Both the position numbers and the translations under genes were made by a program. This document shows positions 1-64,000 of a stretch of 64,000 nucleotides of DNA, piece after piece. How positions within the stretch are numbered: the stretch's first letter is position 1; every line of letters begins with the position of its first letter. Source of the stretch: Bacteroidales bacterium (GTDB lineage: Bacteria; Bacteroidota; Bacteroidia; Bacteroidales; UBA3824); the NCBI GenBank assembly GCA_016286055.1, contig JAEERW010000008.1:160604-224603 (forward strand), in the 5' to 3' direction. The notes below the pieces were generated by a model, which saw nothing but the letters and a program-made list of their open reading frames with translations, was not told the DNA's origin and did not search any database.

Positions 1-96
1 TTATCAAAAAAATCACTATTTTTAAGGCGTCCTTTCATTTACTGAGTGGTTAAACCAGAAGATGGGGTATACTTTAATCTTAAAACCTTAGCAACA

Positions 97-1392
97 ATGA
101 ATAGTGTTAAAATCTTCTTATGTCTTTTGCTGCTATCTTCGGGTCTGCCATTGTGGGCGCAGAATTCGGCAGCGGAAGCCACCTCGTCGAACTGGGCTCT
201 TGGAGTGGGCTTAGGTGGACGCGTTAACTTTATGAAAATCACCGACATCGTTTCTGATTTTGAAAGCAACAAGCAGTCGCGCACAGGTGCAATGTTTTCA
301 ATCTTTGCTTACAAAGATACCGACGACGGCCTGCTTGCCATACGTCCTCAGCTGTCGTTCCTAAGCCGTGGCGCTAAGTACACAGGGCTGAAGTCGAGCA
401 CATGGACCGACGCCGAGTATTGTGTAAAAGCCAAGTATATGGATATCAGGCTGCCGTTTATCCTCAATTTTGGAACATACCGCCCTGGAACTGTCCAGCC
501 CTATATTTACCTCTCCCCAATTGTGGGAATCGCAACGGGTGGCGAAATCTCCATGACCGAGTCTAAAAGCAAAGGCAAGTCGGTGGTTGCTGATGTTTCT
601 AAATCAAACCTTTCGAGCCTATATCTTGGCGCAGGTGCCGCTTTCGGCTTAAAATACAATGCGTTGGTAAACCAAAAACGCTTCTATCTGGGTTTGGAGA
701 TGATGTACGACTGCGGACTCACCAACACCTACGGACAAAAAGAGAAGGATGGAAAAGCCAACGACCTTGCTCACCTTGTAAAAAGTACTAATAATAAGTT
801 GGACGGAAAGCGCAAGTTCTCGGGACTTGAATTTCAGTTTCTCGTAGGCATACCGTTGGGATCTAACAAGAGCAAACCTTTGCCTCCTGAACCCACACCT
901 ATTATGGAAGTTCCTGTAGTAGAAATAGATACTCCTATTCAAGACAACATCGACATAGTTGAGGAACCCGAGAAACCATGTTTCCAACTCGAAGAAATTA
1001 AAACTATGATGGATAATGGCGAAAATGTGATTGGCAAAAAGATTTGCGCTGTAGAAAACGTCATTCAGTTCGACTTTGGAAGCGCTGCAATCAATCCAGA
1101 GAGTTATCCTTATCTCAACGAGCTCTCAAAGATACTTAAAAACACCGGCGCCAACATCAAAATCAACGGACACACCGACATTATGGGTACCGACGAGTAC
1201 AATATGCAGCTGTCTGCCGACCGTGCCAAATCAGTTTTGGATTATCTTGTAGGACAGGGTATGTCGCCCGAAAAGTTATCTTTCGAAGGATACGGCTTCC
1301 ATCGTCCTATTTCCACCAACGAAACCGAGGAGGGACGTTTCTTGAACCGTCGCGTGGAGTTTGAGATTCTCGGCGACACCGACAATAATTAA
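97..1392 (+). CDS. OmpA-family outer membrane protein (beta-barrel N-terminus, OmpA-like peptidoglycan-binding C-terminus)
   Basis: Signal peptide from internal Met (MNSVKIFLCLLLLSSGLPLWAQ); C-terminal IQFDFGSAAINPESYPYLNELSKILKNTGANIKINGHTDIMGTDEYNMQLSADRAKSVLDYL is a classic OmpA domain. Confidence 0.9.
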   Translation: MNSVKIFLCLLLLSSGLPLWAQNSAAEATSSNWALGVGLGGRVNFMKITDIVSDFESNKQSRTGAMFSIFAYKDTDDGLLAIRPQLSFLSRGAKYTGLKSSTWTDAEYCVKAKYMDIRLPFILNFGTYRPGTVQPYIYLSPIVGIATGGEISMTESKSKGKSVVADVSKSNLSSLYLGAGAAFGLKYNALVNQKRFYLGLEMMYDCGLTNTYGQKEKDGKANDLAHLVKSTNNKLDGKRKFSGLEFQFLVGIPLGSNKSKPLPPEPTPIMEVPVVEIDTPIQDNIDIVEEPEKPCFQLEEIKTMMDNGENVIGKKICAVENVIQFDFGSAAINPESYPYLNELSKILKNTGANIKINGHTDIMGTDEYNMQLSADRAKSVLDYLVGQGMSPEKLSFEGYGFHRPISTNETEEGRFLNRRVEFEILGDTDNN

Positions 1393-1424
1393 TAACCAAT
1401 GTTTAACCATTAACACAACGCATT

Positions 1425-3272
1425 ATGGATAAGAAATTTAGAATATTGTTAGCGGTTGCGGCACTGGTAGTTGCCCCGATATTTCCGTCGTGTCTTAGCG
1501 ATGGCGACGACACTATTATTGTGTCTGGTACGTTGGAGTCGTCGAATGGAAACAATAATAATCAGAATAATAAGCCATTTGTTCCTGATCAGGATGAAGG
1601 TATTTACCGAACCGTACCAAAGGAGACAGTGGATCAATTGAAACAACACATGTCTATCTACGAAGACAATAATCCTCCAAATCTTGAAGGTTTGTTTTTA
1701 ATAAAACCCTTTGAAATGGTTTATTGTGAAGATAACGGTTATAAACCTGGGGATATAGTAGCTCCGATGTTATTAAATTTGAAAAACCAAGACAACAATA
1801 AGGGTACAATTGATATTTTTACACGAGAAGGTTTTTCAGCCGGTAGTAGTTATGGAGCTTATATCAGTGGTAGTGGAAATAATTTCACCATTTATTTCAA
1901 TACTATTACCGATAATCAAAGTACCAAGGGTGCCGGCATTATTCATACAACAGAAGCAGTAATTATTTCTGGTACTTTAACTTCTACTGGCATTAGCAAT
2001 CTTACTTATGCCATGACAATGGTTGATAAAGACAACGACCCATACAAAGAGCTGATGGAAGTGGGCTATTATCGTATTGCAAGCGATAATGATCATATGT
2101 CAGAATACACTAATCCCATTCTTATCTCCGAAGTAGTGAATCCTCGTAAGACTTATTATGTTGATGATTTGTATCAAATTTGTATCTACACAATTTACCC
2201 ATCGGATATGACAGTTATTGTGGACAATAATGTGATAGATGCACAATCGAACACTGATTTGTATGTATCAACCTTACCGACTTCTGAGGCTGGTGTGCAT
2301 ACCGTTGTATTGAAAGGTGTATGTAATGGTGTAAATATGGGGGATGTTACTTTTTCTTATACGGTAGAACCACGTCCTGTAAAACCGGTTCTTTCCTATA
2401 CATTATCATCGTCACCTTATTATTTAGGAAGCGATATTATGTTAGAGGTAACCTCACAGCCTGCGTCAAACTTGTCGGTTTTAGTAAATGGAATCGAAAT
2501 CGGGTCTAAAGTGTCAGCTGATTCTTATTCACTTAAATTGCCTTCAGCCACAGGTGGAACATTTACAGTAACGTTGAAAGGTAGTACATCGAATTTTGAT
2601 GCTGACGATGTAATATTCACATATACAGTAGATTATCCAGATTATATTGATTTGGATTTGCCTTCTGGCACTCTTTGGGCTACATCAAATATTGGCGCAT
2701 CGGCACCTTGGTATTATGGTAACCTTTTTGCTTGGGGAGAAACCACAGCTAAAACATCATTCGCTTGGGATAATTATTTATATACTCTGTCTGATGAAAA
2801 CAGTTTAACTAAGTATTGCAACGATCCTAATTTGAGTTATAATAATGCTTATACTGATTCTTATACTGTTTTAGAGCCTGGTGATGATGCTGCAACTGTT
2901 AATTTAGGAACAGGATGGAGCACACCCACATTCGAAGATTGGCAAGAATTGATTGATTATTGCGATCTCGAATACACTGTTTTGTATCGAAACGATATCA
3001 ACATCAGTTATACCGTTGGCAGTGTAGAAGGTATTGTTTGCTATAGTAAAGCTAATCATGATAAGCACATTTTCATACCATTAACCAATAATCAATCTAA
3101 TATGTGTATGAGTTGCCTTTGGTCAAGTACACTTAATGCTGATAATTGCAAGGAGGCTTATGATATGATTTTCTATTGTGAAAGTAATCATTCTTCTGCT
3201 AAGTATATATTAGACAAAGGTTATGCGCAAGAACGAAAAAATGGTTTGTATGTACGTCCAGTTCGTCATTGA
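1425..3272 (+). CDS. Putative surface lipoprotein with FISUMP-like C-terminal domain
   Basis: Lipobox-like VAPIFPSCLSDGDD; C-terminal DLPSGTLWATSNIGASAPWYYGNLFAWGET...GTGWSTPTFEDWQELIDYC typical of Bacteroidetes major-paralogous-domain proteins. Confidence 0.65.
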   Translation: MDKKFRILLAVAALVVAPIFPSCLSDGDDTIIVSGTLESSNGNNNNQNNKPFVPDQDEGIYRTVPKETVDQLKQHMSIYEDNNPPNLEGLFLIKPFEMVYCEDNGYKPGDIVAPMLLNLKNQDNNKGTIDIFTREGFSAGSSYGAYISGSGNNFTIYFNTITDNQSTKGAGIIHTTEAVIISGTLTSTGISNLTYAMTMVDKDNDPYKELMEVGYYRIASDNDHMSEYTNPILISEVVNPRKTYYVDDLYQICIYTIYPSDMTVIVDNNVIDAQSNTDLYVSTLPTSEAGVHTVVLKGVCNGVNMGDVTFSYTVEPRPVKPVLSYTLSSSPYYLGSDIMLEVTSQPASNLSVLVNGIEIGSKVSADSYSLKLPSATGGTFTVTLKGSTSNFDADDVIFTYTVDYPDYIDLDLPSGTLWATSNIGASAPWYYGNLFAWGETTAKTSFAWDNYLYTLSDENSLTKYCNDPNLSYNNAYTDSYTVLEPGDDAATVNLGTGWSTPTFEDWQELIDYCDLEYTVLYRNDINISYTVGSVEGIVCYSKANHDKHIFIPLTNNQSNMCMSCLWSSTLNADNCKEAYDMIFYCESNHSSAKYILDKGYAQERKNGLYVRPVRH

Positions 3273-3339
3273 TTTTTATTTTTGATTTACAAAAAATATC
3301 CATATCTTTACCGCTGTTTTTTAGATAACGATAAAACAG

Positions 3340-4011
3340 ATGAATCCGTTAATAAAGAAATCTTTACTGATTGGTTTGTTGGTAATAATTGCCGATCAAG
3401 CCCTCAAAATTTGGGTAAAAACCCATATGTACATAGGCGAGAGTAGTTACCTCAATTGGGATTGGAGTTTTAGTTGGTTTCAGCTTACTTTTATCGAAAA
3501 TCCCGGAATGGCCTTTGGATTAAAGCTCGAAGGCGAAATAGGTAAGTACATCCTAAGCATTTTTAGGATTATTGCAATCATTGGTCTGATTATCTTTATT
3601 GGTTGGATGATTAAGAAAAAAAAGCCTACCACGGGATTTGTGATATGCTTGTCGCTTATTACTGCTGGCGCCATCGGCAACTTGTTGGATAGTATGTTTT
3701 ACGGAATGTTTTTTGGCGCCTCGGGTTACAGTGCCAACCAAATTGCCGACTTTATGCCAGCCGATGGAGGCTACGCTTCGTTTTTGCAAGGCAAAGTGGT
3801 GGATATGCTATATTTCCCCATTATCGACACTACCCTGCCAGATTGGATGCCTTTTAAAGGCGGAGAACACTTTGTTTTTTTTAGTCCTATTTTTAATATT
3901 GCCGATAGTGCAGTATGTGTGGGCACGTTTGCAATGATACTCTTTCAGAAACGCATATTTCCTAAGTCCGATGAGGAAGTGTCCGAAGATTTAAAGGAAA
4001 AAGAGATATAG
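3340..4011 (+). CDS. lspA: Lipoprotein signal peptidase (signal peptidase II)
   Basis: Multi-TM protein with DQALKIWVK, ENPGMAFG, GAIGNLLDS...VVDMLYFP and FNIADSAVCVG motifs. Confidence 0.93.
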   Translation: MNPLIKKSLLIGLLVIIADQALKIWVKTHMYIGESSYLNWDWSFSWFQLTFIENPGMAFGLKLEGEIGKYILSIFRIIAIIGLIIFIGWMIKKKKPTTGFVICLSLITAGAIGNLLDSMFYGMFFGASGYSANQIADFMPADGGYASFLQGKVVDMLYFPIIDTTLPDWMPFKGGEHFVFFSPIFNIADSAVCVGTFAMILFQKRIFPKSDEEVSEDLKEKEI

Positions 4012-4033
4012 ATTAAACAAATTGACATGCTTA

Positions 4034-4072
4034 CAAAAAAAGAATTGCCCCGTCGGGGCAATTCTTTTTTTT
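4034..4072. terminator. Bidirectional intrinsic terminator between convergent lspA and sensor gene
   Basis: aaaaaaagaattgccccgtcggggcaattcttttttt: 11-bp perfect stem with A/T tracts on both sides. Confidence 0.9.
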
Positions 4073-6842
4073 ATGAAAGTCCGTTGTTCTTAAATAGCGA
4101 AATGTATTTTTGATCGTGGAACGGAATGTAGTATTGAATCCACGATTTAAGATATGTCAATAGTTTGATAAGCGAGATGGTCTCGTTTTCGGCATATGCG
4201 GTACGGTATGCTTTCACAGTGCTAAGGAATTGGTCGTGAATACCCTTGTATTCGTCGAATTTGCTATATGAGAAATCTTTAAGGTATTTTTCCTCAAAAC
4301 CAAAGTGGTATCCTGTGTAGTCGATAAGTTCGTCGATTGTAGATAGAATATTTGCCTTTGATTCGTGGCGTTTGAACACACCGTAAACTTTGTTGGCAAT
4401 GTCAAACCATTTTTTGAGCTGCGAGTCAATAATATTAAGACCTATACGGTAGTCTTCAAAATTAATAAACGTGTATTCCGATTCAAAACCAGGAAGGTCA
4501 ATCTTGTTCTTTTGCAACAAGCTTTCGAGAATCTGAGTGCGGTTTTCAAGCTCAAACTTGCTGATAAGGCTGTCTTCTTCGAATTTTTTGCTGCGGTTAC
4601 GCTCCTCTGACAAACTGCTTAAGTCGTTTAGTATTATTGTGTAAACCACAGTACCTTCAAATATGTTTGCTGTTATCGACAGCCATACCGAAATATTGTT
4701 GCCATCTTTGCTTGTAAATTTCACTTCGTGACCCTTGGTGTTGATAATGTTGCCGAATTCAGCCTGCAGCACCTTAGCCATCTCTGTTTCGGTGGTTTTA
4801 AATCCGAGAATATCGTAGATGCTTCGTCCTAATGTTTCAGCGCTCTTGTAGCCGAATAGGTTGACAAACTGTTCGTTAACATATGTTATAGTGCCATCGT
4901 CGGTGGTGGTGATTACCGCGCCGGTAATAATGTTAAATATATTGGTTTCGTAACTTTCACGCTCTTTTATAAGTTTTGAAAGTGTTACAGAACGACCTTT
5001 GAGTTTCTCTATCTCACTGTCTTGTAGTGAGTTTTGTTGTTCAAGGGTTTTGTTGATAGCCTCCATCTCTTTGAGTTCCTGAAAGTAGTCGTTCTCGCGT
5101 CGTGTAGAATCCTCTTGTGTAGCCTGCATCTCTTCGATGGTTTGTTTCATCTCTTCTTCTTGATCTTTCATCGCCTTGGTTTGGATGTTGGATTGTTCGA
5201 GGAGTTCTGCAGTACGGGTGTTGATTCTGGCTGTAGAAAGAGTTGAAGCGATACTTTCTGCAATTTTTTCTACAAGTTCTATCTCGTAGTCTTTTAGTTC
5301 GTTAAACGAAGCAAGCTCAATAACGCCCAATATTTCGTTTTCGATTTTTAGTGGAACAATCAATAGAGATTTTGGGTTTGCACTACCAGTACCGGATTCG
5401 ATTTCAATGTAGTCGTCGGGAATGTCGGTAAGATATATAGTATATTTTTCTTCTGCGCAAGCGCCTACGAGACCTTCTCCAACGTTTATCTTCTTGTCTA
5501 AGAATTTTTTACGGTTGTAAGCGTATGCCGAAAGCAGTTCGAGGAATGGATGCTCGGGGTCAGTATCCTGATAGATGAAGATACCGCCTTGGTTGGCTTT
5601 TAGGTATTTAACTAGGTTTACGATGATGTCGTCGGATAGTTCGTTGATGTTTTCGGTGTGGTGACGGAGAATTTCGGCAAACAAAGCAAGACCCTCAGTT
5701 GTCCAGTTTCGCTGAATATCTTCGCGTTGACGTTTCGACTGTTCTTCCTGAGCCTGTTGGAGTGATTTACGCATGTTTAGCAGTGAGTTGCCGAGCACGT
5801 CCTTATCTGACAGCGGCTGATAGTTACTGCTAAAATCTCCCTGTCCAATAGCGTGGGCAAATTCCGAAGTTTTTTGGAGACCAATAGTAAGCTGAGATAT
5901 TGAGTTTGCAGTTTCGCCAATCTCATCGTTGTAAATCTGTTCGGTAAATTCGGGCAGCTCACCTTCGGAAAGCCGCTCGGCATATTTCATAAGTTTTTCG
6001 AGCGGGCTAACAATGGTGTTGGCAATTATCAACGAAAGAATTATCGACAAGACAATAGAAATCATCAAGAAAAATATGAAAGTGTTGATGTTTTTACGAC
6101 CTGCAAAAACAGCATCGTCAACAGCCTTGCTGCTAATTCCTGCCGACCTCAACTCGATGATAGACAACATTTTGTCGATATCAGCTATGTGACGTGTGAT
6201 TTTTTGATAGTGTTTGCGTTGTTCGTATTTGAGGTCGTTGAGATATTGTTGGGTAAGTTCTTCGATGTTTACGGGCGCTCTGTTGTCGCTAAATATTGCT
6301 CTGCCAGTGGAGTCGATAATTTGTTCGTTTTGCTCAACGGTGTTTTCCTGTTGGCGGAGATTGTCTTTAACGTTGTTAGGGTTGATGATATTTTTTTGCG
6401 CTAAATGAATTTCGTTGTAAGAAATGGTGTAGTCGCTATCGTAAATGCGTTCAATAGTTAGGATTGTGTCGCGATAGTTGCGAACAACATTTTTGTCGAT
6501 ATAGTTGATTTCGTGCAATTTGGCAACCGAAGCAAACACTTCTTTAAGTTTTTCGTGGTAAAGCAAGTGCTCTTTGTGAAGCGATTTCAGTTCTTTTTCG
6601 TTTTTGGCTGTGTGAAAATTGCGCAACACAAGCATATCTTTGGCAAGCAGGTATTTAATCTGTGCCGAAGTGGTGTTCATATCCTTTGCGAAGGATATTG
6701 CTTGGTTAGATGTGTTGACTTTTTCTAATGCGTTGTATTGATAAATACCTAACACAAAGTAAATTGCAGTCAATATAAAGAAGCCGAGCAGTATCTTGCT
6801 CTTGATGCTCAGATTGTTCAACAGTTGTCTCATCGTAGTCAA
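4071..6842 (-). CDS. Membrane sensor protein: HAMP-GAF-PAS with C-terminal hemerythrin domain, no kinase domain visible
   Basis: N-terminal TM pair and MCP-like helical sensor; HAMP (IANTIVSPLEKLMKYAERLSEGEL); GAF (ILRHHTENINELSDDIIVNLVKYLKANQGGIFIYQD); PAS (ITYVNEQFVNLFGYKSAETLGRSIYDILGF); C-term IDYTGYHFGFEEKYLKDFSYSKFDEYKGIHDQFL...YIPFHDQKY hemerythrin metal ligands. Confidence 0.8.
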   Translation of the reverse strand: MTTMRQLLNNLSIKSKILLGFFILTAIYFVLGIYQYNALEKVNTSNQAISFAKDMNTTSAQIKYLLAKDMLVLRNFHTAKNEKELKSLHKEHLLYHEKLKEVFASVAKLHEINYIDKNVVRNYRDTILTIERIYDSDYTISYNEIHLAQKNIINPNNVKDNLRQQENTVEQNEQIIDSTGRAIFSDNRAPVNIEELTQQYLNDLKYEQRKHYQKITRHIADIDKMLSIIELRSAGISSKAVDDAVFAGRKNINTFIFFLMISIVLSIILSLIIANTIVSPLEKLMKYAERLSEGELPEFTEQIYNDEIGETANSISQLTIGLQKTSEFAHAIGQGDFSSNYQPLSDKDVLGNSLLNMRKSLQQAQEEQSKRQREDIQRNWTTEGLALFAEILRHHTENINELSDDIIVNLVKYLKANQGGIFIYQDTDPEHPFLELLSAYAYNRKKFLDKKINVGEGLVGACAEEKYTIYLTDIPDDYIEIESGTGSANPKSLLIVPLKIENEILGVIELASFNELKDYEIELVEKIAESIASTLSTARINTRTAELLEQSNIQTKAMKDQEEEMKQTIEEMQATQEDSTRRENDYFQELKEMEAINKTLEQQNSLQDSEIEKLKGRSVTLSKLIKERESYETNIFNIITGAVITTTDDGTITYVNEQFVNLFGYKSAETLGRSIYDILGFKTTETEMAKVLQAEFGNIINTKGHEVKFTSKDGNNISVWLSITANIFEGTVVYTIILNDLSSLSEERNRSKKFEEDSLISKFELENRTQILESLLQKNKIDLPGFESEYTFINFEDYRIGLNIIDSQLKKWFDIANKVYGVFKRHESKANILSTIDELIDYTGYHFGFEEKYLKDFSYSKFDEYKGIHDQFLSTVKAYRTAYAENETISLIKLLTYLKSWIQYYIPFHDQKYISLFKNNGLS

Positions 6843-6928
6843 AATTTTTAGCGCTATAAATTTAAGGAAAATATATATAAGGTGTATCTATTTTCCACAA
6901 TTTTTTTTGGGCAAAATTTGTACCGTTT

Positions 6929-7885
6929 TTAGAATACCGCTTTGGCTATCTCTCTGACGTTTTCGGTGCGGCCAACGCTGAAATAGTGGAGCGCGGGAAC
7001 TCCGTGTTTCATCAGTTCTTTGCTCTGATTTACAGCCCATTCGATGCCTATTTGGTAAACTGCATCATCGTCTTTGGCGTTTTGTACTGCGTTGGCAAGG
7101 TCGGCGGGGATATCCAAGTGGAATGTTAGTGGAATTACATCAAGGTCGCGTTTTTTGCCTATCGGCTTGATTCCCGGAACAATCGGCACTTTAATGCCAG
7201 CCTCGCGACAACGGCGTTCCCACTCAAAAAACTTGGCATTGTCGAAAAACATCTGAGTAACAATGTAGTCGGCTCCTGCGTCAACCTTGGCTTTGAGATA
7301 CTTCATGTCGGTTTGGAAGTTTGGTGCTTCGGCGTGTTTTTCGGGATAGCCTGCCACTCCCACCGAAAAGTTGGTAGCCTCGGTGTTTTTAAGGTCTTGA
7401 TCAAGATAAATGCCTTTGTTTAAGTTCATTATCTGCTTAACCATCTCTTCGGTGTGAGCATATCCGCCCGGTTCGGGAATAAAATAGCGTTCGCCTTTGG
7501 GAGCATCGCCACGAAGTAGAAGTATGTTTTCGATTTCCAAGAAGTTAAGGTCGATGAGGATATTTTCGATGTCTTGTTTGGTCATTCCACCGCAGATGAG
7601 GTGCGGTACTGTGGTAACGCTTGGAAACCTGTTGCGTATGGCGGCGGCAAGTGCTACTGTGCCCGGACGTTTACGAACGAGTTTTTTTGACATCACATTG
7701 TTGTCGATCTGTTTGTATACAGTCTCGTCTTGATGATAGGTAATGTTGATATTCAATGGGTTAAACTCGGTAAGGAGTTCAATTTTTTCGTATAGGCTCT
7801 TGGCGCTGTGACCCACGAGCGGAGGCACTATCTCAAACGAGAAATGCGTCTTTTTTGCGTTTTTGAGAATTTCAGCTATTTTCAT
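6929..7885 (-). CDS. metF: Methylenetetrahydrofolate reductase
   Basis: FSFEIVPP, HLICGGMTKQDIENILIDL, NILLLRGDAPKGE, DYIVTQMFFDN, VPGIKPI; start set at internal Met (MKIAEILKNAKKTHFSFEIVPP). Confidence 0.93.
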   Translation of the reverse strand: MKIAEILKNAKKTHFSFEIVPPLVGHSAKSLYEKIELLTEFNPLNINITYHQDETVYKQIDNNVMSKKLVRKRPGTVALAAAIRNRFPSVTTVPHLICGGMTKQDIENILIDLNFLEIENILLLRGDAPKGERYFIPEPGGYAHTEEMVKQIMNLNKGIYLDQDLKNTEATNFSVGVAGYPEKHAEAPNFQTDMKYLKAKVDAGADYIVTQMFFDNAKFFEWERRCREAGIKVPIVPGIKPIGKKRDLDVIPLTFHLDIPADLANAVQNAKDDDAVYQIGIEWAVNQSKELMKHGVPALHYFSVGRTENVREIAKAVF

Positions 7886-8176
7886 TTTGAAATATATTTT
7901 TATACAAAGGTGAAAAAAATTTTTAAAAAACATTCATTCTTTCATTCTCTTTACTTATTTTTATGCCATAATTTTTTTGTCTACATTATATATATAATTT
8001 ATGTATACAAAATATAAAATATTCACGATGGCGTGTTTCGGCATAAAAACTATTGATGCCGAGAGTGAAAATAGTCTATGTGATAATTTGTTTGGTGATA
8101 AAGAATTTATTGAGTAGTAAATTATTAATGATAATTATTTAAACAAAAGATATAAACACATTCATCATTATAAAAT

Positions 8177-9859
8177 ATGGCAGAAGAAGCACCGAAAATC
8201 ATTTTCTCGATGTCGAGGGTGTGCAAAACTTTCCCTCCGGCAAAAAAAGTATTAAATAATATCAGCCTCTCGTTTTTTTACGGGGCAAAAATCGGCGTTA
8301 TCGGTCTCAACGGCTCTGGTAAGTCGTCGCTACTGAAAATTATCGCCGGCGTTGACAAGAATTTTGAGGGCGACCTTGCATTCGCAGCCAACGAATATTC
8401 TGTTGGTTACTTGGAGCAGGAGCCTAAGTTAGACAACTCAAAAACCGTTAAAGAAGTGGTTCAGGAGGGTGTACAGCCCATTGTTGACCTTCTTAACGAA
8501 TACGAGGCTATCAACCAAAAGTTTGCCGAGCCTATGGACGACGACGAGATGAACAAACTCATCGAACGTCAGGGCGAACTTACCGAACTGCTTGACCATC
8601 ACGATGCTTGGGAACTCGACAACAAACTTGAACGCGCTATGGGTGCGCTCAACTGTCCTCCCGACGACCAAAAAGTAGAAACTCTTTCTGGTGGTGAACG
8701 CCGCCGTGTGGCTCTCTGCCGTCTGCTTTTGCAAGAGCCTGACGTATTGCTACTTGACGAGCCCACCAACCACCTTGATGCCGAAAGTATCGATTGGCTT
8801 CAACAACATCTTCAACAATATAAAGGTACGGTTATTGCGGTTACCCACGACCGTTACTTCCTCGATAGCGTTGCAGGATGGATTCTTGAACTCGATAGGG
8901 GAGAGGGTATTCCGTGGAAGGGCAACTACTCATCGTGGCTCGACCAAAAGGCAAAACGCCTTGCTATGGAGGAGAAAACAGCATCTAAACGCCGCAAAAC
9001 TCTCGAACGCGAGTTAGAATGGGTTAATATGAGTCCTAAGGCTCGTCAGGCAAAAGGCAAGGCACGTCTTAACGCTTACGAAAAACTCTTGAACGAAGAC
9101 GTAAAAGAGCGTGAGGAAAAACTCGAAATCGTTATCCCTAACGGTCCTCGCTTGGGTGATAAAGTTATTGAGGCTCACGGAGTTTCTAAGGCTTACGGCG
9201 ACAAGTTGCTTTATGAGAATCTTGAATTTACACTTCCGCCAAACGGCATTGTGGGCGTTATTGGTCCTAACGGTGCGGGCAAAACCACACTTTTCCGCTT
9301 GATTATGGGCTTAGAAAAACCCGACAGCGGCACATTCACCGTTGGCGATACTGTTAAAATCGCCTACGTAGACCAGCAGCACTCGCAAATCGACCCTGAA
9401 AAGACTGTTTTCCAAGTGATTTCGGGCGGTACTGACGATATCCGCCTTGGCAACAAAACTGTAAACGCAAGAGCATACGTATCAAAATTCAATTTCTCGG
9501 GTAGCGACCAAGAAAAGAAATGCGGAGTACTTTCGGGTGGCGAACGAAACCGTCTGCACCTTGCCCTCGCACTTAAAGAACACGCAAATGTTATTCTCTT
9601 AGACGAACCTACCAACGATGTGGATGTTAACACTTTACGTGCGTTGGAAGAGGGTCTCGAAAATTTTGCAGGCTGTGCCGTAGTTGTTAGCCACGACCGT
9701 TGGTTCCTCGACCGTATAGCCACACATATCCTTGCATTTGAAGGCGATTCGCAGGTAAAATTCTTTGAAGGCAGTTATTCCGAATATCAAGAAAACTACC
9801 GCAAACGTATGGGCGACGCAATTCCTACAAGGTTTAAGTATAAGAAACTGATGGATTAA
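8177..9859 (+). CDS. ettA: ABC-F protein, energy-dependent translational throttle protein EttA
   Basis: Two ABC domains (GLNGSGKSSLLKIIAG, LSGGERRRVALCRLL; GPNGAGKTTLFRLIMG, LSGGERNRLHLALAL) with ABC-F linker; EttA-like full-length match. Confidence 0.93.
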   Translation: MAEEAPKIIFSMSRVCKTFPPAKKVLNNISLSFFYGAKIGVIGLNGSGKSSLLKIIAGVDKNFEGDLAFAANEYSVGYLEQEPKLDNSKTVKEVVQEGVQPIVDLLNEYEAINQKFAEPMDDDEMNKLIERQGELTELLDHHDAWELDNKLERAMGALNCPPDDQKVETLSGGERRRVALCRLLLQEPDVLLLDEPTNHLDAESIDWLQQHLQQYKGTVIAVTHDRYFLDSVAGWILELDRGEGIPWKGNYSSWLDQKAKRLAMEEKTASKRRKTLERELEWVNMSPKARQAKGKARLNAYEKLLNEDVKEREEKLEIVIPNGPRLGDKVIEAHGVSKAYGDKLLYENLEFTLPPNGIVGVIGPNGAGKTTLFRLIMGLEKPDSGTFTVGDTVKIAYVDQQHSQIDPEKTVFQVISGGTDDIRLGNKTVNARAYVSKFNFSGSDQEKKCGVLSGGERNRLHLALALKEHANVILLDEPTNDVDVNTLRALEEGLENFAGCAVVVSHDRWFLDRIATHILAFEGDSQVKFFEGSYSEYQENYRKRMGDAIPTRFKYKKLMD

Positions 9860-9879
9860 TGTTATATTTATAATAAAAT

Positions 9880-9913
9880 GCTCTGATAATAATTTTGTTA
9901 TCAGAGCTTTTTT
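9880..9913 (+). terminator. Intrinsic terminator of ettA
   Basis: gctctgataa-taattttg-ttatcagagc followed by tttttt. Confidence 0.85.
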
Positions 9914-9920
9914 ATTATTA

Positions 9921-12900
9921 TTAGTTATCTATTTCAAGAACAAGGCGGAAACCGATGTTGTCTCCTTTTGTGTCTGGGAAAGCGCAATCACGATGGAATA
10001 CTCTGCATGTTTCATCTCTGCTTCTAAAACTACCACCTCTAAGTACTCTCGAATAACCTATTCTTGATCCTATAGGGTTGTCTTCTTCTTTGGTAGTGTA
10101 CAAACCAAAGAAATCTTCGCACCATTCTTTCACATTCCCCGACATATCATAAATTCCAAGCTCATTTGGTTTTAATATTGTGCTATGAACCGTATATGCT
10201 CCCATATTCCTATTTTTTTTCTTTGTGAAAGCAACCTCAAATAGCTCATCACTTCCGCTGTATTTGAAATTTTTTTTACTCATATTGCCGCCTCGAGCCG
10301 CAAATTCCCATTCTGCTTCAGTTGGTAATCTAAACGTAAGATTTTCATCCTGTTTTAGCTTATTAAGTTCTTGAATAAAATCTTGGACTTCTTTCCATGA
10401 TACATTCACTTTCGGGCAATCGGCATTAGCTTTTTCTTTAGCGTTTTTATTCTTAATACTATTCCATATTTTATTAGTAACAGGGGTTTCTCCGATATAA
10501 TAGTCGCTTACAGTGACTTTGTGGACTGGTTTTTCTGGATCTCTATCTTTATCCTCATTAGATCCCATATTAAAAGATCCCCCTTTTACATAAATCATCT
10601 TAAACGAAATATCGTTGATGTGAATCTCTTTTGTTTCGGTTGGGTCTTTCAACTGTTTTACCTTGCCATTATTTTGTATGATATAACGCTCGCCATTTGC
10701 ATTGAGAAGATATGTTTTGAATTTATCTCTATAATGTTTAAACTCAATTTTGTGGTACATCATTCCATTAATTTCACGACCGTTAATCTTGTTTTTGCCA
10801 TCAAACGCTTCTATGCTTTTTACTCTATTTCCTTCTTTATTTTTGGTGAGTATTATGTGGGTTACCCCATTTGAATCTTTTGTTTTATGATCTGTTTTAT
10901 CTAAGAATTCTGTCTGAACATAATGCTCGTTATCGTTGTCGAAATATGTATATTGTTCACCGGCGATGCCTTTTACGTTATCAATGCATGGTTCATTATC
11001 TACGTTATAGTATTTAGTTCTTTGGATTTTGCCATTTCCATTAGTATCGTAAATAAATTCTATTTTGTGGACTCCTGAATCGCTTTTTTCTTCGTCTTTA
11101 TTAGGGTAATGATATGTAGTTTGTTCTTTATTGCCATTTTCTTTATTATATTTGTAAAGGGATATACTTTTGATATCGTTGCTATGCTTGTTGTTTTGGT
11201 CGTCGTCGTAGTATTCAATTGAAATTTCATTGAATTGATATTTAGTTCCACCGAGAAACTTTCTGCTTTTTTCACGCCCAAGATGATCGTGCTCCGACTC
11301 ATACCCATAATTGCCGTCAACTATGTGGCGAATAATAAATTTAGATGTGTTATCAGATATTTCCTTGTCAAGGTCTTTCAAAAAAGACTTTATGTTATTA
11401 ATATTGAGAGCCTTTTCCCTTAAGTCGTTTACATCGTTGTGACTTATGTTTAAGAAATATGTTTTTTTAGGGTATTGATTATCAACAGTATCGTATTTGT
11501 AATAAATAGCGTTGTATCCCGATTCTGGTAATGTAACCCTGACATCGTTAGGCAGTTCCTGATTGGAATTATCAGGTGGCGTATAAAAATCTTTGTGTTC
11601 CTCTTTCCTTACGCAAAACTCTTTTAAAACAATTCTGTCGTAATCGTCAAAATAGAATCTTACCTTATGAAAACCTGTAGGAATCACCACCTTCTGAATG
11701 TTGCTATCGTGGTTTTCTCTGGTTTCAAACGAAATGTTATATATTTTGTCGTTTTCAATTTTAACTCTGAAGTGGGTGAAATATGCTGGCAAATCGTGAT
11801 AGTCTTCGTATTCGTCCATCATAGTTTGCATCTTAAATCTATCGTTGAGGGCTATTGTTACAATTGCCGAACTTGCTTTGTCGTAGTTTATTTTTTTAAG
11901 CTGGTGAATAGAATCTGTAGAAAAGTCAACAATGCTGTTTTTGTCGCCTTCCATAAAATTCATTGTGCTCATGATAGACGAATAGGTGTTCCACGGTCCA
12001 AAGATGCTGTCTACAAAGCAGTTGGTTTCTTTTAATCTGCCTTGCAGAGTAAAGTAAATGTTTGGCGTATAGCGTTTTGCGTTGTTCTGGCTGATTTTGT
12101 AGTTGTCCATATTCGTTTTGGCCATTTCGCACAAACGGTCGTGACGGAATTCGAGCATGTTTTCGTTGTTGCCCTTGTTGAGCTCGGTAAATAATTTGCA
12201 ATTCTTTATCACATTGCCAATTTCAGTTCTAACATTGTTTGCCGTGTGGCTTTTATTGCGGTAGACATATTTATTCAGCTCTTTCCTCAGAATGTTCTTT
12301 TCTTCAATGCCCTTGGATTGGTTATTAATTAGTTTGGGCTTTAGTATATCATGTTTGATTAAATGACACACAATGTCTTTTATTTGTATATCGAGGAATT
12401 GTATTGACCTATTTCCCAATTCGCACAATAGATTGTTTTGGTATACTTTCACCTTTGTGCATTTATTGTTGATAAGTTCGCAAAGCTTTTTGTCGTCGAT
12501 AATGTTGGTAGAAAACAGTATTTCTTCTTCCTTATTGAATTCGCCTTTACTTTTGATACTGTTTTTAGTTAGTGTGATAGTTTTGATAATATCGCAGGCA
12601 ATGTCTTTTTTGAGATTTGAAAGATAGTCATTATTGATGCCGCATATTTCATACAACCCATTTCTGGTGTCAATGATGCCTTTTTTTATGATGTTACAAA
12701 ACCACTCCTTTTTCTTTTTTAAATCTATATCTCCGTAAATAGCTTTGTCAAATAGCTTGCACAAATCGTCCAAATATGCCGATTGACGATATAATCCACT
12801 ATCTGACAATAGTTTGTCTTGTAATTCGTATATTGCTTGATTAAGATTTAGCAAAAGTTTTTCACGTACAGTGTCGTTGGCGCATTTGTTAATAGAATCT

Positions 12901-14525
12901 ATCAGGCTGAACCCTTTTAAATTGTTGATTAGAACTTGCCGTATGCTTTTAGTATTGCTGCCTCGGTCGTCTAATTCATTATCGTTGAGCTTGCCGTATG
13001 CGTAATTGCTGATATGGATGGCGGCTTGCTCTTGTTGAGCATCATTGCTGCTATTGAAAAGATTGTCAATGTGTTGTTTTAAATGATTTGTGTTAGATTT
13101 AGTATTATTAGTAATTAATTTCCCCAACTTTGTATTTTCCCATGTGTAGGTGTCTTTATTTACCGATGAACGAATATATTTGATTAAATCCGCGTATGAT
13201 TCCATTTTTTCGTGATATAAAACACTGTCGAGGTATAGACCTATGGATTCATCATCGTACGAACAATTATCATTACAGTTGTTTATGAATTTGTTGAAAA
13301 TTGTTTGCAGGTTTTCTTTGATGACATTTAATTCGGTGCGATTTTCGAGAATTTTTGCGATGTAGTCCTTTTTTTCTTTATTTCTTTTGTCGCTTCCTTG
13401 TTTTAAAGATTTGATTCTATCGTTATAAAAATCGGAAAGGATATTGGTAAATAGTTCGCTGATTTTATCATTTATATTTATGACTTCTTTTTGGAACAAA
13501 TCTGTTCTTATTTCTTCAGTTTCAGCGTTAATTGATTTATTATAACAATTTTCCCACACTTTATACAATACTACCGACAATGTCATAGTGTCAACTCGAT
13601 AGTCTGTTTTGTTGTCGGTATCATCAAAATCTTCTTTATTGTTTAGGATGGTTTTAATAAGTTCGTATGAATTCAATCCTTCGAATAGGCCTTTTGGTTT
13701 GAAATCGTCGCAAGCCATCATAATATCCCGTGCCTGGTCGTCGTCGAGGTTTTCTAAATAATAAATGTTGTGGGCAAGTACAGGATAATGTCCTGAATAT
13801 GACTCTATATCATATAGAAATTCTTTCCGAAGAGAGATGAGGAATCTGTGCAGAGTTTTTTCGTTTGAGTACTTGTCGTAGATTTCTTTTGTTGGGAATA
13901 ATTTTTCGCTGCCTTGACTTATCTCTTCAATGTATTCATAATAAGGAGAATATGAGTTGCTCATTATTTCATATATTTTGAATACTCTGTTTATCTCCTT
14001 GATGTTTAAATCTAATTGAAACAGCTCTTCGAATTGGTCAAGAACAATCAGAAAGTATAGTTTTAAGCCTCTCTTTTTAAAAATACGCAAGAAAAGTTTG
14101 TCCCACAACGAAATATTGTCGTATACTGCACACTCGTATTTGCTATCTATGTTGTTTTTTTTGATGCAAACTATGTCGTCTTCGTATTCTTTAAGTTTGT
14201 CGTTGATTCTTTCGTTGATTAATTCCCAAAACTTGCTGGCATAGTTGTTTCTGTTATCTAAGTTGAAAACCTCTTTTGGTGTGATTTTTATTGTGATAAA
14301 ATTGTACTCCTTTAGCCTCGGGGTGATGCCTGCATTAATCAATGAAGATTTGCCACATCCAGAATATCCGGCGAGTATGGTACTGGTTGTGTTGAGAATG
14401 ATATCGGTTAGTTCTGATGATTCCTCATTTCTGCCCCAAAAATACATCTCATCGTATTCGGTATATGTGTAAATTCCCATATAAGGATTTACTCTTTTGC
14501 TTTCTGAATTCTTAGTGGTTCCCAT
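9921..14525 (-). CDS. STAND-type NTPase (nSTAND1-like) with C-terminal formylglycine-generating-enzyme (FGE/SUMF1, C-type-lectin fold) domain
   Basis: N-term FWGRNEESSELTDIILNTTSTILAGYSGCGKSSLINAGITPRL (Walker A) and LYFLIVLDQFEELF (Walker B); C-term GGSFNMGSNEDKDRDPEKPVHKVTVSDYYIGETPVTNKIW...RLPTEAEWEFAARGG...GNVKEWCEDFFG...RVLRGGSFRSRDETCRVFHRD...NIGFRLVLE is FGE-like. Confidence 0.85.
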   Translation of the reverse strand: MGTTKNSESKRVNPYMGIYTYTEYDEMYFWGRNEESSELTDIILNTTSTILAGYSGCGKSSLINAGITPRLKEYNFITIKITPKEVFNLDNRNNYASKFWELINERINDKLKEYEDDIVCIKKNNIDSKYECAVYDNISLWDKLFLRIFKKRGLKLYFLIVLDQFEELFQLDLNIKEINRVFKIYEIMSNSYSPYYEYIEEISQGSEKLFPTKEIYDKYSNEKTLHRFLISLRKEFLYDIESYSGHYPVLAHNIYYLENLDDDQARDIMMACDDFKPKGLFEGLNSYELIKTILNNKEDFDDTDNKTDYRVDTMTLSVVLYKVWENCYNKSINAETEEIRTDLFQKEVININDKISELFTNILSDFYNDRIKSLKQGSDKRNKEKKDYIAKILENRTELNVIKENLQTIFNKFINNCNDNCSYDDESIGLYLDSVLYHEKMESYADLIKYIRSSVNKDTYTWENTKLGKLITNNTKSNTNHLKQHIDNLFNSSNDAQQEQAAIHISNYAYGKLNDNELDDRGSNTKSIRQVLINNLKGFSLIDSINKCANDTVREKLLLNLNQAIYELQDKLLSDSGLYRQSAYLDDLCKLFDKAIYGDIDLKKKKEWFCNIIKKGIIDTRNGLYEICGINNDYLSNLKKDIACDIIKTITLTKNSIKSKGEFNKEEEILFSTNIIDDKKLCELINNKCTKVKVYQNNLLCELGNRSIQFLDIQIKDIVCHLIKHDILKPKLINNQSKGIEEKNILRKELNKYVYRNKSHTANNVRTEIGNVIKNCKLFTELNKGNNENMLEFRHDRLCEMAKTNMDNYKISQNNAKRYTPNIYFTLQGRLKETNCFVDSIFGPWNTYSSIMSTMNFMEGDKNSIVDFSTDSIHQLKKINYDKASSAIVTIALNDRFKMQTMMDEYEDYHDLPAYFTHFRVKIENDKIYNISFETRENHDSNIQKVVIPTGFHKVRFYFDDYDRIVLKEFCVRKEEHKDFYTPPDNSNQELPNDVRVTLPESGYNAIYYKYDTVDNQYPKKTYFLNISHNDVNDLREKALNINNIKSFLKDLDKEISDNTSKFIIRHIVDGNYGYESEHDHLGREKSRKFLGGTKYQFNEISIEYYDDDQNNKHSNDIKSISLYKYNKENGNKEQTTYHYPNKDEEKSDSGVHKIEFIYDTNGNGKIQRTKYYNVDNEPCIDNVKGIAGEQYTYFDNDNEHYVQTEFLDKTDHKTKDSNGVTHIILTKNKEGNRVKSIEAFDGKNKINGREINGMMYHKIEFKHYRDKFKTYLLNANGERYIIQNNGKVKQLKDPTETKEIHINDISFKMIYVKGGSFNMGSNEDKDRDPEKPVHKVTVSDYYIGETPVTNKIWNSIKNKNAKEKANADCPKVNVSWKEVQDFIQELNKLKQDENLTFRLPTEAEWEFAARGGNMSKKNFKYSGSDELFEVAFTKKKNRNMGAYTVHSTILKPNELGIYDMSGNVKEWCEDFFGLYTTKEEDNPIGSRIGYSRVLRGGSFRSRDETCRVFHRDCAFPDTKGDNIGFRLVLEIDN

Positions 14526-14530
14526 AGGCT

Positions 14531-16921
14531 TTATAATTTAAGTACTTCCCGAATTTTGTTGTACAAACCGTATTCGTCTGTGTTGGTTATCTCAATAGTA
14601 TTGTTAGAATTGAAATTCAAGTCAAGGTTAAGTGGATCAAAGCATTTCTCTTTTGTGCCATTCATAACAGCAAGAGAAGGTGGTGTGTCTTGGTAATGTT
14701 GATAATTACTTGCTTTTTCGTGTTGCTCATAGCCATTATAATTATGAGCGGAGGTAGTGTCAAAATAGTATATCTTCAGTTTATAATCTTTATTATCAGT
14801 ATTCGTTTGTTTTTTGTGCCAGACAAAATTAAGCTTCAAATCATTCTTGGATAGTTTTTCTATTTTGTTCAAATAATTATCAACAAAATCTTTGAAACCC
14901 CTTTCATCTCCAGGTAAATATGATACAAAACAATTGTTGAAGTTTTCTTTCCATTCTTTGTGGTATTTGTCTTTTAAGAATGTAAATCTTTCCATAAAAG
15001 CATCGATACTCTCGTCTTTGAGGATAAGACCATCGTTTGAAGTAATCAACCTGTCTGTTTTGTGGTCGACAATTGTATTACTAATTAGTGCGGTTTCTCT
15101 ATTTTCGTTGTTGTTGGTTAGCCGTTCCCACATAAATCTCAGAGCCCAACTTGGGAAATTGGTACCGAGTGTTAATACAAATCTGTTGTTTAGCTGTCGA
15201 TTATTTTTATTGTTGTAGTTGTATAGCGCTATGATGCAGGTATTTATAAAATTTACAATTTTCTCTTCGGAGAATATCATGTTTTGCGCTCCTGAGTATC
15301 TGAGCAAATCTATAAAGATTAATTTGTCGCTGTTTTTATCTGTAATTTCTTTTTGCAACAATTTGATAAATGATCTATTATCTAACCCAGAGATATCCTT
15401 GGTGGAAGGAATTTCAAAATATTCATATAAAGAATGGTTTTTGACATTTTGTTCAAAACACTTTAAGAAGCAATTAAACATTTCATCTTCTTCCTTCTCA
15501 TTCTTTATATTGTTTTGTTCTTTTGTTTTTTTGAATTGTTCTTTTTTTTTGAATTGTTCTTTTGCGTTTTTAATAATAGTGCTCACTTCGTCTTTATGAG
15601 TATAGCGAGCGTATTCTTCGATCATATCCCAAATAATATTCTCGTCGCTGCCTGATATCTCACCATTTTTTAATTGATAATATGCGATTGTTTTGTTGGT
15701 ATATTTTTGTACAGTGCCAAACAAGCTCTTAGAATAACCTATAGAAACAATGATATCAAACAAATTGCTCTGAATAAGAGTGGCTAAATCAGAGCGACAA
15801 ATAGCAACTTCTTTTTCATAATTGATTGAACCATTTTGAATTTTGTCTTTTTCTAATTTGTTGATTAATTCTCTATCATTATAATGTATTGCGTACCATT
15901 CTCGAATGTTAGCTGGGGCTTCGTCGTTATTTTTTTGTATTGCCTCGGCAAACAATCTGCTATTGTAATAGTCTCCTAATCTGCCGTCTTTGGCAATTTG
16001 AATGTTGGCAATATTATTTTTGTTGTCGGCACATCTGTACTTCAATATATTATCACCTACCACCAATACTGATTTTTTCCAAATAGCCTTTGTAATCTTA
16101 TTGTCCAATTCCGGGTCATCATTACCAGTATTGTATCGGATTATGTATTTTTCCACAGTATTGGTGATGTTTGTGATAGTATTGTCGTCTGATGCTTTGA
16201 GGGTGCTATTATCCGTAACTTTTTGCAAAACATTATTTAATTCTTCCAAATAAAACCAATTGCTAAAGGCACGTTGTACTATGGCGGGATAGGCGTTATT
16301 TCTTTTGTTGTATCTATCAACACATTGTTTCATGTAGTCCGCCCATCTGTCGTATAATGAATTCTTGTATTCTGGATTGGTGAAATCCCATTCTTGAATT
16401 ATAATACCATATATTTTTTTAATGGGTGTCTCGTTGTCAAAGTTAACATAGATGATCTTTTTGCCAAGAGTGTGCTTATGAATAAGGGTCCATTCGTACA
16501 TGCAATGCGGTGATGTAAAATATTTATCGCTCAATATGACAATAATTATTTTAGCATCACCAATTTGTCTCTCAAACAGTTCAATATTATCACCTGCCTC
16601 TACTGCTGTTTGATATATTAAAACGTTGATATTTCTGGATGTAAGACTTTCGCACAAATCTTCCACATATTTGGTTTTATTCTTTTTGCCTTTTTTGGTT
16701 TTTGTAAAAGATTGTTTACTTTCATCTTCGCTCGCATAAGATATATATACAGGTATATCCTGATTGATGGTATTATCGGTGTCTTTGTTTTGATGGTTTG
16801 TGCCATCTTCATTTGAAACATTATCCGATATGGACTCAGGGTTATCTTCTGCACAGTTTCCTTCTTCCATGGTTTCTCTTTTTTCCATTCCAAATATAGT
16901 ACTTATCTGTGCTATCTCCAA
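14531..16921 (-). CDS. TIR-domain protein with SIR2-like region (predicted NADase-type conflict effector)
   Basis: TIR: VYISYASEDE...VEDLCESLTSRNINVLIYQTAVEAGDNIELFERQIGDAKIIIVILSDKYFTSPHCMYEW (candidate catalytic Glu in the CMYEW segment); SIR2-like fold segments KSVLVVGDNILKY, DLATLIQSNLFDIIVSIGYSKSLF, NRFVLTLGTNFPSWALRFMWERL. Start uncertain (alternate Met at 16888 or 16870). Confidence 0.75.
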   Translation of the reverse strand: MEIAQISTIFGMEKRETMEEGNCAEDNPESISDNVSNEDGTNHQNKDTDNTINQDIPVYISYASEDESKQSFTKTKKGKKNKTKYVEDLCESLTSRNINVLIYQTAVEAGDNIELFERQIGDAKIIIVILSDKYFTSPHCMYEWTLIHKHTLGKKIIYVNFDNETPIKKIYGIIIQEWDFTNPEYKNSLYDRWADYMKQCVDRYNKRNNAYPAIVQRAFSNWFYLEELNNVLQKVTDNSTLKASDDNTITNITNTVEKYIIRYNTGNDDPELDNKITKAIWKKSVLVVGDNILKYRCADNKNNIANIQIAKDGRLGDYYNSRLFAEAIQKNNDEAPANIREWYAIHYNDRELINKLEKDKIQNGSINYEKEVAICRSDLATLIQSNLFDIIVSIGYSKSLFGTVQKYTNKTIAYYQLKNGEISGSDENIIWDMIEEYARYTHKDEVSTIIKNAKEQFKKKEQFKKTKEQNNIKNEKEEDEMFNCFLKCFEQNVKNHSLYEYFEIPSTKDISGLDNRSFIKLLQKEITDKNSDKLIFIDLLRYSGAQNMIFSEEKIVNFINTCIIALYNYNNKNNRQLNNRFVLTLGTNFPSWALRFMWERLTNNNENRETALISNTIVDHKTDRLITSNDGLILKDESIDAFMERFTFLKDKYHKEWKENFNNCFVSYLPGDERGFKDFVDNYLNKIEKLSKNDLKLNFVWHKKQTNTDNKDYKLKIYYFDTTSAHNYNGYEQHEKASNYQHYQDTPPSLAVMNGTKEKCFDPLNLDLNFNSNNTIEITNTDEYGLYNKIREVLKL
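15527..15562 (-). repeat. Perfect 2 x 18-bp tandem repeat inside the TIR/SIR2-like gene
   Basis: ttttttgaattgttcttt repeated back to back (encodes KEQFKK twice), generating an A9 coding-strand homopolymer at the junction. Confidence 0.95.
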
Positions 16922-16948
16922 ATATTTTTTGCTTTTTTTTACAATAAT

Positions 16949-16978
16949 TTAGGGGAGACTTATATAAGTCCCCCCTAA
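16949..16978 (-). terminator. Strong stem-loop between propeller gene and TIR gene, probable terminator/insulator
   Basis: ttagggg-a-gactta-ta-taagtc-c-cccctaa, 13 bp paired with one A/C mismatch. Confidence 0.6.
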
Positions 16979-17018
16979 TTAACTAATGCTCAGTTGGTAT
17001 TGTGGTTAGTGGCTTAAA

Positions 17019-18143
17019 TCAAAAATCCTTAAACTTAAACATCACTATTATGGGATTGTTGTCGGGATTGTATGATGAGAGAATCTCCTTGTCGTGGTTG
17101 CTCAGCAGCGGAGTTATCTCTTCTTGATACTTTTCGTAATTATTTTCATTGATAGTCAATGAAAAATAATCATCTAAAACCTCCTCCGTTGCTGCAAAAA
17201 ACGGTTCGGAGGTTTTATTTTTGTTTGTTATAACCAAATAATTGCCTGATTTTTTGGAGAATACAACCTTTTTGTATTCTTTTTGATACAGATTAGACAT
17301 TTTGTAGATGGCTGTTCCACTGTTTTCTAAAAACAAATCTGCATAGTAGCCATCAGTTTTGTCCATATTCATCAAATCTCCTTTAAGCATCGAATAATTA
17401 AGCCGTTTGTCGTATTTAAAATAGATAGCCGGAGTGAGTTTTGAATTTTGATAATAATATATGGTGTCGCGCATAACGGCAATATGATTGTCGGCTAAAA
17501 CGATTTCGAGAGGATTAATTAAACATGGCCCATCGATCCGCTCATACGGAAATTGCTTTTGCAAAATATTGAAATTTAAATCGGTAACAAAAAATCTTGT
17601 TTTTATGCTATCGTTCAACATATTATCAAAGGTATAGAACACATATTCGTCACCAAGTCTTAAACAATTGCCATAATTGAAAGGTATGTTGACCTTATCG
17701 ATAAAATTGCCGTCGCAATCAAAAAACGACCAAAAATGTCCATTTGAAACTATAAGATTTTGACGTTTATAGTCAAAAAACATATCTGTATATTGATCAA
17801 TTTCTCCCGGACCTTGACCCTGATGGAGTTCTTTTACAAAATTGCCATTGGCGTCGTAAATTTTTACTGGTTCGCTTGTAATGAATGGAGCATCCGCCAC
17901 AAATATTCTTTCACCCGCTTTTATGGTGTAAAATACTTGTTTGATTAACGCCGTATCATTCTGTAAAGGAATGAGATACATAGTGTCGATAAGTTGGTCG
18001 AAGGGCGGCAACTCTTTGTTAGGCGGATTATCTACATCGATTATCACCATTCCGTCGGAGGATTGTGCTTTTTCGCCGCCGTTGCAAGCCGAAAATGCCA
18101 TTGCTGCTGAGATGGCGGCTGTAAATAATAATGTGTGTCTCAT
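17019..18143 (-). CDS. 6-bladed beta-propeller lipoprotein
   Basis: Lipoprotein signal (AAISAAMAFSACNGG); KIYDANGNFVKELHQGQGPGEIDQYTDMFFDYKRQNLIVSNG and FDCDGNFIDKVNIPF typical of Bacteroidetes 6-bladed beta-propeller family. Confidence 0.75.
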   Translation of the reverse strand: MRHTLLFTAAISAAMAFSACNGGEKAQSSDGMVIIDVDNPPNKELPPFDQLIDTMYLIPLQNDTALIKQVFYTIKAGERIFVADAPFITSEPVKIYDANGNFVKELHQGQGPGEIDQYTDMFFDYKRQNLIVSNGHFWSFFDCDGNFIDKVNIPFNYGNCLRLGDEYVFYTFDNMLNDSIKTRFFVTDLNFNILQKQFPYERIDGPCLINPLEIVLADNHIAVMRDTIYYYQNSKLTPAIYFKYDKRLNYSMLKGDLMNMDKTDGYYADLFLENSGTAIYKMSNLYQKEYKKVVFSKKSGNYLVITNKNKTSEPFFAATEEVLDDYFSLTINENNYEKYQEEITPLLSNHDKEILSSYNPDNNPIIVMFKFKDF

Positions 18144-18253
18144 AATTACATATTTTTAGATTTAGTTACGAATTATCGACCACAAAAATAGAAAAGTATT
18201 ACACCCATTTATCATATCGTAGCAATTTTTTTACTTATTTATATCTTCCCAAC

Positions 18254-18291
18254 TGTAAAATTTTTTTACACCACTGTAAAAAAATTTTACA
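18254..18291. promoter_or_regulatory. Tandem operator-like palindromes TGTAAAA-N3-TTTTACA
   Basis: TGTAAAATTTTTTTACA (18254-18270) and TGTAAAAAAATTTTACA (18275-18291), centers 21 bp apart, in divergent intergenic region. Confidence 0.75.
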
Positions 18292-18398
18292 CTTTTGTCC
18301 TATGCTCTATTGCTAACTTGCTTATTTATAACAAAAAAAACATTTTGGCATATATGATGTGTGTTTTATGCAATTACATTTAATAAAGAATAAATAAA

Positions 18399-19019
18399 AT
18401 GAATATCAGAAACGAACAACCTAACGATTACCGCGAGGTAGAAAACCTTACCCGCGAGGCATTTTGGAACGTATATCGTCCCGGCTGCACCGAACATTTT
18501 GTACTGCACAAATATAGAAACAATCCCGATTTCATTCCCGAACTCGATTTTGTGATGGAGGAGGATGGCAAAATTATCGGACACATTATGTTTTCTAAGG
18601 CTGAACTCGTAAAAGACGACGGCTCTAAGATTCCGAGTTGGACTTTTGGCCCAATCAGCATTCTCCCCGGCTATAAACGCAAAGGTTATGGGTTAAAGTT
18701 ATTGAATTTTGCGCTCGAAAAGGCTAAGGCAATGGGCGTTGCGTTTCTCTGTATGGAGGGAAATATCGAGTTTTACAAACACGCCGGTTTCGACCTTGCC
18801 AGCAAACTAAAAATTCATTACCACGCCGAACCCAAAGATTGCGACGTGCCGTATTTTCTTGCTCAGGAACTTATTCCCGGATTTTTAAATGGAATAGAAG
18901 CAACATATTGTCCGCCAAAAGGTTACTTTGTTGCCGATGAGTTTCCCGAAGAATTTGCAGCATACGAGGCAACATTCCCACCAAAGGAGAAAAAAGTTTT
19001 GCCCGGACAATTACAGTAA
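18399..19019 (+). CDS. GNAT-family N-acetyltransferase
   Basis: MNIRNEQPNDYREVENLTREAFW...SWTFGPISILPGYKRKGYGLKLLNFALEKAKAMGVAFLCMEGNIEFYKHAGFD. Confidence 0.88.
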   Translation: MNIRNEQPNDYREVENLTREAFWNVYRPGCTEHFVLHKYRNNPDFIPELDFVMEEDGKIIGHIMFSKAELVKDDGSKIPSWTFGPISILPGYKRKGYGLKLLNFALEKAKAMGVAFLCMEGNIEFYKHAGFDLASKLKIHYHAEPKDCDVPYFLAQELIPGFLNGIEATYCPPKGYFVADEFPEEFAAYEATFPPKEKKVLPGQLQ

Positions 19020-19038
19020 ATAATTTAATCAAAACAAT

Positions 19039-19527
19039 ATGAACACCACAGCACTCGTAGTAATAGACCTACAAAACGATATATCAAAGCATTACAAAGA
19101 TATTATCGACAATGTAAACGCCGCAATTGATTGGGCGAAAAATAAAGGTATGCACATTGTGTATATCAAACATCACAACACTATGCCCTTAGTGAGAACC
19201 TTTAAAGCCGGAACTAAGGGCGCGGAACTTGTTCCCGAAATGAATATTGTTTCAGATAATATTTTTGTGAAAACTCGCGCAAATGCCCTTACAAGCAACG
19301 AGTTCGCCGATTTTATCAAAACCAACAACATAACAGATTTTTATATTGCAGGTGCTGATGCCACCGCTTGTGTAAAATCTACCTGTTTTAATATGAGGAA
19401 AACAGGCTATAAAGTTACTGTAATATCCAATTGCATAACGAGTTACAACCTTAACAAAATAGACGAAATGCTTAATTATTATCAAAGCAAAGGTTGCGAA
19501 ATAATTAGTTTAGATGAATTAATTTAA
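19039..19527 (+). CDS. Isochorismatase-family cysteine hydrolase
   Basis: TTALVVIDLQNDI, IVYIKHH, FYIAGADATACVKSTCFNMRKTGYKVTVISNCI. Confidence 0.88.
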   Translation: MNTTALVVIDLQNDISKHYKDIIDNVNAAIDWAKNKGMHIVYIKHHNTMPLVRTFKAGTKGAELVPEMNIVSDNIFVKTRANALTSNEFADFIKTNNITDFYIAGADATACVKSTCFNMRKTGYKVTVISNCITSYNLNKIDEMLNYYQSKGCEIISLDELI

Positions 19528-19537
19528 TAGTTTTACT

Positions 19538-20416
19538 ATGAAATCATACAAGTACATCAAAAGTAATGCCTTTACTGCGGGAGATTCGCTTGGAAACCCT
19601 GCCGCATGCGTTTTTACCAACGGAAACCCTCTCACACCCGACCAAATGCAGTCGGTGGCAAAAGAGCATAAGGGTTTTGTAATGGAAATGGTTTTTGTTG
19701 ATAATTCTTCGGTTGCCGACTGCAAACTTACATATTATTCGTCGGAATGTGAGGTGGAATTTTGCGGACACGGAACTATTGCCACCATGTATCCTATGGT
19801 AAAAGACAACCCCGAATTGCGTGCAAAACCTGTTATCAAAGCCGAAACCAACCGTAAAGGAATCATAGAAGTTTTTAACGCTATCGACACCGAAGATTCT
19901 GTTTATATTACGGCTCCTGACCCGATAGAAATTTCTATGAATATTACCAACGAAAATATCGAAAAAGCATTGAATTTGCCAGCCGGTGCAATATCAAAAA
20001 AATTGCCCGTTCGCATCATTGATGCTGGTTTGCGAACTCTCATAGTGCCTATTGAAGATTTTGAAACCGAAATTTCTGTTTACCCTGACGAAATGTCTCT
20101 TAAAGAGTTTAGTTTAAAAAATGGCTACGATATAACACTCTGTTTTTCAATGAATACAGCATCGCCCGACAACTTTGCCCACACTCGTGTTTTTGCACCC
20201 AAATTCGGATACTTAGAAGACCCCGCAACAGGGTCGGGCAACAGTGCTTTTGCAAATTATCTTTTGAGTGAAAAACTTTGGGACGGACACCCAATCACCA
20301 TCGAACAAGGTGGCAACGACCGTATTTTCAACGCTGTAAAACTCAAATACGTAGACAACAAAGTCCTTTTTGGTGGAAAATCTACTGTAAGAATTGTTGG
20401 AGATTATTTGATTTGA
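19538..20416 (+). CDS. PhzF-family isomerase/epimerase
   Basis: KSNAFTAGDSLGNPAACVF, SECEVEFCGHGTIATMY, FAPKFGYLEDPATGSGNSAFANYL. Confidence 0.9.
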   Translation: MKSYKYIKSNAFTAGDSLGNPAACVFTNGNPLTPDQMQSVAKEHKGFVMEMVFVDNSSVADCKLTYYSSECEVEFCGHGTIATMYPMVKDNPELRAKPVIKAETNRKGIIEVFNAIDTEDSVYITAPDPIEISMNITNENIEKALNLPAGAISKKLPVRIIDAGLRTLIVPIEDFETEISVYPDEMSLKEFSLKNGYDITLCFSMNTASPDNFAHTRVFAPKFGYLEDPATGSGNSAFANYLLSEKLWDGHPITIEQGGNDRIFNAVKLKYVDNKVLFGGKSTVRIVGDYLI

Positions 20417-20418
20417 TA

Positions 20419-22377
20419 TCACCCATTTGCATAACTGTGCATTCCGCCGAGGAAATAATTTACACCAAAATAGGTCATCAAAACCGTGAGAAATGCAAGA
20501 ACGAAGAATAGATGCAGTCGACGACTGTTTTGCAGAAATTTGAGCGAAAAGCGGTGAAACCCAACGGCATAAACCATAAAGGTAATCAATGCCCAAGTCT
20601 CTTTCGGGTCCCAACTCCAATATCGTCCCCATGAGATATTTGCCCAAACTGCACCCAAGAAAATGCCTATACCTAACAGAATTTCAGCGGGATAGAGCAT
20701 TATGCGGCTGAGGACGGTGAGTTGAGTGAGTTTTTCATCGTCTTTTATGAAAAACGAGAAAATTCCATTGAAAAACGTGAACGCCAACAGCGCGTATGCA
20801 ATCATAATTGTGGAAACGTGCGCACTAAGAATCGGCGAATTTAATACCGGCATCAATTGCGTAATCTGCGGATTTCGCTGACCAAGCCACGCCACCAAAA
20901 GTGTAAAGCCCGAAATCAAAAATCCAAAGGGTGTGAGTATCTTGATTTTGTTGCCAAAAATCAATGCTAATATCATAATTATTAGCGACATAAATAGCAT
21001 TGTCTCGTAGCCGTTGCCCATTGGAACTCGCCCCGAAATATACCACCGCAAAATGTATCCGCAGAGGTCAAAAATCAATGAAATTACCAACAAAATTCTT
21101 AACGTTTTGAACACTTTTATTGGAAATTTTTTGGCAACAATCATTATCAAAAACGCCAAAAATCCGATGGTGAGATTTGCCATAAAAAGGATTTTGGCAA
21201 AGTTGATTTTATTGTAAAATATTTCGGCGTTAATTTTTGATTCTGAGATTTTTACGTCGGACTCTTGAAATAATTTTCCGCTTGTAAGCATAAGAATCAA
21301 GCCGATTTTTTCGTCGGTTTCGCGCACGGCTTTTGTAACTTCTACTGTATTGAGGCGGTAGTTTTCGTTTTCATCAAAAAAGTCGGCAAACGATGCATAT
21401 TTTTCCACGCCAAGTTGCTGTTGCAGAGCCTTATCCTTAATGAGAATCATCTTTTCGTCTTTCCAAACTTCGGGGCGGTAAATCCATCCGCAAACTACCT
21501 GTTCGGCTGTGAGATTGTAATAACTTGGTTTGCCGTAAATCTTTGATACAAAATCTCTTGCCATTGTATTGAACGGTGCGATACGTCCGTTATAAACAAT
21601 CTGTTTTGTTGATATTTTGTCTGATTCTTCAAACGAAATTGTTGGAATTTTTTTTGTCTGCGAATTGGCATTTATGCTTATACAAATTAACGCCACAAAC
21701 AATCCGCCTTTTTTGAGTGCAGGATGTTTCAAAAGATTCAGAAAATCAGCACGCTTTGAAAACAGCATCCACAATCCTGATAATGCAAAAAGCACATAAC
21801 CTAAGTATGTAAGTGGTGTGCCATAAGGGTCGTAATTTACTGAAAGAATGGTGCCTTGATAATCCTCGTCGAAACTTGTTTGATAAAATCTGTAACCGTT
21901 TTTCTTATAAATATTGTTCATAGAAATAACGGATTTTTCATTGTTGTTTACTGTGATATAACTCTCAAAATCTTGCGGCATTGTTGTTCCCTGATAATTT
22001 TTGATGAGAAAACTATCCAATTTCATCTCAAAACCGAGGTTTTCTTTCCACATATTTTCTTTGAGCACAAAATAATCTGCGCTTTTGTTTTCGCGAAGAT
22101 GCAACATTCCCTCCTTGCTTGTAAGGTGAGTTAATAATGCACCCAATAATATGATTACCAATGAGATATGAAATAGAAATACTGGCAGTTTTTTATAAAG
22201 TTTTTTGATGAAAACCACCAACGACCCAGCCGCCAGAACTGCCCACAATCCACAAAACCACGCGGTGGAATAAAAATGTTCGTCGGCAAACGATTGAGTA
22301 AAAAATGTTGCCACTGCCATTGAGATAAGCACGGCTATGAATGTCGACAATATTGTGATTTTTAAAATGTTACGCAT
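20419..22377 (-). CDS. ccsA: Fused cytochrome c biogenesis protein (ResB/CcsB N-terminal, CcsA C-terminal)
   Basis: Multi-TM; C-terminal WGRYWSWDPKETWALITFMVYAVGFHRF heme-handling WWD-like motif; N-terminal ResB-like region (HLRENKSADYFVLKENMWKENLGFEMKLDSF). Confidence 0.9.
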   Translation of the reverse strand: MRNILKITILSTFIAVLISMAVATFFTQSFADEHFYSTAWFCGLWAVLAAGSLVVFIKKLYKKLPVFLFHISLVIILLGALLTHLTSKEGMLHLRENKSADYFVLKENMWKENLGFEMKLDSFLIKNYQGTTMPQDFESYITVNNNEKSVISMNNIYKKNGYRFYQTSFDEDYQGTILSVNYDPYGTPLTYLGYVLFALSGLWMLFSKRADFLNLLKHPALKKGGLFVALICISINANSQTKKIPTISFEESDKISTKQIVYNGRIAPFNTMARDFVSKIYGKPSYYNLTAEQVVCGWIYRPEVWKDEKMILIKDKALQQQLGVEKYASFADFFDENENYRLNTVEVTKAVRETDEKIGLILMLTSGKLFQESDVKISESKINAEIFYNKINFAKILFMANLTIGFLAFLIMIVAKKFPIKVFKTLRILLVISLIFDLCGYILRWYISGRVPMGNGYETMLFMSLIIMILALIFGNKIKILTPFGFLISGFTLLVAWLGQRNPQITQLMPVLNSPILSAHVSTIMIAYALLAFTFFNGIFSFFIKDDEKLTQLTVLSRIMLYPAEILLGIGIFLGAVWANISWGRYWSWDPKETWALITFMVYAVGFHRFSLKFLQNSRRLHLFFVLAFLTVLMTYFGVNYFLGGMHSYANG

Positions 22378-22388
22378 TTATATAAATG

Positions 22389-23495
22389 TTATCGTTTTGC
22401 AATAGCCATACACTCCATCTCTATAAGCCATCCCGGACGGCAGACGGGGGCGAGGGTTATTACAAAGGGCACTTCGCCAAATGTTGCTTCAAAAATTGTC
22501 TTAACCACGTTGTAATCAGCCGTATCGCGAAGATAACAAACTATGTGCGCAATATCATCAAACGATGCTCCACCTTCGTTGAGCAATGCTTTTACATTCT
22601 CTATCATTCTGAGGGTCTGCGCTTTGATGTCGCCAGGTGCAACTATTGCACCTTTGTTGTTGATAGATGCTGTGCCTGAGATTATTACAAGACGACGGTC
22701 GGCAAAATCTACGGCAGTGCCACGCTCAAAGGTAACTCCATAGTCGGAAGTGCGGTTGAGATGGTCGGCAGCGTAGAGAAATTTAATTTGGTTTTGCTTT
22801 ATTCCTCCAACACAATAAGCGTCCATTACTGAGGTAACATTTTTATCGGCAAAGCGACCGCAAATGCCTGTGCTACTGATGTAATGAGTGTCAACTGTTA
22901 GATTATTTTCATTGAAATTATCACGACGGGCTCTCACCACTGCGTCATAGTTTACGTCGATGTTTTGAACATAAAACCACGTGCGGATGCAGTTGTCTGC
23001 TATATTCAAGTTGTTGGTTTTTAGCATATTTTCGAGATATTCCAACTGACGTTTGGTTTCATCGTAGGTGTTGGCAATTGGATTAACCACATTGGCAGTA
23101 AAATAATGCGAGAGTCCATCTTTCGAAAACTTCACAGTATAATTATCAACACGCTCTATTTCAACTTCTTGGCGGAGATATGCGAGGACAGCGATTTTTG
23201 CACCATTCAAAGGAGGTTGTTGAATGTAGGCAACGGCGGCATTGCCCGAAATTTTGCGTATTTCGTTAACAGCCGTTTCTGCCTGATTGGCAGCGTCGGA
23301 GAGCAAAAGACGCATAAAAACAGGCACATAGCCATTGTGTTTCATAAGTATTGCAACAATTTCTGTGCTCACCGACCGCAATTGCTCGGCAAAAGTTAGC
23401 GATGCATCATTTACTGTTACAATGGCGTGAATTTCGCCGTTAAATTCAGAGGTTTTTGCTACTGTGTGTTCGGTTATATATTGTTTAAATTTCAT
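22389..23495 (-). CDS. RidA/YjgF-like (chorismatase-like) protein
   Basis: RidA-type C-terminus (RLVIISGTASINNKGAIVAPGDIKAQTLRMIENVKALLNEGGASFDDIAHIVCYLRD...VPFVITLAPVCRPGWLIEMECMAIAKR). Confidence 0.75.
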   Translation of the reverse strand: MKFKQYITEHTVAKTSEFNGEIHAIVTVNDASLTFAEQLRSVSTEIVAILMKHNGYVPVFMRLLLSDAANQAETAVNEIRKISGNAAVAYIQQPPLNGAKIAVLAYLRQEVEIERVDNYTVKFSKDGLSHYFTANVVNPIANTYDETKRQLEYLENMLKTNNLNIADNCIRTWFYVQNIDVNYDAVVRARRDNFNENNLTVDTHYISSTGICGRFADKNVTSVMDAYCVGGIKQNQIKFLYAADHLNRTSDYGVTFERGTAVDFADRRLVIISGTASINNKGAIVAPGDIKAQTLRMIENVKALLNEGGASFDDIAHIVCYLRDTADYNVVKTIFEATFGEVPFVITLAPVCRPGWLIEMECMAIAKR

Positions 23496-23524
23496 TCTTT
23501 TATTATTATCGCAGTAAAAATACG

Positions 23525-24484
23525 TTAAAGTTTAACACTCGAAATATCCACTAACCCATTGACAATGGCATATATAGTTAAGCCGGCGGGCGAATGGATT
23601 TGGAGTTTTCGGGCAATGTTGCGGCGGTGAGTTATTACAGTGTGAACCGAAATGTTGAGTTTGTCGGCAATCTCCTTATTTTGAAGACCTTGCACTACGC
23701 CGATGATTACATCCTTTTCGCGGTCGGAAAGTGTCTCGCCGTTCTCCTGATTTCCGTTGAAAACCATCGACGAGATGTTTTTAGAGGTGTCTTTTTGTTC
23801 TGTTAAACGTTCTAAACGCTTGATAGCAGGTGTAAAAATGTGATCCTCCACGTCGGCGTGATGCCGCAGCCATTCCTCGTTGTTAAAAATATCGTAAAGC
23901 GTTGCCGTAAGTTGGTGGTTGTGATGAGCGTCCGACGGCAAATACTTAATTATCATTAGTTTTAACTCGCGAAGTTTTTGGTCGGTCTGTTCGTGGTGCT
24001 TCGAGAAAGTTTCAATGTTGTAATTTGGCAGTGGATTGCCCTCCAAAAGCGATTCTACGTATGGGAAAAGCGTTTTTTCCTCGTATTTCATATGGCGGCG
24101 GATTTCCTGAGCGTATTCGTCGTAAATTTTCATAATCAGTTTGCCGAGCGGGTCGCCGTCGCTGATGCTTTCTTTTAGTTCGCGGTGGATAAAAGGTAAC
24201 TGAAAATCAAGGTAATACGTATGGCTTGCCTTTAAATAATGCAGCAGCGTAGACACGCTGATTTTATCATCGTTTTCAAAATTAGTCGAATTGTTGATAG
24301 TGTAATTTACCACGGCAAGAAAAGTGTAGGTGTCTACGCCATTGAGTTTGCAAGTCTCGCTCACAGTCTTGTCGCCGAAGCCGAGGTTTATTCCAAAAGA
24401 ACCCAACGCCTGCAATACGCTGTAATTATCTTTGATGAGCGTTACCATCTTATCGCCGGATTCGTACATCTTTAAGTTTTTCAT
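23525..24484 (-). CDS. Hemerythrin (HHE)-LuxR-type HTH transcriptional regulator with DUF542/ScdA-like N-terminus
   Basis: FGINLGFGDKTVSETCKLNGVDTYTFLAVVN (DUF542-like); HTYYLDFQLPFIHREL, HMKYEEKTLFPYVE, FSKHHEQTD, HHADVEDHIFTPAI (hemerythrin ligands); LSDREKDVIIGVVQGLQNKEIADKLNISVHTVITHRRNIARKL (LuxR HTH). Confidence 0.85.
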   Translation of the reverse strand: MKNLKMYESGDKMVTLIKDNYSVLQALGSFGINLGFGDKTVSETCKLNGVDTYTFLAVVNYTINNSTNFENDDKISVSTLLHYLKASHTYYLDFQLPFIHRELKESISDGDPLGKLIMKIYDEYAQEIRRHMKYEEKTLFPYVESLLEGNPLPNYNIETFSKHHEQTDQKLRELKLMIIKYLPSDAHHNHQLTATLYDIFNNEEWLRHHADVEDHIFTPAIKRLERLTEQKDTSKNISSMVFNGNQENGETLSDREKDVIIGVVQGLQNKEIADKLNISVHTVITHRRNIARKLQIHSPAGLTIYAIVNGLVDISSVKL

Positions 24485-24548
24485 TGCTTTACGCCTTTTT
24501 TTATCACGGTGCAAAGTTAACATTTTGATACGAAACCAACAAGTGAAC

Positions 24549-24580
24549 GCGGAAAATACCTAAAATTAGGTATAGTCCGC
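24549..24580. promoter_or_regulatory. 32-bp interrupted palindrome upstream of the hemerythrin-LuxR regulator
   Basis: gcgga-aaa-tacctaa-aa-ttaggta-tag-tccgc: both 5-bp and 7-bp arms perfect. Confidence 0.7.
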
Positions 24581-24623
24581 AGGTCGCAACCATCAAAAAT
24601 GGGGATAAAAAACAACGTTTTTT

Positions 24624-25352
24624 TTATTCCTCCCCCGCGCCGCTCAATATCCAATTGTCTATCAAAATCCGGTCTTGTTCGAGGTCTAATTTGTCGGAGT
24701 GGTTGTGTTTAACTTCGGGGAACTCGCCTTTGAGGATTTTGTGGAGGACGCTGTTGGCTGTGTCGCCAGGGGTAACGAGGTTGAGGTCGGCGCGTTTGGC
24801 TGATTTTTCGTTTACCAATGCGGCGTAACTTTTGCCTTCGGTGAGAAAAAGTCCTGCGGCGGCGTGTTCGCCAAGTCCGTGGCAGTTGGCGCACGAATTG
24901 TTGAAATATTCATTTTGAATGTAGTTGAACATTCCGGCGTTGATGGTGCCTGCATCGATTTTCAAAGTGTCGCGAGAGCTTTTGTCGTCGTTGGAGAGTT
25001 CTTTTTGCCAAAGTGTTACTACACGCTGACGGATGCGGTTCAAAATGGTGATTTCCACATAGTTGACACTCTGAGGAATACCGCCGAGAGTGATGTGCGT
25101 AGAGCCGTTGCCGTTGTTGATAATCTGTTTTGAAATTTCGGAATATTCTGCGGCGGCGGTTTTGTCGTTTACAGCCAATGAAAATCCTGAAAGCGTAACG
25201 CTGTAACCATCAGGCCAAGAGTCTAAGCCGCTGATAGTTGCATCAACCGAAACTTTGATTCCTTCTTGCTGAAAAGTGTAATTTTCAATTATGTCGCCGT
25301 CGTCGCAAGCGGCTAACAAAAAAAATGTAATTATGTATAATATCTTTTTCAT
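24624..25352 (-). CDS. c-type cytochrome lipoprotein
   Basis: Lipobox FFLLAACDDGD; CxxCH heme motif NNSCANCHGLGEHAAAGLFL. Confidence 0.8.
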   Translation of the reverse strand: MKKILYIITFFLLAACDDGDIIENYTFQQEGIKVSVDATISGLDSWPDGYSVTLSGFSLAVNDKTAAAEYSEISKQIINNGNGSTHITLGGIPQSVNYVEITILNRIRQRVVTLWQKELSNDDKSSRDTLKIDAGTINAGMFNYIQNEYFNNSCANCHGLGEHAAAGLFLTEGKSYAALVNEKSAKRADLNLVTPGDTANSVLHKILKGEFPEVKHNHSDKLDLEQDRILIDNWILSGAGEE

Positions 25353-25371
25353 TTCTATTATTTTTTATTTT

Positions 25372-25482
25372 AACAACGAATTAAACGAATTAAACAAATA
25401 CTTTTCAAATTAAAAAGAAAACTATTTCATACTTATATAATCTAAGATAATATTTATTATTTTTTTCGTTTAATTCGTTGTT
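25372..25482. repeat. Intergenic inverted repeat element A (18-bp perfect arms)
   Basis: aacaacgaattaaacgaa (25372-25389) ... ttcgtttaattcgttgtt (25465-25482). Confidence 0.9.
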
Positions 25483-25490
25483 GAAAAAAA

Positions 25491-26705
25491 TTAAAAAGCA
25501 TATTGCAACATTACTGTAACAGAGTGGGTTGCGAGACCGAGGTCGTCGTTGTCGCGGTCGAGTTGCGTGGCGTGACCCGTGCGACCCATATACTGATACA
25601 TTGCTTGGAGTTTGAGGTTGGTGTCTTTTATGAAATAATTGAAACCAAAGGCGGGCATATTGATAATGCCGTCCTCAGAGGTGGCGTTGCGGTCCATAAA
25701 GTCGTAACGTGCAGCCACTTGCCACTGATTAGCCACAAAATATCCAGCCTGAGCGTATCCGCCCCAATAGTTGAAAGTATCGTCGATTTTTTGACGGTCG
25801 GTGAATCCCACGTGCATCATATATGCCTCGGCAGCGATGTAGAGGCGGTTTTTCATATAGGCAAATTCAAATCCAAAACGGCTGTCGTTGGTGCTTTCGC
25901 TCTCGCTCTCGATGTTGGTGTTGGCAGAGAGTGCGATAATCATTTTTTGGTCGTTGAGGTTGTTGGGATTTCCCTGAGTAGAAGGCATATAGCCAAACGG
26001 CATTACCGCAATTCTACCTGCATAGAGAAGCGACGGAAGTCCCTTGATGTCGTCGCTGAGGGTCTTGGTGGCGGAATTTACGCTTGCGCCCGTGCCGTTG
26101 AAAATGCCGGCTTCGTAACTGAATTTGTTGTTTGCCACAAGTCCGTGAGCCATTACACCAAGGTCGAAACCTGTGCCGATTGAGGGGTTTACGGCGTTCA
26201 AAACGTGAGGCATTATCACGTTGGTTGTCAGCGATGTAGGCACGCAGGGAAGAAGAGTTTCGCCCAAAGTGGTGAGGTAGGCGTGGGTGTAGGGAGTTTT
26301 GAATTTTCCAACGCGGAAACTGAGTGCATTGCTGGCCTTTACGTCGAACCAAGCCTGTTGCAAAAGTGCTCCGCCCGAACCGGCGGCATTAATGCTGAGG
26401 TTAAACGAAATTCTGTCGTAAACCTTGCCTGTGAAACCAAGGATTGCATACGGAATTGCAAAACCCGAGTTCATTACATTGTCTTGATTATAAGCCTTGT
26501 CGAGACCCTCGTCGTCGTACCAATTGTATTTTGCGGCGGTTTGAATCAAGGTGTAAGGCTTGAAAACAAAATCGCCTTTCTTAGATTTAATTGAAAAACC
26601 TTCACGTCCGGCAAGCGACACAACGCCATTGTCGGTATCTTCGGTCTGCGCTGAAACTGTGAGCGTTACAGCAGATAGTATTGTTATCAAAAATATCTTT
26701 TTCAT
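25491..26705 (-). CDS. Porin, OprO/OprP-like
   Basis: Signal peptide; EGFSIKSKKGDFVFKPYTLIQTAAKYNWYDDE... DRISFNLSINAAGSGGALLQQAWFDVKASNALSFRVGKFKTPY; C-terminal aromatic VTVMLQYAF. Confidence 0.8.
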   Translation of the reverse strand: MKKIFLITILSAVTLTVSAQTEDTDNGVVSLAGREGFSIKSKKGDFVFKPYTLIQTAAKYNWYDDEGLDKAYNQDNVMNSGFAIPYAILGFTGKVYDRISFNLSINAAGSGGALLQQAWFDVKASNALSFRVGKFKTPYTHAYLTTLGETLLPCVPTSLTTNVIMPHVLNAVNPSIGTGFDLGVMAHGLVANNKFSYEAGIFNGTGASVNSATKTLSDDIKGLPSLLYAGRIAVMPFGYMPSTQGNPNNLNDQKMIIALSANTNIESESESTNDSRFGFEFAYMKNRLYIAAEAYMMHVGFTDRQKIDDTFNYWGGYAQAGYFVANQWQVAARYDFMDRNATSEDGIINMPAFGFNYFIKDTNLKLQAMYQYMGRTGHATQLDRDNDDLGLATHSVTVMLQYAF

Positions 26706-26720
26706 CTTTTTATGTTTTTT

Positions 26721-26842
26721 ATCAACGAATTAAACTAATACACTGAAAATGTATTCGTTACATTCGTATTAATAAAAATACTTGCGTTTTTATTAATTAT
26801 TTTCATAATTATTCTTCGTTTTAATTAGTTTAATTCGTTGAT
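26721..26842. repeat. Intergenic inverted repeat element B (19-bp perfect arms, same core as element A)
   Basis: atcaacgaattaaactaat (26721-26739) ... attagtttaattcgttgat (26824-26842). Confidence 0.9.
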
Positions 26843-26852
26843 GATTATTTAT

Positions 26853-28286
26853 TTACAAACTCTCTAAAAATGTTACTAATGCCTCCCTGTCTTCTTTTGG
26901 CATTTTGGCGAAGAGGTTTTTGGAGGCTTCGCCTTCGCCGCCGTGCCACATTATGGCTTCGGTGAAATTGCGGGCGCGTCCGTCGTGGAGAAAATATGTG
27001 TGTCCGTTTACGATTTTTTGCAAGCCAACACCCCAAAGCGGTGTGGTGCGCCATTCGTTGCCTCGTGCTAAGCCGCTGACATAATTATCGTTGAGTCCAA
27101 CGCCCATAATCTCGCTGCCCATATCGTGAAGCAAGAAATCAGAATACGGGTGGATGGTTTGTCCGCCGAGCCACGGAATCCGCGTACCATTCAACAGCAC
27201 AGAACCTTGCGGCTGTGTGTGAAGCGTTGTAACGTGGCACAGATGGCATCCTGCGGCATAAAACATCTCCTCGCCGCGCTTTACCACAGGGTCGTTGACG
27301 TTGCGGCGGGCGGGTACTCCAAGGCATTGCATATAGAGGTCAACATCTTCCATTTGCTGCGACGTAACGTCCAACTGATGGTAAGTGATGCCCATAGCCG
27401 ACGTTGCCTGAGCCATTTGAGCCTGACCTTCGCAAATCTCCTCGGGGAAACGGCTGTTGGTGGCGCCCATATCCGACGAAAAACCGAGTTCTACTGTCAG
27501 GTCGGCGTGCTGAGCCTTGTTGCCGGAGAGACCGAGTTGGAGTTTCCCGCGCTCCTTGATGTAGTTTGCCTTGCCCGAAATTCCATATTCGGGATAATTG
27601 CTGCGGGCTGCAAGTTGCTCAATTTCAGTGCGGTCGATAGCCATCATCAAACCCATTCCCACGTGTCGGAGCGGTATGCGGACGGTGCAGAAAAGGTCTT
27701 CGGGGGCGATAGAGTCGGCGTACCATTCGGTGATGGTGTATTCGGGGCGGGCGAGTTGGTATTTTTCGCCGTCGGGAAATTCAAAATCCTCAAATTTCCA
27801 TTCCACTTTGAGTTTGCCTTCGGGTTTAACGCCCATAATCGCATTGTCGTGAACCACACGGCCATAATCTTGGAAAAACGAACCGTTTTTTCGTGTAATG
27901 TAAATCAGCATTGACGAAAAACCGAAGTTTCCGCTGCCGAGATTGCTCCACGTGGTAGGCTCGGTGCGTCCAGCGTTTCGGTGGCAACTTCCGCACGAAT
28001 ATCCCGCGTACACGGGTCCCAAGCCGCCCTGACTTTGCGACGAAGCAAGCGGATTGTCGTAAAGGTTGTCGCCATTGTTGAAACGCGAGGTGTATTTGCC
28101 CGAAACCCATTTAGCCTGAGTATCAAACGCATACGATGACGAAAGGCAGACCGTAGAAGTTCCCGCCGAAAGTGAAAATCCTTCGGGAATTTCAAATTCG
28201 TCGATTTCGATGCCGTCGTCGTTGTCGCAGGCTGTTAAAGTGACTGCCGCAACGCAGGTTATCGCTATTTTAGTTATTAAATCCAT
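26853..28286 (-). CDS. Di-heme oxidoreductase-family (DUF1111) c-type cytochrome lipoprotein
   Basis: Lipobox VAAVTLTACDNDD; heme motifs CGSCHRNAGRTEP and CHLCHVTTLHTQPQG; NEWRTTPLWGVGLQKIVNGHTYFLHDGRARNFTEAIMWHGGEGE. Confidence 0.88.
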   Translation of the reverse strand: MDLITKIAITCVAAVTLTACDNDDGIEIDEFEIPEGFSLSAGTSTVCLSSSYAFDTQAKWVSGKYTSRFNNGDNLYDNPLASSQSQGGLGPVYAGYSCGSCHRNAGRTEPTTWSNLGSGNFGFSSMLIYITRKNGSFFQDYGRVVHDNAIMGVKPEGKLKVEWKFEDFEFPDGEKYQLARPEYTITEWYADSIAPEDLFCTVRIPLRHVGMGLMMAIDRTEIEQLAARSNYPEYGISGKANYIKERGKLQLGLSGNKAQHADLTVELGFSSDMGATNSRFPEEICEGQAQMAQATSAMGITYHQLDVTSQQMEDVDLYMQCLGVPARRNVNDPVVKRGEEMFYAAGCHLCHVTTLHTQPQGSVLLNGTRIPWLGGQTIHPYSDFLLHDMGSEIMGVGLNDNYVSGLARGNEWRTTPLWGVGLQKIVNGHTYFLHDGRARNFTEAIMWHGGEGEASKNLFAKMPKEDREALVTFLESL

Positions 28287-28359
28287 TGTATAAATGCACA
28301 AAAACGGAGGAGACACAAAGCCTCCACCGTTATAATATTCTTTAAAAAAATGTCAGCTA

Positions 28360-29547
28360 TTAGTGAATTGTTCTTGCCTTTCCGTCTTTAAAAATCAAGT
28401 ATTCCAAAGTGTGGAAACCACGCAATTGCTGAGCCGATTCGATGTTTTGAGCGTTTTGGCTACCTTCTTCACCTTCGGGGATTTCTTCATAATCGCCACT
28501 CCATTCGAGTTCGCCCCAAGATGCTGTGTTAAAGATTTTTACGATACCGCTGAGGTCGAGAGGCCATGAGTCCATATTGGGGTCGAGACCCTTGTCGGCA
28601 ACAGGACCAAAGAGGAAAGCCTCGCTCGATTCCCAAGGATTGCGTGCTGCAAGCCAAGCGTCGGCACATTTGCTGAAACCTTCGTTTGAGGGGTTTTTCT
28701 CAAAAGCCACTACTGCGTTGTAAAGTTCGGTGTTCTTTTCTGACAGACTTTTATAAGTGGGAAGAATAACACCGTTAACATATTGATTAAGAACGGCATC
28801 CCAATTGTAATCGGCAAGATTGTTGTCGATGTACGATTTTAATTCTTTGTCTAAAACATCGCTGAGTTCTCCGCAAGCCTCGATAGCAGCCTGAGCCTCG
28901 GCACTTCCAAGATTGTTGCGGAAGGGTTGAGGAATTGCCAAAATAGCATCCTGAGCACCCTTGATGGCTGCAATCACCTTGGCATCAAGTTCAGCGTTTT
29001 TGCCGTTGATAACCTTTGAGATAGAATTTGCATTTACCACGCCGTCGAGCGAACCGTAGTATGCATTTTTGATAGAGGCAATGTTGTTAGAAAAATCGAC
29101 ACGAGAGTGCCACGAAAACCAAGATTCTACTTGGAGAACTGCATCGTCGTGTTTGCCGCTGTTCCAAGTGTCAACAGGACCCTTGATTTTTGAGTCGCCA
29201 ACCTCGCCGGCAATGTCTACACAACCGTCAATAATCTGTTCTACACAGTCTTTCGACGATTGAAAACCAGCTCCGGTGTATCCGAGGAAGCGTTTTGCGT
29301 AACTGTCGCCACCGTCGTATGCGGTGTTCCAATAATTGTAGAGGTTGTCTGAGTCGGTCTTCAAGAGGGTAGCCACAACGCGCATATAGTTGCCCCATTG
29401 TTTTGCGTACGAAGAGTTGTACTCAGTGTTAACAGCCTCGTTTTCAGAAATATTGGCTAATGGTTCTTCTTCATCGTCTTTGCAGGCGGTGAATGTTGCT
29501 GCGCCGAACGCTAAAAGTCCGGCAGCGAATAATGCTCTTTTTTTCAT
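28360..29547 (-). CDS. Imelysin-family lipoprotein (EfeO/M75-like)
   Basis: Lipobox GAATFTACKDDEE; GFHTLEYLIFKDGKAR (GxHxxE motif); iron-regulated/imelysin-like helical composition. Confidence 0.85.
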   Translation of the reverse strand: MKKRALFAAGLLAFGAATFTACKDDEEEPLANISENEAVNTEYNSSYAKQWGNYMRVVATLLKTDSDNLYNYWNTAYDGGDSYAKRFLGYTGAGFQSSKDCVEQIIDGCVDIAGEVGDSKIKGPVDTWNSGKHDDAVLQVESWFSWHSRVDFSNNIASIKNAYYGSLDGVVNANSISKVINGKNAELDAKVIAAIKGAQDAILAIPQPFRNNLGSAEAQAAIEACGELSDVLDKELKSYIDNNLADYNWDAVLNQYVNGVILPTYKSLSEKNTELYNAVVAFEKNPSNEGFSKCADAWLAARNPWESSEAFLFGPVADKGLDPNMDSWPLDLSGIVKIFNTASWGELEWSGDYEEIPEGEEGSQNAQNIESAQQLRGFHTLEYLIFKDGKARTIH

Positions 29548-29596
29548 TTTATATTGTGTTTTAATTAATTACGAATTATGAATTATGTATTATGAA

Positions 29597-30913
29597 TTAC
29601 TTCTGCCAAAACCACCCCACGTATGCAATGGCAATGCAGAATTCGTTTTCGTTGTTGAAAGAAGATTTGGTGTTTTTAAACATCTCGTCAGTACCTATTT
29701 TTCGGTATGTGTAATCCGCCTTGATTACGAGGTTGGGAAGGGCGAAATAGTTCAAACCCCACGTCCAATAGTTCACTTGGCAGCGGTCGTCCATAAGTTG
29801 GAGTTGCTCGCCTTTTTCTTGCGGATTATAATATTCGTAATGGGCAAATGGTTGAATGTTAGGAAATTTGTCGCCGCCATTGAAAGTATTTTTTAAATTA
29901 ACGCCAAGTTCAAAATTGTAATTAAGTGCGTTTTTGGCAACGTTGGGAGTGCGGCTGTAACCCGATTTGTTGGAGTATGTGCGTATGGTTTTGTCGATAA
30001 ACAGCACCTCGGTGAGATTACCGCTGAGAAAACTTCCTCGGAATGTTACAAATTTGTTTTTGTATTGAGCGTCAACAGAATATATTGAAATATTGATAGG
30101 GTCGTTGCTGTTGAAAGTATTCAGACGGTCGCAATTTTTGCCTGCATCGTGGCAGTAATACATTGAGTATCCGAGTCTTAGTCCGGGCAAACCGTTGTAA
30201 TCGAGTCGCAAAACGTAAGCCGGACGGGTAAAATTATCTGCCTCAAAGAATCCCTGACGACCGCCCTTTATCCAATTGTAACGGCTAAAACCGAGAGGGT
30301 TTTGACCTGCCACAATCTGCGCCTGATAGTCGAATTTTGCAAATCCACCGCCAAACGAGCCGAAAAACTCAATACCTGTTTCGTGCCAAGTGCAAGGCAT
30401 TATGGTAGTTGCGCCTTCGGGACGGAATGTGGTGTAAAAATTGATTGGTTCGTGGTGAGCGTTGGTAAGTCCCACAGGCAGAACAATATGTCCCACCTTA
30501 ATATTAAAAGCGTCCACAATTTTGCGAGTGATGTGGAATTGTTCGAGAGCCACCTCGCCGCCCTTTTCCATTTCGGTTTCGTATTCGCCGTTTTCGCTTC
30601 CGCTGCCGGCTTCCATCTCCATTGCTGTGCCTGTGCCGCCTGCTTCAAATTCAATTTCTGCCCCGAGAATCCATTTGGGATTAAATTTGTAATCAATAGC
30701 CAATACAAAACGGGGAATCGAAATCTGTGCGTGATTTATCTCAGAATTGCCCTTAGGCGAACCTGTCCAACGGTTTAATCCATAATTTTGCCACGAACCA
30801 AGAATTTCGCCATAACTTCCGACACGGATTTTTTGATAAGTAGTGTCGTCTTGGGCATTTGCGGTGGAAACTAATAATATAGCCGCTGTTATTAAAAGAA
30901 TTAGTTTGTTCAT
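29597..30913 (-). CDS. Porin, OprO/OprP-like
   Basis: Signal peptide; EILGSWQNYG..., ISIPRFVLAIDYKFNPKWILGAEIEFEAGGTG..., C-terminal FCIAIAYVGWFWQK. Confidence 0.8.
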   Translation of the reverse strand: MNKLILLITAAILLVSTANAQDDTTYQKIRVGSYGEILGSWQNYGLNRWTGSPKGNSEINHAQISIPRFVLAIDYKFNPKWILGAEIEFEAGGTGTAMEMEAGSGSENGEYETEMEKGGEVALEQFHITRKIVDAFNIKVGHIVLPVGLTNAHHEPINFYTTFRPEGATTIMPCTWHETGIEFFGSFGGGFAKFDYQAQIVAGQNPLGFSRYNWIKGGRQGFFEADNFTRPAYVLRLDYNGLPGLRLGYSMYYCHDAGKNCDRLNTFNSNDPINISIYSVDAQYKNKFVTFRGSFLSGNLTEVLFIDKTIRTYSNKSGYSRTPNVAKNALNYNFELGVNLKNTFNGGDKFPNIQPFAHYEYYNPQEKGEQLQLMDDRCQVNYWTWGLNYFALPNLVIKADYTYRKIGTDEMFKNTKSSFNNENEFCIAIAYVGWFWQK

Positions 30914-30971
30914 CTCTATCTGTAATTAGATTCGCCGCAAAATTACAGGCAGATAAAACAGCGCACAATCA

Positions 30972-30984
30972 CCAAAAGTAGGTA
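30972..30984. promoter_or_regulatory. Candidate operator copy sharing 11/13 bases with the palindrome core upstream of the hemerythrin-LuxR gene
   Basis: ccaaaagtaggta versus ctaaaattaggta (24560-24572); 59 bp upstream of porin start. Confidence 0.5.
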
Positions 30985-31026
30985 AATTTTTGGAGGGGAT
31001 AATTAAGAATGGGGATGAGAAAAAGA

Positions 31027-31184
31027 GCGGGAAACAAGATTCGAACTCGTGTCTTCACACCATAATAATTAATGACCGACTGTGTGTGCTCTAACCATTG
31101 GAGATTTACGCAACTAACTTTCTGAAAACTCTTAAAACAAAGTTTAAGAATTTTCCGTTGCTACTGCCACTAAGCTATTCCCGC
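31027..31184 (-). ncRNA. Anomalous tRNA-like element (tRNA-Gly-like acceptor/T arms with large internal insertion)
   Basis: 5' GCGGGAA pairs with 3' TTCCCGC (7/7); canonical T arm ACGAG-TTCGAAT-CTTGT; D arm GCTTAGTGGCAGTAGC; second D-arm-like CTCCAATGGTTAGAG; total 158 nt. Confidence 0.6.
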
Positions 31185-31237
31185 ATTAAGGTGCTGCAAA
31201 ATTAGAAAAAGATTCTCAAAAAACAAGCGACAATTAC

Positions 31238-32326
31238 TCACCCCTCGATATGACTAAAAAACTCCAACACATCGTCCCAAGTTTTGTAGGGGGCTTCGCC
31301 GAATTGGAGAAATGCGCCCATAAAATCTTTGGCACCGTTGTGGATGCGGTCGTCGATGAGATAGTCGCCGTAGTTGAGGTTTTTGTGGTGCGATAGTATC
31401 AGGCGGCGGAATGCTGGCACGCCGAGCCATTTTTGCACCCAAAGCATCTTGTCGGTCCACGACGATGGATTGCCCCACGGTGCCGACGATAATATATAGG
31501 TGTCGTATTTGAGCGAAAGTTGTCGAAACGCCTTAACTGCGCTCGGCATAGGTTCAAGCCTCGAAAAATAACCCGGAATATCCCAAATGCGTCCCTCGTA
31601 TTGTTTCAACTCTGCCTCGGTGCATTTGTGGATGCCGTTGTGATAGTCTACGAGCGTTTCGTCGAGGTCGATATAGAGAATAGGCCGCTGACGGTTGTTG
31701 AGTTTGTCGTCGATCCAATGGATAACGGGAATCACCGAATTGAGCAAGATAGAATCGTTGAGCCGGTGTTCGCCGTCAAACCAAATTGCATTCATATAAT
31801 GCGCTGCAAAAATGTCGTGAGTATGCACAAGAGGGTCTTTATCGCCAAAAAGTCCGTAAACAAGATTGCGGTGCTCCTCCACATTGATTTGCGAGAAACT
31901 ATTAGCCATCACCTGTTTAAACTCGTCCACCTCGGTTTGTGTAATCCAAAATTCGGTTTCGCCATCATCGCGAGGGTTGAGCCATTTTTGCTTGCCCATA
32001 CCGTGGAGAGTTTTGAGGGTTTCGCCAATTTGAAACGCGGGATTCACCAAAATGCGGTTAAAACCATAGAGTTGCTCGGTGTAAAGTCCACCCATCGACG
32101 TGCCGATAATAAGGTCGGGCTTTTGGGTGTCGCAGATATTGCGGAGCAGATCCATTGCTTTTAGCGGGCTAACGGGCATGTCGGGTGAAATCACCTCGGC
32201 GTTAGGCATAAGTATTCGGAGGCTTTTGGCAGTTCCGCTAGCGCCCGACGAGGCAAATCCGTGAACATAGAGAATTTTTCGTCCCGCCATCATATCGGGA
32301 TATTGAATGTAGTTTTGGTTTTCCAT
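31238..32326 (-). CDS. Fused YqiA/YcfP-like alpha/beta hydrolase and NT5C-type HAD 5'-nucleotidase
   Basis: ILYVHGFASSGASGTAKSLR, IIGTSMGGLYTEQLYG (esterase); C-terminal ILYIDLDETLVDYHNGI ... YDTYILSSAPWGNPSSWTDKMLWVQKWLG ... YLIDDRIHNGAKDF (NT5C). Confidence 0.85.
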   Translation of the reverse strand: MENQNYIQYPDMMAGRKILYVHGFASSGASGTAKSLRILMPNAEVISPDMPVSPLKAMDLLRNICDTQKPDLIIGTSMGGLYTEQLYGFNRILVNPAFQIGETLKTLHGMGKQKWLNPRDDGETEFWITQTEVDEFKQVMANSFSQINVEEHRNLVYGLFGDKDPLVHTHDIFAAHYMNAIWFDGEHRLNDSILLNSVIPVIHWIDDKLNNRQRPILYIDLDETLVDYHNGIHKCTEAELKQYEGRIWDIPGYFSRLEPMPSAVKAFRQLSLKYDTYILSSAPWGNPSSWTDKMLWVQKWLGVPAFRRLILSHHKNLNYGDYLIDDRIHNGAKDFMGAFLQFGEAPYKTWDDVLEFFSHIEG

Positions 32327-32362
32327 AAGTAAATATTTGTCCGCAAAGATATGGAAAAAGCA

Positions 32363-34105
32363 TTATTTCTCCAATTCTGCATTAATCTTCTGCCTGAAAT
32401 AATCTGTTCCATATCCGCCGAAATCCTTTACCATACCGTCTTTGCCAATAAGAACATAGGCGGGGATGCCAGTGAAACCCCATTTCCGTTTTAGAGCGTC
32501 CACGTCGCTATTGGGAAGACGGTGGTGCAGACCTTTGATAGTAGGTATCAGTTCGTTGTATTCATTTTCGGGCGAAGTCATATCCGCCAAATACATAAAT
32601 ACTACATCTTTATCTTCAAACTCTGCCTTCATCGGCTCCATATCCTTAATTGCGCCACGACAGGGACCGCACCAAGTGTTCCAAAAATCTATCAAAACCA
32701 CTTTGTTTTGGTTGTCTTTCAACAATTCTACCAACAGCGAATCAGCAACGCTTTCACCTTCCTTGTGAGCATAATATCCGCCTCGTTCATTTTCTGCCTC
32801 TGTTTCTCCACGAATTTCAGCGTTTTTTGCCTTGACGTATTTGGCGTAAAACGGGTTGGACATTTTTTCAATTTCTGTTACCAATTCATCAGGAACTGGG
32901 ATGCCTTTGGGTATATAATTGTAACAAATATCATACAACTTGCCAAAATCACAAAAATAACCCTCACCGCCACAAGCAGCCTTCCATTCTTCCGTTACCT
33001 TTTGATTATGTTTTTCAATATAATCTTCTACTGTTTTAATAAAAGCAATCTCCTCGTCAGTGCGCGTGGTGTCTTTCTTCTTCATTTTCTCTACAATTGC
33101 ATCTGCAATGTCTTTCTCTTTAACCGTCAAATGTCCATCGAATAACATATTATCCACCATGTATTGAAAAACGTCTCGTTTGTTGAGATCAGATTTGGAG
33201 AATTTCTCGTTCTCCAAAAAAATCCTACCATCACCAAACCAATTCCAAATATTAAAGATTTGAATCATATCGTATGTGTAAAACATCATAATATGGTCAA
33301 TGTCAAGAATTTTTGGGTAATTGTAATAATTATTGATATCATCCTGAAATTGTGGATTGGCGCAGGCCACGTTGAATTGTTCTCTCCATATTTTCAAATC
33401 TCTAAACGCCCTCGAAAGAATTTCCGCTGTCTGGTATTTCAACATAAGGTGCATATATTCTTTGGCGCGTTTGGTAATGTGCATTGTATCAACCATTTTG
33501 CTATATCGTTCGTGACCGTCTAAAATGTATTTTTTGTACTCCAACATTGTAAAAGTGGCTGCTTTTCTCATAGTGTCGTTGTTGTAAATCAACTCTTTTT
33601 TAAACTTATCATAAAAGGGCAAGTTGAGGGCGTAGTTCAAATCCACGTTCTCACCAGCAAAATAGGGAATCAGTTTTTGATGTTGAGTAATATCGTTGAC
33701 GTCAAAACTTATCTCGATGGTTTTGCCTGCGGCACAAACAACTAATCCATAGAAAAACGAATCAATATCCAAGGTTACAGTTTGATACTTAACAGTCATC
33801 GGCACTTTGATTTCAAAAGTGTGGTCGGGGTTCAACTCTACTGCAACACACTCTTGTCCATAAAAGGGGTTGATGATATAAATTTTCGCAATCATCTTGT
33901 CTTGTGTGTTAACCACTTGCGGATTAAAATTATATATCTTACCCTTTACAATCGCCGGTTTTATCGAAAATTCCTCTTTTTCAAGGCTTTTGCCATTATC
34001 TTTGATTTTGTCGGCGTAATGTTTGATTTTGTAAGGCATTTCGTCCTGCGCCAACATCGTTAGCGGCAATAGGATAGCGGTTAAAATTAATAGCAATTTT
34101 TTCAT
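32363..34105 (-). CDS. TlpA-like thioredoxin-domain protein
   Basis: C-terminal NKVVLIDFWNTWCGPCRGAIKDMEPMKAEFEDKDVVFMYLADMTS...KRKWGFTGIPAYVLIGKDG. Confidence 0.88.
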   Translation of the reverse strand: MKKLLLILTAILLPLTMLAQDEMPYKIKHYADKIKDNGKSLEKEEFSIKPAIVKGKIYNFNPQVVNTQDKMIAKIYIINPFYGQECVAVELNPDHTFEIKVPMTVKYQTVTLDIDSFFYGLVVCAAGKTIEISFDVNDITQHQKLIPYFAGENVDLNYALNLPFYDKFKKELIYNNDTMRKAATFTMLEYKKYILDGHERYSKMVDTMHITKRAKEYMHLMLKYQTAEILSRAFRDLKIWREQFNVACANPQFQDDINNYYNYPKILDIDHIMMFYTYDMIQIFNIWNWFGDGRIFLENEKFSKSDLNKRDVFQYMVDNMLFDGHLTVKEKDIADAIVEKMKKKDTTRTDEEIAFIKTVEDYIEKHNQKVTEEWKAACGGEGYFCDFGKLYDICYNYIPKGIPVPDELVTEIEKMSNPFYAKYVKAKNAEIRGETEAENERGGYYAHKEGESVADSLLVELLKDNQNKVVLIDFWNTWCGPCRGAIKDMEPMKAEFEDKDVVFMYLADMTSPENEYNELIPTIKGLHHRLPNSDVDALKRKWGFTGIPAYVLIGKDGMVKDFGGYGTDYFRQKINAELEK

Positions 34106-34329
34106 TTTTTAGTTTTTTTATAATGTTTGTTTTCCAATAGACAACCAAATTTCCAAAATATTACAGTAAAATGGAGAAAATTTTAAAAAAAAAAATGCGT
34201 ATAGAAAAAAATCTTGCTGAGATGTGTTGAATACGTGATTTTCTTAATCGCCAAAGGAGAGAAAATAATTTTTTTTGTTTTTAATCGGCGAATGCCTATT
34301 TTTACGGCGACAAAATTTTTTATGCAATT

Positions 34330-35367
34330 ATGGGAAAACTTATCAAACCCGAACATTACAAACCCATTCTCGATTTGAAACAAACCGAGTTGGGTATCAA
34401 GAGAATCAAGGATTTTTTTGAGAGCAGCCTTTCGGCAGAACTTAAACTTCGCCGTGTTACCGCGCCCCTTTTTGTGTTGAAGGGAACCGGCATCAACGAC
34501 GACCTCAACGGCGTGGAGCGTCCTGTTACGTTCCCTATCAAGGATTTTGGCGACCAAAAAGCCGAAGTGGTTCATTCGCTTGCCAAGTGGAAACGCCTGA
34601 CCCTCGCCGATTATAATATCGAGAGCGGCTACGGAATCTACACCGATATGAACGCCATCCGTCCCGATGAGGAACTCGACAACCTCCATTCGCTCTATGT
34701 AGACCAATGGGATTGGGAACGCCATATCGAACCCCAAGACCGTAACATAGATTTTCTAAAAAACATCGTTAAACGCATCTATTCTGTAATGATAAAAACC
34801 GAATACGTTGTGTACGAGATGTTTCCGCAGATTAAACCCTCGCTGCCCGAAGATATTTTCTTTGTAAGCGCCGAGGAATTGTGCAAAAAATACCCCAACC
34901 TTACACCTCACGAGCGCGAAGACGCCATCTGCCGCGAACACAAGGCTGTGTTTATTATGGGCATTGGTGGCAAACTCTCCGACGGCGAAAAACACGATGG
35001 CCGCGCTCCCGACTACGACGATTGGAGCACTCCTAACTCCGACGGTTTCAAGGGTTTAAACGGCGACATCCTTGTTTGGAACGATATTCTCGGACGTTCG
35101 TTTGAACTTTCGTCGATGGGTGTACGCGTTGACAAAGAGGCACTTTTGCGCCAACTTGAAATCGAAGGCAAAAACGAGCGCAAAGAACTCTATTTCCACA
35201 AACGCCTATTGGACGGCACATTGCCCGAATCAATTGGTGGCGGCATCGGACAGAGCCGTCTCTGTATGTTTTTCCTCAAAAAAGCTCACATCGGCGAAAT
35301 CCAATCATCGCTTTGGAGCGACGAAATGCGTAAAGAGTGCAAACAGGCTAATATACCGCTGATATAA
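34330..35367 (+). CDS. asnA: Aspartate-ammonia ligase
   Basis: RVTAPLFVLKGTGINDDLNGVERPVTFPIKD...VHSLAKWKRLTLADY...GIYTDMNAIRPDEELDNLHSLYVDQWDWE. Confidence 0.95.
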   Translation: MGKLIKPEHYKPILDLKQTELGIKRIKDFFESSLSAELKLRRVTAPLFVLKGTGINDDLNGVERPVTFPIKDFGDQKAEVVHSLAKWKRLTLADYNIESGYGIYTDMNAIRPDEELDNLHSLYVDQWDWERHIEPQDRNIDFLKNIVKRIYSVMIKTEYVVYEMFPQIKPSLPEDIFFVSAEELCKKYPNLTPHEREDAICREHKAVFIMGIGGKLSDGEKHDGRAPDYDDWSTPNSDGFKGLNGDILVWNDILGRSFELSSMGVRVDKEALLRQLEIEGKNERKELYFHKRLLDGTLPESIGGGIGQSRLCMFFLKKAHIGEIQSSLWSDEMRKECKQANIPLI

Positions 35368-35387
35368 TACCATTTCTCTATTTAAAG

Positions 35388-35450
35388 CACTTAGTTAATT
35401 AACCTATTATTACATTATGTAATATAAGTAATTAACTAAGTGTTTTTTTT
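35388..35450 (+). terminator. Intrinsic terminator of asnA with nested inner hairpin
   Basis: cacttagttaatt...aattaactaagtg + T8, inner attaca-tta-tgtaat. Confidence 0.8.
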
Positions 35451-35506
35451 GATAACTACAAAGATATGTTTTTGGATATTGGACTATAACAAAGAGTATT
35501 TTAAGA

Positions 35507-36652
35507 CTATTTGATATTCAAATAGTCCAATATATCTCCAATAGTATTGCAGATGTATTTTACATCTTCGAGACGGAGTTCGTAGTATAGCGGCAGGCGG
35601 AGGAGCGTGTCCTCGTATTTGTCGCAGTTTTTGAGAGGTGTGCCTTTGTAAGAGTCTTTAAAATAAGGACTTTTGTGCAAACCCAAGTAATGGGTGACGG
35701 CGAGAATCTGTTTTTCGCCAAGGTAGTCGGCTATTTTTTTGCGCTGTTTTGAGTTTTTGCACACTATATAAAATATGTGTCCGTTGCCAGTGGCCTCGGG
35801 CTGATGGAATGGCAGGGCAATGTAGCCTTTGTCTTCAAACGGTTTGAGGAGTTTGTAGTACAAGGTCCACAGTTTGATACGTTTCAATTGAATCTGTCCA
35901 GATTTTTCTATTTGTGCATAGAGAAACGCCGAAGTGAGTTCCGACGGAAGAAACGAACTGCCTATATCAACCCATTGATACTTATTTACTTTGCCACGCG
36001 AAAAATCGGCTCGGTTGGTTCCTTTTTCCCAAATAATTTCGGCACGTGAATAGAGTTTGGGGTCGTTTACCACCAACATTCCGCCTTCGCCGGCAATGAT
36101 ATTCTTGGTTTCGTGAAACGAGAACGTTGCCATAGTGCCGAAACATCCCGCCGCCTTGCCATCGTAATACGAGTCGAAAGCCTGCGCTGCATCTTCAATC
36201 AGCATAATATTGTGGCTTTTGGCAATTTGGCAAATGCGTTTCATCTCGCATACAAATCCTGCATAGTGCACCACTACAATCACCTTGGTCTTGGGAGTGA
36301 TGAGGCGTTCAATTTCGGCGGCATCAATATTGGGATTGTCGGCGCGGCTGTCGGCAAAAACCAACGTAGCGTTTTGACGTGCAAATGCCAAAGCCGTAGA
36401 TACAAAAGTGTATGCGGGCAGAATTACCTCGTCACCCTCTTTTACGCCAGAGAGAATCGCCGCCATTTCAAGAGCGTCGGTGCAGCTCGATGTCATTAAG
36501 CATTTGCCGTAGTGGTACTTATCCTCGAAATAGCGCTGACATTTTTGGGTAAACATACCGTTGCCCGAAATTTTGCCGCTCTTAACGGCATCTCGTATAT
36601 ATTTAATCTCGTTGCCGCAAAGAAACGGCTTATTGTAAGGAATTGGTTCCAT
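35507..36652 (-). CDS. rffA: DegT/DnrJ/EryC1/StrS aminotransferase, dTDP-4-amino-4,6-dideoxygalactose transaminase type
   Basis: IPYNKPFLCGNEIKYIRDAVKSGKISGNGMFTQKCQRYFE...LMTSSCTDALEMAAIL...GDEVILPAYTFVSTALAF...MATFSFHETKNIIAGEGG. Confidence 0.88.
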   Translation of the reverse strand: MEPIPYNKPFLCGNEIKYIRDAVKSGKISGNGMFTQKCQRYFEDKYHYGKCLMTSSCTDALEMAAILSGVKEGDEVILPAYTFVSTALAFARQNATLVFADSRADNPNIDAAEIERLITPKTKVIVVVHYAGFVCEMKRICQIAKSHNIMLIEDAAQAFDSYYDGKAAGCFGTMATFSFHETKNIIAGEGGMLVVNDPKLYSRAEIIWEKGTNRADFSRGKVNKYQWVDIGSSFLPSELTSAFLYAQIEKSGQIQLKRIKLWTLYYKLLKPFEDKGYIALPFHQPEATGNGHIFYIVCKNSKQRKKIADYLGEKQILAVTHYLGLHKSPYFKDSYKGTPLKNCDKYEDTLLRLPLYYELRLEDVKYICNTIGDILDYLNIK

Positions 36653-36721
36653 TTTTTGTTTTGTAATCAATAATTTTATAATTTTACGTGCTGAATTTTA
36701 AAACTCAAACTAAGCACAATT

Positions 36722-39379
36722 GTGATAGCAAAGATAAAAAATTTTGTGGTAAAACACCCCATAGTGGCGGTGATTTTTTTGGTAGTTTTGGCGGGAGTGC
36801 TGTCGATGTACGGTTTTTTCTCGGGCGAATACCTTTTTTATTTTACGGGACTTGCCGATGATTCGTGCTGTTCTCAGATGATAAGTGCAATGCAGGCAGA
36901 ACGTTTGTCATCCGACGGTGGAGCTACTGCTTATACGTTTACCACTGGCATGGGCGACGCTATGGGCAGCGGAAGTTTCAATGTTGAACCCATTTCCTTT
37001 GTGGTTGGCTGGATTAAACGATTTGTTAGCTTGTTTATTTCTTATGATGCAAGTTCGCGTTCGGTTGTGGATTTCTATTTCCAGTTTTTGGTTTCATTTT
37101 TAGGTACTGCTTTGTTTACTTTCTTGTGGCTCAGAACTTTGAATGTGAGCAAATATTCATCTGTGCTATGTTCGTTGATAATGGCGTTTTCGAGTAGCAT
37201 TGTGGTGCTTTCGTTGTGGCGAATCGAAACTTTTGGTTTTAATCTGGCGTTTTATCTCTTTGCATTTGAGCAACTTCTTGTTAAAAAACGTCCATATTTC
37301 TTCCCGTTTGCGGTGCTGATGTTCGCATCTTCACCATTCTTCCTTTATTTAGCCTCTTTATTTTTGTTTATCTATATGATAATGAGGTTTGTTGTTATCA
37401 AGGCACACTTTAAGACAATATTATCTACTTGTATATGGATATTTGTTATGGGGCTTGCGGGTATGTTGGTTGGCTTCCCCGACATTATTAACTCTTTGAT
37501 TACACAACTCAATACGCCGAGGTTTGCTGGAAATGTGGGTTTTTCTACCACTGCTCCATCTAACATATTGCTTACAAGCACTATGGCAATTACCACCATA
37601 CTTCGTTTTTTTGCCCACGACATACCTGGAAACGATTTTTCTTTGAGCGAATGGAACAACTATCTTGAAGCCCCCGCATTCTATACTGGATTGCTTACAT
37701 TGCTGCTTTTGCCTCAGATTTTTCAATTTCTCAACCGTCGCAAACAGATTGCTTACGGCAGTTTCTTGGCGTTTTGGGTAGCTGTGATGATTTTTCCGCC
37801 GTTGCGCCGCGCCATAGTGCTCTACGCTGGTGACTATTACCGCTATGGCATCGACTTTTTTATCACCTTTGCAATGATATTTGTGGCGGCTCAATCGCTC
37901 TCGCTTATCGAGAATCTCAAACGTATAAGCGTTCCTATGCTTGCTGGTTCGTTAGCTGTTTGTATAATAGCTCTTTACGGAGCTGCTAACAGCGAATTGA
38001 TGGTTAATAATTCCACATTAAAGTCTAATGTTGTATATTTTGTTATTGTCTTTTTGGTGCTTCATGCCGGAGTATTGATGTGGAGTGCTAATTGCACCAA
38101 TAGGCAACTATTTAAGATTGTGCAAGTAGTGCTTGTGATGATTGAAGTTACATTTTTAACTTACTCATCGTTCGATGGTCGCGACACAGTATCAAAAATG
38201 GAGTTTGACCTCAATAGAAACGGCATTTATGATGGTACAGAGAAAATTGTAGCCAAAGTAAAAGCGACCGACACTGCGAAGTTTTTCCGTATGGAGAAAG
38301 ATTACAAGTCGTCGCGCCAGATACACTCCAATCTCAACGAGGCGAGTGCCTTGGGTTATTTTGGAACAAAAAATTACTCATCGTTTAACCAACCCTATTA
38401 TGTAAAATTCCTGAGCAACACCGGTCATATAGCACCGCACGTTGAATCTGAAACCCGTTGGATATCAGGTTTTGGTCCCGATCCTCTCGGACTTTCGTTT
38501 GCAGGTATCAAATACTACCTCACCAAAACCGACACTATGGTGGCGCGTATGCCTATTTGTCAGCCTTTCGACACTATTAACGGTATTCGCGTTATCAAAG
38601 TAGACAAAACCCTGCCGCTTGGATTTACTGTCGACCGCTATATTAAAGCTGCTGATTTTAAGAAACTTATTTCTTTCCACATAGAATACGCTCATATCGA
38701 CAATGCCGTTGTTTCGCTCGATTATTTGGGCGTGTCGCCTGCGCAGAAATTTGAGATTGTGGAAAATCTTCGTAAGCTTGTTGGTCGTAACTTTAATGAT
38801 GCCGACAGTCTTTATATGGCAGTTCGTGATGCTGCTCCTGATGTTCCTTGGATGGCGATAGCTCAGAATCTTTATCATAGTTCGATCAACAATTTTATGG
38901 CGAACGAGGCTTTGTTGGCGTCTTTTGTTTACGAAGAGGAGTCGGGTATCGACACTGCACTCTTTACTCAACTTGATATCAACAACACAAATGTGATAAC
39001 TCCTGTAGAGCAATTCTCTACTTCGCTTTTTGATTCTTTATATAATTATGCTAATAGCGAATCTCTTGTAATCACAGATTTTAGGCAGGATAATATCAAT
39101 GGATATTTGAATGTTTCTAAAGATAAGTTTCTTGTATTGACCATACCATACGACAAAAACTGGACACTTACTCTCGACGGTGAGGAAAAAGAACTGAAAC
39201 TCTGCGATTTTGGCTTTACAGGTGCGGAGATTCCCGCTGGTAATCATACTGTTGAGTTGCTGTATCAAAATCAGACTTCCAAAAAGTTCAATACCATAAA
39301 GAAGGTGCTTGTTGTACTACTTTGGGTTGCTGTTGTAGGCATCATTGTTTATCGAAGAAAAAAAGGCATACCGCTCTAA
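36722..39379 (+). CDS. YfhO-like polytopic membrane protein (GTG start)
   Basis: Many TM segments; YfhO-like architecture with C-terminal periplasmic NLVITIPYDKNWTLTLDGEEKEL-type segment (here DKFLVLTIPYDKNWTLTLDGEE...GFTGAEIPAGNHTVELLYQ). Confidence 0.75.
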   Translation: MIAKIKNFVVKHPIVAVIFLVVLAGVLSMYGFFSGEYLFYFTGLADDSCCSQMISAMQAERLSSDGGATAYTFTTGMGDAMGSGSFNVEPISFVVGWIKRFVSLFISYDASSRSVVDFYFQFLVSFLGTALFTFLWLRTLNVSKYSSVLCSLIMAFSSSIVVLSLWRIETFGFNLAFYLFAFEQLLVKKRPYFFPFAVLMFASSPFFLYLASLFLFIYMIMRFVVIKAHFKTILSTCIWIFVMGLAGMLVGFPDIINSLITQLNTPRFAGNVGFSTTAPSNILLTSTMAITTILRFFAHDIPGNDFSLSEWNNYLEAPAFYTGLLTLLLLPQIFQFLNRRKQIAYGSFLAFWVAVMIFPPLRRAIVLYAGDYYRYGIDFFITFAMIFVAAQSLSLIENLKRISVPMLAGSLAVCIIALYGAANSELMVNNSTLKSNVVYFVIVFLVLHAGVLMWSANCTNRQLFKIVQVVLVMIEVTFLTYSSFDGRDTVSKMEFDLNRNGIYDGTEKIVAKVKATDTAKFFRMEKDYKSSRQIHSNLNEASALGYFGTKNYSSFNQPYYVKFLSNTGHIAPHVESETRWISGFGPDPLGLSFAGIKYYLTKTDTMVARMPICQPFDTINGIRVIKVDKTLPLGFTVDRYIKAADFKKLISFHIEYAHIDNAVVSLDYLGVSPAQKFEIVENLRKLVGRNFNDADSLYMAVRDAAPDVPWMAIAQNLYHSSINNFMANEALLASFVYEEESGIDTALFTQLDINNTNVITPVEQFSTSLFDSLYNYANSESLVITDFRQDNINGYLNVSKDKFLVLTIPYDKNWTLTLDGEEKELKLCDFGFTGAEIPAGNHTVELLYQNQTSKKFNTIKKVLVVLLWVAVVGIIVYRRKKGIPL

Positions 39380-39400
39380 TAATTATTTAAGTATATTATT

Positions 39401-39925
39401 ATGAATAGTTATGCCTATTATTCTTTTTTGAGTGGAATTGGTTGGAAAATTATGGATCTGATGCCGCCGTTTATAAGATATGTGGTTTTTAAGATTTTTC
39501 TCAAAAAGACTGGACGGCATTTTTATGTGGATTATGGCTCTTATCTTCGCAATATGAACAAAATTAGTTTTGGCAATGGTGTATTCATTAACCGAAGATG
39601 CAGTTTTTTTGCCTCATACCATATTCCTAACGCAGAAATAATACTTGGCGACAATGTTGTAGTGGGTCCCGGCGTAACTTTTTTTGGCGCTGGGCACGAC
39701 TATAAATCGCTTTCACTACCCGACACCGCTAAAACCATCACCGTGGGCAACAACGTATGGATAGGAGGCGGAACAACCATTCTGCCTGGCGTAACAATAG
39801 GAGAGGGGGCTGTTGTGGGTGCATCAAGTGTGGTTTCAAAAGATGTAGAACCATATACCGTGGTTGCTGGCAATCCCGCAAGGATGATAAACAAGAGAGT
39901 TCTTTCTTCCTTAAAAAATACTTAA
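39401..39925 (+). CDS. Left-handed beta-helix acyltransferase (hexapeptide repeat)
   Basis: IILGDNVVVGPGVTFFGAGHDYKSL...ITVGNNVWIGGGTTILPGVTIGEGAVVGASSVVSKDVEPYTVVAGNPARMI. Confidence 0.92.
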   Translation: MNSYAYYSFLSGIGWKIMDLMPPFIRYVVFKIFLKKTGRHFYVDYGSYLRNMNKISFGNGVFINRRCSFFASYHIPNAEIILGDNVVVGPGVTFFGAGHDYKSLSLPDTAKTITVGNNVWIGGGTTILPGVTIGEGAVVGASSVVSKDVEPYTVVAGNPARMINKRVLSSLKNT

Positions 39926-40021
39926 TAAAAATATATCCTGTTATTTTGTTATGCTTTTTAAAAAAAACATTTAACTTTGCCGCAAATATAAAAAGCATAC
40001 AGAAGTAAGATATTAAACGTC

Positions 40022-42787
40022 ATGGAATATAATCACCGCGAAATTGAGGCTTATTGGCAGAAATACTGGGACGAGAACGGTACGTTTATAGTTTCAAACA
40101 AATCTGACCGCCCCAAATATTATGTTTTAGATATGTTTCCTTATCCTTCGGGTGCGGGTCTTCACGTAGGACATCCCTTAGGATACATTGCATCAGATAT
40201 TTACAGCCGCTACAAGAGGCTAAAAGGTTTCAACGTGCTTCACCCGATGGGATACGATGCATTCGGTCTTCCGGCCGAGCAGTACGCCATACAAACGGGT
40301 CAGCATCCCGCTGTTACCACCGAAAACAACATAAACCGCTACCGTTCGCAGTTGAAAAAAATCGGCTTCTCTTACGATTGGAGCCGCGAACTGCGCACTT
40401 GCGACCCCAAATATTACAAATGGACTCAGTGGGCTTTCCTTCAAATGTACAACCATTGGTACAACAACGATACCCAGAAGGCTGAGCCTATCGCCACTCT
40501 TACCGCCGAATTTGAACGCAACGGTAATCAGAATGTTAACGCAGCACACAGCGAAGTGCCAGTTTTTCCGGCTGAGGTTTGGAACGGACTCAGCGACGGC
40601 GAAAAAGCCGAAGTAATTGACGCTTACCGACTTGCATACCGTGCAAAAACTATGGTAAACTGGTGTCCAAAACTTGGAACTGTGCTTGCCAACGACGAGG
40701 TGAAAGAAGGTCTTTCGGTTCGTGGCGGTTATCCTGTGGTTCAGAAACCTATGGTTCAATGGCTTTTGAGAGTTTCGGCATACGCAGAAAGATTGCTTGA
40801 AGGTCTCGACCGCATAGATTGGACCGACTCGCTCAAAGAGATGCAGCGCAACTGGATTGGTAGGAGCGAAGGCTGTGAGATGTTTTTCGACATTGCTGAC
40901 AGCGATGTTAAGATGAAGATTTTCACCACCCGTGCCGACACAGTTTATGGAGTAACATTTATGGTGCTTGCTCCCGAAAGCGAGTATGTTGACCAGATAA
41001 CCACAGCCGAATATCGCGAGGCAGTGCAGCAGTATCGCGATGAAGCCGGGAAACGTACCGAGCGCGAACGTATGTCGGATACTCACACAGTTACAGGTCA
41101 GTTTACAGGTGCGTATGCCATCAACCCATTCACCGGTTCACATATTCCTGTTTGGATAAGCGATTATGTTTTGGTTGGATACGGTACAGGTGCTATTATG
41201 GCGGTTCCCGCACACGACAGCCGCGACTATGCTTTTGCAAAGAAATTTGATCTTCCGATAATTCCCTTGATTGAAGGTGCAGACGTTTCCGAACAGTCGT
41301 ATGATGCCAAAGAAGGCATTATGATGAACAGCGGAATGTTTAACGGAATGTCGGTATTGGATGCTAAACAGGCCGCCATCAACGAGGTAGAAAAACTCGG
41401 CATAGGCAACCGCAAGGTCAACTACCGCTTACGCGACGCTATTTTCAGCCGTCAACGTTACTGGGGCGAACCTTTCCCAGTATATTACAAAGACGGACGT
41501 GTGTACACGCTTGATATTACAAAACTTCCGTTAGAGTTGCCCGAAATCGACTCGTTCCTTCCCACCGAAGACGGCGAGCCGCCTTTGAGCCGCGCCACCG
41601 ACTGGAAAACCCCCGAAGGATATCCCTACGAAACAAGCACAATGCCCGGATTCGCAGGTTCATCGGCATATTATTTAAGGTATATGGACCCCGACAACAA
41701 CAACGCCCTCGTGTCGAAAGAGGCAAACGAGTATTGGCAAGATGTTGACCTCTACATTGGAGGCACCGAGCATGCTGTGGGACACCTTATATATTCACGC
41801 TTCTGGAACAAGTTCCTTTTTGACCTTGGCGTGGTTTGCAAAGACGAGCCTTTCAAAAAACTCGTTAACCAAGGTATGATTCAGGGACAGAGCAAGTTTG
41901 TATACCGTATCAAAGGTACAAACCAGTATGTTTCTTACGGACTCAAAGACGATTTCGACACCCAAGAAATTCACGTTGACGTTAACATTGTTAAGAACGA
42001 CATCCTTGATTTGGAAGCCTTCAAACAATGGCGACCCGAATTTGCCGACGCGCAGTTTGTGCTCGAAGACGGAAAATATATCTGCGGCACTGCCATAGAA
42101 AAGATGAGCAAGTCGATGTTCAATGTGGTAAATCCCGACCTCATAGTGGAGCGTTACGGTGCCGACACATTGCGTCTTTACGAAATGTTCCTCGGACCCA
42201 TTCAGCAGTCTAAACCTTGGGACACTGGCGGTATCGAAGGCGTTTACCGATTCCTCAACAAATTCTGGCGTTTGTTTTTCAATGCCGACGGTAATTTTGA
42301 AGTTTCTGACGCACAACCTGTTGAGGCAGAACTCAAAGCACTTAACAAGACCATCAAAAAAGTTGAAAGCGACATTGAGATATTCTCATACAACACAAGC
42401 GTAAGCCAGTTTATGGTTTGCGTAAACGAACTCACATCGCTCAAATGCAACAAACGCGCAATACTCGAACCGTTGGTAATAACCCTTGCGCCTTTTGCAC
42501 CTCACATAGCCGAGGAGTTGTGGAAACAATTAGGACACAGCGAGTCTATTTCTGACGCTGCTTTCCCCACAGTAGATGAGCGTTACACCGTTGACAGCAC
42601 AAAGACATATCCCGTGGCAATCAACGGCAAGACCCGCTTTACACTCGACCTTCCTGTCAACGCCGACAAGGACGAAATTGAAAAAGAAGTCCGCGCCAAC
42701 GACCGTTTCCAAAAACTTATAGAAGGAAAATCAGTTGTAAAGGTGATAATTGTACCTGGCAAGATGGTAAACTTTGTAGTTAAATAG
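40022..42787 (+). CDS. leuS: Leucyl-tRNA synthetase
   Basis: [18 protein letters not shown] (HIGH-type), [33 protein letters not shown] (KMSKS). Confidence 0.97.
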
Positions 42788-42844
42788 CGATATAAAACAA
42801 ATTGACATTCAATCTATTTGTTATAGATATAAAAATCAAATAAA

Positions 42845-43786
42845 ATGGCATCAAGTTCTAACATCAAAATTTTTTCGGGAACCACATCTCTCTATCTTTC
42901 GGAGCAGATAGCCAAAGCCTACGGCACCACTCTCGGAAACGTAACAATGAACCATTACAGCGACGGCGAGTATCAGCCGAGTTTGAACGAAACGGTTCGC
43001 GGCGCATACGTATTTATTGTGCAGTCAACATTTACACCCGCCGACAACCTGTTTGAGTTGCTCCTTATGATCGACGCCGCCCGCAGAGCCTCGGCCTACA
43101 AGATTGCGGCGGTTATTCCTTACTTCGGATTTGCCCGTCAAGACCGCAAGGACAAACCCCGTGTGGCTATCGGTGCAAAACTGATTGCCAACCTTCTTAC
43201 CAAAGCCGGCGTAGACCGCATTATTACAATGGATTTGCATGCCGACCAAATTCAGGGATTCTTTGATGTGCCGGTCGACCACCTTTTCTCGTCCACCATC
43301 TTTGTTCCTTTTATCAATTCGCTTAAATTAGAGAACCTCGTTGTAGCCTCGCCCGATATAGGCGGCAGCAAACGCGCCAACACTTACAGCAAATTTCTCC
43401 AAGTGCCTATGGTTATCTGCCACAAGTATAGAGAAAAAGCCAACGTTGTAAGCGAAATGACTGTTATCGGCGACGTTAAGGGTAAAAACGTTATCATTAT
43501 CGACGACATTATCGACACAGCTGGCACACTCTCAAAGGCTGCCGACCTGATGATGAATCAAGGTGCGCTGAGCGTTCGCGCTTTTGTCACTCACCCTGTG
43601 CTTTCGGGTCCCGCTTACGACCGTATCACCGAGTCGAAACTTACCGAACTCTATGTTACCGACACTATACCTTTGAAAAAACCGCACCCAAAAATCAAGG
43701 TGCTCACCGTTGCCAACCTCTTTGCCGACGTTATCAAAAAGGTATTCACCTGCCAGTCGATAAGCGACACCTCGTATTATAAGTAG
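42845..43786 (+). CDS. prs: Ribose-phosphate pyrophosphokinase
   Basis: YFGFARQDRKDKPRVAIGAKLIANLL, ITMDLHADQIQGFFDVPVDHL, NVIIIDDIIDTAGTL. Confidence 0.95.
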   Translation: MASSSNIKIFSGTTSLYLSEQIAKAYGTTLGNVTMNHYSDGEYQPSLNETVRGAYVFIVQSTFTPADNLFELLLMIDAARRASAYKIAAVIPYFGFARQDRKDKPRVAIGAKLIANLLTKAGVDRIITMDLHADQIQGFFDVPVDHLFSSTIFVPFINSLKLENLVVASPDIGGSKRANTYSKFLQVPMVICHKYREKANVVSEMTVIGDVKGKNVIIIDDIIDTAGTLSKAADLMMNQGALSVRAFVTHPVLSGPAYDRITESKLTELYVTDTIPLKKPHPKIKVLTVANLFADVIKKVFTCQSISDTSYYK

Positions 43787-43793
43787 AAAAATA

Positions 43794-43825
43794 TTTGGAG
43801 TTGTGGAAAATAACTCCTACCTTTG
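43794..43825 (+). promoter_or_regulatory. Bacteroidetes-type promoter for rplY: TTTG-N20-TACCTTTG
   Basis: TTTG 43794-43797; TACCTTTG 43818-43825; roughly 100 nt before rplY ATG. Confidence 0.65.
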
Positions 43826-43843
43826 CACCCGAATTTTCCGATG

Positions 43844-43902
43844 GGGCGGATAACCGCCCGTGCGATGGGAAATTGAGTAAACATATTTATTAACGCTCAA
43901 TT
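43844..43902 (+). promoter_or_regulatory. Structured 5' leader of rplY
   Basis: gggcgg-ataa-ccgccc hairpin (43844-43859) and aattgag...ctcaatt stem (43871-43877/43896-43902), flanked by CGATGGG direct repeats. Confidence 0.5.
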
Positions 43903-43925
43903 TTGAGTAACACAAATTTAATTAA

Positions 43926-44519
43926 ATGAAAGTATTTGAAATTAGCGGTACCAAACGCGAAAACATTGGTACCAAATTCGCAAAAGACTTGCGCAAAGAG
44001 GGACTCGTTCCCTGCGTGGCTTACTGCTGCGGCAAGCACATTGATTTCACCGTTAAACAGAAAGAGATCAACGGAGCAATCTTCACTCCCGAGGTTTTCA
44101 TCGTAAAAATCACTATCGACGGCGAAACATACAACACTGTTATCAAAGATATGCAGTTCCACCCCGTTACCGACGAGGTAATGCACATCGATTTCTACAT
44201 CTTCAACGACGAGCAGGAAATCACTGTTAAACTACCTGTTGTATTCGAAGGTCACGCTCCTGGTGTTAAAGCCGGTGGTAAACTCAAAACCGCTGCCCGC
44301 AAACTCAAAGTTACTGGCAAGGCTGCTAACCTTCCCGAAAAAATCGTTGTTAGCATTGCAGAACTCGAACTCGAACAGCAGATCAAGGTTTTCAACCTCA
44401 AATTCGACAATTATCGTATTTCCGACCCGCAGGATATGCTTCTCTGCCGCATCGTAGCCACTCGTGCTACTCAGCAGGCTGCTGCTGCCGACGACGGCGG
44501 AAAGAAGAAAAAGAAGTAG
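43926..44519 (+). CDS. rplY: 50S ribosomal protein L25/CTC family
   Basis: L25 N-domain plus TL5/CTC C-domain (VFEGHAPGVKAGGKLKTAARKLKVTG), lysine-rich tail. Confidence 0.95.
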   Translation: MKVFEISGTKRENIGTKFAKDLRKEGLVPCVAYCCGKHIDFTVKQKEINGAIFTPEVFIVKITIDGETYNTVIKDMQFHPVTDEVMHIDFYIFNDEQEITVKLPVVFEGHAPGVKAGGKLKTAARKLKVTGKAANLPEKIVVSIAELELEQQIKVFNLKFDNYRISDPQDMLLCRIVATRATQQAAAADDGGKKKKK

Positions 44520-44551
44520 TTTGCATAGTAATAAAAGTTTTTAGACTTTCG

Positions 44552-44580
44552 GAGACGGCACTTTATGCCGTCTCTGTTTT
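44552..44580 (+). terminator. Intrinsic terminator of rplY
   Basis: gagacggca-ctttа-like loop-tgccgtctc followed by tgtttt. Confidence 0.75.
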
Positions 44581-44594
44581 TATAATTAAAAGCA

Positions 44595-45158
44595 GTGAAA
44601 TACCTTATCGCAGGTCTCGGAAATATCGGAGCCGAATACCGGGACACACGCCACAATATTGGCTTCAAAATCGCCGACGCTCTTGCCGCCGACGCAGGTG
44701 CGCAGTTTTCATCCGACCGCTATGCCGATGTGGCGCAGTTTAAATACCGCGGCAATCCTGTTACCATTATCAAGCCGTCTACTTTTATGAATCTCAGCGG
44801 AAAGGCTGTAAGTTATTGGCTCAAAGAGGAAAACATTCCAGTTGAAAACCTCATTGTATGTGTCGACGACCTTGCGTTGCCTTTTGGTGTAATACGCCTG
44901 AGGGCAAACGGTAGCGAGGCTGGGCATAATGGACTTAAAAACATTACAGAACTGCTTGGTACTCAAAATTATGCGCGTTTGCGTTTTGGTATCGGAAACG
45001 ATTTTGCAAAGGGTCATCAGGTAGATTTTGTGCTTGGAAAGTGGAATTTTGAAGAACTCAATCGTATCCAAGAGCGCTCAAAAATCACCACCGAGGCACT
45101 TTACAGTTTCATTACCAACGGTATACAGCGCACTATGAATATGTACAACGGCAAATAA
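44595..45158 (+). CDS. pth: Peptidyl-tRNA hydrolase
   Basis: YLIAGLGNIGAEYRDTRHNIGF, IIKPSTFMNLSGKAVSYW, GSEAGHNGLKNITELLGTQNYARLRFGIG. Confidence 0.95.
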   Translation: MKYLIAGLGNIGAEYRDTRHNIGFKIADALAADAGAQFSSDRYADVAQFKYRGNPVTIIKPSTFMNLSGKAVSYWLKEENIPVENLIVCVDDLALPFGVIRLRANGSEAGHNGLKNITELLGTQNYARLRFGIGNDFAKGHQVDFVLGKWNFEELNRIQERSKITTEALYSFITNGIQRTMNMYNGK

Positions 45159-45176
45159 CCTTTAAACCACACCATT

Positions 45177-45626
45177 ATGGCAGAAGAAAACTCCGAAATG
45201 CGGATCGACAAGTTTTTGTTCAACGTCCGCTTGTTTAAAACCCGTTCGCTTGCCGCCGACGCTTGTGGCAAGGGGCGCATACTTATCAATGGAGCGGCTG
45301 TAAAACCCGCCCGTGTTGTTCGTCCCGACGATGAAATCAGCGTAAAGGTTAATCCTGTTTACCGTCGCTACAAGGTGCTTCAATTGCTCCGAGGACGTGT
45401 GGGTGCTGCCAAAGTGCCCGATTATATCACCGAAACCACCTCTGAGGACGATTTGTTTAAACTAAAAATGATGACCGAGATGGGACGTTTTTCGTTTGGC
45501 AAGCGCGACCGTGGGGCTGGACGTCCCACAAAAAAAGACCGCCGCGACATCGACCGCTTTTACGGCAACGATGAGGACGACGATCTTGAAGGTTTTTTGC
45601 CTGATTTCGATTCCGAATCAGAATAG
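45177..45626 (+). CDS. hslR: S4-domain RNA-binding protein, Hsp15 family
   Basis: MRIDKFLFNVRLFKTRSLAADACGKGRILINGAAVKPARVVRPDDEI; basic/acidic C-terminus. Confidence 0.85.
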   Translation: MAEENSEMRIDKFLFNVRLFKTRSLAADACGKGRILINGAAVKPARVVRPDDEISVKVNPVYRRYKVLQLLRGRVGAAKVPDYITETTSEDDLFKLKMMTEMGRFSFGKRDRGAGRPTKKDRRDIDRFYGNDEDDDLEGFLPDFDSESE

Positions 45627-45627
45627 T

Positions 45628-46212
45628 TTATCTTCTTATTTTTACGTCAGCGGGAACTTCGAAGATGCCTTCGGGAATAGTTCCGTTTTCGTCGAATGAA
45701 TCTATTACGGTTTCAATCTGGAACATTCCGCCGTCTACCACTGTTTTGATAGCGAATCCTTTCCAAACCCAAACGGTAGACGCTACCGACATGCCCATCT
45801 GTTCGGTGTTAACTTCGTATTTTTTGCAGGGATAGCCGTTTACTATTTCTTCGCCTTTCTCTTTGATTTTGTGTTTTTTAACTACTTCGGGAGTAAGGTT
45901 GAGGAAGTTTACTGAGCCTTCGGTTTTTTGACCCTCTTTGGCGTTAATGTCGAAAGTTACTGCGCCATCGGCTGTTATTACTGTTCTCATATTCATAACG
46001 TTGCCGCCCATAGCCGACATATCCATCTTAAATTCGGATGTCTCTTTTTTGCCGTAGTCGGCAATGTAGTAAGTAGTAATCATCGGGTTGCCCATCATCT
46101 CGGTTTTGGTGGTGATAACGGCTTTTTCAAATTCGTAGCGTGCTTCTTGAGCGTTGGTAGCGGCTGTGCAGAATACCATAGCGGCAGCCGCTAAAATCAT
46201 TTTTACTTTCAT
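45628..46212 (-). CDS. Secreted hypothetical protein (DUF4412-like)
   Basis: Signal peptide; RYEFEKAVITTKTEMMGNPMITTYYIADYGKKETSEF...ITADGAVTFDINAKEGQK. Confidence 0.6.
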   Translation of the reverse strand: MKVKMILAAAAMVFCTAATNAQEARYEFEKAVITTKTEMMGNPMITTYYIADYGKKETSEFKMDMSAMGGNVMNMRTVITADGAVTFDINAKEGQKTEGSVNFLNLTPEVVKKHKIKEKGEEIVNGYPCKKYEVNTEQMGMSVASTVWVWKGFAIKTVVDGGMFQIETVIDSFDENGTIPEGIFEVPADVKIRR

Positions 46213-46350
46213 GTCAGTTCAGTTTTATATATTAAACAATTGTCTTTGTTGTTTTACATTGCAAACTTAACTTAATAAAAGGTGATATAGATTTTTTTTT
46301 AGATGAAGGGCTGTAATTGGTCGATAAACCGCCGATTTTGGTAGACGAGT

Positions 46351-46983
46351 TTATTTGTTGATATCAATTGCAGGGCGCACACTTAACTTTAATGCCGATG
46401 TTACACAGCCACGCGCAGGCCATATAAAAGCAGAATTGAAACTTAAAAACGAGTCGCCGGTTTGCCAATATCCGCCTTCGCTGCCGAGGTTCATAGGCAG
46501 AAAAATCGCTCCTTGGTTTGCCAATTCTGTCCACTGATTATTAGAGATAACGTTGAGCGTGGTGGGGTCTGTGTCGGAGTTGATAAGGCATATCTGATCG
46601 TCCCACGGTTTAATCGATTGAGGTGATATGTGGTTTAGTTTAAGGGTGTTAGCGTAATTGTCGGGCAAAAGAATTACCCCTTTTTTGCCATCAACAGTAG
46701 CCCACAGAATCAAGTTTATGGCATTTTTGCGTTTTAAAACAATGTATTGCCACTCGTTGGCGGTAAGTATACGCCAACCGTCAGGCAAAGTGCCATATTG
46801 GTTAAAATCAAATAGTTCTAAATCGGCTACTTTGAGGTTTTCTGTTGCAAACACCACCTTTTGAGAGTCGCTTACCGAAAATACTCCGCTGTGAGGCTCT
46901 TTTATGGGGTCGCTGCTGCCGCAAGATATTGAAAAACATATAATTGTAATCGCTGCAAAAAACAGCGGTGACGTTTTTTTCAT
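46351..46983 (-). CDS. Hypothetical lipoprotein, FISUMP-like fragment
   Basis: Lipobox ITIICFSISCGSSD; YGTLPDGWRILTANEWQYIV. Confidence 0.6.
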   Translation of the reverse strand: MKKTSPLFFAAITIICFSISCGSSDPIKEPHSGVFSVSDSQKVVFATENLKVADLELFDFNQYGTLPDGWRILTANEWQYIVLKRKNAINLILWATVDGKKGVILLPDNYANTLKLNHISPQSIKPWDDQICLINSDTDPTTLNVISNNQWTELANQGAIFLPMNLGSEGGYWQTGDSFLSFNSAFIWPARGCVTSALKLSVRPAIDINK

Positions 46984-47038
46984 TTTTATATTTTTTAGTT
47001 TCAACCCAATTATTTGCGGGGCAAAAATAGTAAAAAAA

Positions 47039-49873
47039 CTATCTTACCATCATTTTGAAACTTGTTTTCTCGCCGTTGGAGATTACTGCACCGGAGTATA
47101 TACCCTGTGGTAGTGAAAGATCTACCGAAGCGGATTCCAATATCATTTCAGCCACTATTACACCGTTGCTGTTGAATATCACAAGGCGGTTTTCGGTATC
47201 GGGGTTGAATTCCGAAACCTCCAATCTGAAAGGTTGTCCGCTTATGGCTGGGTTGGGATATGTTTTAACTATTGATGCTGCTATTTTTGCTGTGGATGGA
47301 GTGGTCCAAGGGCAGGCATAAATATTACCGTTGAGCAATGCCCAATACGAGCCTTTGAGTGTGGGTTCGGTGAAGTATTGGCGTGAGCCGTTGTTGAGTT
47401 TTTCGTCGGTTTCTTCTCCGTAGCGATACCATTGGTATGTTTCAAACTTTTCGCTACTATTGTCGACGAAAATTACGTTTTGGTATAGTTGTAATATTAA
47501 TCCATGTGCGGCGGTGATTTCTAATGTAAATTTGATTGTGTCTGATGGAGTTGTAGATTCTTCATCACCCACAAACACTGCAGAGCAATTGTATTTTCCT
47601 AGGGAGGTGGGCAATGTAGAAATATGCACTTCGCCATTTTGTGTTTCGTAATTAACACTACCTTCAATAGTTTCTATTATGATATTGCAATTTGTGGGAA
47701 CACCGCTACCGTCAGAAAGTCTGTATTTTAGTATTGCCTCTGTTTCTTCTTTTTTGCAGAATTGTTTCCAATCTGTGGGGAATGAGATGTGTTTGTCGTT
47801 GTCGGAAAGTGACGGTTTGATTTGTAATTGTACTTTTTCTACCACGGTAGCCTCAATTTTTACGCCGCCGGGAGCGGATGGCATGGTAAACGAATATTGG
47901 TATTTGATGTTGGCGTCTTCGCTGATGATATTTTTTTCTAATTTGGGATTGGTAATTTCTGGACCTTCAGTAACTTTGTAACCATCTTTGGCTTTGAATG
48001 TAACTATGGAGTCGCATGCAAATATATTACCTTCGGTGCTTGGGGTTACAAACTCCATATGCTCGGGAAGGGTTACGGGGTATGTTTTCACTGTCCAATT
48101 CATAGTGTATATGCGGTTGCCCTCCGAAAATGGTTCTATTGAAATTGTTGTAGATTTAGTGGATACACCACCTATAGCAGGTTTGCATGTCCAATGTGAA
48201 AAATCGAAGTTTTCTCGGGTGGGATTTTTGATATTCAAAGTTTCAGAAGAGTATTCATAAGATATTGGGTCGTATTTCTGATATTTGTTATCGACGTCCG
48301 CCCATTTGTAGAATAGTTTGTATTTACCTGTGGTGAGGTAGCCTGGCTTATTGTCGGTGCTGTCAATTATGGCGAAAGATATGTCGTTGGCGTTGGATGC
48401 ATTGTAGGTTGTACCTTTGTCGCCGATAATTTCGGTGCAGCCGTCGAACATGTTGTCGCCAAGAATAGTGCGGTTTTGTATCCAATCGATCCAATCGAGT
48501 GACACTAATATGGTTGAAAGATTGTTGCAGCCATAGAACATTTCAGTCATATTGGTTACTTTGCTCATGTCAATACTACTGAGGTCTATGGTTTTAAGTG
48601 ATGTGAAATCCTTGAACCAATATGCACATGAGGTGGGGTGCACATTGGAGGTATACCCATAATCAAATTGAACTTTTTTTACAACCTCCCAGCTCCATTC
48701 AATATTTCCTGACGAGTTTTTTTTATCTCTATTGTTTTCTTTCTCAATGTCGTTTATGTCAAAATAAATACCATTCTCGGGTGGCAGGTTGTTAAGATAG
48801 TCTAAATCAAATACCTCTCGTGCTGTTGACTGAATCAGTTTGTTCCAAGCTCTCCACCCTCTAAGCCTTTCTCCGTATTTGAATGTCAGGCTTCCGTCAT
48901 TATTATTAAATTCAAGGTAGGAACCTGCTACTGTGACTTTGTTCAATTTGTTATTGTTTTCATCACAAAGTTCATAGTAATTATTATTATTTTTGTATTG
49001 TTCCTCGTGTGGAACATCAGACTCATCTAAAAGTTTTAGACCTGTTTGACTGTCCAGTACTTTTGTGTTTTGTTTCGATATTATTGCGCTATTTCCATTG
49101 CTGCCGGTGAACTTTCCTCCGTAGATATATACCATACCCGTTGAATTATTATTTATTAGAGCGGGACCATTTGTGGCTGTGAATGTGGGAGAAACTAAAC
49201 TTCCGTTTTTTCTTTGGCTGTTTTCAATATATAAATTGACGTTATCAATGGTTCGGATGGCATAATCTGTTCCTTTAAATGATCCTCCAAAAATATATGC
49301 GTTGACATTATATATAAATTGCGACGATTCTGGTCCGTTTATCTCTACTCCGCCATTGAAATTGCCACCGCAAATATAGATAGGATTACCCCAATCCATT
49401 TTGAATTTTACTAATCCATTTGCGGTGATATTGTTGAGGTAAACATCGGCATCATTAACTACTATTTCGGCATCACCACTACAATTGATAGTTTTTAACT
49501 CAAGAATATATTTTTTCACATTGCCAACCTGATCGCCAATACGTCCGATGTTATCAATCTTATTGTTGAGATTGTACGAATCACTATTTTGTTTGATGTA
49601 TACTACTCTGGCATATCTATTATTCTCTTCATCGTAATAATTGGCTGGTGACATGGCCTCTTCGAGTGAAGTAAAATATTTGGTGATAGAATAACTGTAG
49701 TCATAGTATATATCAGAGTTATCAATGCCGTAGTAGCAGGTGGCAGTGAAATTATTTTGACCATACAACTGTGGAGCCGTCAGCAGTATAATAGTCAACA
49801 AAGAAAGAGCTATTTTGCAAATTAGCCTTTTTGTTAAAGTGTTGTCAAGTTTGTTTGGGTAGTTTGTATCCAT
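47039..49873 (-). CDS. BspA-like (DUF285) surface protein with T9SS C-terminal sorting domain
   Basis: WFKDFTSLKTIDLSSIDMSKVTNMTEMFYGCNNLSTI (DUF285 repeat); C-terminal VKTYPNPAISGQPFRLEV...IFNSNGVIVAEMIL...LPQGIYSGAVISNGEKTSFKMMVR. Confidence 0.85.
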   Translation of the reverse strand: MDTNYPNKLDNTLTKRLICKIALSLLTIILLTAPQLYGQNNFTATCYYGIDNSDIYYDYSYSITKYFTSLEEAMSPANYYDEENNRYARVVYIKQNSDSYNLNNKIDNIGRIGDQVGNVKKYILELKTINCSGDAEIVVNDADVYLNNITANGLVKFKMDWGNPIYICGGNFNGGVEINGPESSQFIYNVNAYIFGGSFKGTDYAIRTIDNVNLYIENSQRKNGSLVSPTFTATNGPALINNNSTGMVYIYGGKFTGSNGNSAIISKQNTKVLDSQTGLKLLDESDVPHEEQYKNNNNYYELCDENNNKLNKVTVAGSYLEFNNNDGSLTFKYGERLRGWRAWNKLIQSTAREVFDLDYLNNLPPENGIYFDINDIEKENNRDKKNSSGNIEWSWEVVKKVQFDYGYTSNVHPTSCAYWFKDFTSLKTIDLSSIDMSKVTNMTEMFYGCNNLSTILVSLDWIDWIQNRTILGDNMFDGCTEIIGDKGTTYNASNANDISFAIIDSTDNKPGYLTTGKYKLFYKWADVDNKYQKYDPISYEYSSETLNIKNPTRENFDFSHWTCKPAIGGVSTKSTTISIEPFSEGNRIYTMNWTVKTYPVTLPEHMEFVTPSTEGNIFACDSIVTFKAKDGYKVTEGPEITNPKLEKNIISEDANIKYQYSFTMPSAPGGVKIEATVVEKVQLQIKPSLSDNDKHISFPTDWKQFCKKEETEAILKYRLSDGSGVPTNCNIIIETIEGSVNYETQNGEVHISTLPTSLGKYNCSAVFVGDEESTTPSDTIKFTLEITAAHGLILQLYQNVIFVDNSSEKFETYQWYRYGEETDEKLNNGSRQYFTEPTLKGSYWALLNGNIYACPWTTPSTAKIAASIVKTYPNPAISGQPFRLEVSEFNPDTENRLVIFNSNGVIVAEMILESASVDLSLPQGIYSGAVISNGEKTSFKMMVR

Positions 49874-50007
49874 TTTTGAAGAGTTTTATGTTTTGAATAT
49901 TACTGCAATACTATGAAAAAAATGAGAATAAGAAAAATAGTTTTGATTTTTTTCGCATAGATTTTTGTAAAAAAAAAGCCGCGACACTATCGCAGCTCTT
50001 TATTTAG

Positions 50008-50091
50008 TACCCCGGGCCGGGATCGAACCGGCAAGGATGTTACTCCATTGGTGTTTGAGACCAACGCGTCTACCAATTCCGCCACCAGGGC
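50008..50091 (-). tRNA. tRNA-Leu (anticodon CAA)
   Basis: GCCCTGGTGGCGGAATTGGTAGACGCGTTGGTCTCAAACACCAATGGAGTAACATCCTTGCCGGTTCGATCCCGGCCCGGGGTA; loop CTCAAAC, long variable arm, TTCGATC T loop. Confidence 0.95.
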
Positions 50092-50128
50092 AATGTGGTT
50101 TTCACGGCGCAAATGTAGAGGTTTTTTA

Positions 50129-51100
50129 TTATTGTGCAAAGTTTTTTTGATGTTTTTTTTGTGGAATATACAAAAATGTTCCTATAATGCACGGTATCAG
50201 TATGTTGATAATCCAAAGCAAAGCCGATGCTGCTGCAGGTATCAGTGGGTTAGGAGCAAATGGGTTTAGCACCAATGCCGATATAGAGCACCTTACACCC
50301 AATTCGGCAAGCGCAGGTCGTGGCACAAAACTGATGATGCCGTATATCAAGAATATGGCTGCGTAGCCGTCAATTAATCCTATGTTGATTCCTAATGCGT
50401 TAATAATAAGATAGTGTTGTGTGCAGTACAATAGATATCTTGCTGCACTTATCAATAATATTGAATTTTTTAGGTGAGGAGTGTATCTGATAAAAAACGT
50501 CAATTTGTCGGCTATTTTTTGTGTGCGTTTATATTTCTGAAGAATGGGAATAAAGATTTTTGGATTGTAAAACAATACCGATGTTATAGCTGCCGCCACT
50601 GCTGCCACCGCGCCAAATATGGGTTTTGCCAGATGTGATTCGTTGATAAAGAGAGTCTGGATGGCAGCGAAGTAACAAGATGCTATAGCTGTGCACAATA
50701 GCATTATAGGCATTTGACTCATTCCGCTGTAAAGGGTGGCTATGCCGCCTTCTATTCGGTGAGTAGCTTTAAGCACCGAGGGTCTTCCTATGGTTTCGCC
50801 TATACGGTTTGGAGTGAATGTTGACGGTGGAATACCCATTAAAACTCCTTGTATTGCTGTTTTTATCGTAATGGATTCAATAGGAGCTATTGCAATTTGC
50901 CATTTTAAAGATTCTAACAGCCAGTTGGGTATAACTAAAATTACCGCAATAGCAAATATCTTGAAATTTATATTGCTAAATCCATTTATTTGAAAGTATT
51001 CTTTAAGTTGTTGTATATGTAAAGTTGATAATTTGTAAAGAAAAATATAAAAAGCGATTACCAGCGCTATTTTTAAAACGAGAATTGCTCTTTTCTTCAT
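50129..51100 (-). CDS. Flippase-like / lysylphosphatidylglycerol synthase TM-family protein
   Basis: Polytopic; GVLMGIPPSTFTPNRIGETIGRPSVLK and ISFVPRPALAELGVR motifs; start likely at internal Met overlapping upstream gene. Confidence 0.7.
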   Translation of the reverse strand: MKKRAILVLKIALVIAFYIFLYKLSTLHIQQLKEYFQINGFSNINFKIFAIAVILVIPNWLLESLKWQIAIAPIESITIKTAIQGVLMGIPPSTFTPNRIGETIGRPSVLKATHRIEGGIATLYSGMSQMPIMLLCTAIASCYFAAIQTLFINESHLAKPIFGAVAAVAAAITSVLFYNPKIFIPILQKYKRTQKIADKLTFFIRYTPHLKNSILLISAARYLLYCTQHYLIINALGINIGLIDGYAAIFLIYGIISFVPRPALAELGVRCSISALVLNPFAPNPLIPAAASALLWIINILIPCIIGTFLYIPQKKHQKNFAQ

Positions 51101-51104
51101 ATTA

Positions 51105-52139
51105 TCAGGTGTTTGACAGCCGTGTTTCGGTGGCTGGTTGCGGCGAATAATCTTTGTTGATAACTGGCAGCAGTATAAGCGACAGAGCACCGAGTATTAT
51201 AAACGATATGTCTTGTAATCCGTGAATCACCAATGCAAATGCCCTTCCGTCGGGATCGCGATTTACACCGTACATTGCAAGTGTTTCTATTACAATAAAA
51301 TGCCAAGTTCCCATTCCCCCCGGAGACGGAACAATAACCCCAAATGTAGCGAGCACAAACACCATTAAACCTGTGGCTAAAGTGAGGTGTTCGGTAAAGC
51401 CGAATGCTTTGAATCCGAGATATACTGCGTAAAAATACACAAAATTGATGTACAATGTATGTATTATAAATAAGGTGCGGTGTTTTAGGTGCAGAATAGT
51501 TGTAAGCCCGTCGCGAAATTGTTGCCATATGCCGTTGATCTTGTTTCCTATGCCTAAAATGTTTCGGCGTATTGCCATGCGTACAATCAATATGCCTGCT
51601 ACGGTTAAACCTATTAATATCACTGATATGGGTATGGCATACTCTTTAAGCATATCTATTCTTTGGCAAATATCCGGATTGGCGGCTATCATTTCAGCTA
51701 CAAATCCCCATTGCGACACCAACACTATTGCCGAAACTATCAGCACTATAGCAAGATCGGCAATTCGCTCCGTTACCACTGTTCCGAGGCACCTTGCAAA
51801 AGGAATTTTTTCGTATTTTGAGATAATTCCGCAGCGCAATACTTCGCCCGATCGTGGAATTGCCAAGTTGCTGAGATACATCACCAACACCGACATAAAT
51901 AGGTTTATGTTTCTGGTTTTGTATCCAAACGGTTCTAAAAGCAGCTTCCATCTGGCGGCTCGGCTGTAATGTGCTGTAAGATAAAACACAGCAATAGCCA
52001 CTATCCAACCCCAGCGGGTACCTTCGAGCGCATTGAATAGTGTCGCGATATCCTGACCACGGTACGCCAGCCAGAAAAGAACGCCGCCGATTGCGAAAAA
52101 TAGTGTTATTTTTAATCCCTTTTTAACTCTGCTGTCCAT
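51105..52139 (-). CDS. Flippase-like / lysylphosphatidylglycerol synthase TM-family protein
   Basis: VLVMYLSNLAIPRSGEVLRCGIISKYEKIPFARCLGTVVTERIADL, GVIVPSPGGMGTWHFIVIETL. Confidence 0.88.
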   Translation of the reverse strand: MDSRVKKGLKITLFFAIGGVLFWLAYRGQDIATLFNALEGTRWGWIVAIAVFYLTAHYSRAARWKLLLEPFGYKTRNINLFMSVLVMYLSNLAIPRSGEVLRCGIISKYEKIPFARCLGTVVTERIADLAIVLIVSAIVLVSQWGFVAEMIAANPDICQRIDMLKEYAIPISVILIGLTVAGILIVRMAIRRNILGIGNKINGIWQQFRDGLTTILHLKHRTLFIIHTLYINFVYFYAVYLGFKAFGFTEHLTLATGLMVFVLATFGVIVPSPGGMGTWHFIVIETLAMYGVNRDPDGRAFALVIHGLQDISFIILGALSLILLPVINKDYSPQPATETRLSNT

Positions 52140-52238
52140 TTTAGGTGCTTTTGAACCGCAAAAATAAAAAATAATTATTAATATGCCTCCGTTTTACAAA
52201 TAATCCTTATATTTGGATAATTAAAACTTGCAATTGCT

Positions 52239-52898
52239 ATGAAGCATATATTATTGTCGCTTATAATGTTGTGTTTTTCCACGGTGATGTTTTCGCAGAC
52301 TAAGCTTGTCTACGACGAAGATTTTGTATTTACCGATGGCTTGTATCTCAACAAGGAGATGATGCAGAATAATAAGCCCGTAGACAAGGCACGAATCAAA
52401 ACACAAATCGACCCAAACGACCTTGCTTTTTTCGACTATCTTACTCAGCAAAGCACAATTACCCTATTTGATGAGGTTGGCAATGAGGTTACTATCAAAA
52501 CCTCGTCGATTTGGGGATACTGCTCGGGTGGCATTATCTATGTTTATTTCAATGGCTATTTCAATCGTGTGGGTATTGTAGGCAGTATTTGCCATTTTCT
52601 CGGCACCAAAACTTTTGTCAACACTCGCGACCCATTCTACAGTGGTATGTATGGACGTTATGGTATGTATGGACCCACATATACCACTTCTACTGAGGCA
52701 CAGCAGTATTTGCTTAATTTTGAAACTGGCGACATCCTCGAATACAATGCTACTAACCTTGAACAAATGCTTATGAAAGACCCCGAACTCCACGATGAGT
52801 TTGCCGACCTCAAGCGCAAAAAACGTAATGCAAAACTATTTTACTATATGCGTCGTTTTAATGAAAAACACCCTTTGTATATTCCTGTATATGAATAA
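52239..52898 (+). CDS. Secreted hypothetical protein
   Basis: Signal peptide MKHILLSLIMLCFSTVMFSQ; ORF with good coding context, promoter-like TATATTTG upstream. Confidence 0.6.
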   Translation: MKHILLSLIMLCFSTVMFSQTKLVYDEDFVFTDGLYLNKEMMQNNKPVDKARIKTQIDPNDLAFFDYLTQQSTITLFDEVGNEVTIKTSSIWGYCSGGIIYVYFNGYFNRVGIVGSICHFLGTKTFVNTRDPFYSGMYGRYGMYGPTYTTSTEAQQYLLNFETGDILEYNATNLEQMLMKDPELHDEFADLKRKKRNAKLFYYMRRFNEKHPLYIPVYE

Positions 52899-52934
52899 AT
52901 TATTTATTGTATAACATTATAAAACCAAATTTTT

Positions 52935-53795
52935 ATGAAGATAAAAAAACTATTATTTACTGTTGTTGTGGCGCTTATGGCCTTGCCCTTGATGGCTCAA
53001 GAAAAAGTGGCTGGCGCTGATGTTATCAAGAAGTTCTTGTCTACTAAAACTTTAGTAGTACTCGACGACAATATTTTCAATAGCTACAACTCTGCTATCA
53101 AAAAAGCTGTGGAAAGTAGCTGGACTATCACTAATTTTGACTATTGCTCGGTAGCCGATTTTCAAAAACGCAAATTTGATCCGCAGTATTCGTTCTTGCT
53201 TGTTACCAAAGACTATTACAAAGACGATTCCGACAGAATGACCTACGCATTTTTGTCGCTTTTGCTCGGTGGCGACTACAAGTCGGTGTACGATATGCCC
53301 ACTTTGGCATCGTTCCCACTGTCGTATTATGAAAATCAAGATTATGAAAAATACGTCTACAAACTTGCTCCCATAGTAAAATTTATGCAAAACCACGTGA
53401 ACCTTACCAAAGAGCATCCCGAACTCACCGAAAAGAACATTGTACTATATTACAACCGCAACTCTGAGAAACTTGGCGACAAAAAACTCTACATTATAAA
53501 AGAAGACCTACCCAAAGACCTCAACACCGAGGCAAAAGTTAAAGCCGTATATGCCAAATCGTTCCAGATACTTGCCGAACAAGAAGACCTTGAAAAAATA
53601 GTTAAGGCAAACGACTCAAAAGCAGTATTTGTACACAAAGTAGGACCTCCGAAGGGAAGTCCCAAGGCTGCACGCTGTTTCAACGTGGTGCTTGGCAACG
53701 ATGGCTCGGTATACTATTTCGGCTGGCACAAGATCAGCTCCAAAGAACCAGATGGATTTCTCAAGGGCGACTTTAAAAAATTGGGTAAGCAATAA
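52935..53795 (+). CDS. Secreted hypothetical protein
   Basis: Signal peptide MKIKKLLFTVVVALMALPLMAQ; no recognised family. Confidence 0.6.
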   Translation: MKIKKLLFTVVVALMALPLMAQEKVAGADVIKKFLSTKTLVVLDDNIFNSYNSAIKKAVESSWTITNFDYCSVADFQKRKFDPQYSFLLVTKDYYKDDSDRMTYAFLSLLLGGDYKSVYDMPTLASFPLSYYENQDYEKYVYKLAPIVKFMQNHVNLTKEHPELTEKNIVLYYNRNSEKLGDKKLYIIKEDLPKDLNTEAKVKAVYAKSFQILAEQEDLEKIVKANDSKAVFVHKVGPPKGSPKAARCFNVVLGNDGSVYYFGWHKISSKEPDGFLKGDFKKLGKQ

Positions 53796-53801
53796 AAAAG
53801 T

Positions 53802-53832
53802 TTTGTTTTTATAAAATTTGCCCTTATATTTG
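53802..53832 (+). promoter_or_regulatory. Bacteroidetes-type promoter for frr: TTTG-N19-TATATTTG
   Basis: TTTG 53802-53805; TATATTTG 53825-53832; ATG at 53861. Confidence 0.7.
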
Positions 53833-53860
53833 TAAAAAATTAATTTAACGAAAACATATA

Positions 53861-54424
53861 ATGAACGAAGAAGCTCAAATGTACATAGACGAGGCGGAAG
53901 AGAATATGAAAGCCGCCGTAGTCCACTTTGAAGGCGAACTTGCCAAAATTCGCGCTGGCAAAGCCTCTCCCGCTATTTTGCAGGGTATTACGGTAGACTA
54001 TTACGGCAACCCCACCCCACTCAACCAAGTGGCAAACGTTGGCACCACCGATGCCCGCACCATTGTAGTGCAACCGTGGGAGAAAACTATGCTGCCCAAA
54101 ATTGAGAAGGAGATTCTCAAAGCCAACCTCGGATTAACTCCATCTAACAACGGCGAAATTCTCCGCATTGTAATTCCTGCCCTCACAGAAGAACGCCGCA
54201 AGGCTCTGGTAAAACAGGTTAGAAGCGAAGCCGAAAACGCACGTGTGGCTGTACGCAACGTCCGCAAAGATACCAACAACTCTCTCAAAGCTCTTGAAAA
54301 AGACGGTCTTACAGAAGACGAATCGAAAAAGGGTCAAGAAGAAGTTCAAAAACTCACCGACCGTTTTGTGGCTGATATTGACAAAATTTCGCAGGCAAAA
54401 GAGGCCGAGATTATGAAAGTGTAA
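53861..54424 (+). CDS. frr: Ribosome recycling factor
   Basis: GELAKIRAGKASPAILQGITVDYYGNPTPLNQVANV...IVVQPWEKTMLPKIEKEI. Confidence 0.96.
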   Translation: MNEEAQMYIDEAEENMKAAVVHFEGELAKIRAGKASPAILQGITVDYYGNPTPLNQVANVGTTDARTIVVQPWEKTMLPKIEKEILKANLGLTPSNNGEILRIVIPALTEERRKALVKQVRSEAENARVAVRNVRKDTNNSLKALEKDGLTEDESKKGQEEVQKLTDRFVADIDKISQAKEAEIMKV

Positions 54425-54446
54425 AATATTTTAAAAAAAAAATTAG

Positions 54447-54474
54447 AAAAAAGCCTGATTATTCAGGCTTTTTT
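54447..54474 (+). terminator. Intrinsic terminator of frr
   Basis: aaaaaagcctga-ttat-tcaggctttttt. Confidence 0.9.
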
Positions 54475-54509
54475 CGTTAATTTGTATTGTCAAATAACCG
54501 AAGAATCAG

Positions 54510-57500
54510 ATGTGTTTGTCAGACTATATAAGATGTTTAGCTTTGGCGATGGCGTTGCTGTTGGCTCCTTGCCTTGTTTCGTCTCAGACTTCTAATACAT
54601 TTCGTAAGTCTTCGTATGTGCATAATTACTGTCTCGACGAAAAAGGCTATATCGTAAAATGTTCTCAGATGTCGGAAGACGCCAACGGATGCATTATGTC
54701 GTGCACATCTTCGGGATTGAAAATTTACAACGGACGATTGTGGGAGCGATTCTACAACTCCACCAAATCAGAGCTTATTTCTAGGGTTTATGTTTCTCCA
54801 CTTCACGACATTTTTGTGGCAGGTCCTGAATGTCTGGGATATTACCATCCTGAAGTTGACGGAAGTTTAAGGTTCTGTCCTGTGGAGGTGCCTTTCAGCA
54901 GTCGCAATGTTACCAATATTTTTGGCTGTGATTCTGATAGCGGCAGGGTTGTGTTTATGCTCGATGATGGATTCGCTATTTACAACAAAAATATCATTCA
55001 GCGTAGTATAGGTGCTATTGCCACCTCAATATCATACAACGGCGGCATTATCATCCTTTGCAAAAACGGCGACCTATACAGCTATTTCAACGGTGCTTTG
55101 CAGATGGTTTGCAATATCAACGGGTTAGGTATCAATACCGACGGTGTTAAAATGTTGGTTTTAGACAACACCCGTTTATTCTTCCTCTGCAAGGGTTATA
55201 CAGCTTTTGAAACCAATCTTGAAGAGCTGCTTTTGCGCAAAGCCATATCGTCAAAAGACCTTACTCCAATAACACTTCCCACCGACAACTTCCCAGATAT
55301 TAGGGTTAACGATTTGGTATACAACAGTCGTTTGCGCAAACTCGCTATAGCCACCAACAACGGTATCTACGTATATTCTAACCGTTACGAATATCTTCAA
55401 AAGATTGATAAGGATATCAACCTGCCCGTCAACGATATTGTGAATGTTTTTTTCGATTCCAAAAACAACCTGTGGGCTTCGTATTCGGGCGGAGTGTCGC
55501 GCATTGAGCTTAATGCCCCGTTTGTGTTCTATTCATCAAACCAAGGCGTTTCGAGTGCTGTGCTTTCGTCTTTTGTCAACAGCAAATATTACTACGTCGG
55601 CACAGTTTCATCGATTTTTGTGTCGTCGCACGAGGTTTCCGGCAAAAATACTACCTTTTATCCTATTCCTTACAATGTAAGCCAAGGACAAAATTTCTGT
55701 TGGGATTTGCTTGGTATAGATGATGTTACATTAGCATGCACCTCCGAGGGATTGTATCAAGTGTTTCCTGATAAGGCTGTACATATAGCCGCCACTGGGC
55801 GCTCTTATGGCGCTGCAATTTCTCCCCTTTATCCGGGCAAGCTGTTTGTTACTGGGTTTGAAGGGTTCAAAGTGTGTGACTATTCCATTAAGAATGGCAA
55901 GATTAGTGTATCTAATGTGTTGAGCTGTGAACAGATTAGTCGACCGCTGTTTAAAATTAAAATCGCCGATGATGGTGTCTTTTGGTGCTCTTCGCTTTCC
56001 GACGGTATTGTAAGGTTGATTCCTATGGATGATGGATTAACAAAGTTTGATGTTGAATATATCTCCGATAATTATGGGCTTATATTTGGTAATCAACTCA
56101 CTGTGGAGCTGATTGACGATATGGTTTATATCAACGATGGACTCTTTAAGCGTGCGAAACTTGGCGAGCACGCCACCGACCCTCTCATTTTCGAGCCCGA
56201 CACAGCGCTCAACAAGTGTTTCCGTCCCGACGAGCATATTTATCACTTTGGGTATAGCAAACTTACCGACGAATTGTTTGTTTATACTCAGTATTCTGCG
56301 TGGCGAATCAACCGTTCCCATCCCGAAATCAATGAGATAATTCATTTTAGATTGCCATTGCAAACGGTCTACAATATCTCAGTCCTTGATTCATTGCTGT
56401 TGCTTTCTACCAATTTCGGACTGGTGAAGGGCAATATTACCGACACCACTTCATTTAATCCTGCCAAAGAACCTTTTAATTCTATTATTAATGCCGTATA
56501 TTTCAAAGGCAACAGAATTTATAGGGGATACCGTTATTTCCAACCTGATGATGCTGAACGAAACTATAACACTTATACTTCAGATTCTTATGATGAGAAT
56601 TCTACTGATACGGTATGTAATTTTGAGTGCGAATATTACGATAATAAGATACGAATTATGTTTTCTTCTTCGGCTTTTGAAAATTTGGAGTCGATGATGT
56701 ATTGCTATAAGCTCGAAGGTATTGACAATGATTGGAACGAATGGTCACACTCAAATGTCAGAGAGTTTACCAAACTTCCTCCTGGACACTATATATTTAA
56801 GGTTAAGGCTCGAAATTGCGAAAATGTGGAATCGTCAGTTTCATCGTTTGCCTTTACAATAGTGCCACCTTTTTATGCAAGTATTTGGGCTATTCTATTT
56901 TATATTCTAATTGTAGCATTTTTGATTTACTATTTAATTAGCAGTCGCACTGCCAAGTTTAAAAACAAGGCCAACGACCTTTCTGCTCTCTTAAAACAGC
57001 GCAACACGCAATTGGAGGCTCAAAACGAGAAACTCCGTCAGATGTCGTTTGTGGCAACACGATCCACCAACTCGGTGACAATCATGGACAAAGACGGAAA
57101 TATCCAATGGACCAACGACTCGTTTAAAAATGTTTATGGATGCTCGTTCGATGAGTTTGTTTATATGCATGGCCGCAACTATTTTGAGTCGTACCTTTCA
57201 TTCGACAAAAAGAATCAAGAACTGATACAACTTGCTCGGCAATCAAGCCAGAATGTAACTTACGAAACCTGTCACCGCTTTTATGATAATGTCAACTGGG
57301 TGCAGGCATCGCTCGACACCGTTTTCGACGACAATGGAAATCTATGCAACTGGATACTCACCGAAACCGACATCACTATGCTCAAACGTGCTCAGGAAGA
57401 GGGGGCGCGTCAGGCTTCGCAACTTACCGAGGCGTTTATGCAGTTGCAAGAAAACCAGTTGCAGATAGAGATGCAGAAGGAGCAACTCTTCGTTAAGAAT

Positions 57501-58313
57501 ACCGAATTAGAAAAAGGCTACAAGAAAATAGAGGTGCAGAACAATGCCATCACAAACAGTTTGCAATACGCACAGCAGATGCAGCAGTCGATTCTTCCTT
57601 TGGACGAGAGCATTACACAGTATTTTGAGCACTTTGCTATTTATATGCCCAAGGATATTGTATCGGGCGATTTCTATTGGTTTGAACCACTCTCCGACGG
57701 TTCGTTGATATTTGTGGTGGCAGACTGTACGGGTCACGGAGTACCGGGTGCGTTTATGAGTCTTATCGGCTACAACCTGCTTAACGAAGTGATTATTATG
57801 CAGGGAATTACGCAGCCGAAACTCATTTTTGAAAACCTCAGTCAGGGACTTATCAACGTTCTCAAACAAGAGCGCAACCAAAACTACGACGGTATGGAGG
57901 TACGCCTCTGCCGATTTGTCCCCGAAGACGATCATTATATTGTAACATTCTGCGGCACAGGTTCTTCTATTTTCTACTACAATAGTCAAACCGACGAGAT
58001 GGAGCGTATCAAGGGTGTTCATCGTCATCTTGGTCTCACCGACGAGAGCGTAGAATACAACGATTTTGAAGAGCATCAGTTTGTGTTTAACCGTGAGGAT
58101 AAACTCTTTATGATTACCGATGGACTTGTGGATCAAAATAATCCTCAGCGCAAACGATTTGGCACTGAGCGGTTTATGAGGTTTGTTACCGACTATCGCA
58201 GTCAGTCGATGGATGTAATTGGTCAAAGCCTCAAATCGCTTCTCAAAGATTTTATGGATGGTCAGCCGCAGCGCGACGATATTACTGTTGTAGGTCTTTC
58301 AATTAAGCAATAA
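54510..58313 (+). CDS. Large signalling protein: beta-propeller/Y_Y_Y extracellular sensor, TM, PAS, SpoIIE-type PP2C phosphatase
   Basis: Propeller-like N-term; Y_Y_Y (MYCYKLEGIDNDWNEWSHSNVREFTKLPPGHYIFKVKARN); PAS; SpoIIE (QQSILPLDESITQYFEHFAIYMPKDIVSGDFYWFEPLSDGSLIFVVADCTGHGVPGAFMSLIGYNLLNE...DDITVVGLSI). Confidence 0.88.
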   Translation: MCLSDYIRCLALAMALLLAPCLVSSQTSNTFRKSSYVHNYCLDEKGYIVKCSQMSEDANGCIMSCTSSGLKIYNGRLWERFYNSTKSELISRVYVSPLHDIFVAGPECLGYYHPEVDGSLRFCPVEVPFSSRNVTNIFGCDSDSGRVVFMLDDGFAIYNKNIIQRSIGAIATSISYNGGIIILCKNGDLYSYFNGALQMVCNINGLGINTDGVKMLVLDNTRLFFLCKGYTAFETNLEELLLRKAISSKDLTPITLPTDNFPDIRVNDLVYNSRLRKLAIATNNGIYVYSNRYEYLQKIDKDINLPVNDIVNVFFDSKNNLWASYSGGVSRIELNAPFVFYSSNQGVSSAVLSSFVNSKYYYVGTVSSIFVSSHEVSGKNTTFYPIPYNVSQGQNFCWDLLGIDDVTLACTSEGLYQVFPDKAVHIAATGRSYGAAISPLYPGKLFVTGFEGFKVCDYSIKNGKISVSNVLSCEQISRPLFKIKIADDGVFWCSSLSDGIVRLIPMDDGLTKFDVEYISDNYGLIFGNQLTVELIDDMVYINDGLFKRAKLGEHATDPLIFEPDTALNKCFRPDEHIYHFGYSKLTDELFVYTQYSAWRINRSHPEINEIIHFRLPLQTVYNISVLDSLLLLSTNFGLVKGNITDTTSFNPAKEPFNSIINAVYFKGNRIYRGYRYFQPDDAERNYNTYTSDSYDENSTDTVCNFECEYYDNKIRIMFSSSAFENLESMMYCYKLEGIDNDWNEWSHSNVREFTKLPPGHYIFKVKARNCENVESSVSSFAFTIVPPFYASIWAILFYILIVAFLIYYLISSRTAKFKNKANDLSALLKQRNTQLEAQNEKLRQMSFVATRSTNSVTIMDKDGNIQWTNDSFKNVYGCSFDEFVYMHGRNYFESYLSFDKKNQELIQLARQSSQNVTYETCHRFYDNVNWVQASLDTVFDDNGNLCNWILTETDITMLKRAQEEGARQASQLTEAFMQLQENQLQIEMQKEQLFVKNTELEKGYKKIEVQNNAITNSLQYAQQMQQSILPLDESITQYFEHFAIYMPKDIVSGDFYWFEPLSDGSLIFVVADCTGHGVPGAFMSLIGYNLLNEVIIMQGITQPKLIFENLSQGLINVLKQERNQNYDGMEVRLCRFVPEDDHYIVTFCGTGSSIFYYNSQTDEMERIKGVHRHLGLTDESVEYNDFEEHQFVFNREDKLFMITDGLVDQNNPQRKRFGTERFMRFVTDYRSQSMDVIGQSLKSLLKDFMDGQPQRDDITVVGLSIKQ

Positions 58314-60118
58314 TGGAACTTCTCTCTCCCGCAAAAAATCTTGAAACAGCCATTGTCGCTATAAATTGTGGCGCTGATGCTGTGTATATTGGTGCAAACG
58401 ACTTTTCCGCTCGCAAGGCTGCGGGCAATTCTATTCAGGATATAGAAAAACTTGTAAACTATGCTCATTTCTATAAAGCAAAGGTTTATGTAACACTAAA
58501 TACAATTCTCTACGACAATGAATTGCCTATCGTTAATAAACTTATACGCAACCTTTATAATATTGGCGTGGATGCGCTTATTATTCAAGATTTGGGCATA
58601 TTAGAAATGGATATTCCGCCGATAGAACTCCACGCAAGCACACAGATGAACAATTTTGATTTACAGCGGATTAAGTTTTTTGATGAGATTGGTTTTAAAC
58701 GCATTGTGCTTGCCCGAGAAACTCCTTTGGAGGGGATAAAAGAAATCCGCAAGAACATAAACGCTGAAATAGAGTGCTTTATCCACGGTGCGTTGTGCGT
58801 TTCGCTTAGCGGACAATGTTATATGAGTGCGGCTATCGGCGGACGTAGTGCCAATCGTGGAGAATGTGCGCAGGCGTGCCGCTTGAAATACGATTTGCTC
58901 AATAGTAGGGGAGAGGTTTTGATAAAAGATTCTTATCTATTGTCGCTCAAAGATTTAAATATGACTTCGCATATTGCTGAGATGTACTCTGCTGGTGTAG
59001 ATTCGCTAAAAATTGAGGGTAGATTAAAGGATAAATCTTACGTGGCAAATATTACCGCTCATTATAGAAAACTGATTGATAATATTTTAGATGGTAAAGT
59101 TAAAAAGCCGTCGTCGGGACACTCGGTATTTGATTTTACGCCGTCGCCTGATAAGGTATTCAACCGCAAATTCACTGATTATTTTGCAGTTGAACCCAAG
59201 AAGGGAATGGCAAATTATATAAGTCCCAAATCTTCGGGTGAATATTTGGGCAAGGTGGTTATGGTAAGATGTAACAATTTGAAAATCAAGACCGATGAGG
59301 TGATTTCAAATGGTGATGGATTGTGCTGCGTGGTTAATGGCGCAATGTACGGTTTTCGTGTAGAGAAAATAGAGAACGGCATTATTACTGCCAATTTAAA
59401 AGAGAAAATTCCCACTGGTACAGATATTTACCGCAATCTCGATATCAAGTTTCAACAAAAACTCGACAACACCAAAACCAACCGCAAAGTTGCCGTGGAG
59501 TTTACCGTAACGCTATCGGATAATGGTTTTTCAATAATTGCTCTTGATGAAGATAATATTGAATGTGAGTGTTTTACACAATTTCAATTGCAGAAAGCCG
59601 ATAATCAAGAGAGGGCTTTTAACAGTATCACCAATTCGCTGAGCAAATGTGGCGAAAAGTTTGAATGTAAGCGTATTACGTTTGATTTTGACGAATCGCC
59701 GTTTATCCCAAACTCTGTTATAAACGAAACCCGTCGCAATGTTTTGCAAATGCTTGAACAAAAGCGTATTAAAACTTTTAGACCAAAAGATTCGCCCAAA
59801 CCATCGGGCAATGCTCAGTATTTTGAAACCGAAGGTGGATATCGACTCAATGTTTCTAACCGTCTGGCTAAGGAATTTTACAAAAAACACGGCTGTAACG
59901 TTACTCAGCAGGCATTTGAACTCCAAAACTCTACCAAAGGACTTGAACTTATGACCACACGCTACTGTATACGTCGCGAATTGGGTTATTGTTCCAAAAA
60001 TCAAGGTGTTATGCCCGATAAATGGAAATGCGACGAATACCGCTTAGTAAGTTCTTACGGCTCATTCGCACTAAAATTCGATTGCAAGGAGTGTTTTATG
60101 CGGGTTTTTAATAGATAA
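58313..60118 (+). CDS. Peptidase U32-family protein
   Basis: MELLSPAKNLETAIVAINCGADAVYIGANDFSARKAAGNS...ECFIHGALCVSLSGQCYMSAAIGGRSANRGECAQACRLKY; start overlaps upstream stop (taATGg). Confidence 0.92.
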   Translation: MELLSPAKNLETAIVAINCGADAVYIGANDFSARKAAGNSIQDIEKLVNYAHFYKAKVYVTLNTILYDNELPIVNKLIRNLYNIGVDALIIQDLGILEMDIPPIELHASTQMNNFDLQRIKFFDEIGFKRIVLARETPLEGIKEIRKNINAEIECFIHGALCVSLSGQCYMSAAIGGRSANRGECAQACRLKYDLLNSRGEVLIKDSYLLSLKDLNMTSHIAEMYSAGVDSLKIEGRLKDKSYVANITAHYRKLIDNILDGKVKKPSSGHSVFDFTPSPDKVFNRKFTDYFAVEPKKGMANYISPKSSGEYLGKVVMVRCNNLKIKTDEVISNGDGLCCVVNGAMYGFRVEKIENGIITANLKEKIPTGTDIYRNLDIKFQQKLDNTKTNRKVAVEFTVTLSDNGFSIIALDEDNIECECFTQFQLQKADNQERAFNSITNSLSKCGEKFECKRITFDFDESPFIPNSVINETRRNVLQMLEQKRIKTFRPKDSPKPSGNAQYFETEGGYRLNVSNRLAKEFYKKHGCNVTQQAFELQNSTKGLELMTTRYCIRRELGYCSKNQGVMPDKWKCDEYRLVSSYGSFALKFDCKECFMRVFNR

Positions 60119-60154
60119 TTTCTATCTTAGCGGCACACATTTTTTTGCTTTTTT

Positions 60155-61570
60155 ATGGACGAGAAGGTTTTTAAAGATACTCCGATAATACCCGGTGTAA
60201 TGCGTGCGAGCGATATTCCCGGCGTGCCGCCGATGATTTCAAAAATGCGGCAGATGTATGAGTATGGCGGTGGCGACCCTTTGTTGCAAGCCAAAAACTT
60301 TTACCGTCAGGGCAAGTTTATGGAAAATTTTGAGGATAATGCCACGGTGAACGTTCATTTTCAGCATTATTTTCCCACCTATCACGATATGAATGTGAGT
60401 CAGTTGCGCACATATTTTACTTGGCGCACCGATGTTCGCAATGGTGTGTTTAAACCTACCTCGCTGTCGTATCTATACCTTTATATTTACGAACTTATCA
60501 ATGGCATTGGCGTAAAGTCGCCACAAGATTCGCTCAGCAAGATGGACAAAATCCGTGACGCATATTCGGGCGAAAGTTACGATGCCCGCCGTGTGGTTAA
60601 CTATCTGAACCATTGGGCATGCGATTTGTGCATTGTTAACAATCTTCCCAAAGAAACGCTTGAAAAATATTCTACCGACAGTAACGAGAATCACCGCGCT
60701 CTATCGCTGCTGCATAATCCCGACAATGCCTCCGACGATGAGATTTTTGCAGCTTTTGAACTCCTTTCTGCCAAAAAAATCACAAAATCGCCTGTGTTTA
60801 CAAAGCAGGGCGAAATCGGCAAAAAATATTTTGTAGGCGTTTGGCGATATTTGACTAAGGAACTGTTTAACAATATTTTTGGCGAACCTGTTACCCGAAG
60901 TTGGCAACCTTTTGCTAATGCAATTTACTATGCTGCGGCTAAAACCGACGATGCTATTTACGAATTATATCCCACATTGATGTACATTTTCCGCCGTGGC
61001 GAATGGTATCAGAAGTTTTACGATTTTGCCTATCCGCAAAAACGTATGTTGGTAAATTACATTGGTGCAGTGGATTACAAACTCCGTCAGTATTTTCGCA
61101 CGGGCAGCAAGGTAAAAGAGATGGAGGCGTATCAGCCATTTTTTGAAGGTATCGACAAGGCTATCCGCTATTGCGAATTTCAATCACGTCCGCAAGTGTC
61201 GGTAAACCTCTCATCCTTAGACCAAATACGCACCGATTCTGCCGAAACCCGCGAAAGCCTTCTCACAGAGGAGGATTTGATTGATATTGAAACCACTACG
61301 TCGCACGCACCCATTGCTGCCGTAGAAACTGTGTGCACTCCGTCTCAACAATCACAATCTATCGAAAATCAAATTCTCATAGCCCTTTTGCAAAATTCGT
61401 CTGTTAGCGAAATTATTAAAACACACCATCTTATGCCATCTGTTTTGGCGGATAAGATTAATGAGATGTATTTTGATGAATTTGCCGACAATGTGGTGGA
61501 TTGTGATGGGTCAACTATCACATTAATAGATGATTACGCAGAATATTTAAAGAATTTGCTTTTGTCGTAG
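60155..61570 (+). CDS. TerB-N/TerB-C domain protein
   Basis: DPLLQAKNFYRQGKFMENFEDN...YFPTYHDMNVSQLRTYFTWRTDVRNGVFKPTSLSYLYLYIYELINGIG (TerB-N); C-terminal IDKAIRYCEFQ...MPSVLADKINEMYFDEFADNVVDCDG (TerB-C-like). Confidence 0.8.
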   Translation: MDEKVFKDTPIIPGVMRASDIPGVPPMISKMRQMYEYGGGDPLLQAKNFYRQGKFMENFEDNATVNVHFQHYFPTYHDMNVSQLRTYFTWRTDVRNGVFKPTSLSYLYLYIYELINGIGVKSPQDSLSKMDKIRDAYSGESYDARRVVNYLNHWACDLCIVNNLPKETLEKYSTDSNENHRALSLLHNPDNASDDEIFAAFELLSAKKITKSPVFTKQGEIGKKYFVGVWRYLTKELFNNIFGEPVTRSWQPFANAIYYAAAKTDDAIYELYPTLMYIFRRGEWYQKFYDFAYPQKRMLVNYIGAVDYKLRQYFRTGSKVKEMEAYQPFFEGIDKAIRYCEFQSRPQVSVNLSSLDQIRTDSAETRESLLTEEDLIDIETTTSHAPIAAVETVCTPSQQSQSIENQILIALLQNSSVSEIIKTHHLMPSVLADKINEMYFDEFADNVVDCDGSTITLIDDYAEYLKNLLLS

Positions 61571-61626
61571 TCATTATCCGGCATTTTTATTATTTTTGCC
61601 ACGCATTACTCAGAAATCAATTTTTT

Positions 61627-62952
61627 ATGGAACAGGTAAAAATACCCCGACGCATTGCGCAAACTGTGCTCAACTCGCTCAAAGGCGGTGTTGTGCCGCG
61701 TATTGGTCTGCCTTACATTGCCGTTGGCCGCAAAAACGAGATTGCCGCGCTTCTTCACGATGTGGATATTATTTCGGAAGGCGGAGCATCGTTTCGTTTT
61801 ATTGTGGGCAAATATGGTTCGGGCAAGAGTTTTCTTTTGCAGACTATCCGCAACTATGTGATGGACAAGGGTTTTGTGGTGGCTGATGCCGACCTTTCGC
61901 CCGAACGTCGTTTGCAAGGTACACGCGGTCAGGGTCTAGCTACTTATCGCGAACTTATTTCAAACCTTTCTACCAAAACAAAACCCGAAGGTGGTGCGCT
62001 AACATTGGTTCTCGACCGTTGGATTTCGGGTGTACAGAGTGCCGCAGTTCAGGAAACAGGTTTGGATATCAACAATCCCGAACTCGCCAAAGAGGTTGAC
62101 CGCAGAATTTTTGCCGTTACATCGTCGCTTGGCGAACTTGTGCACGGTTTTGAGTTTGGAAAACTTCTCTCAGCATATTATCACGCATATTTAGATGGTG
62201 ACGATACCACAAAAGCGAAGGTAACACGTTGGTTTCGTGGTGAATATATCCAAAAACGTGAAGCAAAAGACGAACTCGGCATAAGTATCATCATCACCGA
62301 CGACGATTGGTACGACTATCTGAAACTCTTTGCCAATTTTTTCCGCCTTGCGGGTTATACAGGTTTGATGGTGATGATCGACGAACTTGTGAATATCTAC
62401 AAGATTCCGCAATCTATTAGCCGTCAGTACAATTACGAAAAAATGCTCACAATGTATAACGATACTTTGCAAGGCAAGGCTAAATATCTTGGCATAATAA
62501 TGGGCGCAACTCCGCAAACCGTTGAAGATAAGCGTCGTGGCGTGTATAGTTACGAGGCTCTCCGTTCGCGACTTGCCGAGGGACGTTTTTCAAAACCCGG
62601 CACACGCGACCTTCTTGCGCCGATAATCCGTTTAGACCCGCTTTCTGCCGAGGAGATGCTTGTGCTGTGCGAAAAACTCCGCGATATGCACGCTGGACTT
62701 TATAATTACACCACCCGCCTTACCACCGACGATTTGGTAACTTTCGTAAAAACAGAGTTTTCGCGCATAGGTGCCGACCAAAACATCACTCCCCGCGAAG
62801 TAATCCGCGATTTTATAGAACTCTCCGACCTATTGTACCAAAACCCCTCGCTTCACCTCTCCGACATCCTCACCTCCGGCGATTTCACCTTCGCCAAATC
62901 TGAGGCAGTGTCGGACGATAGGGTAGAGGAGTTTGCTGAGTTTGAGATTTAG
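61627..62952 (+). CDS. BREX-like ATP-binding protein (DUF2791 P-loop ATPase)
   Basis: RRIAQTVLNSLKGGVVPRIGLPYIAVGRKNEIAALLHDVDIISEGGASFRFIVGKYGSGKSFLLQTIRNYVMDKGFVVADADLSPERRLQGTRGQGLATYRELISNLS; LAGYTGLMVMIDELVNIYKI. Confidence 0.88.
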   Translation: MEQVKIPRRIAQTVLNSLKGGVVPRIGLPYIAVGRKNEIAALLHDVDIISEGGASFRFIVGKYGSGKSFLLQTIRNYVMDKGFVVADADLSPERRLQGTRGQGLATYRELISNLSTKTKPEGGALTLVLDRWISGVQSAAVQETGLDINNPELAKEVDRRIFAVTSSLGELVHGFEFGKLLSAYYHAYLDGDDTTKAKVTRWFRGEYIQKREAKDELGISIIITDDDWYDYLKLFANFFRLAGYTGLMVMIDELVNIYKIPQSISRQYNYEKMLTMYNDTLQGKAKYLGIIMGATPQTVEDKRRGVYSYEALRSRLAEGRFSKPGTRDLLAPIIRLDPLSAEEMLVLCEKLRDMHAGLYNYTTRLTTDDLVTFVKTEFSRIGADQNITPREVIRDFIELSDLLYQNPSLHLSDILTSGDFTFAKSEAVSDDRVEEFAEFEI

Positions 62953-63929
62953 ATAAATTGTGTCAAATATACAGGCAATAATAGTGTTTCTTTATCTTTG
63001 CTTAAATCTTTGGTGTAAATAAGGTATCGTTTTTCGATGATATTAGAATACTTCTCGCAGAAAGCGTCAAGCGATTTGTGAGAGTTGTAACCCGACGATT
63101 TTACTTCGATAGGATGTAGTTTCGCACCACGGGATAGCAAAAAGTCAATCTCATAGTTATGAGTGGCATCTTTTGACCAAGTGTAGTAAAATAGTTTATT
63201 TCCTGTGGCTGCGAGGGTCTGTGCTATAATATTTTCGTAAATATAACCGAGGTTGGTGCTTAGTTTGTCATTAAGAAGTTTCTGATATATAATATTTTCA
63301 GTGTGGTCTTTGTCCCAAAATGCGAGTGTAACAAATAGACCTGTGTCGGCACAGAAAATCTTGAATTTAGAAACATCTTTTGTAAGCGACATACCTACGT
63401 TGGGGTCGTTTGAATGATATGAGAATAATACCGTTTTGCTGTCTTCAAGATCTTTCAAAAACTCTGTGAGTTTTTCTTTGTCTGTGTCGCCGAGTACAGC
63501 ATACGGTTTGTAACGGTTGTTGGTCTGACTTAGTTGAGATGGTATTTCCATAAAAAGAGTTTCCAACCTTCCTGATTGATCCAATTTTTGAAAATCATCT
63601 TGATAGATTTTGATAATACTACGTTTTGCTCTGTCTACCAAACTGAAATTGTTAGTTTCGAGATAAGTGTTAACAGCCTGAGGCATACCACCTATGAGCA
63701 TATATAGTCTAAAATCTCTCATTTTGTCGCGGTGTGCCCTGTCGAGAGGTAGTTTGTTGTCAAAGAATGTTCTTAATAGAGGAATAGAGTTTATATCTCC
63801 TAATGCCCATCTAAACTCCTCATAATCCATAGGATATAGTGTAAGCCGTTCTTCTTCGCTTGGAAGTGTGATGTATCCCCCACACCACAAAAAATCTTTT
63901 CCCCCACCCCTTACCCCTTTATCCCTCAA
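62949..63929 (-). pseudogene. 5'-truncated AAA-type ATPase with DUF4143 domain
   Basis: Starts mid-family (ITLPSEEERLTLYPMDYEEFRWALGD...RLYMLIGGMPQAVNTYLETNNF...SIIKIYQDDF...EIDFLLSRGAKLHPIEVKSSG); Walker A/B AAA domain absent; upstream sequence from about 63875 is unrelated G/C-skewed non-coding DNA. Confidence 0.7.
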
Positions 63930-64000
63930 TCACTTAGCATTTCCCGAATTTCACTCAAAAAGTAATTTATGGTGATTTTATGGTGATTGGGGAAGGGATG

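Follow-up and report, generated by a model that had tools for sequence, protein, structure and literature searches.

A candidate immune-receptor operon from a rumen-type Bacteroidales bacterium that couples an nSTAND1-FGE protein to a TIR domain and a degenerate sirtuin

The stretch of Bacteroidales DNA analyzed here (64,000 nucleotides, hereafter the window) carries next to ettA a pair of minus-strand genes with TIR, SIR2-like, STAND NTPase and FGE segments, which raises the question of what kind of system the pair encodes and how it came to occupy this site. Judged by its domains, the operon resembles an immune receptor composed of a STAND switch, a lectin-like tip, a TIR domain and a degenerate sirtuin, and it is probably an NLR-like anti-phage system of the abortive-infection kind in which the nSTAND1-FGE protein would serve as sensor and switch and the TIR partner as effector. 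A sequence-only reading had described two minus-strand open reading frames (ORFs) 5 nt apart within an AT-rich island, and both observations hold: the ORF listing and the sequence place the genes in one operon with AGCCT between the ORFs, and the GC content of the operon region is 0.32-0.37 compared with 0.42-0.48 nearby. The TIR gene lies upstream (ATG at 16870, stop at 14531) and the STAND gene downstream, with the following layout.

9921-14525, minus strand: nSTAND1, middle region and FGE protein, 1534 aa (ORF and Pfam)
14531-16870, minus strand: TIR and SIR2-like protein, 779 aa if started at the preferred ATG (ORF; start chosen by comparison with the relative L003)
16891-16922, minus strand: Bacteroidota-type promoter match TTTG-N20-TATATTTG, with its two boxes retained in L003
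9880-9907, no strand assigned: T-tailed hairpin usable in both directions, between the convergent ettA and STAND genes
9866-17017, no strand assigned: inserted segment with the operon, about 7.15 kb, between ettA and a downstream lipoprotein-like gene (empty site in genome G003)

The start of the TIR gene had been placed at TTG 16921. ATG 16870 is probably the true start, since a 1-bp difference in L003 puts the earlier ATG out of frame there and leaves only ATG 16870 in frame, and since the conserved promoter match at 16922-16891 overlaps TTG 16921 and extends downstream of it. The promoter pattern has seven matches in the window compared with 1.67 expected. The hairpin at 9880-9907 had been taken for an ettA terminator after which the island begins; it sits within the inserted segment and is missing at the empty site.

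Four features were located in the upstream protein.

16379-16675, minus strand: TIR domain (TIR_2, PF13676, E = 1.4e-11)
16493-16495, minus strand: candidate catalytic Glu of the TIR domain (SPHCMYEW), shared by 24 of 24 family TIR domains in the alignment
15626-16090, minus strand: SIR2-like domain, N-terminal half, weak match (sub-threshold alignment, low-confidence model)
15005-15298, minus strand: SIR2-like domain, C-terminal half, significant match (family profile, E = 2.7e-9)

The TIR domain with its candidate catalytic Glu, proposed from the letters of the sequence, was thus recovered by Pfam and by the family alignment, and the combination of a PF13676 domain and a predicted catalytic Glu is what is expected of a TIR NADase at the sequence level. 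The region after the TIR domain gave no convincing Pfam match. A SIR2-like family profile that was built without the window protein matched aa 531-628 of the 785-aa frame, and a search of the bacterium's own genome with the family alignment recovered the window protein (E = 1.1e-6). These matches, which cover about 100 residues, point with moderate confidence to a real but divergent SIR2-like fold. The AF2 model of the SIR2-like region is poor (pLDDT 47), and a Foldseek search with this low-confidence model returned no significant fold match, KomC/HAM-SIR2 appearing as weak long alignments. None of the SIR2 motifs GAGxS, TTNxD and HG/NG is recognizable in the window protein, the HG columns aligning to DLL, so that the SIR2-like part suggested earlier stands in a divergent and degenerate form. 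The TIR domain is N-terminal in the window protein versus C-terminal in most of its relatives.

The downstream protein is divided as follows.

13719-14486, minus strand: nSTAND1 P-loop NTPase domain, aa 14-269 (PF20703, E = 5.6e-20)
14343-14369, minus strand: Walker A motif GYSGCGKSS, aa 53-61 (sequence)
14019-14051, minus strand: Walker B motif LIVLDQFEELF, aa 159-169 (sequence)
10626-12065, minus strand: orphan middle region, aa 821-1300 (order-wide homolog search)
9924-10625, minus strand: FGE domain of C-type-lectin fold, aa 1301-1534, a candidate sensor that would bind the ligand (PF03781; starts exactly at the divergence breakpoint)
10167-10289, minus strand: most variable FGE stretch, aa 1413-1453, predominantly coil, where the two alleles are 39% identical (allele comparison and AF2 model)

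The STAND NTPase with its two motifs and the C-terminal FGE/C-type-lectin-like domain had both been named beforehand and were both found, the FGE-sulfatase match (PF03781) extending over aa 1309-1529 with E = 2.6e-44. AlphaFold modeling, one of the checks proposed, was informative for this domain (pLDDT 81) and poor for the SIR2-like region. The best fold match of the FGE domain is TvpA (2Y3C, TM 0.84), a protein of C-type-lectin fold that is the target of a diversity-generating retroelement (DGR). The cysteine pair that follows RGGS in FGE enzymes is incomplete: RGGSFRSRDETC keeps the second Cys alone and the first is missing. A PHROGs search matched the FGE domain and nothing else. No convincing homolog of the middle region was found among 374 genomes of the order; a single weak match in G130 (E = 7e-4) displayed no detectable similarity on re-test and sits among unrelated large proteins.

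Whether the two genes belong together was addressed through their relatives. An nSTAND1 search of the order gave matches in 19 out of 393 genomes (own genome included), and the neighbors of 19 distant nSTAND1 loci were inspected. Directly upstream of most of these homologs lies a protein of about 430-485 aa with Pfam SIR2_2 and TIR_2 matches, a SIR2-like gene being present at this position in 15 of the 19 loci. Starting from the other partner, a SIR2-like profile search of the order yielded 26 further, independently found loci, 21 of them with nSTAND1 immediately downstream; two of the remaining five lie near contig ends. Outside the order the same arrangement was found at nine out of ten SIR2-like loci and the tenth ends at a contig end. 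All of these co-occurrence counts refer to sampled genomes, many of them fragmented. Failure of the two protein types to co-occur had been named in advance as an outcome that would speak against a common system; they are neighbors in most genomes that contain them. In the window pair the SIR2-like gene directly precedes the nSTAND1 gene on the same strand, which is the defining arrangement, and its SIR2-like member is divergent. By this comparison the pair belongs to a module conserved across the Bacteroidota that places nSTAND1 beside a SIR2-like protein of degenerate type, frequently carrying a TIR domain. Across the phylum, the SIR2-like domain accompanies nSTAND1 more constantly than any other partner does, the TIR domain is fused to it in many but not all members, and the C-terminal tails of the nSTAND1 partners are interchangeable (WD40, LRR, TPR, Sel1 or FGE). 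At one locus (L151) the TIR, SIR2-like and nSTAND1-FGE parts of the window operon occur unfused, as three consecutive genes. Many uncharacterized Bacteroidota operons would accordingly fall into a single module whose pseudo-sirtuin/STAND core is constant and whose sensors can be interchanged.

Some further arrangements of these parts were observed. In G261 (L063:1-9556) a SIR2-like-TIR/nSTAND1 pair is followed by a 1115-aa protein without a Pfam match and a TIR-FGE fusion (411 aa). In G014, which belongs to the same genus as the window, a TIR gene with 46% identity to that of the window is followed by a 679-aa protein ending in FGE (L082:5968-15811) and a 1227-aa TIR...FGE fusion lies nearby, TIR and FGE thus recurring together in the genus. 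In G015 of the same genus, near ettA, a 290-aa gene of unknown type overlaps a gene for a 1081-aa nSTAND1 protein (L106:6814-10928).

Against the PDB, the best matches of the SIR2-like family are ThsA and KomC (E = 7e-15 to 2e-12). In place of the catalytic His of the SIR2 HG motif the family mostly carries Phe or Leu (2 of 52 members keep His); the Asn of the TTN motif is mostly replaced by Ser or Thr and is kept by 8 of the 52. In PaAvs5 the SIR2-dependent defense is reported to need either HG or NG (PMC12931631), and as both residues are mostly lost in the family, the majority of its members are predicted to be catalytically dead.

A conflict system in which these parts cooperate differently has to be considered, given that TIR domains can be scaffolds or signal makers instead of NAD depleters. 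The TIR domain would then produce a signal or act as a scaffold (compare Thoeris ThsB and signaling TIRs), the SIR2-like domain would bind an NAD-derived ligand and the killing would be done by something else. The relationship of the family to the nucleotide-binding ThsA and KomC fits such a role, as does the structural Gly of the nucleotide-binding loop, which is kept in 52 out of 52 members; against it, the neighborhoods inspected show no conserved third effector gene beside the module. This arrangement is considered unlikely, though the strongest of the alternatives. The preferred reading is one in which the TIR domain is the probable effector and the pseudo-sirtuin the probable adaptor.

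Of the kinds of system described so far, STAND-FGS conflict systems come closest, and Avs5 and Thoeris are functional neighbors. Kaur et al. 2021 (PMC8195603) predicted STAND-FGS systems, with nSTAND1 and TIR versions among them, as STAND NTPases (nSTAND1 among the clades) with a C-terminal FGS/FGE domain, the proposed invader sensor, and effectors that include TIR. The window operon likewise has PF20703 and PF03781 in one protein and an effector (TIR) gene 5 nt upstream of the STAND gene. In STAND-FGS systems coupling is by N-terminal fusions or by shared effector-associated domains (bDLD3, EADs), often with a DGR, a shared effector-associated or death-like domain on both proteins being common but not universal (PMC8195603). 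The operon described here has instead a separate TIR-pseudo-SIR2 protein, and neither of its proteins displays such a domain (Pfam, E<=1). It is set apart by its linkage to a pseudo-sirtuin, by a two-gene layout in which no shared adaptor domain was detected, and by the lack of a DGR.

Avs/AVAST systems share with the operon a STAND switch, a NAD-related effector fold and a variable C-terminal sensor, Avs5 (SIR2-nSTAND3; PMC12931631) in particular. They consist of a single STAND protein with an N-terminal effector and a repeat-type sensor, and Avs5 combines nSTAND3 with a catalytic SIR2, whereas the operon consists of two proteins with nSTAND1, an FGE tail, a degenerate SIR2-like domain and a TIR domain that retains its Glu. 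Thoeris (ThsA with catalytic SIR2 and SLOG, ThsB with TIR) also combines SIR2-type and TIR domains, and the family profile matches ThsA with E = 1.8e-12; in contrast to Thoeris, no SLOG was found by Pfam, the SIR2 catalytic His is lost in the family and the partner is a STAND protein. The PADLOC check that had been proposed gave no support for any known system, as no model of the 2023 release, Avs/AVAST and Thoeris included, matched the STAND-FGE or the TIR protein; nor were known defense genes shown to lie beside the operon. KomC/HAM-SIR2 and the FAM118 SIR2 family are related to the SIR2-like domain at the level of sequence profiles; most members of the SIR2-like family have Phe or Leu at the position of His146 of KomC, which is itself a SIR2 NADase. 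Lectin-fold diversified STAND sensors are discussed in PMC10907252, and the nSTAND1/NACHT-CLec sensors described there resemble the window protein in carrying a lectin-fold sensor on a STAND protein but are diversified by DGRs, variation here being by divergence or recombination. The earlier remark that the pairing is not a named system can be kept in part: STAND-FGS systems with nSTAND1 and TIR had been predicted (PMC8195603), and no description of the SIR2-like/TIR and nSTAND1 module was found in the open literature (most subscription papers and bioRxiv lay outside the search), where the module is apparently unnamed.

The conflict-operon reading is supported by the domain matches, the SIR2-like/nSTAND1 linkage, the unfused parts at L151 and the variable tails on a constant STAND core. 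We infer a path of ligand binding, oligomerization, docking through the SIR2-like domain, NADase activity and defense. The C-terminal FGE domain, with its lectin-like fold, would bind an invader-derived ligand and ligand binding would lead to ATP-driven oligomerization of the STAND domain, two steps suggested by what is known of these families; the pseudo-sirtuin domain would then dock on the activated STAND protein and bring the TIR domains together, and the assembled TIR domains would cleave NAD+, two steps suggested by the genomic linkage. The mechanism predicts that the TIR Glu is essential, that the SIR2-like pocket is non-catalytic and that an FGE swap alone should alter specificity. That a STAND-FGE sensor controls a TIR partner was the proposal of the sequence-only reading, and with the partner genes co-occurring it remains the best one; the degenerate SIR2 domain, its constancy as a partner and the separate history of the FGE domain had been missed. 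More tentatively, and at somewhat less than even chances, the module could represent an unnamed phylum-wide class of NLR-like immunity in which a dead sirtuin domain would take the role that death-fold adaptors have elsewhere and connect an nSTAND1 sensor with a TIR effector, the tip of the sensor changing by exchange or diversification separately from the core.

The position of the operon is variable within the genus. In G003 (L104, 97% identical over the flanks) window position 9865 is joined directly to 17018, at a point 186 bp from a contig end of this draft genome, and the operon is also missing at the ettA site in G011 and G013. The full TIR-SIR2-like gene was found in 2 out of 18 genomes of the genus and the exact gene pair in two genomes only. 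The possibility that the STAND-based system serves regulation or self-recognition (kin discrimination, stress signaling) instead of phage defense has to be weighed against this pattern. STAND proteins also serve as regulators and FGE/C-type-lectin folds bind varied ligands, which would suit such a role, but the patchy distribution, the insertion at a single site and the conserved Glu of an effector-type TIR domain argue against it and make it improbable. Carriage of the preferred conflict operon by a mobile element was considered and rejected, the TIR protein being absent from plasmid and phage collections and no relative being confirmed in viral contigs.

The second carrier (L003) is G012, a yak-rumen Bacteroidales metagenome-assembled genome, and its comparison with the window reveals a mosaic. 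Of the flanking genes, ettA is at dS 0.49, metF at 0.68 and the 924-aa gene beyond at 0.52. The STAND core is about 99% identical (dS 0.027, dN 0.003), and the FGE domain is at the divergence level of the flanking genes (dS 0.563, dN 0.171). The breakpoint lies at residue 1301, with zero mismatches in the preceding 180-210 bp or so and about 10 per 30 bp beyond (synonymous differences, core versus FGE, p about 8e-32, Fisher). A second breakpoint upstream, at about 16726-16766, lies just before the TIR domain, so that the two alleles are near-identical apart from the FGE domain and a short N-terminal extension of the TIR protein. By this comparison of two alleles, the FGE domain and the operon core have separate histories. 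In one simple reading, the operon has long occupied the site and its core was recently homogenized between the two species by homologous recombination, each keeping its own FGE domain; the data are also compatible with replacement of the FGE domain from an unseen relative, and separate histories hold under both readings. No donor of the divergent FGE domain was seen elsewhere in the genus, where the next best FGE is <=50% identical. An assembly artifact of metagenome bins as the source of the mosaic is very unlikely: the relative is a metagenome-assembled genome and the empty-site join is near a contig end, but the reading frames are intact, the lengths of the FGE indels are divisible by three, and either flank has the ordinary divergence between species. 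Sporadic presence, the empty site, the breakpoint at the FGE boundary and the retention of the TIR Glu with loss of the SIR2 His add to the case for a conflict operon, and the two natural alleles would be close to a ready-made experiment on FGE recognition in STAND-lectin systems.

Allele differences within the FGE domain modestly favor coil (48/135 versus 23/104, p = 0.03), and no signal of positive selection was obtained for the operon, dN/dS being <1 wherever estimable from the two alleles. FGE paralogs of the genus differ strongly at the positions that directly follow RGGSW and surround a conserved C-R-V core, a pattern resembling DGR variable repeats. Generation of the FGE divergence by a DGR, for which this paralog variation, the closest fold (the DGR target TvpA) and the frequency of STAND-FGS proteins among DGR targets (PMC10907252, PMC8195603) might speak, is disfavored and highly improbable, as no template repeat for the last 170 bp of the STAND gene exists anywhere in the own genome, no reverse transcriptase was found near the operon, the two encoded elsewhere lack a DGR-type motif by eye, and the differences are domain-wide with ordinary dS and not limited to the 3' end.

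These two reverse transcriptase copies of the own genome (L001:1306-2514 and L002:1126-1749, one partial in its locus) are each convergent with a similar ORF of 366-367 aa. Beyond the operon, a fast-evolving gene of about 374 aa (window 17019-18143, dS 0.84 and dN 0.19 versus L003) is split into two ORFs in G003 and missing from G011 and G013, which marks the ettA flank as a variable site. Further along, G003 carries extra genes at L104:3567-4441, including a 173-aa acetyltransferase-like ORF, that have no counterpart at window 20416-20418.
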